Part shown: positions 1-64,000 of the stretch, one piece after another
Numbering within the stretch: the first letter of the stretch is position 1
How the letters are laid out: each line of letters begins with the position of its first letter
Origin: Sphingobacteriales bacterium
GTDB lineage: Bacteria > Bacteroidota > Bacteroidia > Chitinophagales > LD1
DNA length: 64,000 nucleotides
Assembly (NCBI GenBank): GCA_018262795.1
Contig: JADFDM010000008.1
Location: 1 to 64,000 of the forward strand
Direction of reading: 5' to 3'
Notes under the pieces: model-generated
The model's database searches: none
What the model was told of the DNA's origin: nothing
What the model saw: the letters and a program-made list of their open reading frames with translations, nothing else
Program-made: the position numbers and the translations under genes

Positions 1-31
1 GACCACATAGCGTTCATAAAACAAATACTCA

Positions 32-60
32 AAAGGGAGCCGCCAAAGGCTCCCTTTTTT
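32..60. terminator. bidirectional intrinsic terminator
   Basis: A perfect 10-bp stem (AAAGGGAGCC at 32-41, GGCTCCCTTT at 48-57) closes a 6-nt loop and is followed by a T-run on the plus strand and an A-run on its other side. It would end a plus-strand gene lying left of the window and also the minus-strand gene that stops at position 60, whose TAA overlaps the T-run. Confidence 0.85.
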
Positions 61-1118
61 TATTCGTCTGCTATTTCTTCTTCGAGGATTCGCAAACTGT
101 TTCTCACAATCTCACCCATCGAAGTGCAATCGAGGAAAGTGTCATTTTTATAGTGAGCAGATAGTTCCACACACAGTTGTTTTACTTTTCCGGTAAGGCT
201 AATAGTATCTCTATCCATCACATCCACCAAGTGATGGAGGCGAAAGTGTGAAGAGATGCTTCTGCGAGCTATTAAAGTGCGCTCTTCTTTTTGGTATTGC
301 TGTATTGTTTCTGAAGTGAGCAGGCGGAGAGATAGTTCTACCAACACACGATTCTCTTTAAAAAACTGCGGCAGATACAGCGTTTTCTTTCCTTCGTAAC
401 TCTGCTGATCAAAATCAATAGCCCGAATGCGGAACTGCACTTCCTCAAAATCGGGCGTGATGTCAAATACATAATTATAGGAACGCATGTCGCCCAGCAG
501 TCGCACAAAGCAACGCTCATTAAATTTAACGAACTCTTTTGCGATACGAACTTTATTGAACTCCTGATTATTTATATAGTATCGAATAAACTGATCGCCC
601 GGAATTCCGGCAATATGTTCTTCTACGAGTGTATGCTTGTCAATAAAATAATTGATTCTGTTTGGAGAAAGGATATGTTCTAATTCTAAGCCATACACGC
701 GCGAAGCATCTGCTTGCTTGATGTAGAAGTAGTCGTAGTTATCATTGAAATTATTAACTATTTTAATTCGGAAGGGGTTGGAGTTGCCAAAGGTGCAATA
801 GTCAATGCGATCAATAGTAAGATGCTTATGCACGGAACTGTCACCTCCGGTTCGCAGGATGGAATAGATTCTTTTTAGTCCCTCATGAATATTGGTCAAA
901 TCTGTTTGTGGGTACAAAGCAACTTCCCAAAGCGTGTCGGCACCTTTTTTATCGCGAACAGGGATGCTTCCCTCAAAATGTTTCAGGTCATCATAACTGA
1001 CCGGAATATTACTTTCGCGTCTGTTTTGAACTAAATATTCCCTAAGTTCTTCGTTCACAGGGAATATTTTTTTCTTTTTCGTAATAATCTGCTGACGGTA
1101 ATCCGCTGGCTTTTTCAT
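60..1118 (-). CDS. conserved hypothetical protein, kinase-like fold suspected
   Basis: A 352-residue soluble protein with no signal peptide or membrane segment. I do not recognise a named family. Residues 208-237 look like the catalytic core of a small-molecule/protein kinase: G-D210-M-R-S-Y-N followed about 25 residues later by I-D235-F-D237-Q, the order of a catalytic loop (Asp...Asn) and a metal-binding DFD/DFG-type motif seen in APH- and HipA-like kinases. A stretch before it (LVEEHIAGIPGDQFI) resembles a hinge. No glycine-rich loop is obvious near the N-terminus. It is divergent from the ribosomal block and ends in a bidirectional terminator. The gene call is safe; the kinase idea is inference from motif order only. 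Confidence 0.8.
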   Translation of the reverse strand: MKKPADYRQQIITKKKKIFPVNEELREYLVQNRRESNIPVSYDDLKHFEGSIPVRDKKGADTLWEVALYPQTDLTNIHEGLKRIYSILRTGGDSSVHKHLTIDRIDYCTFGNSNPFRIKIVNNFNDNYDYFYIKQADASRVYGLELEHILSPNRINYFIDKHTLVEEHIAGIPGDQFIRYYINNQEFNKVRIAKEFVKFNERCFVRLLGDMRSYNYVFDITPDFEEVQFRIRAIDFDQQSYEGKKTLYLPQFFKENRVLVELSLRLLTSETIQQYQKEERTLIARRSISSHFRLHHLVDVMDRDTISLTGKVKQLCVELSAHYKNDTFLDCTSMGEIVRNSLRILEEEIADE

Positions 1119-1210
1119 ATCGGTCGGGAATATACGCGATTGGAAATAAAGTGTCTTTAGGGGGTATTTTACTCAGGGAACCAAGAATCGTAAATTTATT
1201 ACTCTATCCA

Positions 1211-1241
1211 TTTGCAACTTTGTTGATAAAATCTATTTTTG
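1211..1241 (+). promoter_or_regulatory. Bacteroidota-type promoter of the rplD operon
   Basis: TTTG at 1211-1214 and TATTTTTG at 1234-1241 are separated by 19 nt, matching the Bacteroidota primary-sigma consensus (TTTG near -33, TAnnTTTG near -7) exactly. Transcription should start near 1246, leaving a leader of about 45 nt before rplD. This shows that the short ribosomal block is transcribed on its own. Confidence 0.75.
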
Positions 1242-1243
1242 CA

Positions 1244-1259
1244 GTCCCTTTTTTGGGAC
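1244..1259 (+). promoter_or_regulatory. 5' leader hairpin before rplD
   Basis: GTCCC (1244-1248) and GGGAC (1255-1259) flank six T residues, at or just after the predicted transcription start of the ribosomal operon. It could stabilise the 5' end or be part of an r-protein autoregulatory leader; it is too small to assign. Confidence 0.35.
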
Positions 1260-1292
1260 GGGTATGTAAAGTGCCTATAAAACATTGAAGTT

Positions 1293-1925
1293 ATGAAGGT
1301 TAAAGTATTAAATAAGGAAGGAAACGAAACGGGAAGAGAGTTAGAACTTGCCGATGATATATTCGGAGTGGAGCCGAATGACCATGCTGTTTATTTAAGT
1401 GTGAAAGCTTATTTGGCAGCACAACGTCAGGGAACTCACAAATCGAAAGAGAAAAATGAAATTTCCAGAACTACTAAGAAGGCTTTCCGCCAAAAGGGAA
1501 CCGGTGGTGCGCGCAGAGGTTCTATGAAGTCGCCCTTAGTAAAAGGAGGAGGACGGGTATTTGGGCCTAAACCACACACCTACGAGTTGAAGATTAATAA
1601 GAAAGTGAAAAGTGTAGCCAAGAAAAGTGCCCTTACGTACAAAGCAAAGGATGGCAATTTGATTGTGCTGGAAGATTTTGTGTTGAGTACTCCGAAAACA
1701 AAAGACTTTGCGGCTGTAGTTAAAAACTTGAATCTGAAAGATACCAAGAGTGTATTTGTATTTGAAAACACCGATAAGAATACCTTGCTTTCTGCCCGCA
1801 ATATTCCATGTGTTCAATTTGCAAATGCGAAAGAGTTGAACATTTTCGATATAATGAATTGCAAGAAACTTATCCTCAGCGAAGGAGCGGTAAAATCATT
1901 GGAACAAAATTTCTCAAATAATTAA
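1293..1925 (+). CDS. rplD: 50S ribosomal protein L4 (uL4)
   Basis: A 210-residue protein with the L4 hallmark region around residues 60-90 (RQKGTGGARRGSMKSP... GGGRVFGPKPHTY), the extended loop that reaches into the peptide exit tunnel and binds 23S rRNA. In E. coli the homologue also autoregulates the S10 operon. Here it is the first gene of a five-gene block with its own promoter, whereas normally rpsJ and rplC precede it; these are absent from the window. It is followed after 20 nt by rplW. Length is usual for the family. Confidence 0.97.
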   Translation: MKVKVLNKEGNETGRELELADDIFGVEPNDHAVYLSVKAYLAAQRQGTHKSKEKNEISRTTKKAFRQKGTGGARRGSMKSPLVKGGGRVFGPKPHTYELKINKKVKSVAKKSALTYKAKDGNLIVLEDFVLSTPKTKDFAAVVKNLNLKDTKSVFVFENTDKNTLLSARNIPCVQFANAKELNIFDIMNCKKLILSEGAVKSLEQNFSNN

Positions 1926-1945
1926 TTGACTGAGGAGGAAAGCAC

Positions 1946-2254
1946 ATGGCAAGAACAGTTTTAGTAAAACCTATTATCACCGAAAAATCTACTAAGCTAA
2001 CAGAAGTGGCAGAAGATAAACCGAAAGGATATGCCTTTAGAGTAGGAAAGGATGCCAATAAATTAGAGATAAAGAAAGCCGTAGAGTCTGCTTACAATGT
2101 ACAAGTGGAGTCGGTCAATACTTCTTATAATGTAGGTAAAAAGAAAGTGCGCCATACCAAGCAAGGATTAGCCTCCGGCATGAAAGCGTCTTTCAAGAAA
2201 GCGTATGTAACTCTGAAGAAAGGGGAAGCGATTGATTTTTACGGAAGCGTATAA
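1946..2254 (+). CDS. rplW: 50S ribosomal protein L23 (uL23)
   Basis: A 102-residue protein with the L23 features VKPIITEKST near the N-terminus and YNVQVESVNT in the middle. It binds 23S rRNA domain III at the tunnel exit and is the docking site for trigger factor and SRP. It carries an unusually strong Shine-Dalgarno-like sequence, GAGGAGG at 1932-1938, 7 nt before the ATG; most genes in this window have none. It is second in the rplD-rplV block. Confidence 0.97.
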   Translation: MARTVLVKPIITEKSTKLTEVAEDKPKGYAFRVGKDANKLEIKKAVESAYNVQVESVNTSYNVGKKKVRHTKQGLASGMKASFKKAYVTLKKGEAIDFYGSV

Positions 2255-2319
2255 TACTATTCATTAACTATAGTGGAAGGCCCGACCACTGATAAGACAA
2301 ACGGGAAAAAGGAAAAGAA

Positions 2320-3162
2320 ATGGGAATTAAAAAGTATCGCCCAACCACAGCCAGTTTGAGATTTACCGAGTTGTTGTCGTTTGACGAAATCACTACCAAC
2401 CGGCCGGAAAAAAGCCTTTTGGCTCCTCACCGCTCTACCGGAGGACGAAATAGTAATGGCCACATGACAATGCGCTACAGAGGCGGTGGTCACAAGCAGC
2501 GCTATCGTATCATTGACTTTAAGAGAGATAAGTTTGATATTCCGGGCAAAGTTGCCAGTGTAGAATACGATCCTATTCGCACCGCTTTTATCGCCTTGAT
2601 TCAATACCCTGACGGAGAAAAAAGATATATTTTGGCTCCCCACGGACTGAAGGTTGGTCAAACTATTCTCTCTGGCAAAAAGGCAGAACCTGAAGTTGGG
2701 AATGCCCTTCCTTTAGGTGAAATGCCACTGGGGTCTATCATTTACAATATTGAATTATATCCGGGTCGCGGAGGCTCTATTGTAAGAAGTGCCGGTACCT
2801 CGGCACAGTTGTTGGCAAAGGAGGATAAATATGCTGCGGTGAAGTTGCCTTCCGGTGAAATCAGAAGAATTTTATTGACTTGTATTGCTACTATTGGAAC
2901 GGTTTCAAATCCGGATCATTCATTGATCAGTTACGGAAAGGCGGGACGGAAACGTTGGTTAGGTCGCAGGCCAAGAAACAGAGGGGTAGTGATGAACCCT
3001 GTTGATCACCCGATGGGAGGTGGCGAAGGTCGCTCTTCAGGAGGTCATCCACGTTCAAGGAATGGACAGAAGTCTAAAGGACTTAAAACTCGTCACCCTA
3101 AGAAGGCTACTTCTCAATATATTATTCAACGCAGAAAGGGAGCGAAAGGAAACAGAGGTTAA
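2320..3162 (+). CDS. rplB: 50S ribosomal protein L2 (uL2)
   Basis: A 280-residue L2 protein, close to the family norm of 275. The conserved C-terminal peptidyl-transferase region is present ([14 protein letters not shown], then [18 protein letters not shown]), including the universally conserved His in DHPMGGGEG. It is needed for subunit association and tRNA binding at the peptidyl-transferase centre. It lies 65 nt after rplW and 29 nt before rpsS, in the standard S10-operon order. Confidence 0.98.
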
Positions 3163-3191
3163 TCATTACGAAGATTTCAAAAAGATAAAAT

Positions 3192-3461
3192 ATGGCACGT
3201 TCGATAAAAAAAGGCCCTTATGTAGCTTTCAAACTCAATAAAAAAGTTGAGAAAATGAATGGCGGAGGAAGAAAGACGGTGATTAAAACATGGAGTCGCT
3301 CTTCTATGATTACCCCGGAGATGGTGGGACATACATTTGCCGTTCATAATGGCAACAAATTCATCCCGGTTTATATCACAGAGAACATGGTGGGGCATAA
3401 GTTGGGAGAATTTTCTCCAACCCGTCAGTTCAGAGGACACAGTTCTAAAAAGATTAAGTAA
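3192..3461 (+). CDS. rpsS: 30S ribosomal protein S19 (uS19)
   Basis: An 89-residue protein beginning [11 protein letters not shown], with the conserved S19 segments [20 protein letters not shown] and [16 protein letters not shown]19 sits in the head of the 30S subunit and contacts the A-site tRNA together with S13. Start and length fit the family. It is fourth in the block. Confidence 0.97.
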
Positions 3462-3495
3462 ACTTTTTTCAAGGTAATTACAAAAAGGAAATAAA

Positions 3496-3882
3496 ATGGA
3501 AGCAGTTGCAAAGCTCAGAAATAACCCTACCTCTACTCGTAAAATGCGGTTAGTGGCTGATTTGGTTCGCGGTAAGGGCGTTTACGAAGCATTGACTATT
3601 CTTAAATTCAGCAAGCAGGAGGCTTCCAACAAGTTAGAGAAGTTGCTTAAAAGTGCAGTGAAGAATTGGGAGTTGAAGAATGATTTGAGACCGGAGGATC
3701 ACGATTTGTTTGTAAAGGAAATTTTCGTGGATGCCGGTACCATGCTGAAACGATTTTTACCGGCACCACAAGGCCGCGCATATAGACTTCGTAAAAGAAG
3801 TAACCATGTTACTATCAAAGTGGATAGCCGCATTGCGGTACAAGCTCCTTTGGTAGAAGAAACAGCAGACAGCGAGGAATAA
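3496..3882 (+). CDS. rplV: 50S ribosomal protein L22 (uL22)
   Basis: A 128-residue L22 with the typical start ([21 protein letters not shown]) and the beta-hairpin tip that lines the exit tunnel ([25 protein letters not shown]). A short acidic C-terminal tail follows. In nearly all bacteria rplV is followed by rpsC and rplP; here the block stops and the next gene is convergent. No clear hairpin terminator is visible in 3883-3961. Confidence 0.97.
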
Positions 3883-3961
3883 ACTACTCCCTTACTACTT
3901 ATTCAGATTTAATTTTTTGGGAAAGGCTGTTGAGTTCGCTATTGTGCTATGCGACCACTTA

Positions 3962-4297
3962 TTATTCTTGCCTTTTAGCGTCAGGACGGCCCCATTTTAT
4001 TCGGCAACGCTCAGCAAAGTCGCGTCTGAACTTTTCTCTTTCATCTTCCGGCATACTATCCCATTTGGCTTTCCAGAATCGTCTTTGACCAATGGGCCCT
4101 GGTGTTTTTACTCGGATACTGCCAAATAATATTTTACTGAGTACCACTAAGCCTAAGCCCATTGCAAAATCTATTTCGGGTAGATGGAAAAGGTAAGGCA
4201 TGAGCCAATTCCAAAGTCGCATAGTGATATAGCCGAAAAGAATAAAGGCAATGCAAAACAGCAGAAACCCTCCTATAAATCGTAATACCGCTTTCAT
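3962..4297 (-). CDS. small membrane protein encoded next to the ECF sigma factor
   Basis: A 111-residue protein with two predicted membrane helices (about residues 5-28 and 44-62) and a charged cytosolic tail rich in Arg, Lys and Glu. The tail (RFWKAKWDSMPEDEREKFRRDFAERCRIKWG) looks helical. It starts 17 nt after the sigma factor gene on the same strand, so the two are probably co-transcribed. That arrangement suggests a partner or target of the sigma factor, but no known anti-sigma domain (RskA, zinc-binding ASD or FecR) is visible. I do not recognise the family. Confidence 0.75.
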   Translation of the reverse strand: MKAVLRFIGGFLLFCIAFILFGYITMRLWNWLMPYLFHLPEIDFAMGLGLVVLSKILFGSIRVKTPGPIGQRRFWKAKWDSMPEDEREKFRRDFAERCRIKWGRPDAKRQE

Positions 4298-4314
4298 ACT
4301 TTTTCTTTTTTCTT

Positions 4315-4893
4315 TTAAAACAAATCCTGATACAAATTAGACAAACGCTCGCGAAGGTAAAGAACCGCATAGCGCTTACGCGATAGCAAGGTATTCACAT
4401 TTGCACCGGTGATGGCTGCAATCTCTTGAAAACTTTTATCTTCTAACTCGTGCATAATAAATACTTCGCGTTGCTCTTTTGGGAGTTCATCTAAAGCGCT
4501 AACCACTCCTTCCATAATAGCTTCCCGCATCATTTCAGTTTCGGGGGAATTAATGCCGGAAGGTAAAAAATCGGAAATGTCGAGTCTATCACCTTCATCA
4601 CCGATGCGAAGGGCAAAGTGACCTTCTAAAGAATCCGGTTTTTTCTTCCGATAACGATCGGTAATCTTGTTGCGAGCGACTGTGAAAAGCCAAGCCGCCA
4701 TTTGTTCTACCGGCTTCATTAGGCGGTAAGTGTTTACTAATTCGTAAAACACGTCCTGCAAAACGTCCTCGGCATCCTCTTGAGTAGGAACCCGCTTTCG
4801 GATAAATTCGAGCAGACGCTTGCGCTCTTTTTCAATGATTTGCCGGATGGACTCATTTTGCGCATCTGCCATTTTAATGCTTAAGTTAACCAT
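4315..4893 (-). CDS. ECF-type RNA polymerase sigma-70 factor
   Basis: A 192-residue group IV sigma factor. Region 2 is visible at about residues 28-85 (QEDAEDVLQDVFYEL, then AAWLFTVARNKITDRYRKKK, the -10 recognition segment) and region 4 at about 130-185 (LDELPKEQREVFIMHELEDKSFQEIAAITGANVNTLLSRKRYA, a helix-turn-helix for -35 binding). The linker is long for the class. The start may be the ATG at 4893 or the one seven codons later at 4872. The downstream gene is a small membrane protein. An inverted repeat lies in its leader. Confidence 0.93.
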   Translation of the reverse strand: MVNLSIKMADAQNESIRQIIEKERKRLLEFIRKRVPTQEDAEDVLQDVFYELVNTYRLMKPVEQMAAWLFTVARNKITDRYRKKKPDSLEGHFALRIGDEGDRLDISDFLPSGINSPETEMMREAIMEGVVSALDELPKEQREVFIMHELEDKSFQEIAAITGANVNTLLSRKRYAVLYLRERLSNLYQDLF

Positions 4894-4896
4894 AGT

Positions 4897-4929
4897 ACTT
4901 CTTCGTCTGATTACTTATGACGGAGAAGT
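4897..4929 (-). promoter_or_regulatory. inverted repeat in the leader of the ECF sigma factor gene
   Basis: Arms ACTTCTTCGTC (4897-4907) and GACGGAGAAGT (4919-4929) match at 10 of 11 positions, the odd one being a G-U pair in RNA, with an 11-nt spacer. It lies immediately upstream of the ATG at 4893 and downstream of the predicted promoter, so it could be an RNA hairpin covering the start region or an operator. Confidence 0.45.
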
Positions 4930-4952
4930 GCTTCCGAAATTTTAATACATCT

Positions 4953-4960
4953 CAAATTTA
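4953..4960 (-). promoter_or_regulatory. -7 element for the ECF sigma factor gene
   Basis: On the minus strand the bases read TAAATTTG, a perfect TAnnTTTG. No clear -33 TTTG lies at the right distance. The implied leader is about 55 nt and contains the inverted repeat at 4897-4929. Confidence 0.4.
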
Positions 4961-5388
4961 GCAAGCTTTTATGGAGGAGGAAGAAAGAAGAGGCAAGAAG
5001 CAAGAAAGGATAGACAATATTATTTCGCTGCCAAATGTGCAAGAAGAATTTCCGAAGGCGTGTGAAAAAAATGGCATGAGGGGATGAAGATTTGAGTGGG
5101 CGTAGGAGCAAGCTGACCGTAGGAGAGAGGAATTGAAAATGAAAAGTAAAAAGTGACGGAAAGCTATCGCGTTGCCAAAAACTTGCAAATGAATTTAACG
5201 AATAGCAATTACCTAATGAGTCAATTGTCGGTCATGAATATTGGGTATTTAACGCAGCCACTTTTAGTAAACTGCCTTTTTTTCGGGTAATCTTATTTTA
5301 ACAGTGCAGTTAGTGTTTGTTTTCTGAAATAATTGTCAATAACTTCCTTGCCTAAAGCAGCTTCATTGATTCACTAAATCATAACCTT
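4961..5388. other. intergenic stretch without a recognisable gene
   Basis: The divergent gap between the sigma factor and the histidine kinase is 495 nt long. The short open frames in it (up to 76 codons) have no RBS, no family resemblance and purine-rich low-complexity composition around 4970-5010, so I do not call genes. No tRNA fold was noticed and no promoter for the kinase gene is convincing. Confidence 0.5.
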
Positions 5389-6783
5389 ATGGAAAAGATT
5401 TACAAACCTACCGACCAATTGACGCTTCACGGGAATGAAATAGAATATGCCCGTACCTTGGAGAACAATAATATGAACCCGGTGAGAGCAGTGTTAGTGA
5501 ACCTGCTTAACTTGGGTGTAGAAGGGCTGAGTAACAGAAAAGAGAAGAAGTATGTTAGGTCCTCTAATGTCATTTTTGTGCTCTCCTCTATTCTTACGAT
5601 GGTGTATTTGGCTGTAGCTATTTTTTCAGATAGCGTTCAGTGGACGACCTTGTTAGCCTTTGCGGAATTCATTAGTCTAATTGCCTTAGTGCTGAATGGC
5701 TATGGGAAAATCAACGTTAGCAGATATATTTTTGTCGGAGGGATAAACGTAATCATGTTTTTATCGGCATTGCTGGTGGGTCCCATTTCGCATATCCAAA
5801 ACTGCTTAATGTTATCTGCCGTTTTACCCTTTCTGATTTTCGATACACGAAAAATATTTCAATTAGTCATTACAGTGGCTCTACCATTGACTCTTATGTT
5901 GATGTACACTCGGTTGCTGCCTTATTTTAGTGCCTATCATTTGGCGGAATCGGTTCAAATGAAAATTGATAGTGTTGGCGTATTTATCCAAACGATTGCT
6001 TTATTAGTGATGGTGATGCAATTAGCGAGTAATATCCGCGATAAAGAGGATGAGTTGGAACTGTCCAATGTTCAAATGCAGTTGCAGACATCGGAATTAA
6101 GGCGTTCAAATTCTGACTTAGAGCAGTTTGCCTACATCATTTCACATGACTTAAAAGCTCCGGTTCGCAATATCTCCAGCTTTATGAATTTGTTGCTCAA
6201 CAAATATGGCCCTACTATGAATGATGAGGCGAGAGAGTTTGTCAACTATTCATTCACGGGTTCAAAACGATTAGAACGTTTAATAGATGATGTATTAGCA
6301 TATTGCAGAATAGGCACGAATCTTCCACAGCCGGTTCCGGTGAATTTGAACGATGTAGTAAAAACCATTGAGTTTGAATTAAGAGAAAGGCTGTACGATG
6401 CGAATGCTTCTATTACCATTAATAAAGATTTGCCGGTTATAAGCCATGTACATGCTTCGCTGATGTATCACGTTTTCCAGAACTTGATTAGTAACGGTCT
6501 TAAATTCAACAAAAAGGAACACCCTGAAATCGCCATCAACTGGACTAATTCGCTGAACCACTATACTTTCTCTGTTCAAGATAACGGTATTGGTATTTCA
6601 AAAGAATATTCAACTACCATCTTTCAAATGTTCAAACGATTGCATAACGAACAGGATTACGATGGCACAGGTATTGGCCTTGCTATTTGTAAGAAGATTG
6701 TAGAATACTACCACGGTGAAATTTGGTTTGAAAGTAAGGATGGCGAAGGAACTACCTTTCATTTTACAATCCGCAAGTTTTAA
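5389..6783 (+). CDS. membrane-bound sensor histidine kinase
   Basis: A 464-residue kinase. Residues about 55-215 hold roughly six membrane helices acting as an integral sensor or anchor. A short coiled-coil linker (DKEDELELSNVQMQLQTSELRRS) leads to the HisKA dimerisation domain with phospho-accepting H253 in IISHDLKAP, and the HATPase domain follows with N-box, DNGIGI and GTGIGLAICKK motifs. It closely resembles the two kinases at 45.6-49.6 kb in its C-terminal half (FxMFxRLHxEQDYxGTGIGL). No response regulator is adjacent, so it is an orphan kinase; its signal is unknown. Confidence 0.93.
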   Translation: MEKIYKPTDQLTLHGNEIEYARTLENNNMNPVRAVLVNLLNLGVEGLSNRKEKKYVRSSNVIFVLSSILTMVYLAVAIFSDSVQWTTLLAFAEFISLIALVLNGYGKINVSRYIFVGGINVIMFLSALLVGPISHIQNCLMLSAVLPFLIFDTRKIFQLVITVALPLTLMLMYTRLLPYFSAYHLAESVQMKIDSVGVFIQTIALLVMVMQLASNIRDKEDELELSNVQMQLQTSELRRSNSDLEQFAYIISHDLKAPVRNISSFMNLLLNKYGPTMNDEAREFVNYSFTGSKRLERLIDDVLAYCRIGTNLPQPVPVNLNDVVKTIEFELRERLYDANASITINKDLPVISHVHASLMYHVFQNLISNGLKFNKKEHPEIAINWTNSLNHYTFSVQDNGIGISKEYSTTIFQMFKRLHNEQDYDGTGIGLAICKKIVEYYHGEIWFESKDGEGTTFHFTIRKF

Positions 6784-6843
6784 ATTTCTGCACTGGTTGC
6801 TTTAGTGCTTACCTCTTAGAATCTACTGAAGAACATCCACCTA

Positions 6844-6886
6844 AAATAAGAAGAGACGAAAATTAAATTTTCGCCCCTTCTTATTT
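6844..6886. terminator. long imperfect hairpin, terminator of the kinase gene
   Basis: Outer arms AAATAAGAAG (6844-6853) and CTTCTTATTT (6877-6886) enclose a 3-by-3 internal loop and inner arms CGAAAAT (6857-6863) and ATTTTCG (6867-6873) around a TAA loop. The stem totals 17 bp. It sits between the kinase and the next plus-strand gene. Confidence 0.65.
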
Positions 6887-6980
6887 CTATTTCCTCCTAT
6901 GGCGCAAATTGATTTTAGAATTTCTGTAACAAAAGCCAGGCAAGTGCCGTAATACACCACAGGAACTAAAATCGAAAATC

Positions 6981-7844
6981 ATGAAACTTAATTTACGCAA
7001 CTCATTACTGGTTTTACTGACCATTCTTACGGCTCAGTCTTTTGCACAACTTAATGAAAATTTTGAACCCGTTCAAGGTCAGGCAATGTCTGTTAGAGAT
7101 GCTTTAATACAGCAGAACTGGCATTTACCCGATATGGATGTGAATCCGGAAGGAACAACTCCTATTGACGGTGCTCAAAGTTTGGCCACAGGACCCAGCT
7201 ATAAACCGGATCAAAGTACGGGAATGATTACTCCCTTTTTAGATTTCAGCAACTCAGAAGATTTGCAATTCAGCTATAATATTCACAGGGCGGTAATGCC
7301 AACCTGTCGGAGATGGTTCCTGGTTTATATTGGAGACGAATCAGACAACGGAACTTTGATAGATAGTGTAGAGGTAGATGGAACTTCAACCATTCCTGTA
7401 ACTTACCATAAAACAATTGCAGGGTATCCGGGCACTTACCGTATCTATGTAAACTTTAGAGGGGATGGCTGCAACGGCCGTTTTGTGGTGGATGATTTCC
7501 ATTTCACAGGGAATGTTGTCTCTCTACCGGATCCATCACATTTAGACGCTAATGGAACCGTGATGGGAATTAAGGATGAAAAAGAAAGCAATCAGGAAAT
7601 TACCCTCTTCCCTAACCCGGTGAATGCAGCCGTGAATGTTGCAGTGAGCACCACAAAAAATCAAAGTGGGGTGATAGAAATAACCAACATCAATGGTGCG
7701 AAAGTGATCGCTGAAAATGTAACGTTGAACAACGGGAATAATAACTACAAGATAAATGTAAATAACCTGCCATCGGGAAGTTACTATGTAACTGTCAAAT
7801 CTGAAGAAGGGGTATCTACAAAACAATTTATAAAGGTTCAGTAA
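6981..7844 (+). CDS. T9SS-exported protein with cleaved-adhesin-like domain
   Basis: A 287-residue secreted protein. A Sec signal peptide covers about residues 1-22 (LLVLLTILTAQSFAQ). Residues 24-180 form a beta-sandwich-like domain with the pattern NENFEP...W...PFLDFS...L.FSYN...DDF.F, typical of cleaved-adhesin/choice-of-anchor modules. The C-terminal 80 residues are a type A T9SS sorting domain (ITLFPNPVNAAVNV... VNNLPSGSYYVTVKSEEGVSTKQFIKV), which directs outer-membrane passage and removal by PorU. It is a single-gene unit between two hairpins. Substrate or binding partner is unknown. Confidence 0.88.
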   Translation: MKLNLRNSLLVLLTILTAQSFAQLNENFEPVQGQAMSVRDALIQQNWHLPDMDVNPEGTTPIDGAQSLATGPSYKPDQSTGMITPFLDFSNSEDLQFSYNIHRAVMPTCRRWFLVYIGDESDNGTLIDSVEVDGTSTIPVTYHKTIAGYPGTYRIYVNFRGDGCNGRFVVDDFHFTGNVVSLPDPSHLDANGTVMGIKDEKESNQEITLFPNPVNAAVNVAVSTTKNQSGVIEITNINGAKVIAENVTLNNGNNNYKINVNNLPSGSYYVTVKSEEGVSTKQFIKVQ

Positions 7845-7870
7845 TAGCGGAGAGAATTTTTATAAAAACC

Positions 7871-7907
7871 AAGGGCGGGAAGATGATAAATTCCTTGCCC
7901 TTTTTTT
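7871..7907 (+). terminator. intrinsic terminator after the T9SS protein gene
   Basis: AAGGGC-GGGAA (7871-7881) pairs with TTCC-TT-GCCCTT (7891-7902) and is followed by a run of seven T residues. It lies 27 nt after the stop codon. Confidence 0.75.
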
Positions 7908-8054
7908 ATTTTACCGAAGGGGGATTCTGCTCCTGCCGGTCTCCTTGGTTTCAAAATTATCTCTATCATAAAGTCTGAAATTGCTTTTTATAGCTGCTAA
8001 ATTTATCCACAGTTTGCACGGATTCAGAATAAATTGCATGAAATAAACCTCTGC

Positions 8055-8096
8055 AAACCCTCATAAACGCTAAGTTTATGAGGGTTTATTTTTTTT
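8055..8096 (+). terminator. strong second hairpin with T-run upstream of actA
   Basis: A perfect 14-bp stem (AAACCCTCATAAAC at 8055-8068 and its complement at 8074-8087) closes a 5-nt loop and is followed by eight T residues at 8089-8096. The preceding gene already has its own terminator at 7871, so this one is either a backup or ends an unannotated short transcript from 7911-8054. That interval itself holds no convincing ORF. Confidence 0.75.
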
Positions 8097-8140
8097 GGGA
8101 TTTGGGTTTATATTTTACCTTGAAATTTTGTTGTTCTTTT

Positions 8141-8172
8141 TTTGGTTTTTCAACCTTGCGTGTTCATATTTG
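8141..8172 (+). promoter_or_regulatory. putative promoter of the act-cox operon with flanking dyad
   Basis: TTTG at 8141-8144 and CATATTTG at 8165-8172 (7 of 8 matches to TAnnTTTG) are 20 nt apart. The -7 box is framed by TGCGTG (8157-8162) and CACGCA (8174-8179), an inverted repeat that could be a regulator site. If transcription starts near 8178, the ATG at 8142 cannot be the start of actA. Confidence 0.5.
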
Positions 8173-8210
8173 CCACGCATTTTTACAATTCCATGACAAT
8201 TCGAGTCATA

Positions 8211-9485
8211 ATGAAGAATAGCTACAACTCAAGAACATTTCGCAAATTTCCGCTTCACACATTTCTAACTATTCTATTCAGCATGGGGCTTCTGCTTTCA
8301 CATGCTGAAATAGATAAAGCCAAATGGACGCAAGGGAAATCATTATTTAAATCGAACTGTGCAGCCTGCCACAATCCTAAAGTGGATGGAACGGGTCCTG
8401 CGCTAATGGGAGTAACTGCTCAGTGGGAAAATGCCGGATCCTACAAAGGTAAAACCGGCAAGCAATGGCTGTATATTTGGATTCACAATTGGAACGATGC
8501 CGTAAATGACGGGTATAAATTTGCTATTGATATGGCTAACAGCCGTCCGGCTGCGATGAACGTGTTTGCCACTTTGAAGGATGCTGATATTGATGATATA
8601 CTTCTTTATACCGAGAATCCTGATGCTTTTGCACCTGTAGCTGCGGCTGCACCTGCAGCAAGCGCCACCACTACTGCCGATGCTGATAAAGGACCTAGCA
8701 CCGGTATTTATCTTTTCGTGGTTTTCCTGGTTGTACTAGTGGCTATTCTTATTGGGGTAACCAGTAAGTTGGATAAAATAATTGCTGAAAAGAAAGGAAT
8801 CTTACAACCGGTTAAGGTTCCCTTGTATAAGCGAACCAACTTTATTGTAGCCTTGGTTCTTCTTGGAATTGTGTTGGTCAGCTACGGAACAGTAGATGCC
8901 GTTGTGCACTTAGGTCGTCAGCAAGGATACCAGCCTACGCAACCTATTAAGTTTTCACATGCCCTTCATGCCGGGAAACATAAAATAGATTGTCAGTACT
9001 GTCACCAAACTGCCAACAAAGGAAAGAACTCCAATATCCCTTCCTTAAACACCTGCATGAATTGTCATAAAAATGTTTCCAAAGGCCCTAAATACGGAAC
9101 CGAGGAAATTGCCAAAATATACAAGGCAGTAGGTTGGGATTCTTATAATCAAACTTATTCCAAACCGGCAAAACCTGTGGAGTGGGTGCGGATTCATAAC
9201 CTTCCCGACCACGTATATTTTAACCATGCTCAACACGTAAACGTGGGTAAAGTACAATGTCAGACCTGTCACGGCCCTATCGAGACGATGGAGGAAGTTT
9301 ATCAGTATTCTCCACTTAGTATGGGATGGTGCATTAACTGCCACCGCCAAACAGAGGTTCAATTTGCCTCCAATAAGTATTACTCGACTTATGAGCAGCT
9401 ACATGAAAAGCTGAAGAATCATGAAATTGACAAGGTAACAGTAGAATCTATTGGTGGAACCGATTGTCAACGGTGCCACTATTAA
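8211..9485 (+). CDS. actA: alternative complex III subunit ActA, multihaem cytochrome c
   Basis: Membrane-anchored multihaem cytochrome c of the quinol:cytochrome c/oxygen oxidoreductase ACIII. I place the start at 8211 because MKNSYNSRTFRKFPLHTF opens a normal signal anchor and the likely promoter lies downstream of the earlier in-frame ATG at 8142; 8193 is also possible. There are six CxxCH motifs: CAACH at 8358-8372 in an N-terminal mono-haem domain, then after two membrane helices (IYLFVVFLVVLVAILIGV; FIVALVLLGIVLVSYG) CQYCH (8991-9005), CMNCH, CQTCH, CINCH and CQRCH. The last five match the pentahaem ActA known from Rhodothermus; the first is an added cytochrome domain. It is the first gene of the operon. 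Confidence 0.93.
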   Translation: MKNSYNSRTFRKFPLHTFLTILFSMGLLLSHAEIDKAKWTQGKSLFKSNCAACHNPKVDGTGPALMGVTAQWENAGSYKGKTGKQWLYIWIHNWNDAVNDGYKFAIDMANSRPAAMNVFATLKDADIDDILLYTENPDAFAPVAAAAPAASATTTADADKGPSTGIYLFVVFLVVLVAILIGVTSKLDKIIAEKKGILQPVKVPLYKRTNFIVALVLLGIVLVSYGTVDAVVHLGRQQGYQPTQPIKFSHALHAGKHKIDCQYCHQTANKGKNSNIPSLNTCMNCHKNVSKGPKYGTEEIAKIYKAVGWDSYNQTYSKPAKPVEWVRIHNLPDHVYFNHAQHVNVGKVQCQTCHGPIETMEEVYQYSPLSMGWCINCHRQTEVQFASNKYYSTYEQLHEKLKNHEIDKVTVESIGGTDCQRCHY

Positions 9486-9530
9486 TTAGTATCAATATTT
9501 TTTTAAGAATCCCGGATAACTCAAAATAAA

Positions 9531-12500
9531 ATGGCTGAAAAAAAATACTGGAAAGGTATAGAAGAAAAAGAGCAGTTGGAAGGCTTCCGCCAAATAGCCA
9601 ATAAGGAATTTGCAGAGCAACTTCCGATCCTTAATTCTATCACTGAGCCAATTTCTACAGGAAAATCAAACAGACGTGATTTTCTGAAAATGCTCGGGTT
9701 TAGTGTAACGGCTGCTACGATTGCCGCCAGTTGCGAAATGCCTGTGCGTAAATCTATCCCGTATATCTGGCGACCGGAAGAGGTTGCTCCAGGTATTGCG
9801 AACTATTACGCCACTGCTTTTTATCAGAATGGCGATTACTGTTCAGTAGTCGTAAAAACACGAGAAAGCCGTCCTATTAAGGTAGAAGGAAATAAACTGT
9901 CGGTGGTTACCAAGGGCGGTACTAATGCCAGGGCGCAAGCTTCTGTTCTGAGTTTATATGATGGTGCCCGATATAAGAGTCCTAAAAAGGGGAAGGATCC
10001 CATTGGTTGGGATGTAGCCGATAAAGAGATAGGGGAGAAGCTGAAATCCATTGCCACGGCAGGCGGTAAAATCGTTCTATTCTCCTCTAGTATCATTTCA
10101 CCTTCTACGAAAGCGGTGATCGCTGATTTCAAAACAGCTTATCCGACTACGGAACATTTAGTTTATGATGGCATTTCTTATTCCGGCATTTTAGATGCCA
10201 ACGAAAAATCATTTGGTAAGCGATTGATTCCTTCTTACAACTTTGCGAAAGCTAAAGTAATAGTTGGGGTAGGTGCCGACTTTCTTGGTACTTGGTTGTC
10301 TCCCGTGGAGTTTGCCGCAGATTATTCGGTGAACCGCAAGGTGAGCAAGAGTAAAAGGGATATGAGTCGCCACATTCATATTGAATCAGTGCCTACGCTG
10401 ACCGGTTATAAGGCCGATACCAGAATTCCTGTAAAGCCTTCGGATGAGTTAGCCGCTATGGTTGATTTGTATAGTGTTATTGTAACAGGTGGCTCTGCTG
10501 CAAATCCTAAGTTCGGGAAAGTAGCAGAAGAACTTAAATCTGCCGGTGCCGGAAATGCACTTTTAGTATGTGGTTCTAATGATGTTCATGCTCAGGTTTT
10601 AGCCAATGCGATAAATAATGCATTAGGCAGTTATGGTTCTACGCTTACTTGGGATCGCGCTTATAACACAAAGCAAGGTTCCGACAAATCTATTACCGCA
10701 CTTCACGATGGCCTCAATGATGGAAGCATAAAAGCGGTTCTTTTCTACGAAACTAATCCCGCCTTTACTTCCCCTATAAAAGGATTGGCAGAAGCAGTTA
10801 AGAAAGCTGAATTATCAGTTTCTTTTGCGAACCGCTTAGACGAAACTTCTATGGTTTGTCAATATGTTTGTCCTGATAATCATTGGTTAGAAAGTTGGAA
10901 TGATGTAGAGCCTAAAGCCGGTATTTTCAATACCATACAACCTACTATTTCCAAATTATTCGATACTCGCCCTTTCGCAGAAACGCTTCTTAAGTGGTCT
11001 GGAAAAGAAGGAACTTATTATGAATACATTCAGAAATATTGGGAGAACAATCTTTACAAAAAGCAGAGCAAATACAACGGCTTTTGGGCATTTTGGGACA
11101 ATACCGTGCAGGATGGAGAATTTGTAGCTGACGCTCCTGCTTCCACTTCTTCTTTCAATAGTTCATCTGTTGCGGATGCACTGACGGCCACTGCTTCAGC
11201 CGCTTCGTCTTTTGGTGATATGCAGGTTAAATTTTACGAATCAATAGCATTAGGGGACGGCTATTGGGCTGATAATCCTTGGTTACAGGAATTACCCGAT
11301 CCGGTTTCTAAAGTCACTTGGGATAATTATATAGTGGTAAATCCTACATGGTTAGTAAAGAATGGATACAATTTGGATCCAGACTTTAAAGAAAACCGCT
11401 ATGGAGTAGGTCAGTTAAGCGCAAACGGACAAACCGTAGAACTGCCCATCGTTGGTGTTCCCGGTACTCCGATGGGAGTGTTTGGTATAGCGCTCGGTTA
11501 TGGTCGTACGGCAGTTGCTCATAAGGAGTTGAAGGTGGGGAAGAACGTTTTTCAAATGCTGACTAAATCGGGGGATAGCTTTGTAAATATTGCGAAGGCA
11601 TCTGTTACTAAAACGGATAAATCTGAACAATTAGCGATTACTCAAACGCACTTCAATATTACGCTGAAAGATTTGGGTGGGGTGAAGACCCGGAAAGTAG
11701 TGAAGGAAACTACCTTAAAAGAATACAACAAAAGCTTAGAGGAAAACAAGAAATTTTCATCCGGCAATGAAGACCGCGAAGAAATATTAGAGGAAATGGT
11801 TACCCTCTACAATGAACATAACCGCCCTGGTCCACAATGGACCATGGTGATAGACCTGAATACTTGTATTGGTTGTGGAGCTTGTGTAATTGCTTGTAAC
11901 GCTGAAAATAACGTGCCGGTTGTAGGGAAAGATCAGGTTCGCAGAAGTCGCGAAATGCACTGGATGCGAATTGATCGTTACTATACCGGTGAGGTGGATA
12001 ATCCGGACGTGGTGTACCAACCGATGCTATGCCAGCATTGCAATAATGCCCCTTGCGAAAATGTTTGTCCGGTGGCTGCTACGAATCACAGCGATGAAGG
12101 GATTAATCAAATGATTTATAACCGTTGTATTGGTACCCGCTATTGCGCCAACAACTGCCCTTATAAAGTAAGACGTTTCAACTGGTACGACTACCAACAG
12201 GCTGATGCTTTTGATAAGCAATACGGAACCAGTAATGACCAAAATGTAGCATCTGAAACCCTCGGGTTACATGAGCCACTTACTCGTATGGTATTAAACC
12301 CTGACGTAACTGTTCGCAGTCGTGGAGTAATGGAAAAATGCTCTTTCTGTGCGCAAAGATTGCAGGATGCTAAATTGGTGGCTAAAAAAGAAGAGCGGCC
12401 ATTACACGATGGAGAAGCTACTACGGCTTGCCAAACCAGTTGCCCTACAGGCGCTATCACTTTTGGAGATAGACATGACAAGGAAAGTAATGTAGCAGCA

Positions 12501-12638
12501 CTTTATACAGATAGTCGCGCTTTCGGTGTTATTGAAGAGCTTCACACCATGCCGAATGTTCTTTACTTGACCCAGGTGAGAAATCGCGATGAAGAGAAGA
12601 AATATGAGGTACTCGATTATTATCATCAAAAAGCATAA
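9531..12638 (+). CDS. actB: alternative complex III subunit ActB (molybdopterin-like plus Fe-S protein)
   Basis: A 1035-residue fusion of a molybdopterin-oxidoreductase-like part (about 70-740) and a ferredoxin-like part (about 770-1010), as in other ACIII. The N-terminus has a Tat-like motif (N-R48-R49-DFLKMLGFS) and a lipobox-like AAS-C68, suggesting periplasmic export and lipid anchoring. Four-cluster ligands are visible: C779-IGCGACVIAC, CQHCNNAPCENVCP, RCIGTRYCANNCP and CSFCAQR...CQTSCPTGAITFGD. In characterised ACIII the large domain binds no molybdenum cofactor and the Fe-S chain passes electrons from the quinol site to the haems. It starts 45 nt after actA. Confidence 0.95.
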   Translation: MAEKKYWKGIEEKEQLEGFRQIANKEFAEQLPILNSITEPISTGKSNRRDFLKMLGFSVTAATIAASCEMPVRKSIPYIWRPEEVAPGIANYYATAFYQNGDYCSVVVKTRESRPIKVEGNKLSVVTKGGTNARAQASVLSLYDGARYKSPKKGKDPIGWDVADKEIGEKLKSIATAGGKIVLFSSSIISPSTKAVIADFKTAYPTTEHLVYDGISYSGILDANEKSFGKRLIPSYNFAKAKVIVGVGADFLGTWLSPVEFAADYSVNRKVSKSKRDMSRHIHIESVPTLTGYKADTRIPVKPSDELAAMVDLYSVIVTGGSAANPKFGKVAEELKSAGAGNALLVCGSNDVHAQVLANAINNALGSYGSTLTWDRAYNTKQGSDKSITALHDGLNDGSIKAVLFYETNPAFTSPIKGLAEAVKKAELSVSFANRLDETSMVCQYVCPDNHWLESWNDVEPKAGIFNTIQPTISKLFDTRPFAETLLKWSGKEGTYYEYIQKYWENNLYKKQSKYNGFWAFWDNTVQDGEFVADAPASTSSFNSSSVADALTATASAASSFGDMQVKFYESIALGDGYWADNPWLQELPDPVSKVTWDNYIVVNPTWLVKNGYNLDPDFKENRYGVGQLSANGQTVELPIVGVPGTPMGVFGIALGYGRTAVAHKELKVGKNVFQMLTKSGDSFVNIAKASVTKTDKSEQLAITQTHFNITLKDLGGVKTRKVVKETTLKEYNKSLEENKKFSSGNEDREEILEEMVTLYNEHNRPGPQWTMVIDLNTCIGCGACVIACNAENNVPVVGKDQVRRSREMHWMRIDRYYTGEVDNPDVVYQPMLCQHCNNAPCENVCPVAATNHSDEGINQMIYNRCIGTRYCANNCPYKVRRFNWYDYQQADAFDKQYGTSNDQNVASETLGLHEPLTRMVLNPDVTVRSRGVMEKCSFCAQRLQDAKLVAKKEERPLHDGEATTACQTSCPTGAITFGDRHDKESNVAALYTDSRAFGVIEELHTMPNVLYLTQVRNRDEEKKYEVLDYYHQKA

Positions 12639-12682
12639 CGGAACAAAAGGTCACCATTAACTAATCACGATAACTAGATAAA

Positions 12683-14134
12683 ATGCACGCATACGAATCG
12701 GAATTCAGGGAGCCGCTTATCACAGGAATGGATAAGAGTTATACCAAAATCACAGATGATTTGGTGGCTCCGACCGAAAGAAATTCAGCCTTATGGTGGA
12801 TTGCCGTCCTGCTGTCAGGCGCTGGCGCACTTTTCTTTGTGTTCTGTCTTACTTGGACCGTTTGGTTTGGTATTGGTACTTGGGGATTGAATAAAACCAT
12901 CGGTTGGGCATGGGACATCACTAACTTCGTATGGTGGATAGGTATCGGTCACGCAGGCACCTTGATTTCAGCTATCTTGTTGCTTTTCCGCCAACGTTAT
13001 AGAACGGGAATTAACCGTGCGGCTGAGGCCATGACAATTTTTGCGGTGATTTGTGCCGGTATGTTCCCCATCTTTCACATGGGACGGGTATGGGATGCTC
13101 TTTTCATTTTCCCTTTGCCAAATACAAGAGGGCCTTTGTGGGTCAACTTCAATTCTCCCTTGCTTTGGGACGTGTTTGCGGTATCAACATATTTTTCGGT
13201 GTCCCTATTGTTTTGGTACACGGGTCTAATGCCTGATTTTGCCACCGTACGCGACCGCTCTAAAGGAAAATTCAGAAAGTGGTTTTACAACATGATGTCA
13301 TTCGGATGGATGGGAACCGCTAAACAGTGGCAGCGTTTTGAATCGCTCTCTTTGATTTTGGCTGGTTTGGCTACCCCGCTTGTACTTTCAGTGCACACCA
13401 TTGTATCCTTTGACTTTGCAACCTCCGTTATTCCGGGATGGCATACTACCATCTTCCCTCCATACTTCGTTGCGGGAGCTATTTTCTCCGGTTTCGCGAT
13501 GGTGGAAACACTGATGCTTATCAGCCGGAAGTTGTTTAATCTCGAAGATTACATCACGGTGAATCATATTGAGTCTATGAATAAAATTATTGTGCTCACA
13601 GGCTCTATTGTGGGTATTGCCTACCTCACAGAGTTATTCATAGCTTGGTATTCGGGTTATTTGTATGAGCAGTTTGCATTTTACAACAGAGTGTTGGGTA
13701 AATACTATTGGGCCTATGCAATTATGATGACTTGTAATGTTGTCACTCCGCAGTTCTATTGGTTAAAGCCATTGCGTAGAAATCTGTATGTTACCTTCAT
13801 CCTTTCTATTTTTGTAAATATCGGAATGTGGTTTGAGCGCTTCGTGATTATTGTTACTTCGTTAGCCGATGATTTTTTACCTTCCAGTTGGGCTTATTTT
13901 TCTCCAACTTGGGTAGATATTGGAATTTTCTTAGGCTCTATTTGCCTATTCTTATTCCTGTTCCTATTATTCTCACGTTTGTTCCCAACCATTGCCATTG
14001 CTGAGGTGAAAGCAATATTCAGAACTTCATCTGAAGTGGCGAAGGCAGAACGCGCTAAAAAAGCAAATTCGCCTACCGGTGGGTTTGTTGGGTTACAGCA
14101 TGTAGGCCCTTTGGATAAAGATTCAAAACATTAA
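12683..14134 (+). CDS. actC: alternative complex III membrane subunit ActC (NrfD/PsrC family)
   Basis: A 483-residue polytopic NrfD-like protein with about ten membrane helices. Conserved quinol-site features of ActC are visible, such as WIGIGHAGTLISAILLLFRQ and FPIFHMGRVWDALF near the second to fourth helices. ActC binds the quinol and, together with ActF, is thought to carry protons. It lies between actB and actD, its usual place. Confidence 0.94.
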   Translation: MHAYESEFREPLITGMDKSYTKITDDLVAPTERNSALWWIAVLLSGAGALFFVFCLTWTVWFGIGTWGLNKTIGWAWDITNFVWWIGIGHAGTLISAILLLFRQRYRTGINRAAEAMTIFAVICAGMFPIFHMGRVWDALFIFPLPNTRGPLWVNFNSPLLWDVFAVSTYFSVSLLFWYTGLMPDFATVRDRSKGKFRKWFYNMMSFGWMGTAKQWQRFESLSLILAGLATPLVLSVHTIVSFDFATSVIPGWHTTIFPPYFVAGAIFSGFAMVETLMLISRKLFNLEDYITVNHIESMNKIIVLTGSIVGIAYLTELFIAWYSGYLYEQFAFYNRVLGKYYWAYAIMMTCNVVTPQFYWLKPLRRNLYVTFILSIFVNIGMWFERFVIIVTSLADDFLPSSWAYFSPTWVDIGIFLGSICLFLFLFLLFSRLFPTIAIAEVKAIFRTSSEVAKAERAKKANSPTGGFVGLQHVGPLDKDSKH

Positions 14135-14164
14135 AACTAAACGGATACTATTAACAAGAAATCT

Positions 14165-14695
14165 ATGGAAGAGCCAAACAAAGTAGTGATAGGTCTTTGG
14201 GATCATGAAGAGGTCTATCTTCATGCGATAGAAAAAATACGTGCTAAGGGGGTACAGATATATGAAAGCCTTACTCCGTTCCCGGTACATGGTCTTGAAG
14301 ACGTTTTGGGCTATCGCGATAGTAGGCTACATACGGCCGGTTTCATGTTCGGTACTGTCGGAACCATTGTAGCACTTTCATTTATGACATGGACAATGAC
14401 AGTGAATTTCCCGCTTGATTTTGGAGGTAAACCATACTGGCCGATAGCTTCATTTATTCCCATCACCTTTGAAATGATGGTGCTTTTTTCAGCTTGGGGA
14501 ATGACGCTGACCTATTTAGTACGGAATCGTCTGTGGCCGGGAATGGTTCCGAGAATTTATGATAAGCGAACAACCGATGATCGCTTTGCACTTGTGTTTG
14601 ATGCCGACAATGTAGCTTCCGATAAGCTAAAGGAGTTAAGAGATTTGTGTATGCATGAAGGAGCAGTAGAAGTTAAAGACAAACAATTTAACTAG
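14165..14695 (+). CDS. actD: alternative complex III subunit ActD (DUF3341)
   Basis: A 176-residue protein with an N-terminal soluble domain that starts with the DUF3341 pattern (VVIGLWDHEEVYLHAIEKI) and two central membrane helices (about 58-80 and 98-120). It is a structural subunit of ACIII with no cofactor motif. Length and position, 30 nt after actC, are as expected. Confidence 0.93.
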   Translation: MEEPNKVVIGLWDHEEVYLHAIEKIRAKGVQIYESLTPFPVHGLEDVLGYRDSRLHTAGFMFGTVGTIVALSFMTWTMTVNFPLDFGGKPYWPIASFIPITFEMMVLFSAWGMTLTYLVRNRLWPGMVPRIYDKRTTDDRFALVFDADNVASDKLKELRDLCMHEGAVEVKDKQFN

Positions 14696-14731
14696 AAAGA
14701 AGGTTTTTTAAAAGGAAACAGTTTAACCACA

Positions 14732-15412
14732 ATGAATACTCGTAACATAAAATTGATCCCCATCGTTGCTGTTGTCTTGTTAATGGCTGCATGTAATCGT
14801 GATCCGAAGAAACCGGGACTCATCTATATGCCAGACATGACTTATAGCAATGCCTACGAAACTTATTCGCAGAGCACTATCCCAACCACGGAGGGCTATA
14901 AGATGTCAGCTCGTGAACCCGTAGCGGGAACCATACCTCGTGGATGGATACCAAATGATGAACGAATAAGAACGAACGATGCATATCTGTTGAGTTATAT
15001 GGCAAAGAACCATTTTACGCATGACCCTGCTAAGTGGCAGGAAGAATACGATCGTGCAGGTGCCTCCATCAAAGACCCTTTGTTTTATACGGATGAAAAT
15101 ATGCAAGAAGGGAAGAGATTATATCAGATAAACTGTAAAGTTTGTCATGGTGAAAAAGGAGAAGGAGATGGACAGATTGTTGAATTGCCTGACGGAAGCG
15201 ATGGCCCTTATACAGCACGGCCACCTCAGTATTCCTCAAGGCTACCCCAGATTACTGACGGCAATATGTTTTACGCTATTAGTTATGGAAAAGGGATGAT
15301 GGGCGGCTATGGCTACCAATTGGATGTAAACGAAAGATGGCAAGTGATTCATTATATCAAGAGTTTGGCCGGAATTAAACCGCCTGCTGAAACTGTCACG
15401 GCCACTAAATAA
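14732..15412 (+). CDS. actE: alternative complex III subunit ActE, mono-haem cytochrome c lipoprotein
   Basis: A 226-residue lipoprotein: a short signal peptide ends in the lipobox LMAA-C21. The single haem motif is C135-K-V-C-H139 in a cytochrome c domain that runs to the C-terminus (EGKRLYQINCKVCHGEKGEGDG). Residues 25-90 form an ActE-specific N-terminal part. In ACIII the ActE haem is the likely exit point to the oxidase or soluble cytochrome c. It lies 36 nt after actD. Confidence 0.94.
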   Translation: MNTRNIKLIPIVAVVLLMAACNRDPKKPGLIYMPDMTYSNAYETYSQSTIPTTEGYKMSAREPVAGTIPRGWIPNDERIRTNDAYLLSYMAKNHFTHDPAKWQEEYDRAGASIKDPLFYTDENMQEGKRLYQINCKVCHGEKGEGDGQIVELPDGSDGPYTARPPQYSSRLPQITDGNMFYAISYGKGMMGGYGYQLDVNERWQVIHYIKSLAGIKPPAETVTATK

Positions 15413-15460
15413 CAGCGACTGATATAACTATTTATAAATTAGTGTAATTAAGAAAAAGCA

Positions 15461-16849
15461 ATGAATCCAAAATTTGAATTTACAGATTCCATAAAAAAGG
15501 CACTATACTACATGATAGGAATAGGCGTACTGGGGTTGCTCTTGGTATTCTTTTTATATCGCGAAAACAACCACGCCAGATTCTGGTCAAATATTTTAGC
15601 TAACACCTATTTCTTTACCGGAATCGGATTGTTCGGTTTGTTTCTGGTGGCTGCTGCTCAGGTAGCTTACGGCCAATGGCATACTTTAGTAAAGCGAATC
15701 TTTCTCTCACTTTCAGTTTTCGCTGCTTTTGGAGGCTTTATCTTACTTATCATTGTAGCACTTGGACTTGTAAACGTACATAACCTATATGCCCCTGTTA
15801 CTCATATCTTACACACCGGGCAGGGCGATCCTATTTACACGACTAAGTTGATTTACTTTGCCCCCGCCTTTTGGTTAGGTCGCCTTTTGGTTTATTCTAT
15901 TTTATGGTTTCTGTTCTCTCGGGGCATGAACAACTTTTTTGCCAGAACGGATCAAACCGATCCCAAAGTTTACAAGAAATCCAGAATTATCTCTGCTGCT
16001 TTCATCGTTGTATTTGCGCTGACTGAATCATTTATTAGTTGGGATGTGGTGATGAGTTTAGACCCACATTGGTATTCTACCTTATTTGGCTGGTTTAACT
16101 TTGCGAGCTACGGATGCGCTGCGTTAGGGATGTCTATCCTTATTATCATTTTCCTGAAATCTAAGGGGTATCTTCAAGCCGTGAATGAAAACCACGTGCA
16201 TGACTTGGGTAAATTACTTTTCGGATTTTCTATATTCTGGACTTACTTGTGGTTTGATCAGTTTATGTTACAGTGGTATGCCAACATACCTGAAGAGACC
16301 AGTTTTTGGGTAAAGCGTTTTGATGTGGGATACTTCAAATTCACCATTTTCCTTACGCTAATTATCAACTTCGCTTATCCGCTCTTCTTATTAATTAGTC
16401 GTGGCAGCAAGAGGAATTTTAAGACAATAGGTTTTGGAGCTGCCTTACTAATCTTTGGGCATTATGTTGACTTTTTCAATTTTACATTTGTTGAACCAAA
16501 TTGGAATACAGAAGCGGTAGAAGCACATAAAGAAGCAAAGCTATCCACTGAAAATGTTGTGCTGTATGCACAAGCTCAACAGAATGAAAATGCGGTAAGT
16601 GATGCTACTCCTGTAAAAGAAAATACCGAAGTGGTAACCACCGCAGTAGAAAAAACGGAAGGAGAAGTTCACCACGAAGAAGCTCCTGTAAATTACGCAG
16701 GTATTGGCGTTGGTGAGTTGATGGTTTTTATTGGATTTTTGGGCGTATTCTTGTATTTGTTCTTTAATAATTTGTCTAAGCGTCCGATCATGCCGGAAGA
16801 TGATCCTTTCTTGAAAGAATGCGAGAGATTAGAAGTGACTTATGCTTAA
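15461..16849 (+). CDS. actF: alternative complex III membrane subunit ActF (NrfD/PsrC family)
   Basis: A 462-residue NrfD-like membrane protein, paralogous to ActC, with about ten helices. A charged loop rich in Glu, Ala and Val (about residues 345-415) separates the last helix (GELMVFIGFLGVFLYLFFNNL) from the rest. The end LSKRPIMPEDDPFLKE is typical of ActF. It is a partner of ActC in the membrane core and the last ACIII gene; coxB follows after 31 nt. Confidence 0.92.
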   Translation: MNPKFEFTDSIKKALYYMIGIGVLGLLLVFFLYRENNHARFWSNILANTYFFTGIGLFGLFLVAAAQVAYGQWHTLVKRIFLSLSVFAAFGGFILLIIVALGLVNVHNLYAPVTHILHTGQGDPIYTTKLIYFAPAFWLGRLLVYSILWFLFSRGMNNFFARTDQTDPKVYKKSRIISAAFIVVFALTESFISWDVVMSLDPHWYSTLFGWFNFASYGCAALGMSILIIIFLKSKGYLQAVNENHVHDLGKLLFGFSIFWTYLWFDQFMLQWYANIPEETSFWVKRFDVGYFKFTIFLTLIINFAYPLFLLISRGSKRNFKTIGFGAALLIFGHYVDFFNFTFVEPNWNTEAVEAHKEAKLSTENVVLYAQAQQNENAVSDATPVKENTEVVTTAVEKTEGEVHHEEAPVNYAGIGVGELMVFIGFLGVFLYLFFNNLSKRPIMPEDDPFLKECERLEVTYA

Positions 16850-16880
16850 TTGATTAACTAAACTGAAACAACAATAAAAC

Positions 16881-17987
16881 ATGATAGCATTTTTAAGTTT
16901 CGTGGTGATGGTTCTGCTTTTTGCAGTATTAGTACTCACAGCGCGAGCCAATGAGCTTTCGCGAGTGCTGAAAACCGATAAACTCGATTTTACTAATCAA
17001 AGCAGAATTAATGGATATTTGATGTTAGTGTGCTTGATACTCTTATTTGCCGGTGCAGCCTATTCTTTTAAAGAATTGCTTCCATTAATGCTGCCGAAAG
17101 CCGCTTCGGAACATGGAGTTAGAACCGATAAACTTTTCGATATCAACATGATTATTATTGGTATTGCGTTCTTCTTCACACAGATTGGACTCTTTTACTT
17201 TGCTTTTCGATATAACGAAAGTCGGGTAGATGAACCCTATTTCTACCCACATAACAATACCCTTGAAATTGTATGGACAACTATTCCTGCATTAGTGCTT
17301 ACCGGGCTAATTGTAATGGGGATGATTGAATGGTTTAGAATTTTCAATGTGGATGCAAGGGATAAGAATATGATGGTGATAGAGGTAACCGGAAAACAGT
17401 TTAACTGGATCATACGCTACCCTGGTAAAGACGGAAAATTTGGAGAAAGAATTATTGATACGGCTCACATTACACCGGTAAATGAATTGGGGATTAACTG
17501 GGAAGACCCTAAAAGCCATGACGACTTTATGTCTGATAAACTTTACCTGGTGAAAGGGCATCCGGTGCTGATGAAGTTAGGCGCACAAGATGTCATTCAT
17601 AGTTTTTTCCTACCACATTTCAGGGTTAAGATGGACTGTGTGCCCGGTATTCCAACTGAATTTTACTTTAAGCCTACCGTGACTACTAAGGAAATGCAGA
17701 AATATCTTAGCAAGCAGCCTTGGTGGCAAACCAATAATCCTGAAACCGGAGAGCCGCGCTGGAAAACCTTTAAGTATGAGTTGGCTTGCGCAGAGTTGTG
17801 TGGTAAGTCGCACTATGGGATGGAAAGAGAAGTGGTGGTAGTTACCCAACAGGAATATGACGATTGGGTCAACCAGCAGACCGCAATGTACGAAAGCATG
17901 AAGCCCAAGAATACCGAAGAGCCGAAAGCTGCTGAAGAAAGTGTTAAAGTGGAAAACAAGGCGCAAGCCATGTTGATTAAGAAATAA
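16881..17987 (+). CDS. coxB: cytochrome c oxidase subunit II (CuA)
   Basis: A 368-residue subunit II with three predicted membrane helices: an extra one at the N-terminus, one at about 47-67, and the usual pair partner at about 132-155. The cupredoxin domain holds all CuA ligands: H240 (DVIHSFFLPHF) and C303-A-E-L-C307-G-K-S-H311-Y-G-M314. An insert of about 30 residues separates the first ligand strand from the CuA loop (TVTTKEMQKYLSKQPWWQTN). No cytochrome c domain is fused, consistent with direct electron delivery from ACIII. It is encoded before coxA in the operon. Confidence 0.95.
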   Translation: MIAFLSFVVMVLLFAVLVLTARANELSRVLKTDKLDFTNQSRINGYLMLVCLILLFAGAAYSFKELLPLMLPKAASEHGVRTDKLFDINMIIIGIAFFFTQIGLFYFAFRYNESRVDEPYFYPHNNTLEIVWTTIPALVLTGLIVMGMIEWFRIFNVDARDKNMMVIEVTGKQFNWIIRYPGKDGKFGERIIDTAHITPVNELGINWEDPKSHDDFMSDKLYLVKGHPVLMKLGAQDVIHSFFLPHFRVKMDCVPGIPTEFYFKPTVTTKEMQKYLSKQPWWQTNNPETGEPRWKTFKYELACAELCGKSHYGMEREVVVVTQQEYDDWVNQQTAMYESMKPKNTEEPKAAEESVKVENKAQAMLIKK

Positions 17988-18011
17988 TTTTGAAAGAATA
18001 AATAGTAAAGT

Positions 18012-19838
18012 ATGCAAACTGCTCAGTCTATTGAAAACGCTCATGCACAAGGCCACTCGGGGGTAGAGCATCCTCACGAAGAAACCTTTCTGACAAAATA
18101 CATTTTCAGTCAGGATCACAAGATGATAAGTAAGCAATTCCTTATCACCGGTATGCTGTGGGCAATTATTGGGGGATTTCTTTCTATCCTTTTTCGTTTG
18201 CAGTTGGGCTGGCCCAATGAAACGTTTCCATTCTTAGAATCTATTCTTGGTAAATGGGCAGAAGGTGGGAAAATAAGCCAAGAGTTCTACAATGCATTAA
18301 TTACCATGCACGGAACTATCCTTGTATTTTTTGTATTAACCGGAGGTCTAAGTGGAACATTTGCTAACTTTTTAATTCCCTACCAAATTGGGGCGAGAGA
18401 TATGGCAAGTCCGTTTGTGAATATGCTTTCCTACTGGTTCTTTTTTTCAGCCAGTATGGTGTTGCTTTTCTCATTCTTTATCCAAACAGGACCTGCATCT
18501 GGCGGTTGGACGGCCTATCCTCCTTTGAACGGTATGCGAAACACTGCTATTAATTTGGGGTCAGGTTTAGGTTTTGACCTATGGATTTTGGCAATGGCGC
18601 TGTTCATCATCTCTGTGTTGTTGGGTGGATTAAACTATGTAGCAACTGTACTGAACCTTCGCACAAAAGGGATGAACATGATGAAAATGCCTTTAACCAT
18701 TTGGGCGCTCATGTTCACTGCTATTATCGGCCTATTGTCTTTTCCTGCTTTATTAGCGGGGGTAGTTCTGTTAGAGTTTGATCGTTTATTAGACACGAGC
18801 TTTTATCTTAACAATATTGTTATCAACGGACATTTACTCGGCTATAAAGGCGGTTCTCCTATCCTGTTTCAGCATTTATTTTGGTTCTTGGGTCACCCGG
18901 AGGTTTACATCATTATCATTCCGGCAATGGGTATCGTTTCAGAAGTGCTATCGGTTCATTCTCGCAAGCCAATTTTCGGATACAAAGCCATGGTGTTTTC
19001 TATTATGACTATCCTTATTCTGTCGTTCTTAGTTTGGGCGCACCACATGTTTGTTACAGGATTGAATCCCAACCTCGGAGCGGTATTTGCACTGTTTACT
19101 CTACTCATCGCTATTCCTTCGGCAATTAAAGTGTTTAATTGGATTGGAACTCTGTGGCGCGGTAAAATCCGACTCACCTCGGCAGCCTTATTCGCTATTG
19201 GTTTTGTATCTATGTTTATCTCCGGTGGTCTTACCGGAATTATTCTCGGTAACTCCACACTTGATATTCAGTTGCACGATACCATGTTTGTAGTGGCTCA
19301 CTTCCATATTGTGATGGGTGTAGCTGCTTTTTTTGGAATGTTTGCCGGGGTTTATCATTGGTTCCCTCGTATGTATGGCAGGTTTATGAACGAAACGCTT
19401 GGACAGATACACTTTTACATTACCCTCATCGGAGCCTATTGTATTTTCTTCCCTATGCACTTTATGACAGGACTTCCAAGACGCTACTATAGCTATGCAA
19501 ATTTTGATACGTTCAATAATTTCGACCACTTGGCTTCCTTTATCAGTATTTCAGCTATTGTGGTATTCATCGGTCAATTGATATTTGTTGTGAACTTCTT
19601 CTACAGCATCTTCAAAGGAAGAAAGTTGGAAGGAGTTAAACATGAGGATGGGTATGAGTATGCCAATCCTTGGGAGGCAAACTCATTAGAATGGACGGCC
19701 CCTATTGACCGATTGCATGGAAACTGGCCGGGAGAAATCCCAACAGTGCACAGATGGGGTTATGACTATAACGTGAATGGCAGAGAGTTTACACCACAAA
19801 ACGAGCCTATACGCCCCGGGGAAGTAGTCAATGGTTAA
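18012..19838 (+). CDS. coxA: cytochrome c oxidase subunit I
   Basis: A 608-residue haem-copper oxidase catalytic subunit with twelve or so helices. Haem a ligand H100 lies in MHGTILVFF; the active site has G-H295-P-E-V-Y299 (CuB His and the His-Tyr cross-link) and H344-H345; the haem ligands lie in DTMFVVAHFHIVMG. The GHPEVY form places it in the A family. It reduces oxygen to water and pumps protons. It starts 24 nt after coxB. Confidence 0.97.
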   Translation: MQTAQSIENAHAQGHSGVEHPHEETFLTKYIFSQDHKMISKQFLITGMLWAIIGGFLSILFRLQLGWPNETFPFLESILGKWAEGGKISQEFYNALITMHGTILVFFVLTGGLSGTFANFLIPYQIGARDMASPFVNMLSYWFFFSASMVLLFSFFIQTGPASGGWTAYPPLNGMRNTAINLGSGLGFDLWILAMALFIISVLLGGLNYVATVLNLRTKGMNMMKMPLTIWALMFTAIIGLLSFPALLAGVVLLEFDRLLDTSFYLNNIVINGHLLGYKGGSPILFQHLFWFLGHPEVYIIIIPAMGIVSEVLSVHSRKPIFGYKAMVFSIMTILILSFLVWAHHMFVTGLNPNLGAVFALFTLLIAIPSAIKVFNWIGTLWRGKIRLTSAALFAIGFVSMFISGGLTGIILGNSTLDIQLHDTMFVVAHFHIVMGVAAFFGMFAGVYHWFPRMYGRFMNETLGQIHFYITLIGAYCIFFPMHFMTGLPRRYYSYANFDTFNNFDHLASFISISAIVVFIGQLIFVVNFFYSIFKGRKLEGVKHEDGYEYANPWEANSLEWTAPIDRLHGNWPGEIPTVHRWGYDYNVNGREFTPQNEPIRPGEVVNG

Positions 19839-19859
19839 TTCAAGGTAGAATTTTAGATA

Positions 19860-20762
19860 GTGGAAAACGTAAATGACATACAATTGAATCTTCTCCAAGC
19901 AGTTACTCAGAAATTGAGAGACTACTTTCAGTTGGTAAAATTTCGTCTTAGTTTTTTGGTTGTTTTTTCAGCGGTCATTGGCTACCTCTTTGGTGTAACA
20001 GGCCATTATAATATTAGCGATCTCTTTTGGCTGGCCTTAGGAGGAATTCTTGTAACCGGTTCTGCTAATGCGATTAATCAAATTATTGAGCGCGATACAG
20101 ATAAGCTGATGAAAAGGACACGAAACCGTCCGTTGCCTACTGAACGGATGAATGTGTCGGAAGCGATTATAGCAGCGGGTACATTTGGTATTTCCGGCAT
20201 TCTGCTAATCTCTTGGATATTCAATCCAACTGCCGGGGTTATCTCCGCAGTTTCTTTATTGAGTTATGCGTTTGTTTATACCCCATTAAAAAGAGTTTCT
20301 GCGATTGCTGTATTTGTAGGCGCAATACCCGGAGCACTTCCGCCAATGATAGGCTATGTGTGTGCCACCGGAAAAATTGACTTTGTGGCCGTGGTACTTT
20401 TCAGCATTCAGTTTATTTGGCAATTTCCCCATTTTTGGGCTATTGCTTGGCTACAATACGAAGATTATAAAAGGGCAGGTATTATGTTGTTGCCTTCACC
20501 AAGTGGCAAAACAAGGATGAGCGCGATTCAGAGTGTCATTTATTGTGTAGTGCTTCTACTGGTTTCTATGGTTCCATACTTTTTTAATATGGTTGGGCTG
20601 ATCGGCAACTTTTTTATCATAGCTGTTGGTATAGTGTTTTTAGGGATGGCGTGGAGTCATTATAATAAGGTAGATGACAAATCTGCCCGTATTCTTATGT
20701 TCGGTTCTTTTCTTTATTTGCCTGTTATGCAATTAGCATTGGTTTTAGATAAATTGTTATGA
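19860..20762 (+). CDS. ctaB: protohaem IX farnesyltransferase (haem O synthase)
   Basis: A 300-residue UbiA-type prenyltransferase with about eight helices. The first Asp-rich substrate motif is present as NAINQIIERDTDKLMKRTRNRP, with the conserved KRTRNRPLP; the second is YEDYKRAGIMLLPS. It makes haem O for CoxA. The start is GTG at 19860; no ATG lies nearby in frame. Its stop overlaps the start of the next gene by 4 nt (ATGA), so the two are probably translationally coupled. No haem A synthase (ctaA) gene lies in the window. Confidence 0.93.
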   Translation: MENVNDIQLNLLQAVTQKLRDYFQLVKFRLSFLVVFSAVIGYLFGVTGHYNISDLFWLALGGILVTGSANAINQIIERDTDKLMKRTRNRPLPTERMNVSEAIIAAGTFGISGILLISWIFNPTAGVISAVSLLSYAFVYTPLKRVSAIAVFVGAIPGALPPMIGYVCATGKIDFVAVVLFSIQFIWQFPHFWAIAWLQYEDYKRAGIMLLPSPSGKTRMSAIQSVIYCVVLLLVSMVPYFFNMVGLIGNFFIIAVGIVFLGMAWSHYNKVDDKSARILMFGSFLYLPVMQLALVLDKLL

Positions 20763-21385
20763 ACGTTACTTTGAGCGATAAAAATATTTTAAGCGAGAAG
20801 AAGGAATTCACCGGGGTGCATCCGCAGAAGTTTGCATTGTGGTTGGCAATGGCTTCTATGACTATGTTTTTTGCTTCTCTCACCAGTGCATTGTTAGTGA
20901 AAAAGGGTGACTTTACGGTGTGGGAGAATTTTAGATTGCCAAGTGTTTTTCTTTATAGCACGATTACGGTGATCAGTATGAGTATTGTATTGCAATATGC
21001 ACTTTACTGTTATCGGCATGCTAAATTTTCAATGTTTCGGCCCTCCATGTTAGTGGCCTTTTTGCTTGGGTGCAGTTTTCTTGCTTTACAATTTACCGGA
21101 TGGCAACAATTAAAGGCAATGGGAATGACACTAACCGGTAATCTTTCCGCATCTTTTGTTTACCTCATTACCGCCATGCACGGGGTGCATATAATTGCAG
21201 GTTTAATCCTCACTTTGTTGTTTATCTTTTTTGCTATTCGTTCTCGCAAAGATCCTATTTATGAATTGCGCGACATCATAAATCCCAAAAGACAATTGAA
21301 TCTGGAGATGTTGGTCAGTTACTGGCATTTTGTAGATATTGTATGGGTCTATCTCTATATTTTTTTCCGACTGAATTATCAATAA
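20759..21385 (+). CDS. coxC: cytochrome c oxidase subunit III, first copy
   Basis: A 208-residue haem-copper oxidase subunit III with five to seven helices. Recognisable blocks are FALWLAMASMTMFFASLTSALLVKKG, ITAMHGVHIIAGLI and the C-terminal LVSYWHFVDIVWVYLYIFFRLNY, with the family's conserved Glu/His-containing ends. It overlaps ctaB by 4 nt. A second subunit III gene follows directly, an arrangement common in Bacteroidota. Confidence 0.92.
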   Translation: MNVTLSDKNILSEKKEFTGVHPQKFALWLAMASMTMFFASLTSALLVKKGDFTVWENFRLPSVFLYSTITVISMSIVLQYALYCYRHAKFSMFRPSMLVAFLLGCSFLALQFTGWQQLKAMGMTLTGNLSASFVYLITAMHGVHIIAGLILTLLFIFFAIRSRKDPIYELRDIINPKRQLNLEMLVSYWHFVDIVWVYLYIFFRLNYQ

Positions 21386-21402
21386 ACGAATAAAATAAAA
21401 CA

Positions 21403-22092
21403 ATGGCTGAGGCGACTTTACACCAGGAACAAGAAACTTCCACCAACAAAGCACTATGGAGCGGAGGGCATTCGCCCTTTCGTATTAGTTACGGGAAAGT
21501 GATGATGTGGTATTTTCTAATATCCGATACCTTTACTTTTGCATCCTTTTTGGTGGCCTATGCCTCTTTGCGATTTGCGCAAATGGATAGTTGGCCAAAC
21601 CCTGCAGAAGTGTTTTCTTCTATTCCCCTGCACATGTTTGAAGGAGTAAAAGCTCCTTTGGTATTTGTGAGTTTTATGACCTTTCTGCTCATTCTTAGTT
21701 CTTACACGATGGTTCGTGCAGTACAGGAGGGTTATCGGATGAATAAGTGGGGAGTGGTTAAATTCCTTGTTCCTACTATTATTTGTGGTATTGGATTTTT
21801 AGCCTGTCAGTATTTAGAGTGGGCTCACTTGATTCAAGAGGGAATGACTCCTACCACTGCCACCGCAGCAACTAAAATTATGAACTTTGGCCAGTTGTTC
21901 TTTGTCATCACAGGATTTCACGGGCTACACGTGTTTATAGGGGTTTGTCTGAATATTTGGCTGGCGGCCTCTACTGCAGCCGGACGCTTTCAAAAAACAG
22001 GGCATTATGAAATGGTAGAGAAAATTGGTCTTTACTGGCACTTTGTTGACTTAGTGTGGGTCTATGTATTCCTTTGCTTTTATCTTCTTTAA
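21403..22092 (+). CDS. cytochrome c oxidase subunit III, second copy
   Basis: A 229-residue subunit III paralogue: MMWYFLISDTFTFASFLVAYASLRF, FFVITGFHGLHVFIGVCLNIW and IGLYWHFVDLVWVYVFLCFYLL match the family. It differs strongly from the upstream copy, so the two are old duplicates rather than recent ones. It lies 17 nt after the first copy. Confidence 0.92.
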   Translation: MAEATLHQEQETSTNKALWSGGHSPFRISYGKVMMWYFLISDTFTFASFLVAYASLRFAQMDSWPNPAEVFSSIPLHMFEGVKAPLVFVSFMTFLLILSSYTMVRAVQEGYRMNKWGVVKFLVPTIICGIGFLACQYLEWAHLIQEGMTPTTATAATKIMNFGQLFFVITGFHGLHVFIGVCLNIWLAASTAAGRFQKTGHYEMVEKIGLYWHFVDLVWVYVFLCFYLL

Positions 22093-22122
22093 TTCACTTG
22101 ATTTACTTAAAAATAACCGACT

Positions 22123-22497
22123 ATGAATTTTGATGCTCCTACCGAAGGCCACCTACATTGGTCTGAAGATGAATATAAGGATGGAAAAAAGACCGTCCTT
22201 AAAACAATTTTTATTTTATCTGCGGTTACAATTTTAGAGGTGGGTAGTGCCATGCTTTACGACAAGTTCTACCCACAAGGCGGAGGCCCTACCGTAGCCA
22301 TCAGTATTTTTATGGCAGTGATGTCAGTGGTGAAAGTGTTTTATATCATGGGCGTATTTATGCACGTAGCGCACGAAACTCCTTGGTTTAAAAGAACTAT
22401 CCTGTTGCCTTTCATCTTTTTAATTTGGGCCATTATTTCTTTTGCACTGGATGGTCACAGTTGGCACATGATGCGCGGCTGGCTGAACATGTTTTAA
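22123..22497 (+). CDS. cytochrome c oxidase subunit IV-type protein
   Basis: A 124-residue protein with three membrane helices, of the prokaryotic COX4/CtaF-like family (MSVVKVFYIMGVFMHVAHETPWFKRTILLPFIFLIWAIISF). The His-rich segment between helices two and three is typical. It is the last gene of the act-cox operon and is followed by a terminator. Its exact role in the oxidase is not established. Confidence 0.85.
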   Translation: MNFDAPTEGHLHWSEDEYKDGKKTVLKTIFILSAVTILEVGSAMLYDKFYPQGGGPTVAISIFMAVMSVVKVFYIMGVFMHVAHETPWFKRTILLPFIFLIWAIISFALDGHSWHMMRGWLNMF

Positions 22498-22520
22498 TAG
22501 TACCAATATCAAACTAAGAT

Positions 22521-22548
22521 AAGGAGCGCGCTTGTGTGCTCCTTTTTT
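22521..22548 (+). terminator. terminator of the act-cox operon
   Basis: AAGGAGC (22521-22527) pairs with GCTCCTT (22538-22544) through a stem interrupted in the middle, followed by six T residues. It lies 24 nt after the last oxidase gene. Confidence 0.85.
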
Positions 22549-22599
22549 GTTATGATAATAGGCGGCATTTTATTTTCTGTAAAATCATTATCCGGAATT

Positions 22600-23436
22600 A
22601 TGAAAACTCGATTCGGCCTCATTAGTTTGTTTGTTTTCTTAGGGATAGTCAGTTTTGGGCAAGATCAACACACTGCAAAACCTAAGCTCATTCCTATTGA
22701 TACTTCTTTTGTTTTGGTAGAGGGGGGTACCTTTAAAATGGGGACTGATAAAGCGGTAGAGCCACACGAAAGCCCTGCCCATGAAGTAACTGTAAATAGT
22801 TTTTATCTTAATAAAGCGGAAGTGACTTTTGCCGAGTTCGACAAATATACTGCTGCTACGGGTAAGGATAGTGTTCCTTCCGGTGACTGGGGGCGCGGCT
22901 TGATGCCAGTGTTTATGGTTAGCTGGTTTGATGCGGTACAATATTGCAATTGGTTAAGCGAGCAGCAAAAACTTAGTAAGTACTATATCATCAATGGGAG
23001 AGAAGTAAGTACCGTGGACACTGCTAAGGGTTACCGCTTGCCTACTGAAGCGGAATGGGAGTTTGCCGCACGAGGAGGCAATAAAAGCAATCACACTTAT
23101 TTTGCCGGAGGCGATACAATTAGTGAAGTGGGATGGTATATTGATAATGCCGGAGGGCGCTCACACCCGGTCAGACAAAAACGGCCAAATGAATTGGGGC
23201 TGTATGACATGAATGGCAATGTGTGGGAATGGGTGTGGGATATTTATGATTGGAACTACTACAAAACTTCCCCGACTTTTGACCCGCGTGGACCTGTAAG
23301 TGGCCCTTACCGCGTGATGCGGGGAGGTGCTTGGTATAACTATGGCAACTATGCGCAGGTAACTACCCGACAGAATAATGACCCCGGCTTTAGACAAAAC
23401 AGTGTGGGTTTTCGCATTGCCAGAAGCTACCGGTAA
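22600..23436 (+). CDS. secreted formylglycine-generating-enzyme-like (SUMF1/FGE-sulfatase domain) protein
   Basis: A 278-residue protein. I take the ATG at 22600 because it starts a clean signal peptide (MKTRFGLISLFVFLGIVSFGQ); the earlier ATG at 22534 lies in the terminator. The domain has the family marks FVLVEGGTFKMGTD, HEVTVNSFYLNKAEVTFAEFDKYTAATG, GYRLPTEAEWEFAARGG, MNGNVWEWVWD and YRVMRGGAWYN...GFRIARS. The catalytic Cys pair of true FGE (in the C-terminal RGGSF...C region) is not seen, so this is probably one of the many exported FGE-fold proteins with other or structural roles, such as GldK/GldJ relatives. It is not clearly linked to the oxidase operon. Confidence 0.88.
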   Translation: MKTRFGLISLFVFLGIVSFGQDQHTAKPKLIPIDTSFVLVEGGTFKMGTDKAVEPHESPAHEVTVNSFYLNKAEVTFAEFDKYTAATGKDSVPSGDWGRGLMPVFMVSWFDAVQYCNWLSEQQKLSKYYIINGREVSTVDTAKGYRLPTEAEWEFAARGGNKSNHTYFAGGDTISEVGWYIDNAGGRSHPVRQKRPNELGLYDMNGNVWEWVWDIYDWNYYKTSPTFDPRGPVSGPYRVMRGGAWYNYGNYAQVTTRQNNDPGFRQNSVGFRIARSYR

Positions 23437-23619
23437 TCCTACTCGATTTTCGGGGGTAAAGTGAGTGTAAGCTCCCGGTAAATTCTATACTTCAATACTC
23501 AAAATTTCCCTTCTGGTATTTATATAGCCCCAATAGTTACTTCGCGGGGTCATGCTGTAAAGGGACGGGTGAAGAGGTGATTTAGCCCCGGCTATGGGAG
23601 TATCCCCCGGCTTCCTGAT

Positions 23620-24372
23620 TCAGTGGTGTTTCTTCTTCTTGTTTTCAAGTTGTAGGCTTTCGATAAAAGCAGTTTCGTTGTACGTAACAAATTCTACTAT
23701 AGCTCTTTTCATGTCCTCATCGTATTTACTCAAAAGCTGATGCCCGGCTTGTAGAATATCAATACCCAGTTGAATGGCATCGTGATCTGCCGAGCCATAT
23801 AAATCTTTGCGTTCTTGCATCCGCTTCAGCACATCTTTTAATATGCGAATGGTTTTCTCCATCAACACAGAATCGCTGATGGATAGGAACAACTCAGTGA
23901 GTTCGCGAATCAATTTTTCCAGCATGACCGGGTCGAGTACGGCAAGGCACTCGCGAAACTGTGCTTGAGTAAGGGGGGGCGTGTAGTTTCGATCCACTGC
24001 TGCTTGCAGAAGAATCTCTTCAAACCGGTGGGCGGTAGTATGCGTTTGTAGCGAAACGATACCGGTGCGCAAAGCCGCAGGAAACTGTAACCCAAATTCA
24101 AAGATAGCAGCAGCAAAGTTGCCGAGCAGCCCCCATATTTTTGTCGGTTGAGTCACATAGGTTTCTAATTGCGCAAAGGCGGCATCTAACTTTTCGCGCT
24201 GATGCGGAGCCGAGTAAAGGTTTTGAAGAAAGAACTCGCGCAACTCGTCCACAATCTCTTTGGTAAAATTTTTCGGAAAGTGCAGCTCCTCTTTTAGGGC
24301 TTCGTAATTGTATCGCGCGGCAATAGAGGCGCGGTATTTATTGATGAGTTCGTGTTTCAGTTCAACATTCAT
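23620..24372 (-). CDS. conserved hypothetical soluble protein
   Basis: A 250-residue helix-rich protein, no signal peptide, basic tail KKKKHH. I do not recognise the family. I prefer the ATG at 24372 (MNVELKHELINKYR) to the one at 24414, because a promoter-like TACCTTCG on the minus strand at 24378-24385 lies between them. If the longer form is used the start directly abuts the stop of the upstream SGNH gene. The sequence is rich in amphipathic helices (LEKLIRELTELFLSISDSVLMEKTIRIL). Confidence 0.72.
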   Translation of the reverse strand: MNVELKHELINKYRASIAARYNYEALKEELHFPKNFTKEIVDELREFFLQNLYSAPHQREKLDAAFAQLETYVTQPTKIWGLLGNFAAAIFEFGLQFPAALRTGIVSLQTHTTAHRFEEILLQAAVDRNYTPPLTQAQFRECLAVLDPVMLEKLIRELTELFLSISDSVLMEKTIRILKDVLKRMQERKDLYGSADHDAIQLGIDILQAGHQLLSKYDEDMKRAIVEFVTYNETAFIESLQLENKKKKHH

Positions 24373-24414
24373 GTTTCCGAAGGTAACAGAAGATCGTGGA
24401 ATATCGCGGTGCAT

Positions 24415-25689
24415 TTAGTCATGTTGTATAATCAGTTGCTTGGTTGCTTTTTGCCCCTCATGCCCGGTAAGGGTGATGAAGTAAACTCCTGCAGAAAAGT
24501 GTTCGGTGTTGATTCTTAAGTTTTGAGTAGCAATAGCTCTTTCCAAAATTATTTTTCCCCTCAGATCGGTAATGGTAACGGTCGCATCGGTACTACTTTC
24601 ATCAGTGGTGAGAGTCAGTTGGTTCTTGGCCGGGTTGGGAGAAATAGTAAAAGCGATACGGGGGAGTTCAAAAATATTATTGGAGGGATGAATCACTAAA
24701 GTTTGACTAAACGAATCTGCCTGGCCGCATTCATTGCTCACCACTTCGGTGATGATATAAGTGCCCGTGTCAGAATAAGTGTGGGTGGGCTGCACTCCAT
24801 TGCCAAAGGTATTATCGCCAAAGCTCCAACGGATGGTGTGGTAATTAGTAGAGGCAGTTCCATCGAACTGATAGCTCATTGTTGCTTCATTCCCCGAGTA
24901 AGTAAAATGTGCTTGTGGGGCAAACACTCCAATGTTCCAATTAGCCAAGGAATCGAATACCGTGTGGTAGGCAATATTCTGCAAATAGTCGTTGGTGGGC
25001 GCTGAACTCAAAGGAGAATAAGCCAAGCCTACAGGAGATTTTTGGAAAAGGGTACCGTAGAAAACACAGGCCGTCAGGTAAGAGCCGGCAAGGCTTGGGT
25101 GGCTATTATCCGAACTCCATAAATTGACAAGGGTATCGGTGTGCCAACTGGCATACCATGCCATACCTGCCGGAGCTACTATCGCATCGTTGTGGTTGGC
25201 CATATCCAGATAGCTCGCGCGCAGGCGATCTTGCACGCCATCAAAGGTGCATATCACCGGATAGCTGCCGCAGTTCTGCTGGTCGCCATATTTTTTGCCC
25301 CAGGTCATGTAGAAAACAGTTTCGGTGCAAGAATCATTTTCGTGAATAAGGCTGTCGAGCGTGCGGGCATAAGGGTAAGTTTCGCTGGCCACCTGTTGGG
25401 GCGGGAAGGACGGCTCCTGACTTTGTGCCTGAATCACTACATAGTCCCATTGCTGCGAGTATATTTTCTGAATACCTGAAGCATCTGTAGCGTGTTGGTG
25501 CAGGGTGTAGCCACCCGGAGCATACGAATCGAAAATCACCGTATCTCCGGCACTCAATGCCAAGTCGTGAAATAGCTGCGGCAGATTATTCACCGTAGTG
25601 TAGCTATTGCCCAACCAAAGTATTTTAATGGCTTGTGCATGGCTGATGTAAAAGCTAAACAGAAGGATTGAAAGGATTAACTTCTTCAT
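24415..25689 (-). CDS. secreted SGNH-hydrolase-like protein with PKD domain and T9SS sorting domain
   Basis: A 424-residue exported protein. A signal peptide covers about residues 1-19. The first domain (20-255) has SGNH marks: LWLGN28-S29-YT in place of GDSL (block I) and D194-NS-H197-PSLAG (block V, catalytic Asp-His), so an esterase/acetylhydrolase role on carbohydrate is plausible. A PKD domain follows (about 265-340: WSFGDNTFGNGVQPTHTYSDTGTYIITE). The last 80 residues are a T9SS type A domain (FTISPNPAKNQLTL ... FSAGVYFITLTGHEGQKATKQLIIQ). The substrate is unknown. Confidence 0.88.
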   Translation of the reverse strand: MKKLILSILLFSFYISHAQAIKILWLGNSYTTVNNLPQLFHDLALSAGDTVIFDSYAPGGYTLHQHATDASGIQKIYSQQWDYVVIQAQSQEPSFPPQQVASETYPYARTLDSLIHENDSCTETVFYMTWGKKYGDQQNCGSYPVICTFDGVQDRLRASYLDMANHNDAIVAPAGMAWYASWHTDTLVNLWSSDNSHPSLAGSYLTACVFYGTLFQKSPVGLAYSPLSSAPTNDYLQNIAYHTVFDSLANWNIGVFAPQAHFTYSGNEATMSYQFDGTASTNYHTIRWSFGDNTFGNGVQPTHTYSDTGTYIITEVVSNECGQADSFSQTLVIHPSNNIFELPRIAFTISPNPAKNQLTLTTDESSTDATVTITDLRGKIILERAIATQNLRINTEHFSAGVYFITLTGHEGQKATKQLIIQHD

Positions 25690-25718
25690 GGATTATTTTT
25701 GGAGGATTCATCTGTGCG

Positions 25719-25726
25719 CAAAAGTA
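25719..25726 (-). promoter_or_regulatory. -7 element upstream of the SGNH gene
   Basis: The minus strand reads TACTTTTG, a perfect TAnnTTTG, 29 nt before the ATG at 25689. No good -33 box lies 18-21 nt upstream, so the promoter is only partly supported. Confidence 0.4.
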
Positions 25727-25935
25727 ATGCGTTTGTGTAAGGAACTTTTACTCTCACTTTATCCTATCCAATTCAACGTTGGGAAACCCTTTTGGCCGGC
25801 AGTACAATCCGCTCCTATGGAGTAAGACACAGTTTCCCCCTCGGCCCACCTCTAAGCATTGTTATTTATAACTCTGAATGATGAAAGAGGCCTATTGTTG
25901 GCGTGGCTGGTAGCAGTGCTGGCGTGCCCACTGCC
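25727..25935. other. intergenic flank left of the repeat array
   Basis: Apart from the possible degenerate unit at 25915-25935 I see no gene, hairpin terminator or RNA in this stretch. It is non-coding by composition and by the lack of a credible start. Confidence 0.5.
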
Positions 25936-26355
25936 GCCAATCACGGGCCCGCTGCCACTCAGCACGTGCCCATTGCCGCCAATTAGGTGCCTACGGTCAC
26001 TCAGCACGTGCTTACTACCGCCAATCACGGGCCTACGGCCAGTAGAAACATTTTTACTGCGACTAAAAACATTTTCACTGTGGCTAAAAACTTTTTCACT
26101 GTCAGTAAAAACATTTTCACTGCGGCTAAAAATCTTCCCACTGGCAGTAAAAACTTTCACACTGCCGGTAAAAACATTTTCACTGCGGCTAAAAATCTTC
26201 TCACTGTCAGTAAAAACATTTTCACTGCGGCTAAAAATCTTCTCACTGTCAGTAAAAACATTCTCACTGTGGCTAAAAATCTTCCCACTGCCAGTAAAAA
26301 TATTCTCATTGTGGCTAAAAATCTTCCCACTGCCGGTAAAAATCTTCCCACTGCC
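25936..26355. repeat. array of 20 contiguous 21-bp tandem repeat units, two unit families
   Basis: Units are exactly 21 bp throughout. Five GC-rich units (25936-26040) alternate between gccaatcacgggcct-type and actcagcacgtgc-type, giving a 42-bp higher-order period; a degenerate sixth may lie at 25915-25935. Fifteen AT-rich units follow in the same register (26041-26355), again in a loose two-type alternation: agtaaaaacattttcactg and gctaaaaatcttctcactg. Each AT-rich unit has one A-tract and usually a T-tract. Because 21 is a multiple of 3, four of six frames stay open and yield heptad-like nonsense peptides; I do not regard any as a gene. The array lies between the divergent SGNH gene and the GSCFA gene. 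Confidence 0.95.
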
Positions 26356-26415
26356 TATCCATCACTAAACCGCCACCGCTGTAAAATATCCGACTTCATT
26401 GCCGTGCAGTCCGCC

Positions 26416-26423
26416 TATATTTG
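26416..26423 (+). promoter_or_regulatory. -7 element four bases before the GSCFA start codon
   Basis: TATATTTG is a perfect TAnnTTTG and ends only 4 nt before the ATG at 26428, which puts the expected transcription start at or next to the A of the start codon. The -33 box is weak (TTG at 26399-26401, spacing 14). Confidence 0.5.
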
Positions 26424-26427
26424 CGCC

Positions 26428-27408
26428 ATGAATCCTTTTCGCACTCTTGTGAAGCCAACAAACCCCGGCTTTCGGTTTTCGCACTCCAATAAGTTGATGA
26501 GTATAGGCTCTTGTTTTTCTGAAAGTCTCGGCCACAAATTTCAGGAATACAAATTCAACATGACCATCAACCCTTTCGGCCAACAATACAATCCGGCTTC
26601 CATAGCACAAGGTATCCATCGCCTTTTGTCTCCTGAACCATATACCGAAGATGATTTGGGTTTTCACAACGAACTTTATTTCAGTTATGAGCACCACGGC
26701 AGTTTTTCCGGCAGTGACCTAGAGGCGGTGCTTACCCACATGAACCGGCAACTCAAGGAGGGCGCTCCTGCTATTCGCCAAGCCGATGTGCTGTTTCTTA
26801 CGCTGGGCACTTCGCAGGTGTTTGAGTTGAAAGAAACGGGCAAAATAGTTTCCAATTGCCACAAAATGCCCTCCGATATTTTTACCAAACGAATGTTGGA
26901 ACCCGCTGAAACGATGCACCGATTAAGCGTTGCCATCGGGGAACTGCTCAAAGTCAATCGCCAAGTAAAAGTGATTTTCACCGTTAGTCCGGTGCGCTAT
27001 TTTGCTGATGGTGCCTTCGAAAACTCGGTGAGTAAGGCGCAACTGTTTGCTGCTATTTATGAAATGACGGAGATGAACTCAGTGTACACTTACTTCCCTT
27101 CTTACGAAATGGTGATTGATGACTTGCGCGATTATCGTTTTTACAAAGAAGATATGGTGCACCCCGGCAGCCAGGCTACGGAATATGTTTGGCAAGGGTT
27201 GTGCGAAAGTTTGATGACCGATAGCAGCCGGGAGTTGATGAAGGAAATTGAGGAAATAAGGTTAGCTGCACAGCATCGTCCGCGCAATCCGAACAGTGAC
27301 GCACATCGAAAATTTATTGCCCGCACGATAAATAAAATAGAAGAGCTACACAAAAACTATTCTCTCGATTTTACAAAAGAGCAGGAGATTTTGCAGAATG
27401 CCCGATAG
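26428..27408 (+). CDS. GSCFA-domain protein
   Basis: A 326-residue protein of the GSCFA family, an SGNH-related fold of unknown substrate. The name motif is G27-S-C-F-S-E near the N-terminus, preceded by the family start pattern (NPFRTLV). Later blocks are FLTLGTSQVFEL, FTVSPVRYF and YRFYKEDMVHPG, the last carrying the Asp-x-x-His-like end motif. The ATG at 26428 is chosen because it precedes the conserved FRT motif; the same frame stays open upstream only through the repeat array. No signal peptide is present, so it is probably cytosolic. Confidence 0.88.
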   Translation: MNPFRTLVKPTNPGFRFSHSNKLMSIGSCFSESLGHKFQEYKFNMTINPFGQQYNPASIAQGIHRLLSPEPYTEDDLGFHNELYFSYEHHGSFSGSDLEAVLTHMNRQLKEGAPAIRQADVLFLTLGTSQVFELKETGKIVSNCHKMPSDIFTKRMLEPAETMHRLSVAIGELLKVNRQVKVIFTVSPVRYFADGAFENSVSKAQLFAAIYEMTEMNSVYTYFPSYEMVIDDLRDYRFYKEDMVHPGSQATEYVWQGLCESLMTDSSRELMKEIEEIRLAAQHRPRNPNSDAHRKFIARTINKIEELHKNYSLDFTKEQEILQNAR

Positions 27409-27639
27409 CAAAGACGAACCAATGAGAAGGAGTAGCGGAATAGGGTGTTGTTTTTATTAATAGTGCTCCGTTTGTATCTCGCGAATTATTTCCACCGCAG
27501 CAAAAACACAGAGATAGCTTCAACTTTTCTGCAAAACGCTGTGTTTATGTTTGAGGATATTTCGATTAGCGCAGGTGTGCCACCATCATTTATTTAGGAA
27601 GATAAAATAGCAGTGAGTTAATTTTACTAAGTTCATTAT

Positions 27640-28722
27640 ATGGCAGGAAACAGTTTTGGAGAAATTTTTCGCATCACCACCTTTGGCGAGAGCCACGGCA
27701 AGGCCATTGGAGTAGTGATAGACGGCTGCCCTGCCGGGTTAGAAGTGGATATGGAATTTATAGCGCAACAACTCCAGCGCAGAAAGCCGGGACAATCGGC
27801 CATCACCACCCAGCGAAAGGAAAGTGAAGCCTTCGAAATTATTTCCGGAATTTTTGAAGGAAAAACAGAAGGCTCTCCCATTACTATGCTCATTCGAAAC
27901 GAAGATCAAAAGCCACAGGATTATGAGCACCTGAAAGAGGCATACCGCCCCTCTCATGCCGATTTTACCTACGAAACCAAATATGGTATTCGCGATTATC
28001 GCGGAGGAGGAAGATCGAGTGCTCGCGAAACTGCTGCCCGTGTAATGGCAGGAGCTATGGCACAACTACTTCTCACCAAAGAAGGAATTTCCATTTCGGC
28101 TTATGTATCGCAGGTGGGCAACCTGAAGCTGGAGAAAGATTATTCCGAATTAAATTTGTCGGCTACCGACAGCAACCCGGTTCGCTGCCCCGATGAAGCC
28201 ACCGCCCGGCAAATGATTGAACTGATAGAGGCCACAAAAGCAAAAGGCGATACCATCGGTGGCATTGTGAGTGCAGTGATTCAAGGTTGCCCCGTTGGTT
28301 TAGGAGAGCCGGTGTTTGATAAACTACATGCCGACCTTGCTAAAGCGATGTTGAGCATTAATGCCGTGCATGGTTTTGAATATGGCAGCGGCTTTAAAGG
28401 TTCTTCCAAATACGGCAGTGAGAATAACGACATTTACACCACCGATGCCAATAAAAAAATAATTACCACTACCAACCATTCGGGCGGTATTCAGGGGGGC
28501 ATTAGCAATGGCATGGACATCTATTTCAATGTCGCATTTAAGCCCGTAGCTACTTTAATGCAGCCACAAATGACGGTGACTAAAGAAGGTGCTGAGACAG
28601 AAATTAAAGGCAAAGGACGGCATGACCCCTGCGTGGTTCCCCGTGCGGTACCTATTGTAGAAGCGATGGCCGCATTAGTAATAGCCGATCATTTATTGCG
28701 CTTGCGCAGTGCTAAGTGGTAG
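27640..28722 (+). CDS. aroC: chorismate synthase
   Basis: A 360-residue enzyme converting 5-enolpyruvylshikimate-3-phosphate to chorismate with reduced FMN, the last common step of aromatic synthesis. Signatures: [39 protein letters not shown] (FMN/substrate loop) and [18 protein letters not shown]. Length matches the family. Its 3' end overlaps the convergent next gene by 11 nt. No other shikimate gene is nearby. Confidence 0.97.
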
Positions 28723-29569
28723 CGGGAACCATTTCCGTTTTTACCATCAACCTTCTCCTGATTCTCATCAATTGCTGAAAGCTGAGCAAAGTAATGCCGA
28801 GTATCAATATTTCAGATGATACGATTCCCATAACGAAGTAATTGGCCAATACAAAAAGTATAAGCAGAAACAGAAGGGCGGTATCAAAGCGCTTGGTGAA
28901 AAAGCCGACCAGAAAGCTCAACTGTAACAGCACGTTTGCGATGAGTACAAGATGCGATATTCCGGGATGAACAATTAAGTAATGCGCCACAGCAGCAGCG
29001 AAGGAGTTGGGCTGTTGCAGCAGCAAATCAAGCTGCTGTGATTTAAGAATATTGCTCAACTGATCGGGATAAAACACAGCGCCTCGCAATAACTTCCACA
29101 AAGCTGCCGAACTGAATATGTAAAGCAGATAGAAACGAGCGCCTTCCCACAGCAGCGAAAAACGATTCTCCTTTTTTGTCCAGAAGGGAATAGTGACTAC
29201 AAGCACAGCTACCATGCCGTGGTAGTGATGCCCGGTTGCGAGGTTGAAAGTGAAGAAGTAAACTAACAGCAGCAAAGTAAAAGCGATGGCATACACCCGC
29301 TTGAGTGAAATCATAAAAATGATGGGGAGGAAGAAAAGCATCGCATCAAATAGGCCGCCTATAATGAAATTAAAGGTGAGAAAATGTGGGATGCCGCTTT
29401 TTAAAAACAGACGATACGCCCATTCGCTTTCGGGGAAAACAAATGGAGGGCGGCCAATTTCGGAGAGCAAGGCATTGCTTATAAAACGGATAAAAAGCAA
29501 CACCAAAGCAAAGGAAAAAACGAATCCTGCTTTGAGGCGATACTCTTTTATAAAATGTTCAGTCGGCAT
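28712..29569 (-). CDS. multi-pass membrane protein, HTTM-like
   Basis: A 285-residue protein with seven to nine predicted helices. The pattern resembles the membrane domain of the HTTM/vitamin K-dependent carboxylase-like superfamily ([18 protein letters not shown]... [29 protein letters not shown]), but I see no carboxylase domain. It is the last of three overlapping minus-strand genes that begin with a LuxE-like ligase. Its 3' end overlaps aroC by 11 nt on the other strand. Confidence 0.75.
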
Positions 29570-30029
29570 GGTACTCGGTGAGTAGTTGTTGATGAATAAT
29601 CTCTACATCTCCCTTTTCGTTATACCGGCAGGTGAGTTGGTACACCTCAAAAGTATTGTTATTAATCATGCGCATGTCGGCCGTGTAGCGAAACAGCCAG
29701 GCGTTTACACGATTCATTTCTGATTTTGTCAATTCCCCTTTATCGCGCAATGACACAGCATGGAGGAGTGGAGCGGTAATCAGTTCTTTCTCCAAATCCC
29801 ACAACTTAGTATAATACACCTCCTTGCCATCTATTTTCAACATATAAGAGGTGTACGAAGGTTGCGCTTCCTCTTTTAATGAATACATCCCATAAAGCAG
29901 AAAGGGAAATTCCTCGCGCTGATAGCGAACAAACCAAAGAATACCTGCTAAATACAAGACCACCACGGCAAACAGAATTTTATCGGTTCGCCATATTCGG
30001 TATAGCCAGGTGTTTTCTAAAAATTTCAT
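29559..30029 (-). CDS. single-pass membrane protein of unknown function
   Basis: A 156-residue protein with one N-terminal helix (about 15-37) and a soluble domain likely outside the cytoplasm. The ATG at 30029 (MKFLENTWLYRIWR) is preferred; an ATG at 30059 would overlap the upstream gene by 22 nt. Its 3' end overlaps the downstream membrane gene by 11 nt, indicating translational coupling. I do not recognise the family. Confidence 0.72.
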   Translation of the reverse strand: MKFLENTWLYRIWRTDKILFAVVVLYLAGILWFVRYQREEFPFLLYGMYSLKEEAQPSYTSYMLKIDGKEVYYTKLWDLEKELITAPLLHAVSLRDKGELTKSEMNRVNAWLFRYTADMRMINNNTFEVYQLTCRYNEKGDVEIIHQQLLTEYHAD

Positions 30030-30037
30030 GCCTACAA

Positions 30038-31018
30038 TTATACGACCATTAGGTTGCAACCGCGCACCTCCGCGTTGTCTAAGCGCCCAGTAATTTCAAA
30101 ACTTCCATCTTCATATACCTTGCCCGCATCTCCCGTAGCAATGAACGCACAGGAATAAAGATTGGCAAGGTCAATTACATTCACCGCGCCTGCCACTCCT
30201 AAGGGCTGCACGTGCAGCGGATCATACAAGTCGCGCAGCATTACTTTCATCCACGGAGGCGATTGAAAAATCCCGTCCCCCTTTGAATAGGCTTGACTGA
30301 GCAATTCAGTCATACCGTATTCCGAATGAATTTTTTTTACCCCGAAAGCATTGGTCAGTCGCTCGTGCACTTCTCTTCGCGTCAACTCTTCGCGCCTGCC
30401 TTTCATGCCACCGGTTTCCATCACTATCAACTCTGGAAATGCTATCGGAAACTGTTCTGAAAAATCGAGCAAGGCAAAAGTGACTCCAATCAGAATAGTT
30501 TTCTGCCCTTGATCCCTCAAGGTTTTCAAGCGATGATTCAGTTCAAGGTACTCCTCTAAGAAAAAACCACTCTCTTCTTTTTGAGTCAACGCCATCAGCT
30601 CTTTCGCCATATAAATCAGTGAGGAATGATTCCGCTCTAAGTACGAAGGAAGTAAAGAAAGGAGAACGTAATCTTGGATGGAGCCATAGCATCTTTCAAA
30701 GCTTCTGATAAAACTTTGGCGGTATAAATTCTCATCAGCCACATAATGTTTGGAAGGGAAACTACCGGTAGTGCCACTGCTCTCAAATACTGTAGCGGCT
30801 TCACTTCCTTCTGCCAATATCTTTTGTGATTTAAAGAATTCAATGGGAAGAAAAGGAATGTCGCAAAGTTGTTGCACATTTTGAGGAGTGCGATGCAGCA
30901 AATGGCAAAACTGATGATATACCGGTACCTGGTGAAACTGATAGCGAAATACCTCCAGAGCTATCGTTTCGAAATTCGCCTCTCCCGTTTCGAAAATGCG
31001 TTCTTTTAAATCATCCAC
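30038..31018 (-). CDS. LuxE/PaaK-like acyl-protein synthetase (ANL superfamily)
   Basis: A 326-residue adenylate-forming enzyme. The phosphate-binding loop is E79-SSGTTGS86, followed by SEYGMTELLSQAYS (adenine/acyl region) and CAFIATGDAGKVYEDGSFEITGRLDNAEV (hinge and catalytic Asp/Arg/Gly). It matches the LuxE domain, which activates a fatty acid and transfers it to a protein Cys or carrier. No luxCD genes are present. It starts with GTG at 31018 and heads a three-gene unit with two membrane proteins, suggesting a role in acyl transfer at the membrane; that is inference. Confidence 0.85.
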   Translation of the reverse strand: MDDLKERIFETGEANFETIALEVFRYQFHQVPVYHQFCHLLHRTPQNVQQLCDIPFLPIEFFKSQKILAEGSEAATVFESSGTTGSFPSKHYVADENLYRQSFIRSFERCYGSIQDYVLLSLLPSYLERNHSSLIYMAKELMALTQKEESGFFLEEYLELNHRLKTLRDQGQKTILIGVTFALLDFSEQFPIAFPELIVMETGGMKGRREELTRREVHERLTNAFGVKKIHSEYGMTELLSQAYSKGDGIFQSPPWMKVMLRDLYDPLHVQPLGVAGAVNVIDLANLYSCAFIATGDAGKVYEDGSFEITGRLDNAEVRGCNLMVV

Positions 31019-31081
31019 TCTCTTTGAAATTTTACATTCAAAATTGCAATAATTACCACAACTTCCGTTTTCTTCGTTCCG

Positions 31082-31594
31082 GTGAAAAAAATATTCCCTT
31101 TTCTCTTTTTAATTGTATTCATCAGTAGCTGTATAAAACCTCCTACTTACCCCATTGAACCGCATATCGAGTTTAAGTCGGTATCCTCTGATTATGTGTA
31201 TAGCGGCTACACCGACACGCTGATTATTTCATTTACCGATGGGGATGGCGATATTGGGGTAAGCCCATCTTCCAGCGATAGCTGCGACCTCTGCGCCCTC
31301 AAACATGGCGACAGCACCTGCTTTAATCTCAGTGGCTTCAACGTTTTTCTGATTGACAGCCGCGATACTTGCGTGAGCACTTATGCTTCGGCTAACATAC
31401 AAACCGGCAGTAAGTATGACGACATTAGCGGGGAGATTGTAATCATTACCTCTATTGATTCCAAGAAATGTTTTGCTGCCCCTATGCCGGGTTGCCCCAA
31501 AGATACTGTAGTGTATTCGATCCTGATAAAAGATAAAGCAGGCCATAAGAGCAACATTGTGCAAGCCACTCCCATTATCGTGGATGGAGAGTAA
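31082..31594 (+). CDS. predicted lipoprotein, Cys-rich
   Basis: A 170-residue protein with a lipoprotein signal (FLFLIVFISS-C17). A segment IISFTDGDGDIGV is a common motif in Bacteroidota surface lipoproteins and may bind calcium. The mature part has several Cys residues in pairs (DSCDLCALKHGDSTC; CFAAPMPGC), probably disulfides. The start is GTG at 31082. It is divergent from the LuxE-like gene and stands alone. Function unknown. Confidence 0.82.
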   Translation: MKKIFPFLFLIVFISSCIKPPTYPIEPHIEFKSVSSDYVYSGYTDTLIISFTDGDGDIGVSPSSSDSCDLCALKHGDSTCFNLSGFNVFLIDSRDTCVSTYASANIQTGSKYDDISGEIVIITSIDSKKCFAAPMPGCPKDTVVYSILIKDKAGHKSNIVQATPIIVDGE

Positions 31595-31615
31595 AGAATT
31601 GCACTACGCTTGGTA

Positions 31616-33115
31616 TCAACTGCGTTTCTTCACCCAATTACTGGTGCCATTACCGGAATTTCCATTCGAGTGAGCGCTTGTAGTCTTCTGCTTTTCAGCA
31701 GAGATATTGCTGAACAGATGAGCCGCTACTAATGCTGCTATTTCCATCTCCTCTGCATTTTCGTGTAGCAGGTATTCCGGCTTAAAATGCTTGGGCACAA
31801 AGTTGGTGTCGAACCTTCCCGACACAAAATCTGGATGATGCAACACAAACTTCCCGAAAGCCAAGGTGCTCTTTACGCCTACAATCTTATAGTCATCAAT
31901 AGCGCGCAGCAACCTTTCAATCGCCTCTGTGCGATCGCTGCCGTAAGCGATTAGTTTAGCCAGCATTGGGTCGTAATAGATAGGAATATCCATGCCTTCT
32001 TCATAGCCGTCATCCACCCGCACGCCCGGCCCTTCCGGCTTTATATACTGCTCTAAGCAACCGATGTCGGGCAAGAAATTATTCGTAGGATCTTCGGCAT
32101 ATATCCGCAACTCAATCGCGTGACCGCGCATTTGCAAGTCGTCTTGCATAAAACTCAGAGCCTCGCCCCGTGCAATCTTTATTTGCTCTTTCACTAAATC
32201 AATCCCAGTTATCATTTCAGTCACCGGGTGCTCTACCTGTAAGCGGGTATTCATTTCCAAAAAGTAGAAATTGAGTTCTTCATCTACCAAAAACTCTACC
32301 GTGCCGGCACCGATATAAGCACAACTGCGCGCCACTTTCACGGCTGCCTCCCCAATGGCTTTGCGCTTTTTTTCATCCAAACAACTGCTCGGTGCTTCTT
32401 CCAACACTTTCTGATGCCTGCGCTGCACACTGCATTCGCGTTCGAATAGGTACACAATGTTTCCATAATTATCGCCCAACACTTGCACTTCAATATGTTT
32501 GGGAGACCCCACAAACCTTTCAATAAACACACTGCCATCGCCAAAAGCGTTCAGGGCTTCGCTCTGTGCCCGCTGCATCTGCTCTTCCAGTTCATCAAAA
32601 GCAGTGACTACGCGCATCCCTTTGCCGCCTCCACCGGCACTGGCTTTTATCAATATCGGATAACCGATGGTTTCAGCTAAAGACTTTGCTTCGTTTATAT
32701 CGGTAATGGCTCCTTCACTGCCCGGCACCATCGGAATGTCAAATCTTTTAGCGGCCTCTTTAGCCGCCAATTTATTCCCCATTATCTCTATCGCTTCAGG
32801 GGTAGGGCCAATAAAAGTAAGGCCGGCTTCTTCTACCATTCGGGCAAAGGCGGCATTCTCACTCAAAAAACCGTAGCCCGGATGAATTCCTTCTGCTCCT
32901 AACTGTAGGGCCACTTCCACTATTTTATCTCCTCGCAAATAACTGTCGTGGCTACTGGCAGGGCCTATGCACACCGCTTCATCCGCATAGCGCACATGTG
33001 GGCTATGCCGATCGGCCTCGCTGTAAACGGCCACTGTGAGAATACCCATTTCACGAGCGCTTTTCATCACGCGCAGAGCAATTTCACCTCGATTGGCAAC
33101 TACTATTTTTTTCAT
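31616..33115 (-). CDS. accC: biotin carboxylase (acetyl/acyl-CoA carboxylase subunit)
   Basis: A 499-residue ATP-grasp enzyme that carboxylates biotin on a carrier protein. The start at 33115 (MKKIVVANRGEIALRVMKSARE) is the family start; the frame is open further up without support. Marks: KASAGGGGKGMRVV (ATP loop), FLEMNTRLQVEHPVTEMITGIDLV (catalytic). It is about 50 residues longer than E. coli AccC, with a low-complexity Ser/Asn/Gly-rich C-terminal tail after residue 465, as in acyl-CoA carboxylase alpha chains of this phylum. No accB or carboxyltransferase gene is adjacent, so acetyl-CoA against propionyl-CoA as substrate is open. Confidence 0.93.
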   Translation of the reverse strand: MKKIVVANRGEIALRVMKSAREMGILTVAVYSEADRHSPHVRYADEAVCIGPASSHDSYLRGDKIVEVALQLGAEGIHPGYGFLSENAAFARMVEEAGLTFIGPTPEAIEIMGNKLAAKEAAKRFDIPMVPGSEGAITDINEAKSLAETIGYPILIKASAGGGGKGMRVVTAFDELEEQMQRAQSEALNAFGDGSVFIERFVGSPKHIEVQVLGDNYGNIVYLFERECSVQRRHQKVLEEAPSSCLDEKKRKAIGEAAVKVARSCAYIGAGTVEFLVDEELNFYFLEMNTRLQVEHPVTEMITGIDLVKEQIKIARGEALSFMQDDLQMRGHAIELRIYAEDPTNNFLPDIGCLEQYIKPEGPGVRVDDGYEEGMDIPIYYDPMLAKLIAYGSDRTEAIERLLRAIDDYKIVGVKSTLAFGKFVLHHPDFVSGRFDTNFVPKHFKPEYLLHENAEEMEIAALVAAHLFSNISAEKQKTTSAHSNGNSGNGTSNWVKKRS

Positions 33116-33235
33116 AGAAACAAATAAAACGTGAATGGCGAAAATGAGAAAATTATCGGGGATAGATACCCTCAAAAGAAAGGATTCAAAAGAGGGAGGC
33201 CTGCGGCACTGCTGCCTCGCCTTGCTAACTGAATA

Positions 33236-33265
33236 TTGACCTTGCGGTGTAAAATCTTATCTTCG
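33236..33265 (+). promoter_or_regulatory. promoter of ettA
   Basis: TTG at 33236-33238 and TATCTTCG at 33258-33265 (7 of 8 to TAnnTTTG) are separated by 19 nt. Transcription would start near 33270, giving a leader of about 20 nt before the ATG at 33290 and excluding the upstream in-frame start at 33236. Confidence 0.6.
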
Positions 33266-33289
33266 CGGCTCAATTTTCCACACTCGACT

Positions 33290-34975
33290 ATGGCAGACAA
33301 TTCAATTATATTTTCAATGCTCGGAGTCAGCAAAACGATTCCTCCCAATCGCCAGATACTGAAAAACATTTATCTGAGTTTCTTCTACGGAGCAAAAATT
33401 GGCATCATCGGTGCCAACGGCTCCGGTAAATCAACCCTGTTGCGCATCATTGCCGGCTTGGATGATAACTACCAGGGTAAAATCGAAAAAAGCAAGGACT
33501 ATTCTGTGGGTCTGCTGCAACAAGAACCACTGCTGGATGAAGAGAAAACGGTGATTGAAATGGTGCGCGAAGGCAAGCAAGAAATTTTTGATATGCTGCA
33601 TGAATTCAATACCATCAGCGATCAATTTGCCGATCCTGATTTGACTCCTGAGCGAATGGAGAAACTGTTAGAACGCCAAGGAGTGCTTCAAGATAAAATT
33701 GATGCCGCAGGTGCTTGGGAAATTGATCAGGTACTCGACCGGGCTATGGATGCGCTGCAATGCCCCGACCCGGAGGCGAAAATTAAGTTATTGTCGGGCG
33801 GAGAAAGAAGAAGAGTGGCTCTGTGCCGCTTGCTTTTACAAGAGCCGGATGTGCTGTTGCTTGATGAGCCTACCAACCACCTCGATGCGGAATCGGTACT
33901 TTGGTTAGAGCATCATTTAGCACAATACAAAGGAACCGTTATCTGCATTACGCACGACCGTTATTTCCTCGATAATGTGGCCGGATGGATCTTAGAGTTG
34001 GATCGCGGTGAAGGCATTCCGTGGAAAGGGAACTACACCTCGTGGTTAGAGCAAAAGCAGACAAAGATGGAGCAGGAAGAACGTGCCGAAAGCAAGCGCC
34101 AACGAGTGATGCAGCGCGAGTTGGAATGGTCGCGCATGGGGCAAAAGGCAAGGCAAGCTAAAGGGAAGGCACGTTTAGCCAACTATGAGAAAATGCTCCA
34201 AGAGGACTCAAAGAAACAGGATGAAAAATTAGAAATATACATACCCCCGGGACCGCGCCTCGGAGCGAAGGTAATTGTGGCAAACGATGTCGCAAAAGCA
34301 TTTGGCGACCGACTCTTATACGAGAATCTGAATTTCTCTTTACCACAAGGGGGCATAGTGGGCATCATAGGCCCTAACGGAGCAGGTAAAACCACTTTAT
34401 TCCGGATGATTATGGGCATGGAAAAGCCCAGCAGCGGAACTTTTGAGGTGGGCGAAACCGTAAAGATTTCTTATGTAGATCAGATGCACTCTAACATTGA
34501 CCAAGAGAAGAATGTTTGGGAGGTCATTTCAAACGGAGATGAGTGGATTGAGTTGGGTAAATTGAAACTAAACTCTCGCGGCTACGTGTCGCGCTTTAAC
34601 TTTAATGGAGCCGATCAACAGAAAAAGATAAAAATCCTTTCGGGGGGAGAAAGAAACCGCTTGCACTTAGCGCTTACCCTTCGCGAAGAAGCCAACGTGC
34701 TCTTGCTGGATGAGCCGACCAACGACCTTGATGTAAACACCATCCGCGCATTAGAAGAGGCATTGGAAAACTACGCGGGCTGTGCAGTTATTATTTCGCA
34801 CGACCGTTGGTTTCTCGACCGCGTATGCACTCACATCTTAGCCTTTGAAGGAGAGGGACAGGCATATTGGTTTGAAGGTGGTTTCAGCGATTATGAAGAA
34901 AACAAGAAGCAACGGTTGGGAATTTCTGAAGATCAACCGCGTAAGTACCGCTACAAAAAATTAGTGGTATCCTGA
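33290..34975 (+). CDS. ettA: energy-dependent translational throttle protein EttA (ABC-F)
   Basis: A 561-residue ABC-F ATPase, near the 555 of E. coli EttA. The N-terminus MADNSIIFSMLGVSK aligns with the EttA start, fixing the ATG at 33290. Two ABC domains: Walker A GANGSGKST (41-49), signature LSGGERRRVAL and Walker B LLLDEPTNHLD; then GPNGAGKTT, LSGGERNRLHL and LLLDEPTNDLD. The inserted arm and the basic linker (SKRQRVMQRELEWSRMGQKARQAKGKARLANYEKM) fit EttA. It binds the ribosomal E site and gates elongation by energy state. Confidence 0.95.
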   Translation: MADNSIIFSMLGVSKTIPPNRQILKNIYLSFFYGAKIGIIGANGSGKSTLLRIIAGLDDNYQGKIEKSKDYSVGLLQQEPLLDEEKTVIEMVREGKQEIFDMLHEFNTISDQFADPDLTPERMEKLLERQGVLQDKIDAAGAWEIDQVLDRAMDALQCPDPEAKIKLLSGGERRRVALCRLLLQEPDVLLLDEPTNHLDAESVLWLEHHLAQYKGTVICITHDRYFLDNVAGWILELDRGEGIPWKGNYTSWLEQKQTKMEQEERAESKRQRVMQRELEWSRMGQKARQAKGKARLANYEKMLQEDSKKQDEKLEIYIPPGPRLGAKVIVANDVAKAFGDRLLYENLNFSLPQGGIVGIIGPNGAGKTTLFRMIMGMEKPSSGTFEVGETVKISYVDQMHSNIDQEKNVWEVISNGDEWIELGKLKLNSRGYVSRFNFNGADQQKKIKILSGGERNRLHLALTLREEANVLLLDEPTNDLDVNTIRALEEALENYAGCAVIISHDRWFLDRVCTHILAFEGEGQAYWFEGGFSDYEENKKQRLGISEDQPRKYRYKKLVVS

Positions 34976-35006
34976 TTAGAAGCTAAATGTTTTTTTGCAA
35001 CCGGTC

Positions 35007-35035
35007 TTGACAAAAACGAGCGATTGCTATATATT
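35007..35035 (+). promoter_or_regulatory. sigma-70-like promoter with TTGACA and TATATT boxes
   Basis: TTGACA (35007-35012) and TATATT (35030-35035) are exactly 17 nt apart, near the E. coli consensus rather than the Bacteroidota one. It lies 60 nt upstream of the ATG at 35096. Confidence 0.45.
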
Positions 35036-35095
35036 AGTAGCATATCCTGACTTCAGCACTATAGAACAAAGTATTCATAACAAAGCAAATTACAC

Positions 35096-35647
35096 ATGAA
35101 AGTTTACTTCATTCTGTGCTTAATGGTAACGCACGCAGTTTCTTCCTCTTTGCAGGAAGAAATTAAAACACAAGGTTCATTTCACGCCACCATCAATGGC
35201 GCTGATTTTAAGGTTCGCGAAGATCAGTTATATCGCGGATTGCTGATCAACCGCGCTGCTTCTATGGATGGCCGAATACCTGCCCGCACGGTAGTGAATG
35301 CTGTTTTCAGTGGCCCTACCATACAGAATGAGGAGGCGAAGCTGACTTCCGATAACATTCAGTTTGAAATTGGCTATGAGCCGAACAAAACGGGTGCCCC
35401 TTCCAGCTATTTAGTAGCCATACAGTACCAACACAACAACTACTACATGGTGAAGGAACAAAGCAAGGTGAGCATTACTGATTTCACATGGGAAACTGAC
35501 AGAAAGCACTTCAACTTATCAGCCGATTTCGATTGCACGATGCGAAGTTTCGGCTATCCTTCAGATGGGATAAAGGATATTGTGTTGAAAGGAGATATGG
35601 AGAATATAAAGATAACCGTGCCCAGTTGGCTGGCAGAGAAAAACTAA
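35096..35647 (+). CDS. predicted secreted protein of unknown function
   Basis: A 183-residue protein with an N-terminal signal (MKVYFILCLMVTHAVSSS). The mature part looks beta-rich and resembles a lipocalin-like or DUF-type periplasmic domain in spacing (FHATINGADFKVRED ... ITDFTWETDRKHFNLSADFDCTM), but I cannot name a family. It is a single gene; its stop lies next to the stop of the convergent DUF3276 gene. Confidence 0.75.
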   Translation: MKVYFILCLMVTHAVSSSLQEEIKTQGSFHATINGADFKVREDQLYRGLLINRAASMDGRIPARTVVNAVFSGPTIQNEEAKLTSDNIQFEIGYEPNKTGAPSSYLVAIQYQHNNYYMVKEQSKVSITDFTWETDRKHFNLSADFDCTMRSFGYPSDGIKDIVLKGDMENIKITVPSWLAEKN

Positions 35648-35875
35648 TTACTCCGGTTTATTGATTTCGGCTTTCACCTTATCCATCGCTTCAAAAATCT
35701 TATCAAAATCTTCTTGAAAAATAAGGATGCTGTTGCGAATAAATTCCCCTTCGTTTTTTCGGCTCTCTGTGATCTTAAGCAAGCGGGAACCCTGTTGGTT
35801 TTCTTTTAAGTCAAAGAAGTAAGTTCTTTTACCGGCAGGAACTTTTTCAGAGAATAATGTTTTGTCGTCAAACAT
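35648..35875 (-). CDS. DUF3276 PUR-alpha-like nucleic-acid-binding protein
   Basis: A 75-residue protein of the DUF3276 family, a Bacteroidota (and Borrelia) PUR-alpha-like single-stranded nucleic-acid binder. Family pattern: [34 protein letters not shown] ... [19 protein letters not shown]. The ATG at 35875 ([12 protein letters not shown]) is chosen over 35899 because a promoter-like pair lies upstream: on the minus strand TTTG (35922-35925) and TACCTTGC (35896-35903), 18 nt apart. It is divergent from purT. Confidence 0.88.
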
Positions 35876-35895
35876 TCTTTTATTGTTTTGCGGGC

Positions 35896-35925
35896 GCAAG
35901 GTAACACAATTCCAATATCTGCAAA
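35896..35925 (-). promoter_or_regulatory. promoter of the DUF3276 gene
   Basis: The minus strand carries TTTG and TACCTTGC separated by 18 nt, close to the Bacteroidota promoter pattern; the leader to the ATG at 35875 is about 15 nt. It also excludes the earlier in-frame ATG at 35899. Confidence 0.5.
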
Positions 35926-35935
35926 ATCACCATTT

Positions 35936-37105
35936 ATGCAAAAAAAGATACTGCTTTTGGGCAGCGGAGAGCTGGGGAAAGAATTGACTATTGCTCTTAA
36001 AAGACTCGGTCATTACGTAGTAGCCGTGGACTCGTATCGCGATGCTCCGGCCCACCAGTTAGCCGATGAATGTGAGGTGATAAACATGCTGGACGGAAAG
36101 GCTCTTGATACCATTGTAGCGAAGCATGAACCCGATATAATTATTCCCGAAATAGAAGCTATTCGCACCGAAAGATTTTACGATTACGAACAGCAAGGCA
36201 TACAGGTAGTGCCTTCGGCCAGGGCTGCCGACTTTACGATGAACCGGAAAGCTATTCGCGATTTGGCAGCAAAAGAATTGGGGTTGAAAACTGCGGCTTA
36301 CAGTTATGCTACTACCTTGGAGGAACTGAAGTTGGCAGTGAAAGAAGTTGGTATTCCCTGCGTAGTAAAACCTTTGATGAGTTCGAGCGGGAAGGGACAG
36401 TCCACGATTAAAAGCGAAGCAGAAATTGAGCAGGCATGGAACTACTCCCAAAGTGGAAAACGGGGTGATATGGCTGAAGTAATTATAGAGGCTTTCGTAA
36501 AATTTCATACAGAAATCACTTTGTTGACCGTCACTCAAAAAAATGGCCCCACTCTATTTTGCCCACCTATTGGCCATTTGCAGGATCGCGGAGATTACCG
36601 TGAGAGTTGGCAGCCTTGTGTTATTAGTGAGGATCATTTACGCGAAGCACAGAACATTGCCGGAAAAGTAACAGAGGCTCTCACCGGAGCAGGAATTTGG
36701 GGAGTAGAATTTTTTCTGGCAGATGATGGAGTTTATTTCAGCGAACTGTCTCCGCGCCCACATGATACGGGAATGGTGACCTTGGCAGGCACTCAAAACC
36801 TCAGTGAATTTGAATTGCATGCCCGCGCAGTGCTGGGGCTTCCTATCCCTGTGATTGAACTTTTAAAAGTTGGAGCCAGTGCCGTCATATTAGCCGATAA
36901 GGAAGGAGTAAACCCCACCTACATCGGTATCGAAGAGGCCTTAAAAGAACCGCATACTGATATTCGCATTTTCGGCAAGCCAAGCACTCGTCCTTATCGC
37001 AGGATGGCCGTTACATTGGCTTACGATGAAGTGGGTACTGACATAACCCTCGTCAGAAAAAAGGCGTTGGCAAATGCCGGAAAAGTAAACGTGGAAAGCA
37101 CCTGA
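35936..37105 (+). CDS. purT: formate-dependent phosphoribosylglycinamide formyltransferase
   Basis: A 389-residue ATP-grasp enzyme (E. coli PurT 392) that makes formyl-GAR from GAR, formate and ATP in purine synthesis. The start at 35936 ([25 protein letters not shown]) fits the family; the frame is open 48 nt further. Marks: [17 protein letters not shown] (ATP loop), [18 protein letters not shown], and [16 protein letters not shown]. It is monocistronic and divergent from the DUF3276 gene. Confidence 0.96.
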
Positions 37106-37147
37106 TAAAACATAGCTTCTCGCCATACTGAAACGAAAATTTGCAAA

Positions 37148-40100
37148 TCAGTTCTTCACAAACTTTGAAACAAACAACTGTTTTGCCGCAGTGGCTTTCA
37201 ATAAATAAATCCCCGGAGCTAAATCATCAATGTTTATGTTGAACAATTCAAATTTCTGACTTTGTGTCTTGAAAGATTTTACGGTGTTTCCTGCCATATC
37301 CACAATATTAAATTCCTTGCCGCCTTCGGCAGCTCCTCCTTTGAGAATCACATAAATTGTTGAATTGGCAGGATTGGGAAATAGTAACATCTGTCCATCG
37401 GGATTTTCTGTTGCATTTTCAAAAGGAATATTTACCGTAACGGAATCCGAGTAAAAACCATCGAAGCCCAAATTGTCAATGTACACCACCGAATTTCCTC
37501 TGACGGTGTCCATATTTACACCACGAATTGAAATATAAAAGCTATCAGGTATTGAAGTAGAATCCTGATAATAGATAGGAATGGAAAACAGAGTGTATCC
37601 ATTGACCGTATCTGATTGTTTTATTCCCCCATTTCCAATCCAAACTCCGTTTTTTTGCATGACCACCGTTATGGTCATAGTGTCGGCTCCGTCCGGGATA
37701 AATTTGTAATAGCCGTTCAAAACAGAGTAGCGATGGCTCACCGGAAATAAGCCGTTGTTATTAATACCGTTACTCCGAATATATGAACTCATGTTATAAG
37801 GGGCAGATATGTTTTCGAAACGAATAGCATATTGACCCGAAACAGCATCCATAGTTTTGTAGTAAGGGAAAAATGGGAAAAAATTGGATGGGGCTTCTCT
37901 CGTTCCATTCGCCCAATCAGAAGCTTGTTCATATTCGAGAGAATCCCAAGATTCAAAATCATGATTGGGAATATTTTGGGGAGTCCCTGAAAAGGAAATA
38001 TCATCTATCATCATCCAGCTATTAGAGTTAGCTAGTTGTGGCCCGTCTGTAATATCTGTACTCATAAAACCAACAAGGATACTGTCGGGAGTTAACGATG
38101 AAATATACGTAATTGGAAAAGCAGTTCGCGCAAATACGCCTCCTGAATTTCCGGTAAGAATATTTGGTGCCAGAGTAATGCTTGTTCCATTCTTTTTAAG
38201 AAGGATAAATACCAGTGCGGTGTCTCCCGCAACGATATTGTAATTCATATAAGCAAACATGGAGTCGGGTCGCGAAGTAAAAGGAGAGCCGCCTATTGGT
38301 TGATTTCCATTTGGTGCCACCGTTCCCGATAACCCGATACCTACAGGGAAATTATTATTCCCATATAGATATAAAGCTTTGGAAGAATTATAGGATAAGG
38401 TATCCGTGCAGTTGCCAAGGTACTTCCAACCCGTTGGGAACTTTGCCACCACATGATCCCATAATTCAAAATTACCGTTGGGAATTTCGCTGGCTCTCGG
38501 ATAAAAAGTAAGCGGATTGCTGTAGAAATTTCCAGATGACTTGCGCACCCTCATTCGCACTGAATATTTTTGGTCGGGAGTAAGTGAAGTTAAAGTAGCC
38601 GATACATACACCGGCTGGCTACCGCTCACAGTAAAAGGATTTGCTTGAACAGAATCAGTAAAATTTTCATTTAATCCATACTCAAAATAAATATCGGCTG
38701 AACTACTTCCCGAAGCAGCATAACCGGAAAAAGTAACATTGTTCCAAGAGATATTTTTCACCGGCATCAGATTGGCAATGGGAACAATTCCGGTAAAAAA
38801 TTGACTCTCACCACCATAAAAATCTCCCATATTGGTATGTGCTTTCAACCGATAGTAATAGGTAGTATTGGGAGTTAAAGAAGTAAGTGAGGAACTAATA
38901 TTGTATGTTGACGAATCTGAGATATTAGAGAGGGAAGGCACACTATTCATATTATATATTGGAGCATTGGCGCTGTATTCAAATAATAGGCTGACAGGCA
39001 AATGGAAGTTACTAACTATTCCATTCAGCACGGCAGTGCTATCGGTGACTCCGGTAGCCGGAAGTGTTTGAATATTCCCAACCGCATTCCCCGTAAAAAA
39101 GGTATTCATGTTTCCATAAACGGTCAAACTTCCGCTTTGCGCTTTCAAGCGGAAATAATAGTAAGTATAAGGCTGTAAAGAGGAGAGGTTAGCGGTTAGG
39201 CTGTGAAAGGCAGTATCGCTAACGGTTGCAGGAGTGGCGGTTATTGAATCCCCCAAAGAAGGGGTAATGCCGTATTCAAAACTCAGATTCACGGGGCTTT
39301 GAAACCCACTGATAAAGCCATTCAATGTGGCCGAAGAGGTGGAGATAGAGGTAGCGGGTAAAGTATTTAAATTTTGCAGGGTATTACCGGTAAAAAAATT
39401 GAGTGTATCCCCGTGAATCTCTCCAGCATTAGAAACTACTCGGGTGCAATAGTAATACCACTTATTAGGAGAAAGATTTGAAATATCGGCCTGCACGGGA
39501 GTTGGAGTACTGCTGGTGATATCGGTTCCATAAAAAGAAGACCAACTCGGAGAGGACATCGTGCTGTCCGTTGAGTAGAAGAAATAGTATTGAGCCGGGT
39601 AGCCATGTGTATTTACACTCCCAAACAGGCGGGCACTGGCAGTGTCTATCATGTAAGAGCCGGTGGTGTAAACCTCTGGCACAGGAGTGTAAGTATAAAG
39701 ATAAACCGAGCCGTACCAAGCACCGATGGCACCTAAGCTATCATTAAAAAAAGTAACTGAAGAAAAATACTGATTGGCAAAAGTGTTAGGGATTGTTTCT
39801 TTTCCCCAACCGATTCCTCCGTTCACTGTTTTCATAAACGTTGCACTGTCCCCAACAATATATCCTTTGGCAGTATTCAAAAAGGAAATGTCATTTAGTA
39901 TTCCTCCCGTTTCATCCTTCAAAACAAACCAGTTAGCACCACCATCGGTAGTTTTTAGAATGGAGCGGGTGCTGCTGCTCCCCCGAATCCCTCCTACTAC
40001 AAATCCGGTATCGGCAGTACTAAATGCAATGGCATTCCATGCTCTGCTGATGGGAGAAAAAATTGGATTCCAGCTATATCCCCCATCAGTCGTTTGTAGT

Positions 40101-40672
40101 ATAGTACCTTCGTTCCCCACAGAAAAACCGTTTAGTGCATCGGAAAAATAAAGTGAGTTTAACCGGGGGCCATGACCGCTGTATATCATACTGAAACTTT
40201 GTCCGGAGTCAGTTGTCTTCAATACAAATTGCATGGTGTCAGATTCTCTTGCGCCTATAACAAATCCTGTTTGCGGATTGATGAAAATGATTTTATTGAA
40301 ATCACAATTCACCGGAGAGGAACCATACACCCAAGTTAAACCTCCGTCAGTTGTTCTTTTTATTTTTCCGTTGGAGCCTACTGCTACGGCAATAAGACTG
40401 TCACAATAAGCAAAACTCTTTAACCATGACAACATGGGGTAATCAGCGATAAAATCCCAGGAGACCCCCTGACTCACCGAGCGAAAGATACTTTCAATAG
40501 AATCGTTGGAAAAGCTGCCGCCAACCACTTGAATATCCTGTGGGTTTTTAATAACCACTTGATTGACACTTCGTGAATGGGGCACATAAGTCTGCGTCCA
40601 TTGCTGCGAATGAATACTTGCGGAAATAGCAGATAGAATAACTAAAATTAAGAGGCGAGTAGAATATCTCAT
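37148..40672 (-). CDS. large T9SS-exported protein with YCF48/BNR-like and fibronectin-like repeats
   Basis: A 1174-residue secreted protein. A signal peptide covers about 1-23. Residues 25-335 form a beta-propeller with repeated TTDGG.(S/T/N)W turns (KRTTDGGLTWVYG, LQTTDGGYSWNPI, LKTTDGGANWFVL), like YCF48/HCF136 or sialidase BNR repeats. Three to four fibronectin-III-like repeats of about 95 residues follow (340-735; each has TLPATxxxxSTAxLNG...FEY...LTPxTYYYxRLKA). Then come two related 190-residue modules starting IPNGNFELWD and IPNHDFESWD, probably carbohydrate-binding-like. The end is a T9SS type A domain (LLFPNPANSTIYVIL ... APGIYLLKATAAKQLFVSKFVK). It is likely a surface adhesin; the ligand is unknown. 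Confidence 0.88.
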   Translation of the reverse strand: MRYSTRLLILVILSAISASIHSQQWTQTYVPHSRSVNQVVIKNPQDIQVVGGSFSNDSIESIFRSVSQGVSWDFIADYPMLSWLKSFAYCDSLIAVAVGSNGKIKRTTDGGLTWVYGSSPVNCDFNKIIFINPQTGFVIGARESDTMQFVLKTTDSGQSFSMIYSGHGPRLNSLYFSDALNGFSVGNEGTILQTTDGGYSWNPIFSPISRAWNAIAFSTADTGFVVGGIRGSSSTRSILKTTDGGANWFVLKDETGGILNDISFLNTAKGYIVGDSATFMKTVNGGIGWGKETIPNTFANQYFSSVTFFNDSLGAIGAWYGSVYLYTYTPVPEVYTTGSYMIDTASARLFGSVNTHGYPAQYYFFYSTDSTMSSPSWSSFYGTDITSSTPTPVQADISNLSPNKWYYYCTRVVSNAGEIHGDTLNFFTGNTLQNLNTLPATSISTSSATLNGFISGFQSPVNLSFEYGITPSLGDSITATPATVSDTAFHSLTANLSSLQPYTYYYFRLKAQSGSLTVYGNMNTFFTGNAVGNIQTLPATGVTDSTAVLNGIVSNFHLPVSLLFEYSANAPIYNMNSVPSLSNISDSSTYNISSSLTSLTPNTTYYYRLKAHTNMGDFYGGESQFFTGIVPIANLMPVKNISWNNVTFSGYAASGSSSADIYFEYGLNENFTDSVQANPFTVSGSQPVYVSATLTSLTPDQKYSVRMRVRKSSGNFYSNPLTFYPRASEIPNGNFELWDHVVAKFPTGWKYLGNCTDTLSYNSSKALYLYGNNNFPVGIGLSGTVAPNGNQPIGGSPFTSRPDSMFAYMNYNIVAGDTALVFILLKKNGTSITLAPNILTGNSGGVFARTAFPITYISSLTPDSILVGFMSTDITDGPQLANSNSWMMIDDISFSGTPQNIPNHDFESWDSLEYEQASDWANGTREAPSNFFPFFPYYKTMDAVSGQYAIRFENISAPYNMSSYIRSNGINNNGLFPVSHRYSVLNGYYKFIPDGADTMTITVVMQKNGVWIGNGGIKQSDTVNGYTLFSIPIYYQDSTSIPDSFYISIRGVNMDTVRGNSVVYIDNLGFDGFYSDSVTVNIPFENATENPDGQMLLFPNPANSTIYVILKGGAAEGGKEFNIVDMAGNTVKSFKTQSQKFELFNINIDDLAPGIYLLKATAAKQLFVSKFVKN

Positions 40673-40916
40673 AAAATTTAAATTTCAAAGACGACACAAA
40701 AAGCTCAAACTGTAATCTTGTCAATGAATCATCCCGATAAGAAGAATCAAAACATAACCAAACATGAAATTATACTTAATTCGGCTGACTTTCCTGCGCT
40801 GTCCTCTTTTTTATCAACACCGTTAGGTTGTTGATTTCTCTCTCATTTCTACATTCGCGGGGTCTTAATTTCACAAAGATTTTGGATCAGCGCAAGTTCA
40901 TTGCGCACAGCACTTA

Positions 40917-40924
40917 AATATTTG
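40917..40924 (+). promoter_or_regulatory. -7-like element four bases before parE
   Basis: AATATTTG matches TAnnTTTG at 7 of 8 positions and ends 4 nt before the parE ATG. No -33 box is at the right distance. The layout is the same as at the GSCFA gene. Confidence 0.35.
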
Positions 40925-40928
40925 CAAC

Positions 40929-42818
40929 ATGGCGAAACAACAAGTAGAAGCAAGATACACCGAAGATGAAGTAAAAACCCTCGATTGGTTGGAGCATATC
41001 CGTATTCGTCCCGGTATGTATATCGGCAAAACCGGTGACGGCTCTTCGATGGATGATGGTATTTACATTCTGCTCAAGGAAGTGATTGATAACTGCATTG
41101 ACGAATACCAGATGGGCTATGGCAAAAAGGTGGAAGTGACAGTGACTAAAGATAAAGTGAGCGTGCGCGACTATGGCCGGGGTATTCCCTTGGGCAAATT
41201 GGTGGACTGTGTATCGCAAATAAACACAGGAGCCAAATACGACTCACAGGCTTTTAAAAAATCGGTGGGGCTAAACGGAGTGGGAACCAAAGCAGTGAAT
41301 GCACTTTCTGCACGATTCTCCGCTTATGCCGTGCGCGATGGTCAAAAAAAGTTGGCGGAGTTTGAAGCCGGCAAATTAGTGAAAGATCATAAGTTGGAAA
41401 AAACCGATGAACCAAACGGCACATACATTGAATACCTTCCCGACACTAAAATCTTTCGCAACTTCCATTATATCCACGACTATGTAGAGTTGATGATTGA
41501 GAACTACACCTACCTGAATACCGGTCTGGCTTTTTATTATAATGGCAACCGCTACATATCACAAAAAGGACTGTATGATTTGCTGTCGCACAAAAAAGAT
41601 GAGGCCTCGCTTCGCTATCCTATCATCCACTTAATCAGTGAGGATATTGAAATAGCCATGAGTCACAGCAATCAGTATGGCGAAGAATACTACAGTTTTG
41701 TGAACGGGCAGTACACCGTGCAGGGAGGCACTCACTTGCAAGCCTTCCGCGAAGCCATTGTGAAAACGGTGCGCGATTTCTACAAAAAGGATTATGACAC
41801 GGTGGATATTCGCGAGGCAATTTGCGCAGCTATTTCGGTGCGCATACAAGAGCCTGTTTTCGAGTCGCAGACCAAAACTAAATTAGGAACAGATAAACTT
41901 CATGGAGAAGAAAAAACCATGAAGCAGTTTGTGCTGGAGTTTGTAAAAGAGAATTTAGATAATTACCTCCACAAAAATCCCGAAACGGCTGATGCCCTGC
42001 TGAAACGAATTTTGCAGAGTGAAAGGGAGCGAAAAGAAATTGCGGGCATAAAGAAACTGGCCAACGATCGCGCCAAAAAAGCCAATATCCACAATAAAAA
42101 ATTGCGCGATTGCCGAGTGCATTTTAATGATGCAAAGGCGGAGCAGCGCTTGGAGACTACGCTGTTTATTACTGAAGGAGATTCGGCCAGTGGTTCGCTC
42201 ACTAAAAGCCGCAACCCCGATTTGCAAGCCGTGTTTTCTCTTCGCGGCAAGCCGCTTAACTGTTTCGGCCTTACCAAAAAAGTGGTGTATGAAAATGAGG
42301 AATTCAACCTGCTGCAACATGCGCTGAACATCGAGGACAGCATTGACGATTTGCGCTATAATAACATAGTGGTAGCTACCGATGCCGATGTGGATGGGAT
42401 GCACATTCGTTTGTTGCTACTCACTTTCTTTCTACAGTTTTTCCCCGATGTGGTGCGCAATGGGCATGTGAAAATTCTGGAGACTCCGCTATTTCGAGTG
42501 CGCAACAAGCAAAAAACTATTTATTGCTATAACGAAGTGGAGAAGCAAGCTGCCGTGAAAGAACTCAAAGGCAATCCCGAGATTACTCGCTTCAAAGGAT
42601 TAGGAGAAATTTCTCCCGAGGAGTTTGAAGGCTTCATAGGAGACGATATTCGCCTAAGCCCGGTGATTGTGGAAGAGAAGGAAGTAAAAGGCCTGTTGGA
42701 ATATTACATGGGAAAAAATACCCAAGAACGTCAAGAATTCATCATCAACAATCTGCGGGTAGAGAAAGAGGAAGCAAAGGTGGCGGAGCCAGAAATAATT
42801 GAAGAAGTTGAAGTATAG
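40929..42818 (+). CDS. parE: DNA topoisomerase IV subunit B
   Basis: A 629-residue type IIA topoisomerase ATPase subunit. GHKL motifs: [31 protein letters not shown] and [13 protein letters not shown]; transducer and TOPRIM motifs: [27 protein letters not shown] and RFKGLGE. It lacks the DNA-binding insert of gamma-proteobacterial GyrB, consistent with ParE. It is followed 74 nt later by parC. The acidic tail ([16 protein letters not shown]) is Bacteroidota-typical. Confidence 0.93.
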
Positions 42819-42892
42819 CGAGAAGAACCACAAAGCACACAAGGAATGCACGAGGAAAACAAATAGTGCCCTTTGTGTTTAAAATTTGATAG

Positions 42893-45502
42893 ATGAAAAA
42901 GAAAGACAAGGAAAAGTTTGACCCGGAAGCAAACGTAGAAGGTGCCGATGATACCGTACGCGTGGAAGATATGTTTCAGAACTGGTTCTTAGATTATGCG
43001 AGTTACGTTATTCTAGAGCGAGCGGTCCCTGCTATTGAAGATGGATTAAAACCTGTACAGCGCAGAATACTTCACGCACTAAACGAGATGGACGATGGCC
43101 GTTTCAATAAAGTAGCGAACGTGATTGGTCAAAGTATGCAATACCATCCTCATGGAGATGCGAGTATTGGCGATGCGCTGGTGAACATGGGGCAGAAAGA
43201 ATTGTTGTTCGATACCCAGGGAAACTGGGGCGATGTGCGCACCGGAGATTCGGCAGCAGCTCCTCGTTACATTGAAGTTCGCCTTTCCAAATTCGCAAAG
43301 GAAGTCGCCTTTAATGATGCCACTACCGAATGGCAGTTATCGTATGATGGACGAAAGCGCGAGCCGATTACCCTGCCCATGAAATTCCCTTTATTGCTTT
43401 CGCAAGGAGCCGATGGAATTGCGGTAGGTCTTTCTACCAAAATACTTCCACACAACTTCATTGAGTTATGCGAGGCCAGCATCAATTATCTGGAAGGAAA
43501 ACGTTTTCGATTGTTTCCCGATTTCCCTTCCGGTGGTTTTGTAGATGTGAGCGAATACAACAAAGGCGAGCGCGGAGGGAAGGTGAAAGTGCGCGCCAAG
43601 ATTGAAGTGGTGGACAAGAAAACACTGGCTATTCGCGAAATTCCTTTTGGAACTACTACCGGCAGTTTGATTGAAAGTATTCTGAAAGCACAGGATAAGG
43701 GAAAGATTAAAATCAAGAAGATCGTAGATAACACCGCGAAGGATGTTGAAGTGCTGATAGACCTTGCTCCCGGCAGCGATCCCGATGTGACTATTGATGC
43801 CCTCTATGCTTTTACCGATTGTCAAAATTCTATTTCAATCAATGCCTGCGTGATCGTGGAGGATAAGCCAATGTTTTTAACGGTGCACGATATTTTAGAG
43901 CGCAGCACCGAAAAGACCAAGAAACTGCTTCAGCGCGAGTTAGAAATACGCCAATCCGACTTGAATGAGAAGTGGCATTTCTCTTCCTTAGAAAAAATAT
44001 TTATTGAGAAAAGAATCTATCGCAACATCGAAGAGTGCGAAACTTGGGAGGCTGTCATTGATACCATTGACAAAGGCTTGAAGCCTTATAAGAAATTATT
44101 CAACCGAGAGATTACCCGAGAAGATATGGTGCGATTGACAGAAATAAAAATCAAACGTATCTCGAAGTTCGATGCTTTTAAAGCCGATGAAGAAATAAAA
44201 TCTATCGAAGCGGAATTAAAACAAGTAGCGCACGATTTAAAACATCTGAACGATTACACCATTGCTTATTTCCAAAACTTGCTGAAGAAGTACAGCAAAG
44301 GACGCGAGCGCAAAACCGAAATAAAAGGCTTTGAAGAAATTGAAGTGAAGCAAGTAGCTGCTACCAATGCAAAGTTATATGTGAACCGTGCCGAAGGGTT
44401 TCTGGGAACCGGTTTAAAGAAGGACGAATTTGTATGCGAGTGTTCCGACTTGGACGATATTATCGCTTTTACGCGCGGAGGAAAAATGATGGTGACCCGC
44501 ATTGGCGACAAGAAATTTGTAGGCAAGGATATTCTGCACATAGCGGTTTGGCAGAAAGCCGATGAGCGCACCGCTTACAACATGGCTTACTACGATGGCA
44601 AGAGCAAGCGCACCTTTGTGAAGCGCTTTCATGTAACGGGAGTAACCCGCGAAAAAGAATACGACCTCACTCAAGGTTCGCCCGGCACCAAGGTGATTTA
44701 CTTTACGGCCAATCCGAATTCTGAATCAGAACTTGTGAAAGTGCAATTGCACCCTAATTGCACTGCCCGCATCAAAGAGTTTGAATTTGATTACGCCACC
44801 ATTGACATCAAAGGCCGTCAGAGCAATGGAAACATTTTGACCAAGTTTCCGGTGCGCAAAATGGATTTGTTGGAGAAAGGAAAATCTTCTATCGGGGGCA
44901 TGAAGATTTGGTTCGATGAAAAATTCGGTAGGCTGGTGAATGAAGAAAAAGACAAATGTCAATACCTCGGAGAATTCAACACCGGAGATCAGGTGCTGGT
45001 AGCTTATAAAGATGGCAATGTAGAACTCACCAACTTTGAGTTGACCAATAAATACGAAACAGACGACATTGTTGCGGTAGAGAAATTTAATCCCGAAAGA
45101 ATATACTCTTGTGTGTATTACGATGGCGATAGTAAAAACTACTACGTGAAGCGATTCAGAATAGAGTTGAAGAGCGAGCGATTTAAGTCTGCCATCACTA
45201 CCGAGCACAAGGATTCAAAACTCTTAGTGTTTTCGGCCCGCCCCGAAGTGTGGGTTAAGTTCAACGTGCAGAAAGGTAAGTCGAAGGATAAAATAGAGGA
45301 AGAAGTAAAATTGAACGACCTGATGGATGTGAAAGGATGGAAAGCCTTAGGCAATCGCCTTTCCCAATTCTCTGTTACCGGCAAAATAAGCGAAGTGGAA
45401 AAGGAAACTACTTTGCCGGATGAGGTAGAAATAGGAACTACTATTGAATTAGACATCAAGCCTAAAATTCTCAAAAAGGGAAGTCAGGGCGATTTGTTCT
45501 AA
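42893..45502 (+). CDS. parC: DNA topoisomerase IV subunit A
   Basis: An 869-residue type IIA topoisomerase breakage-reunion subunit. The N-terminal winged-helix holds PAIEDGLKPVQRRILHAL, YHPHGDASIGDALV (quinolone-resistance region) and the catalytic tyrosine Y126 in AAPRY. A long coiled-coil region with DNA gate follows to about residue 500, then a C-terminal beta-pinwheel with degenerate blades. The GyrA box QRRGGxG is not visible, supporting ParC (decatenase). It pairs with parE directly upstream. Confidence 0.93.
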   Translation: MKKKDKEKFDPEANVEGADDTVRVEDMFQNWFLDYASYVILERAVPAIEDGLKPVQRRILHALNEMDDGRFNKVANVIGQSMQYHPHGDASIGDALVNMGQKELLFDTQGNWGDVRTGDSAAAPRYIEVRLSKFAKEVAFNDATTEWQLSYDGRKREPITLPMKFPLLLSQGADGIAVGLSTKILPHNFIELCEASINYLEGKRFRLFPDFPSGGFVDVSEYNKGERGGKVKVRAKIEVVDKKTLAIREIPFGTTTGSLIESILKAQDKGKIKIKKIVDNTAKDVEVLIDLAPGSDPDVTIDALYAFTDCQNSISINACVIVEDKPMFLTVHDILERSTEKTKKLLQRELEIRQSDLNEKWHFSSLEKIFIEKRIYRNIEECETWEAVIDTIDKGLKPYKKLFNREITREDMVRLTEIKIKRISKFDAFKADEEIKSIEAELKQVAHDLKHLNDYTIAYFQNLLKKYSKGRERKTEIKGFEEIEVKQVAATNAKLYVNRAEGFLGTGLKKDEFVCECSDLDDIIAFTRGGKMMVTRIGDKKFVGKDILHIAVWQKADERTAYNMAYYDGKSKRTFVKRFHVTGVTREKEYDLTQGSPGTKVIYFTANPNSESELVKVQLHPNCTARIKEFEFDYATIDIKGRQSNGNILTKFPVRKMDLLEKGKSSIGGMKIWFDEKFGRLVNEEKDKCQYLGEFNTGDQVLVAYKDGNVELTNFELTNKYETDDIVAVEKFNPERIYSCVYYDGDSKNYYVKRFRIELKSERFKSAITTEHKDSKLLVFSARPEVWVKFNVQKGKSKDKIEEEVKLNDLMDVKGWKALGNRLSQFSVTGKISEVEKETTLPDEVEIGTTIELDIKPKILKKGSQGDLF

Positions 45503-45605
45503 GCGCTGCAACGCTATGTTCTCCTTCTTTAAGGTAAAGCATTCTGCTGGATTGATAACAAGAATTAGGCAGGGGAGTCCAGCGCATGATGGGAAACTTT
45601 TTCAC

Positions 45606-47153
45606 TTACCACTCACCACTCAACACTTTTTCGAGGGGTAGTGTAAAGTAAAAAGTGGCTCCCTCTCCAACCCTGCCTTCGGCCCACACCCTGCCACCGT
45701 GTTTGTCAATAATTCGCTTTACGATAGCCAAGCCAATGCCGGTTCCTTCAAATTCATCGAGCGTGTGCAAGCGATTAAACACCTGAAACAAACGGTTGTA
45801 ATACTGCATATCGAACCCGGCTCCATTATCCTTAACATAGAAAATAATCTCTCCTCCTTCTTCTCTTGATCCAATTTGTATTAAAGGTGTTTGATTTTTT
45901 GAGGAGTATTTGATAGCATTAGTAATAAGGTTCATGAGCACTTGCTCCATCAACGTTTTATCAGCTAAAACTTCCGGCAAGTCGCCTGTTTTTATCTCCG
46001 GCTTCCGAGTAATACTTTCGCAGGCAGATTCAATGCACTCTGAAACCACTTCTTTCATATTCACCGGTACTTTTCTCAAACTGCTCCGTCCTGCTCGCGA
46101 AAACACGAGCATATCTTCGATCAGTGCCTGCATCCGCAAGGTATTTTTCATAATCAGGTCAAATAGTTCCAACTCTGATTCATTCAACTTTTCACGACTT
46201 TTTTTCTTGATAATTTGAGCAAAGCCAAAGATAGAACGCAATGGGGTGCGCAAATCGTGAGATACCGAATAACTGAATGCCTCTAACTGCTGGTTGCTGT
46301 CAAGCAATGCCGAAGTGCGCTGTTTTACTTTTTCTTCGAGTGCAGTATTCAGCGTTCGTATTTCCCTTTCCGCTTTTTTCAACTCAGTAATGTCATGCAC
46401 CGTTCCGAATATTCGGATCGGAATACCTTGCTCATTCAATGCAAATTTGCTTTGAACCTGAAGATGCTTTTCGATATTATCGGAGCCGATAACTCTACAG
46501 GTATAAACAGAACTTTGGAAATTTTTCATGGCCAGCACAATCGCTTGCTCTACCTCGGGCAAATCATCGGGGTGAACAAATTGAAGAAACAATTTCGTAG
46601 AAGGCGTTTTTTTTCCCGGAACTAATCCGAGTATTCGGTAGGCCTCATCGGACCAGATAGCCTCCTTGGTTTGCAAATCAATTTCCCAATTACCGAGGTG
46701 GGCTATGCTTTGTGCTTCGGCCAACAACTGTTGATTTTTACTCAAGAGTTTTTCAGCTTCTTTCTTTTTCTTCAGTTCGCAGGCCTCTTTCATGGCTCGG
46801 TGAATTTTGGGCAAAAGAGAATATAGCTTATCCTTCAATGCATAATCGGTGATCCCATTCTTAATCAGATCTACCGCGTTTTCATCGCCTATAGTACCGG
46901 ATACAATGATAAAGGGAGTGTAGGGAGCCTTCTGCTGCTTGATTTCGAAAGCGGTAAGCCCGTTAAACCCCGGCAACGAAAAGTCGGACAAAATAATATC
47001 GGGTTTGAACGCTTCTAAGGCGGCAACATATTTCTCTTCGTTTTCTACCACTTCTGTTACGTGTGGAAGGTCACTCTTTTTCAAATGATGTAGCAACAAT
47101 TCAATGTCGGTCAAATCATGCTCTACCACTAATATCTTTATTTGTTTTTCCAT
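45606..47153 (-). CDS. soluble hybrid sensor histidine kinase (receiver-PAS-kinase)
   Basis: A 515-residue cytosolic protein. A receiver domain comes first (1-125; phospho-acceptor D57 in DIILSDFSLPG), then a PAS domain (about 150-265: EAYRILGLVPGKKTP ... FVHPDDLPEVEQAI), a HisKA domain (H-box [16 protein letters not shown]) and an HATPase domain (DNGAGFDMQYYNRLFQVFNRLH ... GTGIGLAIVKRIIDKHGG). With the receiver at the N-terminus it may read a phosphate from another kinase and pass it on. It lies 13 nt after the single-domain response regulator gene. Confidence 0.93.
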   Translation of the reverse strand: MEKQIKILVVEHDLTDIELLLHHLKKSDLPHVTEVVENEEKYVAALEAFKPDIILSDFSLPGFNGLTAFEIKQQKAPYTPFIIVSGTIGDENAVDLIKNGITDYALKDKLYSLLPKIHRAMKEACELKKKKEAEKLLSKNQQLLAEAQSIAHLGNWEIDLQTKEAIWSDEAYRILGLVPGKKTPSTKLFLQFVHPDDLPEVEQAIVLAMKNFQSSVYTCRVIGSDNIEKHLQVQSKFALNEQGIPIRIFGTVHDITELKKAEREIRTLNTALEEKVKQRTSALLDSNQQLEAFSYSVSHDLRTPLRSIFGFAQIIKKKSREKLNESELELFDLIMKNTLRMQALIEDMLVFSRAGRSSLRKVPVNMKEVVSECIESACESITRKPEIKTGDLPEVLADKTLMEQVLMNLITNAIKYSSKNQTPLIQIGSREEGGEIIFYVKDNGAGFDMQYYNRLFQVFNRLHTLDEFEGTGIGLAIVKRIIDKHGGRVWAEGRVGEGATFYFTLPLEKVLSGEW

Positions 47154-47166
47154 ACGGTTTCTATCG

Positions 47167-47607
47167 TTATCGAGGAGGAAGTTGGTTAAGGATCATCCAG
47201 TACAGACCTAAGTCACTCACTGCTTTTACAAACTGTTCAAATGCCACCGGCTTAACCACATAGCTGTTCACGCCAAGTTCATAGCATCGGTTTATGTCCG
47301 GGTCTTCTCGCGAAGAGGTGAGTATAATCACAGGAATTTTTCGGGTGCGCTCGTCCGCTTTTATTTTCTCCAACACCTCAATGCCGCTTACTTTGGGCAT
47401 CTTCAAATCTAGCAAAATGATGCGCGGACCATTCTGGATATTTCGACCTTCAAACTCACCGGTAGCAAAGATGAAGTCCAATGCCTGCGCGCCATCCTTC
47501 AAATGCAAAAGGTGGTTGGCCAAATTATTTTTCTTCAAAGCGCGAATAGTCAATTCCGCATCGCTGGGGTTATCTTCCACTAATAAAATTTCAACTTCTT
47601 GTATCAT
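47167..47607 (-). CDS. single-domain response regulator (Rcp1-like)
   Basis: A 146-residue receiver-only protein: EDN (acid pocket), D67 in [16 protein letters not shown] and the K of YVVKPV. Rcp1-type regulators with the long loop [12 protein letters not shown] usually pair with phytochrome- or PAS-type kinases. Its start overlaps the stop of the upstream kinase by 4 nt, so the two are translationally coupled and likely a pair. It has no output domain. Confidence 0.93.
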
Positions 47608-49577
47608 GGTTTTAAATTTTTATTCAGAGAAAACCAAAAGGTAGTTCCTTCATTCAGTTTTGAATCAGCCCACACTTTGCCTCCGTGTTTGGTAATGATT
47701 TGATGAACAATAGCCAGCCCTACACCGGTGCCTTCAAATTCTTGTTCGGTATGCAGCCGTTGAAACACTCCAAAAAGTTTATTGGCATATTTCATATCAA
47801 AACCCACTCCGTTATCCTTCACAAAATAGGAAGTATCTCGTTTGTTTTCTTGCGCCCCAATTTCAATCACAGCTTCTTTTTCCAACCGGGTATATTTTGC
47901 CGCATTCGATAGCAGGTTCACCCACACTTGCCGAATGGACACAATATCGGCCATAGTAGGAGGTAACTTTCCAATTTTGAAATGGATTATTCGGGAGGGT
48001 TCACTCTGCGAAATTTCAACACATACCCCTTCCACCATTTCCTGCATATTCACCGAAGACTTCACCAACTCTCTACGACCTAAGCGAGAGAACGAAAGCA
48101 AATCATCAATTAACTGCCCCATCTTTTTCGCATTGCCCATAATGTTACCAACGAGCCGATAGCCTTCCTCATCCAATTTAGTTCCGTAATCTTCCTGTAA
48201 GATTTGTGCATAGCCGTTTACTCCTCTCAGCGGAGCGCGCAAATCATGAGACACAGAATAGGTAAAGGAGTCGAGTTCGTTATTCACTCTTTCTAATTGC
48301 TTCGTCTTTTGGAGCAGTAACTCGGCTTGTTCTTTTGCCCGGGTAATGTTGCGGGCAGTAGCATACAACAAGTTGTCATACACTACCGTGTTCCATTGCA
48401 ACCACACGTACTGACCGTTTTTGCATCGGTACCGATTTTCAAACCCAATAGTCGTTCTGCCGGAAGCTAATTTTTCTACTTCCTTTAAAGTATTCTCTAC
48501 ATCATCCGGGTGAACAAAACTGATAAAGGGAGATGCTTTTAACTCCTGTTGAGTATAGCCCAAAACCTTTTCGTAAGATTCATTCAAGTGCAAAAAATAA
48601 CCTTCGAGGCTCGCGGTGCCGAGCAGGTCAGGGGCTTGGTCGTAGAAGATATTTTTCATAACCAGCTCCTTATTGATTTGCCCCAACCGTTCTTGTACTT
48701 GTGTCTTTTCGCTGTCTGATTTATTAATAGTAATCGTGAGATACCACACTAACAGAAGAAAAATAACAACGATAATAGTCACATGAATCGCGATCCCCAA
48801 CTCAACGCTTACCGGATAAAATCGGTTGATCACAATTCGCAGGTATCCGATAAGGATAGAAAACACAATAACAGAAGGGATGAGAAAACGCGCAATAGTT
48901 CCTCCTAAGAAAGGCGAAGTAAAAGTGTCCATAAATCCTACTTCGCTATTGATGAACAGTAAGGCTAAGCCAATCAGCAAAAAACAGATAGCGGTGTGCA
49001 AAGCCATTGGTATGTAGGCGAGAATGCCATAAAATTCTTGTACATAGTAGCTGTAGCCAATGATGGAAAATAAACCCACCACAAAAACACCTAAGGCAAA
49101 GTAATTAGCCACGGCTCTAACGAAAGTCTGCTTTTGAATAGAAAAGAGAATAGATAGTCCTGTAATAAAAAAACCGACAGCCGTATTTGGTGCCATGCTG
49201 TTGGCAACTCCATTCACTATATCCCCTTCTAATTTTTCTGAAAATAGTAAGTGATCTATCCCCAACGACCAATTGGCAAAAATGGAGAAGAGTTGCGTAA
49301 AGCCGAAAAGGCTAATAGTGCCCGCAAGAGCAATCATCCATATTTTAGCTTTCTTTTGAAGTACCAGAAAAATAGTGAGACCAACGAAGAGGAACAGAAT
49401 CGCTGTCAAAGGATTCATGGCTACCATACCTGTACAAAGCCGCTTTAAAAAATTTACATCGAATTGCCATCCTATCAGTACAAGCAACCCAACCGCCATC
49501 ACCAGACCTATTAAATAGTAGGATGATTTCCTGAGATTCTGTTGTAATGAAATCTGAAAGGACGATACGGATAGCAT
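47604..49577 (-). CDS. membrane sensor histidine kinase with PAS domain
   Basis: A 657-residue kinase if started at 49577 ([14 protein letters not shown]...); the frame is open 32 codons further up. About eight N-terminal membrane helices (20-310) form an integral sensor. A PAS domain follows ([27 protein letters not shown]), then HisKA ([21 protein letters not shown]) and HATPase ([40 protein letters not shown]). Its C-terminal half is closely related to the other kinases in the window. The response regulator gene overlaps it by 4 nt. Confidence 0.92.
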
Positions 49578-49828
49578 AAGAAAATCAACTTTAATCTTAC
49601 TCTTAAACTCAGAACAGACTTTACAAATAATATAATTCAATTTACTATTCTCACGAGCCGCTGTCTCTCGCAATTAAAACGTAGCAATGAAAAAACCTAA
49701 ATGGTTACAAAGATATTTAATTGAAAGGGGCAAGGCAACCGTACTGGTACTGTTTATTGTAATCTTGGAAAGAGCAATATCCCACATAAATCTTTATTTT
49801 GTAGCTAATCAAATCAATATTCCCCCGT

Positions 49829-50524
49829 ATGTCCTTTCCTTCAAAGCCCCTAAAAATAGTAGTGGTAGATGATCAAACTCTTTTTCGCAAAGGATTGATT
49901 GCGCAACTCAGTGAATATGATGGCATCTCCATTACAGACGAAGCTGCCAATGGTGAAGAAGCCTTATTGTCCATCGAAAAATCTAAACCGGATGTGATGT
50001 TGCTGGACTTGCAAATGCCAATTATGAATGGCTACGAAACACTCGAACAACTAAAACAAAAAAAGGCTTCGGTCAAGGTTATCGTACTCTCTTCCTTTAT
50101 GGAAGAGTGGCATATACTGCGAGCAATTAAAGTGGGAGCTGTGGGGTTTCTTTCCAAGAATGACGAACCCAACGAAGTGATGCTGGCAATTAAAAGCGTG
50201 ACAGAAAATGGTTTTTACCTGAAGGAGGATATAAGTATGGTCACTCTTCGAAGAGTAATGATGCAAAAAGAGTTTACTCCTGTTTTTGAAAATGATTTTG
50301 TTGCTTTTAATAATCGAGAAATTCAAATCCTACAATTGATAGCGCTGGAGTATTCCAACGTAGAAATTGCGAACCGGTTTTTTCTCAGTGAAAGAACCAT
50401 AGAAGATATTAGGCGAGAAATGCTTCGTAAAACAGGAGCAAAAAATGCGGTAGGATTAGTGGTGTATGCCATTAAAAATGGCCTCATTAATCCTGATCGG
50501 ATAGAGGATGTGAGTATGGATTAG
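49829..50524 (+). CDS. LuxR/NarL-type response regulator
   Basis: A 231-residue protein with a receiver (acid pocket DDQ, D60 in VMLLDLQMPIMNGYE) and a C-terminal LuxR-type helix-turn-helix (about 165-220: NNREIQILQLIALEYSNVEIANRFFLSERTIEDIRREMLRKTG). It is divergent from the kinase-regulator operon and may be its DNA-binding output. It is the last gene before the insertion sequence. Confidence 0.93.
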   Translation: MSFPSKPLKIVVVDDQTLFRKGLIAQLSEYDGISITDEAANGEEALLSIEKSKPDVMLLDLQMPIMNGYETLEQLKQKKASVKVIVLSSFMEEWHILRAIKVGAVGFLSKNDEPNEVMLAIKSVTENGFYLKEDISMVTLRRVMMQKEFTPVFENDFVAFNNREIQILQLIALEYSNVEIANRFFLSERTIEDIRREMLRKTGAKNAVGLVVYAIKNGLINPDRIEDVSMD

Positions 50525-50638
50525 CTCCGGCAAAAAACGCATTATCGAATACAACAACTTTCGATAAACAGGAGCATCTGTGGGTCAGCGTCAAAAGTTG
50601 GGGAGTAGGATAAAAAAGCAATAGTTTGTAAAAACAAA

Positions 50639-51064
50639 ATTTCCATCGAAACAAAAGAACTACTACTGCTACAAGAACTCTTCCCTGAAGAGCTGACAAA
50701 CTATTTCTTCATTTCCCATTACCAGATACTGGGCAACTTAGAAACAAAGGAAGAGTATTGGGTGATAGAGTTTGAAGAAAAGAACGAATTGCCCAATGGC
50801 TATCCTGCTGCTGATTATGAATCGAAAGGATTTATGGAAAGCCAACTAATACAAGATTTTCCACTGCGAGGCAGAGCTGTTTACCTGCGCATTAAAAAGC
50901 GAAGATGGCGACATAAAACTAGTGGAGCAATCATTAAACGCGATTTCTCCTTCGTAGCCGGTGGTTCAAAATTCACACAAGAACTATCGGATTTTTTAAA
51001 AGAAGCAAGTGGATACGCGACCCGATACCATGAAAAACATAGCCAGCTATTACGGGATCAATAG
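50639..51064 (+). CDS. ISAon1-family transposase, N-terminal region protein
   Basis: The first ORF of the element. The first usual start is GTG at 50762, which would give 100 residues, but the same frame upstream clearly reads as protein (ELLLLQELFPEELTNYF ... EEYWVIEFEEKNE), so real coding begins further up, where only near-cognate codons such as ATT at 50639 exist. Residues around FPLRGRAVYLRIKKRRWRH are basic and likely DNA-binding. It overlaps the second ORF by 35-56 nt in another frame. Either a non-standard start or loss of the start codon is possible. Confidence 0.75.
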   Translation: MSIETKELLLLQELFPEELTNYFFISHYQILGNLETKEEYWVIEFEEKNELPNGYPAADYESKGFMESQLIQDFPLRGRAVYLRIKKRRWRHKTSGAIIKRDFSFVAGGSKFTQELSDFLKEASGYATRYHEKHSQLLRDQ

Positions 51065-51992
51065 CCGGAAACTACAGCGGCATTACAAACACAAGGTCAG
51101 CGGATATAAAAAGTGGAAGCAACTGCCTCATGCGCAGGATTATCTCATTTACCCCGAAAACATAACCGATACCTTGAGCATAGACGAGGTAAGTTTATCC
51201 AAAGGAGAGCTTTACACTTTTGTGACCAATAAAAATACAGGTGTAAAAAACAGAAAATCAGTAGTGGCAATTATCAACGGTACCGCAGCAAAAGAGATAC
51301 AAGGGGTGTTAGAGAAGATACCATTAGAAAAAAGGAACATCGTAAAAGAAGTAACCCTAGATATGGCGCGAAATATGAGCCTGGCAGTAGAAACGAGTTT
51401 CCCTCAAAGCAAGATGGTCATAGACCGTTTTCATGTAGTAAGGTTAGTGATGGATGCTCTACAGCATCTTCGGATAAAACTCCGATGGAAAGCCATAGAA
51501 GAAGAAAATAAGGTGATTCAAGAAGCTAAAAAAGCAGGGTGCAAATATCTTCCGCAGATGCTATCCAATGGAGATACCCTTAAAGAACTATTAGCCAGAA
51601 GCCGCTACTTGCTGTATGTGTTTGAGGAAAACTGGACTATTAATCAAGCAAAGAGAGCAGCTATTCTATTCGAAAAGTATCCATTGCTGCAACAAGCCTA
51701 CAAACTCACCTTGACATTTAGAAGCATGTATCAAAACCTTTGCAAAGAAAAAGCACTCCTTCAATTCAACGATTGGAAGAAACAGGTAGTTGTCTCGCAA
51801 ATAGAAGAGTTCAATACCGCAGTCAACTCTCTTGAATATCATGCAGAGAATATCTTCCACTTCTTCGACCATCGAAGTACTAATGCCAATGCAGAATCAT
51901 TCAACTCTAAAATTAAAGGGTTTAGAGCTAATTTGAGAGGGGTTACCGATGTCAAATTCTTCCTCTTTAGATTAGAGAAATTATTCGCCTAA
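51009..51992 (+). CDS. ISAon1-family transposase (DDE, ISL3-like)
   Basis: A 327-residue catalytic part. The start is GTG at 51009 or ATG at 51030. DDE residues of the ISL3 type are visible: first D in LSIDEVSLSKGELYT, second in KMVIDRFHVVRLV and the Glu in STNANAESFNSKIKGFR. The frame is intact to a stop just before the right inverted repeat. The overlap with the N-terminal ORF suggests coupling or frameshifting between the two. Confidence 0.88.
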   Translation: MDTRPDTMKNIASYYGINSRKLQRHYKHKVSGYKKWKQLPHAQDYLIYPENITDTLSIDEVSLSKGELYTFVTNKNTGVKNRKSVVAIINGTAAKEIQGVLEKIPLEKRNIVKEVTLDMARNMSLAVETSFPQSKMVIDRFHVVRLVMDALQHLRIKLRWKAIEEENKVIQEAKKAGCKYLPQMLSNGDTLKELLARSRYLLYVFEENWTINQAKRAAILFEKYPLLQQAYKLTLTFRSMYQNLCKEKALLQFNDWKKQVVVSQIEEFNTAVNSLEYHAENIFHFFDHRSTNANAESFNSKIKGFRANLRGVTDVKFFLFRLEKLFA

Positions 51993-52028
51993 TTCAGACT
52001 ACTCCCCAGAAAATGACGCTGACCCACA

Positions 52029-52297
52029 TAAGGTCTATATATATCATCTTTGGACGTGCTAGCATCAGTAGTAAGTATCTGCGAAACTGCCGGTAGGCTA
52101 CCTCCTTGAGCTAAGGTTAAATCTAAAAAGCCGGGTTCCCAATCTGTATAGTTTGGATCAATATCATCTCCTATTAAATTATAGCGGTAGTTCCAATACT
52201 TAGCCATATTCAGAGAGTTAGTAGTTTGTCCGAACAAACTAAAGCTAAGGCTTACACATAAAAAGGAACACACTAAATAAACTATTCGCTTATTCAT
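52029..52297 (-). pseudogene. secreted protein gene truncated by the insertion sequence
   Basis: The 5' part of a gene starting at 52297: a signal peptide (MNKRIVYLVCSFLCVSLSFSLFGQ) and about 65 mature residues (MAKYWNYRYNLIGDDIDPNYTDWEPGF). The reading frame crosses into the IS at 52028 and ends at 51989 after a dozen IS-encoded residues (VGQRHFLGSSLN). The missing 3' part is not found on the other side of the element, so it was lost. The N-terminal pattern is shared by large secreted proteins of this phylum. It is the last gene of the minus-strand operon starting at 54021. Confidence 0.82.
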
Positions 52298-52302
52298 ATA
52301 AA

Positions 52303-52590
52303 CTATTTTACTCTGTAGCAATTAGTATAGGGCTTATATTTACTACCTTCGTTACAAAAGGTAAACTCCATCGGTAGTTCAACAATTTTTATCATTTTAA
52401 AGCTATAACCTGAATGCCCTAACGAGTCGTAGTAATGCGAAGTTGCCCCCTCAATGCGATAAACTATTATAGTATCATCACCCTTCGTATAAAGGTATTC
52501 TTCGGCAAGGATACTAGTGCAATGCCAACATTGTTTTTGACAAGCATTTAAGCTAAACACTGAAAACACAATTACTATAATGTATCTCAT
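52303..52590 (-). CDS. small Cys-rich lipoprotein A
   Basis: A 95-residue protein with a lipobox (FSLNA-C17) and Cys residues at the mature N-terminus (CQKQCWHC) and near the end (CNEG, NCYRV). It shares a layout with the next upstream gene: a KGDDTIIVY strand, then YYDSLGHSGY. I take the two to be distant paralogues. It lies 10 nt after its sister and 5 nt before the truncated gene. Function unknown. Confidence 0.75.
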   Translation of the reverse strand: MRYIIVIVFSVFSLNACQKQCWHCTSILAEEYLYTKGDDTIIVYRIEGATSHYYDSLGHSGYSFKMIKIVELPMEFTFCNEGSKYKPYTNCYRVK

Positions 52591-52600
52591 TCTATTACTT

Positions 52601-52915
52601 TTAAGGGACTAATTCACAATCAAATCCTTCCGATTCGAGATAGTCAATGTCGTGTTGGCTCATCGCAGTAGTGTAGGTAATTCCCCCTACAAAATAATAA
52701 GGCAGTGTATCACAGTTATAACCGAGTGATTCATAATACTGCTTCACCCTCTCCTGTGGGTCAATATAACCAGCGGTAAAATATTGTACAGTATCAGCCC
52801 CTTTGTAACATTGCATGTTTAGCGACTGGTAGCTTTTGCATTCATATCTTTTCACACAACCAATCAAACTGGTCATAGCCACTAAGGCTATTGCTTTTAA
52901 AACAATCTCTCTCAT
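52601..52915 (-). CDS. small Cys-rich lipoprotein B
   Basis: A 104-residue protein with lipobox TSLIG-C20. The mature part has Cys residues in CVKRYEC, QCYKG, NCDTL and DCELV. The KGADTVQYF ... YYESLGYNC pattern matches its neighbour at 52303. It starts 5 nt after the large secreted protein gene, so it is in the same operon. No family recognised. Confidence 0.75.
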   Translation of the reverse strand: MREIVLKAIALVAMTSLIGCVKRYECKSYQSLNMQCYKGADTVQYFTAGYIDPQERVKQYYESLGYNCDTLPYYFVGGITYTTAMSQHDIDYLESEGFDCELVP

Positions 52916-52920
52916 TTTAC

Positions 52921-54021
52921 CTATTTTTTACTCCACACCACCAGCCCCTCTATTACCTTTTGCTGCTCCTCGTTTTGCTTTTGCAGTTGCAATACATACA
53001 GGGTTAGCTCCTCTACTTTTTGCAACAACTTAGCGTCCATTTTGCCAAGGTCTATACCTTCGCAAACCACCTCGTCAGCACTGGGCACCCCGGGCAAGTG
53101 TTGGTTGTTATCAATAAATGTTTCTACATCCCGCAAGGTAGGCAGTTTATAGCTTTTATCAAAAACAAAATCGCTCCAATCGGCAGTAGTTTGTACCGCC
53201 ACCTTTACTTTTTCGGTAAGTATGCCCTCTGTAGCATACAAAGTGTACCCCGCAGGAGTAGGTGTTACAGGCGACCCCAACAATAATTTACCTTTTATCG
53301 TCATCACTTCCGAACAGCCTCCCATGTTCGGATAAATAATCATCATGTTACTACTCAAATCATCAACGATAGCATGTCGTGGCTGCATGGTAAATGGGTC
53401 AATAAATCTAATCTGCGAGCCAAAGCCGGTAGTTGCTCCATTTACAATATCTAAATAAGTAGTGCCCGTAACCCCCGATAGCATAAGCGTGGTTTGCGTC
53501 CAAGATGTAACAGCAACGTTAATTCCCACTTTGCGTGAATCTACGCAAAACCACGGAAACGGGTTCCCTGTTTCTGTTACTTTAAATGCTGCACCTGTAA
53601 CTCCGTCAATATGCAACTTTGCGCTGGGGGCAGCAACTCCTATCCCCACGTTCCCATTATTCTCTATGCTCATCAGCGCATTGTTGGGGCTTGTTCCTAA
53701 CTCTATCCATTTATCTCCGTTAAATGAAGTTCTGCCCCACACCGACCCCACAGCTTGGTTGCCCGTGTTTGATTGGGTCGAAAATACCACAGATGGAGTG
53801 TAAACACTCATAGGGTTAGTTGACTCTAAATTTATATCACCATCAGTAACCTGAAATTTGCTTATAGGTAGTACGGTTCCTATCCCTACATTCCCGCTAT
53901 TGGTATTATAAATATCACTACCTAAGGTATTCCATTGTGCATTGGCAACTGGGCATAAACTCAGCAGAGCAAAGCACGTAACCATTGTTTTGTAAGTGCG
54001 TTTTTGTGTACGATGCATCAT
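52921..54021 (-). CDS. secreted protein with VGIGT-type and tail-fibre-like C-terminal regions
   Basis: A 366-residue exported protein (signal peptide about 1-28, ending ANA). Two short repeats NSGNVGIGTVLPISKFQV and NNGNVGIGVAAPSAKLHI are the phage-tail/adhesin VGIGT motif. The C-terminal 90 residues (LPTLRDVETFIDNNQHLPGVPSADEV ... LLQKVEELTLYVLQLQKQNEEQQKVIEGL) form the trimerising coiled coil common to Bacteroidota tail-fibre/chaperone-like surface proteins. It is first in the operon and divergent from the XRE regulator. Confidence 0.85.
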   Translation of the reverse strand: MMHRTQKRTYKTMVTCFALLSLCPVANAQWNTLGSDIYNTNSGNVGIGTVLPISKFQVTDGDINLESTNPMSVYTPSVVFSTQSNTGNQAVGSVWGRTSFNGDKWIELGTSPNNALMSIENNGNVGIGVAAPSAKLHIDGVTGAAFKVTETGNPFPWFCVDSRKVGINVAVTSWTQTTLMLSGVTGTTYLDIVNGATTGFGSQIRFIDPFTMQPRHAIVDDLSSNMMIIYPNMGGCSEVMTIKGKLLLGSPVTPTPAGYTLYATEGILTEKVKVAVQTTADWSDFVFDKSYKLPTLRDVETFIDNNQHLPGVPSADEVVCEGIDLGKMDAKLLQKVEELTLYVLQLQKQNEEQQKVIEGLVVWSKK

Positions 54022-54038
54022 TTTGTAAAAATTTTATA

Positions 54039-54046
54039 CAAAAATA
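54039..54046 (-). promoter_or_regulatory. -7 element of the secreted-protein operon
   Basis: The minus strand reads TATTTTTG, a perfect TAnnTTTG, 17 nt before the ATG at 54021. No -33 box is visible; the operator array begins 33 nt further upstream. Confidence 0.5.
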
Positions 54047-54078
54047 GTTGCACAGTTACCGCCTCGTTCTTACATTAC

Positions 54079-54129
54079 GTTGTAATTTACAACTGCCGCC
54101 ATTGTAATTTACAACTAAGTTAGTTGTAT
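54079..54129. promoter_or_regulatory. operator array for the divergent XRE regulator
   Basis: A perfect 7-1-7 palindrome GTTGTAA-T-TTACAAC lies at 54079-54093, a copy with one mismatch (first base A) at 54101-54115, and a left half-site GTTGTAT at 54123-54129. The three starts are exactly 22 bp apart, about two helical turns, so bound dimers would sit on one face of the DNA. The array lies between the two divergent genes and is the probable target of the XRE protein. Confidence 0.75.
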
Positions 54130-54209
54130 TGCACTTTGTGGCAATAAATTAGAAATACCTAAACAACAATTTTTTTGTCCTTTGTCGAACTGTATTAATC
54201 CTCCCATTC

Positions 54210-54581
54210 ATGTCTGCAAAAACCATTGGCGAATACATTAAGATAGCGCGAGAGCAACGCAACCTTACACAAGAATATGTGGCAGCCGAGTTAGGCATAA
54301 CTCAGCAGGCATTTCGTAAAATTGAAAGCAACGAAACCAAGCTGGATGCCGATAGAATATTCTTGTTACTGAAAATATTCGACTCCACTTTTCATGAAAT
54401 CTTTCCTAACCATCATAATCACTCAGACCCACTTTCTGTTAATCAAGGCAACCCAATTTCTAACCATAATTTTCTCACTACTGCTGAAAAAGAACTGTAT
54501 GAACGGCTCTTTCAAATACTCCAAAAATCTAATGAGGAAAAGGAAGAAATAATAAAACTAATACTCAAGAAATATAAGTGA
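54210..54581 (+). CDS. XRE-family helix-turn-helix transcriptional regulator
   Basis: A 123-residue regulator. The HTH is at about residues 7-60 (IGEYIKIAREQRNLTQEYVAAELGITQQAFRKIESNETKLD). The C-terminal part (75-123) ends in a helix (KELYERLFQILQKSNEEKEEIIKLILKKYK) likely used for dimerisation. It is divergent from the secreted-protein operon, with the palindromic operator array between them, so it probably controls that operon and itself. Confidence 0.9.
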   Translation: MSAKTIGEYIKIAREQRNLTQEYVAAELGITQQAFRKIESNETKLDADRIFLLLKIFDSTFHEIFPNHHNHSDPLSVNQGNPISNHNFLTTAEKELYERLFQILQKSNEEKEEIIKLILKKYK

Positions 54582-54910
54582 CCCTGCCACAATTTCATCC
54601 CCGCTACTCAACATGTTAAATATTCTTAGAGATAACTCTCACATATAGTTCATGATTTTTACTTATTGCTCTATTCAGAATAGAATGTAGGCCGATGAAT
54701 AGATCCAATTCTAGTAGTTTCATTTTCCCCTGTGTCTTCACCATATGCATCTATCGGCACAGTGATAAAACAAAATCGCACGCGAAGCGCTCCTCTTATT
54801 TTAGCCACTCCACAAGAGGCTGTGTATAGCTTCCTGCCGTTTTCCTTTTACAAGCGAGCGCCATTGTTGTATTTAGATATTGAAAATAGCAGCAGTAAAA
54901 ATTCGTTTGT
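54582..54910. other. intergenic stretch without a recognisable gene
   Basis: A 329-nt gap before murA. A 66-codon frame at 54732 runs into murA and has no family resemblance. A weak -7-like AAAATTCG lies at 54898-54905, five bases before the murA ATG; nothing else is visible. Confidence 0.5.
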
Positions 54911-56221
54911 ATGGCCAATTCGTTTGAAGTAACAGGAGGGAAAAAATTAAAGGGAGAAATAACTCCGCAGGGAGCTAAGAACGAAGCGCTGCAAATTCTC
55001 TGTGCCGTGTTGCTCACGCCCCAAAAAATGATCCTCTCCAACATCCCCGCCATTCGCGATGTGATGGCCTTGATAGATATACTGAGCGACCTTGGTGTGA
55101 AGGTGGAGAAGCTGAGTGATGACACTTACGCTTTTCAGGCCGATCATATAAATCTCGACTACCTAAAGACGGACACCTATAAGAAAAAAGGCGCTTCTCT
55201 TCGCGGCTCTATCATGATTATGGGGCCGCTTTTAACCCGCTTTAAAAAAGCCTACCTACCCAAACCCGGTGGCGATAAAATTGGGAGAAGAAGATTGGAT
55301 ACTCACTTTTTGGGATTTGAAAAACTGGGCGCAAAGTTCAACTACGACAGCAACGAAACTTTTTATAGCGTAGAGGCGGGGAACTTGCAGGGAACCTACG
55401 TGCTGCTCGATGAGCCTTCGGTTACCGGCACGGCTAACATAGTGATGACGGCCGTGATGGCCAAAGGCACTACTACTATTTTTAATGCCGCTTGCGAACC
55501 CTACCTGCAACAACTGTGCAATATGCTCAACCGCATGGGAGCAAAAATTTCGGGCGTTGGCTCCAATTTGTTGACCATTGAAGGGGTAGAGGAATTGGGC
55601 GGAACCGAACACCGCATGTTGCCGGATATGATTGAAATTGGCTCGTTCATAGGTTTGGCGGCCATGACCCAAAGCGAACTTACCATTAAGAATTGCCGGT
55701 TGGATATGCTCGGAAACATTCTTCCTGTGTTTCAAAAATTAGGCATACAAATGGATTTTCGGGGAGATGATATTCATATCCCGGCACAGGAGCGCTACGA
55801 AATTCAGCGGTTTATTGATGGCTCCATCCTCACCGTGGCCGATGGACCCTGGCCGCTGTTTACCCCCGACCTGCTCTCTATTGTTTTGGTGATTGCAACA
55901 CAAGCCAAAGGCAGTGTGCTCATTCATCAAAAAATGTTTGAAAGCCGTTTGTTCTTCGTAGATAAACTGATTGATATGGGCGCGCAAATTATTCTTTGCG
56001 ACCCACACCGAGCTACCGTCATTGGAATTAATCGCGTTTATAAACTCAGGGGCATCACCATGAGTTCACCGGATATACGAGCCGGGGTGGCGTTGTTGAT
56101 AGCCGCCATGAGTGCCGAGGGAAAATCTATCATCAACAACATTGACCAAATTGACCGAGGCTACCAGCGAATTGATCAACGATTGAATGCGCTGGGCGCT
56201 TCTATTCAGCGTATTTCCTAA
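54911..56221 (+). CDS. murA: UDP-N-acetylglucosamine 1-carboxyvinyltransferase
   Basis: A 436-residue EPSP-synthase-fold enzyme of the first committed peptidoglycan step. Marks: GAKNEALQILCAVLLTP (UDP-GlcNAc site), PGGDKIGRRRLDTHFLGFEKLGA (active-site loop) and GYQRIDQRLNALGA at the C-terminus. In the loop, D122 takes the place of E. coli Cys115, the residue alkylated by fosfomycin. All other parts look complete, so the enzyme should be active but insensitive to the drug. It is a single gene. Confidence 0.95.
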   Translation: MANSFEVTGGKKLKGEITPQGAKNEALQILCAVLLTPQKMILSNIPAIRDVMALIDILSDLGVKVEKLSDDTYAFQADHINLDYLKTDTYKKKGASLRGSIMIMGPLLTRFKKAYLPKPGGDKIGRRRLDTHFLGFEKLGAKFNYDSNETFYSVEAGNLQGTYVLLDEPSVTGTANIVMTAVMAKGTTTIFNAACEPYLQQLCNMLNRMGAKISGVGSNLLTIEGVEELGGTEHRMLPDMIEIGSFIGLAAMTQSELTIKNCRLDMLGNILPVFQKLGIQMDFRGDDIHIPAQERYEIQRFIDGSILTVADGPWPLFTPDLLSIVLVIATQAKGSVLIHQKMFESRLFFVDKLIDMGAQIILCDPHRATVIGINRVYKLRGITMSSPDIRAGVALLIAAMSAEGKSIINNIDQIDRGYQRIDQRLNALGASIQRIS

Positions 56222-56374
56222 AGTATTGCACTCTTTTTTTCAAATTCCGTCTGCCATTATTTCAATCCCAATGGCTCAGAGGAAAATTATTCATGCAAAT
56301 GTCCGTTCCTGCCGTCAAATTGTCCACTAACAGGATAAGGCAGATATTTTGAGATATTTGGCGCGCTAAAAACT

Positions 56375-57073
56375 ATGGCTATGGATGAGAATAAAGAAAA
56401 CAACGAAAAGGAAAACCTGAAAGAACGAGCGGAAAATCTGAAGAACATGGTCAACGAAAAAGCCGAAGAGTTTGGCAAAGAAGCGAAAGGAAAGGCCGAA
56501 ACTTTTGCCGGTAAAACAATGGATGCCGCAGAGAAATTGCTCAGCGATGTTTTTACCAAGAAATCAAAGTTGGAAGAGGCCGACTTTGAAGAAATAAAAA
56601 CCGACCCGCGCGATATTGAAGTCAGCGAATTGAAAATAGAGTTAGAGGAACTGCGCGAAAAGTATGTGCGCTTGTATGCGGATTTCGACAACTTTAGAAA
56701 GCGCACTGCCAAAGAAAAATTAGAATTAATTCTAGTGGCCGGGAAAGATGTGATGTTGGATTTGCTGCCCGTAGTAGATGATTTTGAAAGAGCCTTAAAA
56801 GCCTCTGAGAAACTGGAAGAGGGTAAAATTGTTCGCGAAGGAATGCAACTCATCTACAATAAACTGGTAGCTAATTTGGCCGCCAAAGGATTAACTGCGA
56901 TGGAAAGTGTGGGAAAAGATTTTGACCCGGATAAGCACGAGGCGATTTCGGAAATAGAAGTGCCCACGCAAGAAATGCAAGGCAAGGTGGTAGATGAAGT
57001 AGAGAAAGGATACTTACTGAACGGAAAGATTATACGTTTTGCAAAAGTAGTAGTTGGAAAAAAGTCTGAATAG
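56375..57073 (+). CDS. grpE: nucleotide exchange factor GrpE
   Basis: A 232-residue GrpE. A long N-terminal extension of Lys/Glu-rich helix (1-85, MNEKAEEFGKEAKGKAETFAGKTMDAAEKLL) precedes the usual coiled coil (LREKYVRLYADFDNFRKRTAKEKLE) and the beta-domain (MESVGKDFDPDKHEAI ... VVDEVEKGYLLNGKIIRFAKVVVGK). It releases ADP from DnaK. The start could also be the ATG two codons later. dnaJ follows after 5 nt. Confidence 0.94.
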   Translation: MAMDENKENNEKENLKERAENLKNMVNEKAEEFGKEAKGKAETFAGKTMDAAEKLLSDVFTKKSKLEEADFEEIKTDPRDIEVSELKIELEELREKYVRLYADFDNFRKRTAKEKLELILVAGKDVMLDLLPVVDDFERALKASEKLEEGKIVREGMQLIYNKLVANLAAKGLTAMESVGKDFDPDKHEAISEIEVPTQEMQGKVVDEVEKGYLLNGKIIRFAKVVVGKKSE

Positions 57074-57078
57074 AAGAT

Positions 57079-58272
57079 ATGGCAAAGCGAGATTTTTATG
57101 AAATATTAGACGTTTCCAAAACGGCTACCAAAGAAGAAATTAAAAAAGCATACCGAAAGACGGCTTTGAAATTTCACCCCGATAGAAATCAGGGGGATAA
57201 AGCCGCAGAAGAGAAGTTCAAGGAAGCGGCTGAGGCTTATGAAGTTTTAAGCGACCCACAGAAGAAAGCGCAATACGATCAGTTTGGCCATGCCGGCATG
57301 AATGGCGGTGGCGGATATGGTGGCGGTGGCTTTGGCGGTGGTGGAATGAATATGGAAGACATCTTCCGCAACTTCGGAGATATATTCGGAGGTGGCGGTG
57401 GTGGTGGCAGCTTCGATCCTTTCGAAAGTGTTTTTGGAGGGACTGGGGGAAGTCGTCAATCGCGCGGTAGAGGGAAACGCGGCAGCAATCTTCGCATCAA
57501 AGTGAAGTTGACCTTAAAGGAAGTGGCAGACGGGGCCAAGAAAACCATCAAGGTGAAAAAGCAAGTGGTGTGCGGCACTTGCGAAGGTTCCGGAGCTAAG
57601 GATCCTTCTTCGGTGGGAAAGTGTTCGGTTTGCGGTGGTAGCGGTGTGATGCGCAAAGTCACCAACACGATTTTGGGTCAAATGCAAACGACTGCTACCT
57701 GCTATTCTTGCAATGGAAGCGGGCAGCAAATCACTAAAAAATGTGTGACCTGCAATGGTCTCGGAGTAGTTTACGGAGAAGAAAATCTAACCCTTGATAT
57801 ACCTGCCGGAGTGCAGGACGGCATGCAGCTTTCCCTGAGTGGAAAAGGAAATGCGGGAGAGCAGGGAGGCTCTTCAGGAGATTTAATTATTCTGATTGAA
57901 GTAGAAAACCATCCCGAATTAGAAGTGGACGGGCAGAATGTGATTTACAACCTCCACATCAGTTTCATTGACGCGGTATTGGGCGCAAGTGTAGAAGTGC
58001 CCACCATCGAAGGCAAAGCAAAATTTAAAATACCAACCGGCACACAAGCGGGCAAAGTTTTCCGGCTGAACGGCAAAGGACTGCCCGCTGTTAATGCCTA
58101 CGGGAAAGGTGATCAGTTGATATTAGTGAACGTATATACGCCCACCGAACTATCGGCTGAGGAGAAAAAACTATTGGAGAAACTGCGCGAAAGTGAAAAC
58201 TTTAAACCTAAGCCGGGCACAAAAACCGAGAAGGGATTTTTTGATCGTATGCGCGATTTCTTCGTAGAATGA
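57079..58272 (+). CDS. dnaJ: co-chaperone DnaJ
   Basis: A 397-residue type I DnaJ. The J-domain has H33-P-D35; a Gly/Phe-rich stretch (about 75-130) follows; four zinc motifs are CGTCEGSG, CSVCGGSG, CYSCNGSG and CVTCNGLG (the last with L for G/x, still four Cys pairs); then the substrate domains and the end GFFDRMRDFF. It hands substrates to DnaK. It is coupled to grpE; dnaK is not in the window. Confidence 0.95.
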   Translation: MAKRDFYEILDVSKTATKEEIKKAYRKTALKFHPDRNQGDKAAEEKFKEAAEAYEVLSDPQKKAQYDQFGHAGMNGGGGYGGGGFGGGGMNMEDIFRNFGDIFGGGGGGGSFDPFESVFGGTGGSRQSRGRGKRGSNLRIKVKLTLKEVADGAKKTIKVKKQVVCGTCEGSGAKDPSSVGKCSVCGGSGVMRKVTNTILGQMQTTATCYSCNGSGQQITKKCVTCNGLGVVYGEENLTLDIPAGVQDGMQLSLSGKGNAGEQGGSSGDLIILIEVENHPELEVDGQNVIYNLHISFIDAVLGASVEVPTIEGKAKFKIPTGTQAGKVFRLNGKGLPAVNAYGKGDQLILVNVYTPTELSAEEKKLLEKLRESENFKPKPGTKTEKGFFDRMRDFFVE

Positions 58273-58328
58273 ATTCGGAATTTATACTCCAGGCTTTTTA
58301 ACTTTAGCCAAACAGGTCAAAAAAATAT

Positions 58329-59615
58329 ATGCGATTAACTCTACTCGGGCTGCTGCTTTTTGCCGGTGGCTTTCTTTCTGCTCAAATCGAAGTTTCAGAG
58401 ATCAACTACAATTCCGACTCTACCCTGAATTCAGGTAATTGGGTGGAGTTGCACAATAGAGGAAATACCAACATCAACCTCACCGGTTGGATTATTACGG
58501 ACTCTAAACCCACTCACATTTTCACCTTTCCTTTAAATAAGAATTTAGCTCCCGGTGAATATTTGGTGGTCACTGATGATACGGTGAAGTTTAAGAATAT
58601 TCACCCTGGGGTGGCTAATTACTTGGGAGAAATACCTTATGGACTCAGCAATAATTCTGACACAATCACCATTTATGATAACAACGGCACCATCGTTTAC
58701 AACATGGCTTATTGGGATTCGTCTCCGTGGCAAAAAACAGCAGATGGTATGGGTCGCACCTTAGAACTCAGAAGCTCTGCTGCCGACCCCACACTTCCGG
58801 AAAGTTGGTTTGCCGGCTGCATGGGAGGTTCTCCCGGCACGGCCTACACGCCTTGCAACGATCCAATAGTGTTTACCGAAATCAATTACCATTCTCTGCC
58901 GCAGTTAGATTCGAGAGATTGGGTAGAGTTGCACAACCGCACGGCATCTGCTATTGATATTTCAGCCTGGCAGCTAAAAGATAAAACCGATACCAATGTC
59001 TATGTTTTCCCATCCGGCACTATGATTCCGGCCGATGGCTATTTAGTAGCGGTAACGGATACTCCGTATTTTAAAAATGTGTATCCCACCGTCACTAATT
59101 ATGTGGGAGATATTGGCTTTCATTTCAGCAACAGCGGAGATGGGATTCGCTTGTTCAATGCACAAACCGGAAGGATTCAATTCAGCATGATATACAATGA
59201 CAAAGCCCCTTGGCCTACCTCCCCCGATGGACAGGGCTATACCTTAGAAATAATGGATGAAAACGGAATCGTGAACGATGGCAACAACTGGCGCTCAGGC
59301 TGTATGGGCGGCTCGCCCGGCAGGGTTTACGACCCCAGTTGCGGAACGGGGATAAATGAACACCCGGCTAATTTATATTTTACGATTGTAGAAAATCCGG
59401 TTCACGAGCAACTCATATTTGAGATAGCTCCCACGCAGCCCTACCGCCAAACTCAACTACTTGTAACCGACCTCCTGGGCAGAGAAGTAGCGCAATACGC
59501 CTCGCTTCAAAGCGGGAGAAATTCCATACTATTACACCGACTTTCAGCAGGACTTTATTTTGCAACTCTTTCGGATGGCGAGCGCCAGACCACGCATAAA
59601 TTTGTGATTGAATAA
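58329..59615 (+). CDS. T9SS-exported protein with two lamin-tail domains
   Basis: A 428-residue secreted protein. After a signal peptide (about 1-18) come two lamin-tail (LTD) domains of about 160 residues each, sharing EINYNS/EINYHS ... DWVELHNR ... W...D...FPSGT...DGYLVVTDT...YVGDIGF.LSN.GD.I.L...G and a conserved end W..GCMGGSPG. A T9SS type A domain ends the protein (FTIVENPVHEQLIFEIAP ... LSAGLYFATLSDGERQTTHKFVI). Bacterial LTDs occur in surface proteins; the role is unknown. The ABC transporter gene starts 6 nt later. Confidence 0.88.
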   Translation: MRLTLLGLLLFAGGFLSAQIEVSEINYNSDSTLNSGNWVELHNRGNTNINLTGWIITDSKPTHIFTFPLNKNLAPGEYLVVTDDTVKFKNIHPGVANYLGEIPYGLSNNSDTITIYDNNGTIVYNMAYWDSSPWQKTADGMGRTLELRSSAADPTLPESWFAGCMGGSPGTAYTPCNDPIVFTEINYHSLPQLDSRDWVELHNRTASAIDISAWQLKDKTDTNVYVFPSGTMIPADGYLVAVTDTPYFKNVYPTVTNYVGDIGFHFSNSGDGIRLFNAQTGRIQFSMIYNDKAPWPTSPDGQGYTLEIMDENGIVNDGNNWRSGCMGGSPGRVYDPSCGTGINEHPANLYFTIVENPVHEQLIFEIAPTQPYRQTQLLVTDLLGREVAQYASLQSGRNSILLHRLSAGLYFATLSDGERQTTHKFVIE

Positions 59616-59621
59616 TCAAGC

Positions 59622-60518
59622 ATGACTCAACTATCACTTCAACACGTTATCAAACGCTACGGAAGCTACACCGCTTCGGATGATGTGAGTTTTGAAATTC
59701 CGAAAGGGAAGATTTTCGGATTGTTGGGACCAAACGGTGCCGGGAAAACTACTCTCATCCGAATGATCACGCGAATACTGTACCCTGACAGCGGCACTAT
59801 TTTATTTGATGGCGAGCTATTGTGCGATAAGCATACGGAACGAATAGGCTATATGCCCGAAGAGCGCGGCTTGTATAAGAAAATGAAAGTAGGCGAGCAC
59901 CTGATTTATCTGGCGCGTTTAAAAGGACTTTCCTTAGCCGAAGCAAAAGAGAAGGTAAATTATTGGTTGAACCGATTGGAGGTTACGGATTGGTATCTCA
60001 AACATATTGAAGAGCTTTCAAAAGGGATGAGCCAGAAGATTCAATTTATTGCGACCGTGCTTCACGACCCGGAGTTGTTGATTTTGGATGAACCGTTCAG
60101 TGGTTTAGATCCCATCAACTCGAAATTGATCGAAGAAGAAATCAACCGGCTAAGTGAGCAGGAAAAGACCATCATTTTTTCAACTCACCGAATGGAACAG
60201 GTAGAGGAAATATGTGACGATATTGTGCTGGTGAATAAAGGCCGGAAAATTCTTGAAGGTGAAATTAAAGAGTTGAAACAACGGTTCAAGGAAAATAAAT
60301 TCAGAGTGTCGTACCGTGGTGAATTATCAGATGGTGTCTTAGATAAATTACACGTGCTATCGCAAGCCGAGGGGAGTGTGGTCGTTCAATTTTCGGAAGA
60401 ACATCATGGAAATGATTTGCTGAAATTATTTATAGAGCAAGAGGTGGAGGTTACTGCGTTTAATGAAATACTACCCAGCATCAATGAAATATTTATTCGC
60501 CAAGTAGAGCAGAGCTAA
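59622..60518 (+). CDS. ABC transporter ATP-binding protein (NatA-like)
   Basis: A 298-residue ABC ATPase: Walker A G36-PNGAGKTT44, signature LSKGMSQKIQF, Walker B LLILDEPFSGLDP and the H-loop FSTHRMEQVE. The C-terminal 80 residues fit the DUF4162 regulatory domain of Na+ efflux NatA-type proteins. The permease starts at the next base after its stop, so the two form one unit. Confidence 0.92.
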   Translation: MTQLSLQHVIKRYGSYTASDDVSFEIPKGKIFGLLGPNGAGKTTLIRMITRILYPDSGTILFDGELLCDKHTERIGYMPEERGLYKKMKVGEHLIYLARLKGLSLAEAKEKVNYWLNRLEVTDWYLKHIEELSKGMSQKIQFIATVLHDPELLILDEPFSGLDPINSKLIEEEINRLSEQEKTIIFSTHRMEQVEEICDDIVLVNKGRKILEGEIKELKQRFKENKFRVSYRGELSDGVLDKLHVLSQAEGSVVVQFSEEHHGNDLLKLFIEQEVEVTAFNEILPSINEIFIRQVEQS

Positions 60519-61844
60519 ATGAACAAGATCTGGATTATCATACAAAGGGAGTACATCACCCGGGTAAGGAAAAAGAGTTTTCTTCTCATCACTTTGCTTG
60601 CGCCTTTAGGGTTTCTTTTGCTAACGCTTTTTTCTGTTCTTATCAGTAGTTATTCACAGGACAAAACAGATGTGGCCATCATAGATGAGTCAGGATTGTT
60701 TAGTGACACCCCAATACCAGATGCGGAAGATGAGACCGTTTATTTTCACAAGATCTCAGATAATTACGAAAAGCTGTCAGCCGAACTGGCGAAGAAAGAC
60801 GATAAGCAACCGAAGTATGAAGCCATCATTTACATCCCCAAAAATTTCGATTTGAATTCTCCGAACAAGCCCGGCATAGCCTATCGGTATGTGAAGCGTC
60901 CCGGACTGAGCAAGCGTAGTTTTATTAACCAGCGGATGACCGATGCTTTACAAAAACTGCGGATGTCTCTGCTACACATCAATGAGCAACAGATTGAAGA
61001 TATGCAGCAGAAAGTAACGCTGAATTTTGAATCGCTGAATAACGAAAAGGAAAAACAAGGCTACGCAGATGCCGCAGCGTTGGTGGGAATGGTGATGGGT
61101 TTTGCCATTTATATCTCTCTGTTTCTGTACGGCACTATGATTATGAAAGGGGTGATGGAAGAAAAAACAAACCGCATTGTAGAAGTACTCACCTCATCGG
61201 TAAAACCTTTTCAGATGTTGATGGGGAAGATATTGGGAGTAGGAGCCGTGGGTCTTACTCAGTTTGTGCTTTGGATTTTACTCATGTTTGGCGTGAACCT
61301 CATTTCAGGAGCTATTTTCGGTATCGCACTTAGTCATCCTGCTTCGGGGATGGGGCAGTTGCAAAATTCAGGGGTGGAACCCGATGATATTTTAGCCATT
61401 ACTCAAAACATTTCCTCCCTACCAATTCTGCAAATCGTTATTCTGTTTCCACTTTATTTCTTGGGCGGCTTTTTTCTTTACGGCTCTCTGTTTGCAGCCG
61501 TAGGCGCTGCGATGGGCGAAGACGGTGATCAGCAATCGCTGATGATTCCCATCACCATCCCTATTATTATCGCCATTATGATTGCGATCAATGTAATTAA
61601 TAACCCCGATAGTGCATTGGGTTTTTGGGGGTCTATCATCCCTTTTACTTCTCCAATTGTCATGAGTGCCCTATTACCTTTTCGCCCGGAGTGGTGGCAA
61701 ATCGCACTTTCCTTAGTTTTGCTGATCGGAGGCTTTTTGCTAACCACCTATGTAGCAGCAAAAGTGTACCGTGCAGGAATATTGATGTACGGCAAAAAAA
61801 TTAAACTGAAAGAAATTATCCGCTGGATTTTCAGCAAATCTTAA
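60519..61844 (+). CDS. ABC-2 type transporter permease (NatB-like)
   Basis: A 441-residue permease with one N-terminal helix (about 22-45), a large extracytoplasmic domain (45-185) and five to six C-terminal helices (190-435). MKGVMEEKTNRIVEVLTSSVKPFQMLMGKILGVGAVGLTQF is typical of ABC-2/NatB. The substrate may be Na+ or another ion or small molecule; the sequence does not tell. It is paired with the ATPase directly upstream. Confidence 0.92.
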   Translation: MNKIWIIIQREYITRVRKKSFLLITLLAPLGFLLLTLFSVLISSYSQDKTDVAIIDESGLFSDTPIPDAEDETVYFHKISDNYEKLSAELAKKDDKQPKYEAIIYIPKNFDLNSPNKPGIAYRYVKRPGLSKRSFINQRMTDALQKLRMSLLHINEQQIEDMQQKVTLNFESLNNEKEKQGYADAAALVGMVMGFAIYISLFLYGTMIMKGVMEEKTNRIVEVLTSSVKPFQMLMGKILGVGAVGLTQFVLWILLMFGVNLISGAIFGIALSHPASGMGQLQNSGVEPDDILAITQNISSLPILQIVILFPLYFLGGFFLYGSLFAAVGAAMGEDGDQQSLMIPITIPIIIAIMIAINVINNPDSALGFWGSIIPFTSPIVMSALLPFRPEWWQIALSLVLLIGGFLLTTYVAAKVYRAGILMYGKKIKLKEIIRWIFSKS

Positions 61845-61870
61845 TTCCTCACTTGAAATAAAACCGAAGC

Positions 61871-62761
61871 ATGAAAAAAATGATTTTATATCCGCTGATG
61901 TTGCTGGTTCCCTTTTTCGGAATGGCACAATCCATCTCTATTCAGCAATCCACGCAACCATGCAGCCACGGAGAGCAGCCCTCCTTTCAGTTGCTGATAC
62001 CGCAGGCAAAATTGAAAGATGTGGAACGCGACTGGACCCGCTATCTCAAAACAAAAGCAAAAGGCAAACCGGAAGAGGTAGCCGGAGAGATAGCCATGTA
62101 TGGAGCCGTAAAAAAGAACGTTGCCCCCGATGGTTTTAATGTATTCAGCAAATTATTGGAAACTACTGAGGGCGTGATGCTCACTGCTTGGTTTATGAGA
62201 AGTGATTCCGCCTTTATGAGTAAAGAGAAGGATAGCAATCAGGCATTAGCAGTGGAATTATACCTGCAAAACTTTGCGGTACCCGAATACAAAGCTATTG
62301 TAAAAGATGAATTGAAAAGCGAAAACAAAAAACTCGAAGACTTACAAAACGATTTGAAAGGGTTTATCAATGCCGAGGAGAAATCTAATTCAAAGATTAA
62401 TGAAAACGAGCGCTCTATCAGTAGAAATAAAACGCAATTAAGAACCAATGAAAATGATCAGAAGAATCAGCAGAATAGAATTGGCCAGCAAAAAGTGGTC
62501 GTGGAATCGCTGAAAAGAACTCCCGGTGATGCCTATAAAGAAGCGGAGAAAACGCTGAAGGAAATGGAAAATGAATTGAAGAAGTTGGTCAACGAAAATG
62601 AAAAACTAAATAAGCAGATAGATAAATGGGAAAAGGAGATAAGAGAAGAAGGCCGGAATATTGATCAGAGCAAGCAAGATCAATCTTTAAAAAATACGGA
62701 TATTGAAAAGCAACGCAGAGTAGTGAAGTCAGTAGAAAACAAGCTGAAAAGCATTCAATAA
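61871..62761 (+). CDS. secreted coiled-coil protein
   Basis: A 296-residue protein with a signal peptide (about 1-19, GMAQ) and a small N-terminal domain (25-140). Residues 140-296 are almost all coiled coil, rich in Asn, Lys, Glu and Gln (LEDLQNDLKGFINAEEKSNSKINENERS ...; EMENELKKLVNENEKLNKQIDKWEKEI). It follows the ABC permease by 26 nt and may be co-transcribed. No family recognised; a periplasmic scaffold is a guess. Confidence 0.78.
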   Translation: MKKMILYPLMLLVPFFGMAQSISIQQSTQPCSHGEQPSFQLLIPQAKLKDVERDWTRYLKTKAKGKPEEVAGEIAMYGAVKKNVAPDGFNVFSKLLETTEGVMLTAWFMRSDSAFMSKEKDSNQALAVELYLQNFAVPEYKAIVKDELKSENKKLEDLQNDLKGFINAEEKSNSKINENERSISRNKTQLRTNENDQKNQQNRIGQQKVVVESLKRTPGDAYKEAEKTLKEMENELKKLVNENEKLNKQIDKWEKEIREEGRNIDQSKQDQSLKNTDIEKQRRVVKSVENKLKSIQ

Positions 62762-62777
62762 ATTTTGACTCATACTA

Positions 62778-62815
62778 CCAAGCAGGCCTTCAATGAAGCC
62801 TTGCTTTGGTTTTAG
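62778..62815 (+). terminator. imperfect terminator hairpin
   Basis: CCAAGCAGGCCTTC (62778-62791) pairs with GAAGCCTTGCTTTGG (62795-62809) with two mismatches, followed by a T-rich stretch. It lies 17 nt after the coiled-coil gene and probably ends the 59.6-62.8 kb unit. Confidence 0.6.
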
Positions 62816-62895
62816 TTTAGCTTCCACCATATCCTTCGCTGCGCTCGGTGATTGTGCCGAAAGAGTATGCAGTTTAGTATCATAAACGAAGTTCT

Positions 62896-63594
62896 ATGTC
62901 AAATACCTTTGCGGAAAAAGTGATTGATTTCAACCGACATTTGCACTATTCGGGCAAACTGCCGAAAGGGTTTCGGGTAATAAATCCCTATCTGGATAAT
63001 CCGGAAACGATGGAGGTGATACAACAGTTCTATCACAAATTTTACAATGACTCCAAGCAACGAAAATTCATTGTGGGCATTAACCCGAGCCGCCATGGTG
63101 CGGGAGTTACAGGAGTGCCGTTTACCGATACCAAACGATTGGAAAGTGCCTGCGGTATCAAAATGCACTCGGCTTACACGCACGAAGTTTCATCGGTGTT
63201 TATGTATGATTTGATTGCCGAATACGGAGGGGCCAAAGAGTTCTACAAACAGTTTTATATCAACTCGCCCTTTCCCTTAGCCATTATTCGCTTAACCAAA
63301 GAGGGCAAGTGGTTAAATGCCAATTATTATGATGACCCCACTCTGTTTGAAATGGTGAAAGACTTTATGATTTCGTCTTTGAAAAAACATATTCGCATGG
63401 GCGTAGATGCTTCGGAGGTTTTTGTGTTGGGGAAAAAGAATGCCGACTTCATTCAGAAGTTAAATAAGGAAGCGAAGTTGTTTGACCGTTTGCAAATTCT
63501 TGAACACCCTCGATACATTCAGCAATATAAATCAAAAGAAAAGCAGTTTTATATTGAGAAGTTCATCTTCACCTTGAATAGTACCTCCGCCTAA
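62896..63594 (+). CDS. SMUG2-type uracil-DNA glycosylase family protein (DUF4918)
   Basis: A 232-residue protein of the DUF4918/SMUG2 group in the uracil-DNA glycosylase superfamily. Motif 1 is G61-I-N63-P-SRHGAGVTGVPFTD and the motif 2 loop is E-H204-PRYIQQY. The Asn in motif 1 instead of Asp fits SMUG-type enzymes. A single gene; it probably removes uracil or a modified base from DNA, but activity is inferred from the fold. Confidence 0.88.
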   Translation: MSNTFAEKVIDFNRHLHYSGKLPKGFRVINPYLDNPETMEVIQQFYHKFYNDSKQRKFIVGINPSRHGAGVTGVPFTDTKRLESACGIKMHSAYTHEVSSVFMYDLIAEYGGAKEFYKQFYINSPFPLAIIRLTKEGKWLNANYYDDPTLFEMVKDFMISSLKKHIRMGVDASEVFVLGKKNADFIQKLNKEAKLFDRLQILEHPRYIQQYKSKEKQFYIEKFIFTLNSTSA

Positions 63595-63924
63595 AACTGA
63601 CTTACTTATCAAAGGCTCCCGATATTGGGAAATGAGATAGAATATTTCTCTCGCAAACTTTACAGGCTTTAAAATACAGCAGTTTATCTGTGTAGCCGGA
63701 GAATCATTATTTTTTTATCTGTAGTTCTGGATGACTTCGAAATGTAGCTAAAAGGTTGAATGTTTGCTGCTGTTTTGAATGCGGTACAGCACCTGACTTT
63801 TTCCCGCAGGATTGCCTTCAGCAAACCTTGCGAGGGAAAAGACCATCGTCTATTTTTATTTCTCCCTTTATCCATTCTTTACTTTAGGTCATTTAATTGC
63901 ATTTTAGAGGCACTAATAAAAGCT
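63595..63924. other. intergenic stretch without a recognisable gene
   Basis: A 330-nt gap. No credible ORF, tRNA or terminator was found. A 63-codon minus-strand frame at 63684-63875 has no family features. Confidence 0.45.
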
Positions 63925-64000
63925 ATGAAGGAATATTACGTACGCTATGGACGCAACCGAAACGTTGCATGGGCCATTGTACTTCCTTGTTTGAGTATCG
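63925..64000 (+). CDS. possible start of a gene cut by the window edge
   Basis: An open frame from ATG at 63925 to the window end gives 25 codons (MKEYYVRYGRNRNVAWAIVL...). The end looks like the beginning of a membrane segment. There is no clear promoter; the call rests on the open frame and plausible composition only. Confidence 0.35.
   Translation, partial: MKEYYVRYGRNRNVAWAIVLPCLSI

Follow-up and report, generated by a model that had tools for sequence, protein, structure and literature searches.

A 21-bp array between two genes and its copies in the same genome

The window, by which we mean the whole stretch of 64,000 nucleotides under analysis, carries a tandem array of 21-bp units at 25924–26355 (20 to 21 units in one register with a 42-bp alternation; no strand assigned). 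To its right, 72 bp after 26355, begins a plus-strand gene of the GSCFA family (26428–27408; PF08885, E = 1.4e-84), and to its left, 235 bp from 25924, lies a minus-strand gene (24415–25689) whose product, a DUF4886/PKD protein, carries a type IX secretion tail. The array opens with GC-rich units resembling GTGCCCACTGCCGCCAATCAC (25924–26040) and continues with AT-rich units in which AAAAACATTTTCACTGCGGCT and AAAAATCTTCTCACTGTCAGT alternate (26041–26355), neither part being assigned to a strand. A first-pass annotation had described twenty exact 21-bp units at 25936–26355, and self-comparison bore this out: Identity amounted to 0.68 at a lag of 21, 0.78 at 42, and 0.71 at 63, versus 0.29–0.36 at off-register lags (18–20, 22–24, 40, 41, 43, and 44), and the best lag between 10 and 89 in any of 500 shuffles reached 0.355. 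The maximum at lag 42 likewise agrees with the alternation of two unit types (a 42-bp super-period) noted at that stage. The proposed division into 5 GC-rich and 15 AT-rich units held for composition (GC content 0.52–0.76 versus 0.24–0.48) but not for extent, as the GC-rich part starts at least one unit earlier, at 25924; similarly, the register does continue across the GC/AT switch, but whether the switch falls on a unit border (26040/26041) depends on the phase that is chosen. Tracking of the register along the array yielded 0 lag changes and 85 mismatches over 393 compared positions, consistent with the claimed absence of indels. TRF returned periods of 21, 42, and 63 and gave 1–5% indels for the AT-rich half, which the register tracking did not bear out. 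The units are contiguous and lack spacers, unlike a CRISPR-type layout of near-identical repeats with unique spacers.

A search of the same genome for further copies, as had been proposed, found the unit family at two more sites in the same orientation, C19:46547-47175 and C11:237905-238650. The C11 copy reproduces the order seen in the window, with clean GC-rich units (CACGTG...; C11:237905-237981) followed by AT-rich ones (AAAAACATT...; C11:238009-238650), and the C19 copy holds homologous AT-rich units with only degenerate GC-rich units at the corresponding end. Because the GC-to-AT switch is common to the window and to the homologous C11 array, it belongs to the array family. The flanks of the three copies resembled one another no better than shuffles did. 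A DNA search with the AT-rich part did not find the unit family in 59 relatives, a plasmid search gave no match to the window array, and no GSCFA gene that could mark a counterpart of the site was present in the relatives' sampled contigs. On the plus strand of the C11 array (L011 3358-4209), 283 residues can be read from an ATG without a stop, and a recent expansion of this copy is likely because many of its units encode identical GKNILTV heptads.

Four of the six reading frames had been reported as open over 25936–26355, a count that we had to correct to two stop-free frames and a third with one stop. The plus frame that stays open in C11 and C19 is broken in the window array by a TAG stop (25984–25986, plus strand). 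Past this stop, the frame reads open through the rest of the array and into GSCFA (25987–27408), and automatic gene calling may lengthen the GSCFA protein by 147 residues of array and spacer. On the minus strand, the ORF at 25852–26160 matched the Pfam antifreeze beta-roll PF21300 (E = 4.5e-8), an identity that we rejected, the match being probably a by-product of the 7-residue periodicity.

Strings resembling the promoter −7 element, which has the consensus TAnnTTTG, flank the window array: TATATTTG (26416–26423, plus) stands 12 bp before the GSCFA start, with no well-spaced −33 element discernible by eye, and TACTTTTG (25719–25726, minus) stands 30 bp before the start of the minus-strand gene. 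A third TAnnTTTG match within 25601–26470, at 25694 (plus), lies beside the start of the minus-strand gene and points away from it, and about 28 strings of this type occur per strand in the 64-kb window. When scored for a two-box promoter, the segment before the minus-strand gene reached 7 of 10, i.e., not above its shuffles (7.26); the GSCFA-side segment lies outside the 35 segments of this scoring.

A common pitch among arrays of unlike sequence

Arrays of 21 bp, for which a search of other genomes of the genus had been suggested, proved to be common there. We scanned whole stretches over all lags from 10 to 159 without regard to period, because the protein query described below is itself 7-residue periodic and favors 21-bp arrays, and we counted an array as non-coding if no open frame through it ran at least 100 residues beyond it. 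Four genomes of the genus contributed 2.04 Mb and 37 non-coding arrays, of which 24 had a period that is an exact multiple of 21 (21n), the other 13 periods being 14, 15, 15, 34, 41, 41, 43, 64, 76, 77, 114, 120, and 153. Coding arrays of the same four genomes had periods such as 18, 45, and 51, with only 4 of 43 at 21n (Fisher p = 2.6e-7 for non-coding versus coding). Around 80 GSCFA homologues in named records (1.53 Mb; 80 of 103 related loci kept, almost all Bacteroidota by title), 1 of 16 non-coding arrays was at 21n (p = 7e-5 versus the genus), and two other genera of the family yielded 0 of 4 (0.38 Mb). The period of a neutral VNTR is free to vary between loci, which is not the behavior of this genus, with its 24 arrays at 21n.

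A protein made from the C11 copy found matches in 23 of 60 genomes, its own included, with 0 to 17 matches per genome of the genus. All of the 20 places that were fetched (19 in other genomes and one, on C15, in its own) had a period that is a multiple of 21 by TRF; the indel rate was 0% for most rows, with a few ranging up to 18%. Across the order, 31 of 159 genomes matched this periodic query, many of the matches lying within long open frames; those in short or interrupted frames formed groups in families f11, f15, and f20 and occurred singly in f3 and f13. The only non-genus sequence inspected in the order, that of G039 of f11, contains two arrays (L050 and L064), both of 21 bp. A further f11 genome, G079, gave 126 first-look candidates for sequence of 7-residue periodicity, more than any other listed genome of the order sample, and may be the richest in such arrays.

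The arrays that agree on this pitch are mostly unrelated in sequence. Among 42 compared arrays, 30 had no related partner (E < 1e-15) and the remaining 12 fell into small families, mostly within one genome; no motif common to the arrays was seen by eye. The impression from the window that spacing is more strictly kept than sequence extended to the larger set, where 41 arrays showed 2,063 mismatches versus 10 lag changes over 10,105 positions near lag 42. The 10 lag changes fall in 5 of the 41 arrays, four of them being terminal, in two AT-rich arrays whose identity is about 50%. At G017C2:250095, the TTTGTCGG core reverses its orientation midway and the 21-bp pitch is kept, and the arrays with periods of 41 and 43 bp demonstrate that a register may shift by one base in its entirety. 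For the register, coding, curvature, folding, and position tests, we drew on 27 arrays chosen by hand from the all-lag scans for lags at multiples of 21 or at 41/43, and the register, codon-phase, promoter, and relatedness sets also held 9 to 16 extra arrays from the 7-residue-periodic query, a source that favors 21-bp arrays; one short array was dropped from register tracking and one array from the folding test before counting.

The main finding is a fixed pitch with free sequence, which extends far wider than the window array and points to selection or a mutational process that acts on spacing rather than on sequence. A spacing of two helical turns, as first suggested for the window, fits the 21 bp, and its strongest support is the pitch common to many mostly unrelated arrays of the genus. 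A period of 21n by itself would fit other divisors of 21 as well as a 10.5-bp ruler, and homogenization between units could itself remove indel variants. A mutational source could be a lineage-specific minisatellite process, in which a replication, repair, or mobile-element enzyme (for example, one that grips the DNA by two helical turns) would duplicate in 21-bp steps and leave arrays that are mostly neutral and tolerated between genes. We regard this as a credible account, if short of a probable one: It agrees with arrays that vary in sequence and number between species (the 0 to 17 matches per genus genome), with related array families scattered inside genomes, with the absence of a common motif by eye, and with the higher multiples of 63, 84, 105, 126, and 147 that also occur as periods, but it is at odds with diverged units that keep their register and, as described further below, with the genes beside the arrays.

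Coding, curvature, and folding

The arrays behave as non-coding DNA, as the first-pass annotation had held: On the basis of summed column variability, codon-phase bias at p ≤ 0.05 was confined to 2 of the 37 arrays tested, a set from which two short arrays and the three with periods of 41 or 43 bp had been left out. The periods of 41, 41, and 43 found in the genus are furthermore not multiples of 3. Both observations speak against a plus frame that encodes a 7-residue repeat protein, which we consider very improbable even though such frames are open in the C11 (283 aa) and C19 (251 aa) copies, where they end at similar places. Third codon positions hold most of the differences between the window and C11 (53 of 112) and between C19 and C11 (86 of 196), but the fewest between the window and C19 (13 of 59), and these counts are not independent, as units repeat the same differences. 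The window copy has, in addition to its TAG, no stop of its own before GSCFA. With so few arrays biased, the window frame interrupted, and the own-genome comparisons inconsistent, we rejected coding as a general explanation. The lack of a codon signal, like the common pitch and the rare register slips, is a directly observed property of the arrays.

Intrinsic curvature, also raised for the window, did not emerge as a common property. It is conceivable, if unlikely, that the arrays are curved, nucleoid-organizing DNA, where 21-bp repeated units would add their bends in phase and a nucleoid protein would use the bend regardless of sequence. Calculated from wedge parameters, the predicted bend of unit-permuted arrays averaged 40–72 degrees per 126 bp versus 41.5 for the intergenic background, and 8 of 24 arrays, that of the window included, lay at or above the 95th percentile of intergenic predicted bend. 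Against their own unit-permuted controls, however, only 3 of the 24 stood out at z ≥ 2 and the mean z was 0.35; moreover, 6 of 24 lay at or below about the background median, and the A/T spectrum had no excess at 10.5 bp (0.042 versus 0.048 if even). On account of the low mean z, curvature was rejected as a general, unifying property. The variability of unit columns had its strongest component at 10.5 bp (0.102) and the next at 21 bp (0.091), compared to 0.048 if even, a mild hint of helical organization inside the units.

Similarly, we doubt that the arrays act as RNA or single-stranded structures, whereby they would be transcribed or exposed as single strands and self-complementary units would form long hairpins. 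In a folding test that took the first nine units of long arrays, 13 of 26 arrays folded better than unit-permuted controls matched for strand, be it on one strand or on both (p ≤ 0.025). The window array did so on its minus strand (z = −4.3; for 25880–26400 minus, z = −8.9 versus dinucleotide shuffles). The other 13 arrays failed the test, and 10 of the 13 positive ones were positive on both strands, such that it may be the DNA that is symmetric; the promoter-like elements are located on the downstream side of the arrays, and Rfam yielded only 5 sub-threshold miRNA models. With half of the arrays negative, RNA hairpins were rejected as the unifying property. Self-complementarity is common among the arrays without being universal, and it looks more like dyad symmetry of DNA than like strand-specific RNA.

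Neighboring genes and a candidate regulatory role

Of 27 listed arrays, 24 lie outside called genes, and the inclusion of the window array among the other three is due solely to the open frame that continues from it into GSCFA. The genes around the arrays were oriented much as those around other long gaps (9 divergent, 12 tandem, and 3 convergent versus 73, 161, and 48), and for the three arrays between convergent genes, a promoter role is unlikely. In the 35 segments between array and gene start, the best TTTG-N17..23-TAnnTTTG score averaged 8.17 of 10, versus 7.41 in shuffles and 6.86 in array tails, and promoters are suggested there by consensus only.

The arrays recur 5' of one class of uncharacterized proteins, whose N-terminal part, in our reading, is probably helical. 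Three of nine proteins tried against Pfam had carboxypeptidase-regulatory-like C-terminal domains, one of which also matched a related fold model above its cut-off; the other six gave nothing above the curated cut-off. No match was found in NCBIfam or PHROGs for four class representatives, among PDB sequences for one representative, or among plasmids for a class protein. The sampled contigs contain 7 full-length class genes, each with an array on its upstream side; 6 of these genes are part of the class definition, and the array of the seventh, newly found one (G008C9:353021) is weak (lag 105, identity 0.62). Across the genus, an array place was located at most 700 bp upstream of 8 of 91 class-gene places and downstream of 1 of 91; as the periodic query misses many arrays, the share of class genes that bear one should not be read from the 8 of 91. 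Four of the eight upstream pairs are independent of the class definition, compared to ~0.07 expected by a crude estimate, and the single downstream pair, located in G001, had served in the definition of the class. For one gene of that definition, L066 (right), the array sits on the 3' side. Over 18 genomes, the numbers of arrays and class genes correlated with a Spearman coefficient of 0.89.

The places entering this count were compiled by hand from the periodic-query and class-family searches, with class families iii to v searched in 12 of the 17 other genus genomes. Left out were non-genus rows, rows in long frames presumed to be coding, repeat entries of a place on its opposite strand or in another frame, the window array with its C11 and C19 homologues, and class rows in which the match sets in past about residue 45. 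The link between arrays and class is not absolute, as G005 has arrays and no class gene found. Most listed arrays, that of the window among them, do not face class genes. L236 14132-15322 and its homologues form several families of uncharacterized, lineage-limited proteins, a single family reaching as many as 15 matches in one genome.

One pair of arrays could be compared at homologous class genes of two species, G000 (C15:194132) and G017 (C2:51890), which share 61% amino acid identity. The two upstream arrays, with periods of 42 and 43, align at a score of 63 versus a maximum of 28.5 in 300 unit-permuted controls, and the spacers between array and ATG align at chance level (10.5 versus a mean of 9.5 and a maximum of 17 in shuffles). 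This array family is multi-copy, with further copies on C5 and C12 of G000 and on C24 of G017, and nothing comparable was found in the other 16 genus genomes. Stricter genome searches linked G000 and G017 only via C5 and C24 and missed the C15–C2 pair. Since the family is multi-copy and linked only in this way, its spread, and not retention at one site, could explain the pair; the choice is between arrays retained at homologous genes and a single family that spread within both species. In two further homologous gene pairs (48% and 39% identity), an array is present in both species and the arrays are not similar. The intergenic position, the recurrence 5' of one gene class, and this one related pair with unrelated spacers are as directly observed as the pitch. 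A preference for the upstream side of one gene class, and related arrays 5' of homologous genes with unrelated spacers, are not what a duplication process in 21-bp steps would lead one to expect.

Over that process, we tentatively favor helically phased upstream regulatory arrays whose register is held by selection. The arrays would then constitute a large set of non-coding, helically phased cis-elements between genes, mostly faced by a gene start. Local homogenization of each array would make unit sequences differ from array to array, and selection would keep the units two helical turns (21 bp) apart, such that proteins on successive units, or on every second one (42 bp), would sit on the same DNA face and act together on the neighboring promoter. 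Such binding would have to tolerate or track different unit sequences, and because unit sequences mostly differ, one sequence-specific protein cannot bind all arrays. The 24 of 37 arrays at 21n have a spacing that would suit a phased regulator-binding array, and the putative promoters are suggested by consensus only, weakly so in the window. Taken one step further, the arrays may represent a cis-element that is defined by geometry, not by sequence, a proposal that we hold possible while leaning toward doubt: The genus, and patchily the order, would keep dozens of mostly unrelated arrays whose sole common rule is a 21-bp, two-turn ruler, sited 5' of promoters and preferentially 5' of lineage-limited uncharacterized proteins, and read either by a protein responsive to helical phase or by a regulator family in which each member has its own array.

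Among the top entries from the literature searched, outside which most subscription-journal papers lie, we found no description of such arrays. A minisatellite is normally recognized by its sequence, with a unit length that varies among loci. Centromere or iteron arrays, e.g., sopC of the F plasmid with its 43-bp tandem sites, have a helical pitch and often dyad symmetry. In these, one array serves one cognate protein, with one or few sites per replicon, whereas here, many chromosomal arrays have unlike units and several share single contigs, as on G017:C2 with six intergenic 21- or 42-bp arrays on 271 kb.

BrickBuilt, a 23-nt minisatellite inside a MITE of Porphyromonas gingivalis for which promoter activity was reported (PMC4596501), resembles the present arrays in its Bacteroidota host, its intergenic tandem units of about two helical turns, and its many copies. 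It differs in having one 23-nt unit sequence and, in most copies, a leader, a tail, and inverted ends (PMC4596501); here, the units are 21n bp long and mostly unrelated, and the three own-genome arrays have no conserved leader or tail flanks. Direct repeats of the heptamer TAACTGA, for which a regulatory role was proposed, lie upstream of start codons, some Bacteroidetes included, and are likewise intergenic, tandem, and near gene starts, but they have one fixed 7-bp sequence (PMC4679880), whereas in our arrays the pitch is fixed and the sequence is not. Borg tandem repeats, too, are scattered in large number over one genome, some of them intergenic, but their units are perfect and of varied length (18, 20, 21, and 36 nt are named; PMC9879509), in contrast to the diverged units of length 21n found here.

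Unrelated arrays that agree on an exact two-turn pitch separate selection on helical geometry from selection on sequence. They offer dozens of natural replicates for phase effects on promoter control or else expose a duplication process that counts helical turns.

Repeats of other kinds were also encountered. L096 267-380 (G000:C11:180267-180380) is a short 7/14-bp tandem array near a 42/126-bp array, and 14-bp arrays are present in other Bacteroidota loci as well (L164 and L175). At L102 2083-4546 (G000:C11:302083-304546), a frame of 1194 residues encodes collagen-like repeats whose periods (27, 45, and 90, among others) set them apart from the 21-bp non-coding arrays. L086 5261-10075 has a 21/42/105-bp array 5' of a gene that we take, by eye, to be Cas9-like, and a CRISPR-like array of ~76-bp pitch lies there at the contig start; the non-coding array of period 76 in the census, near a Cas9-like gene, is probably a CRISPR.
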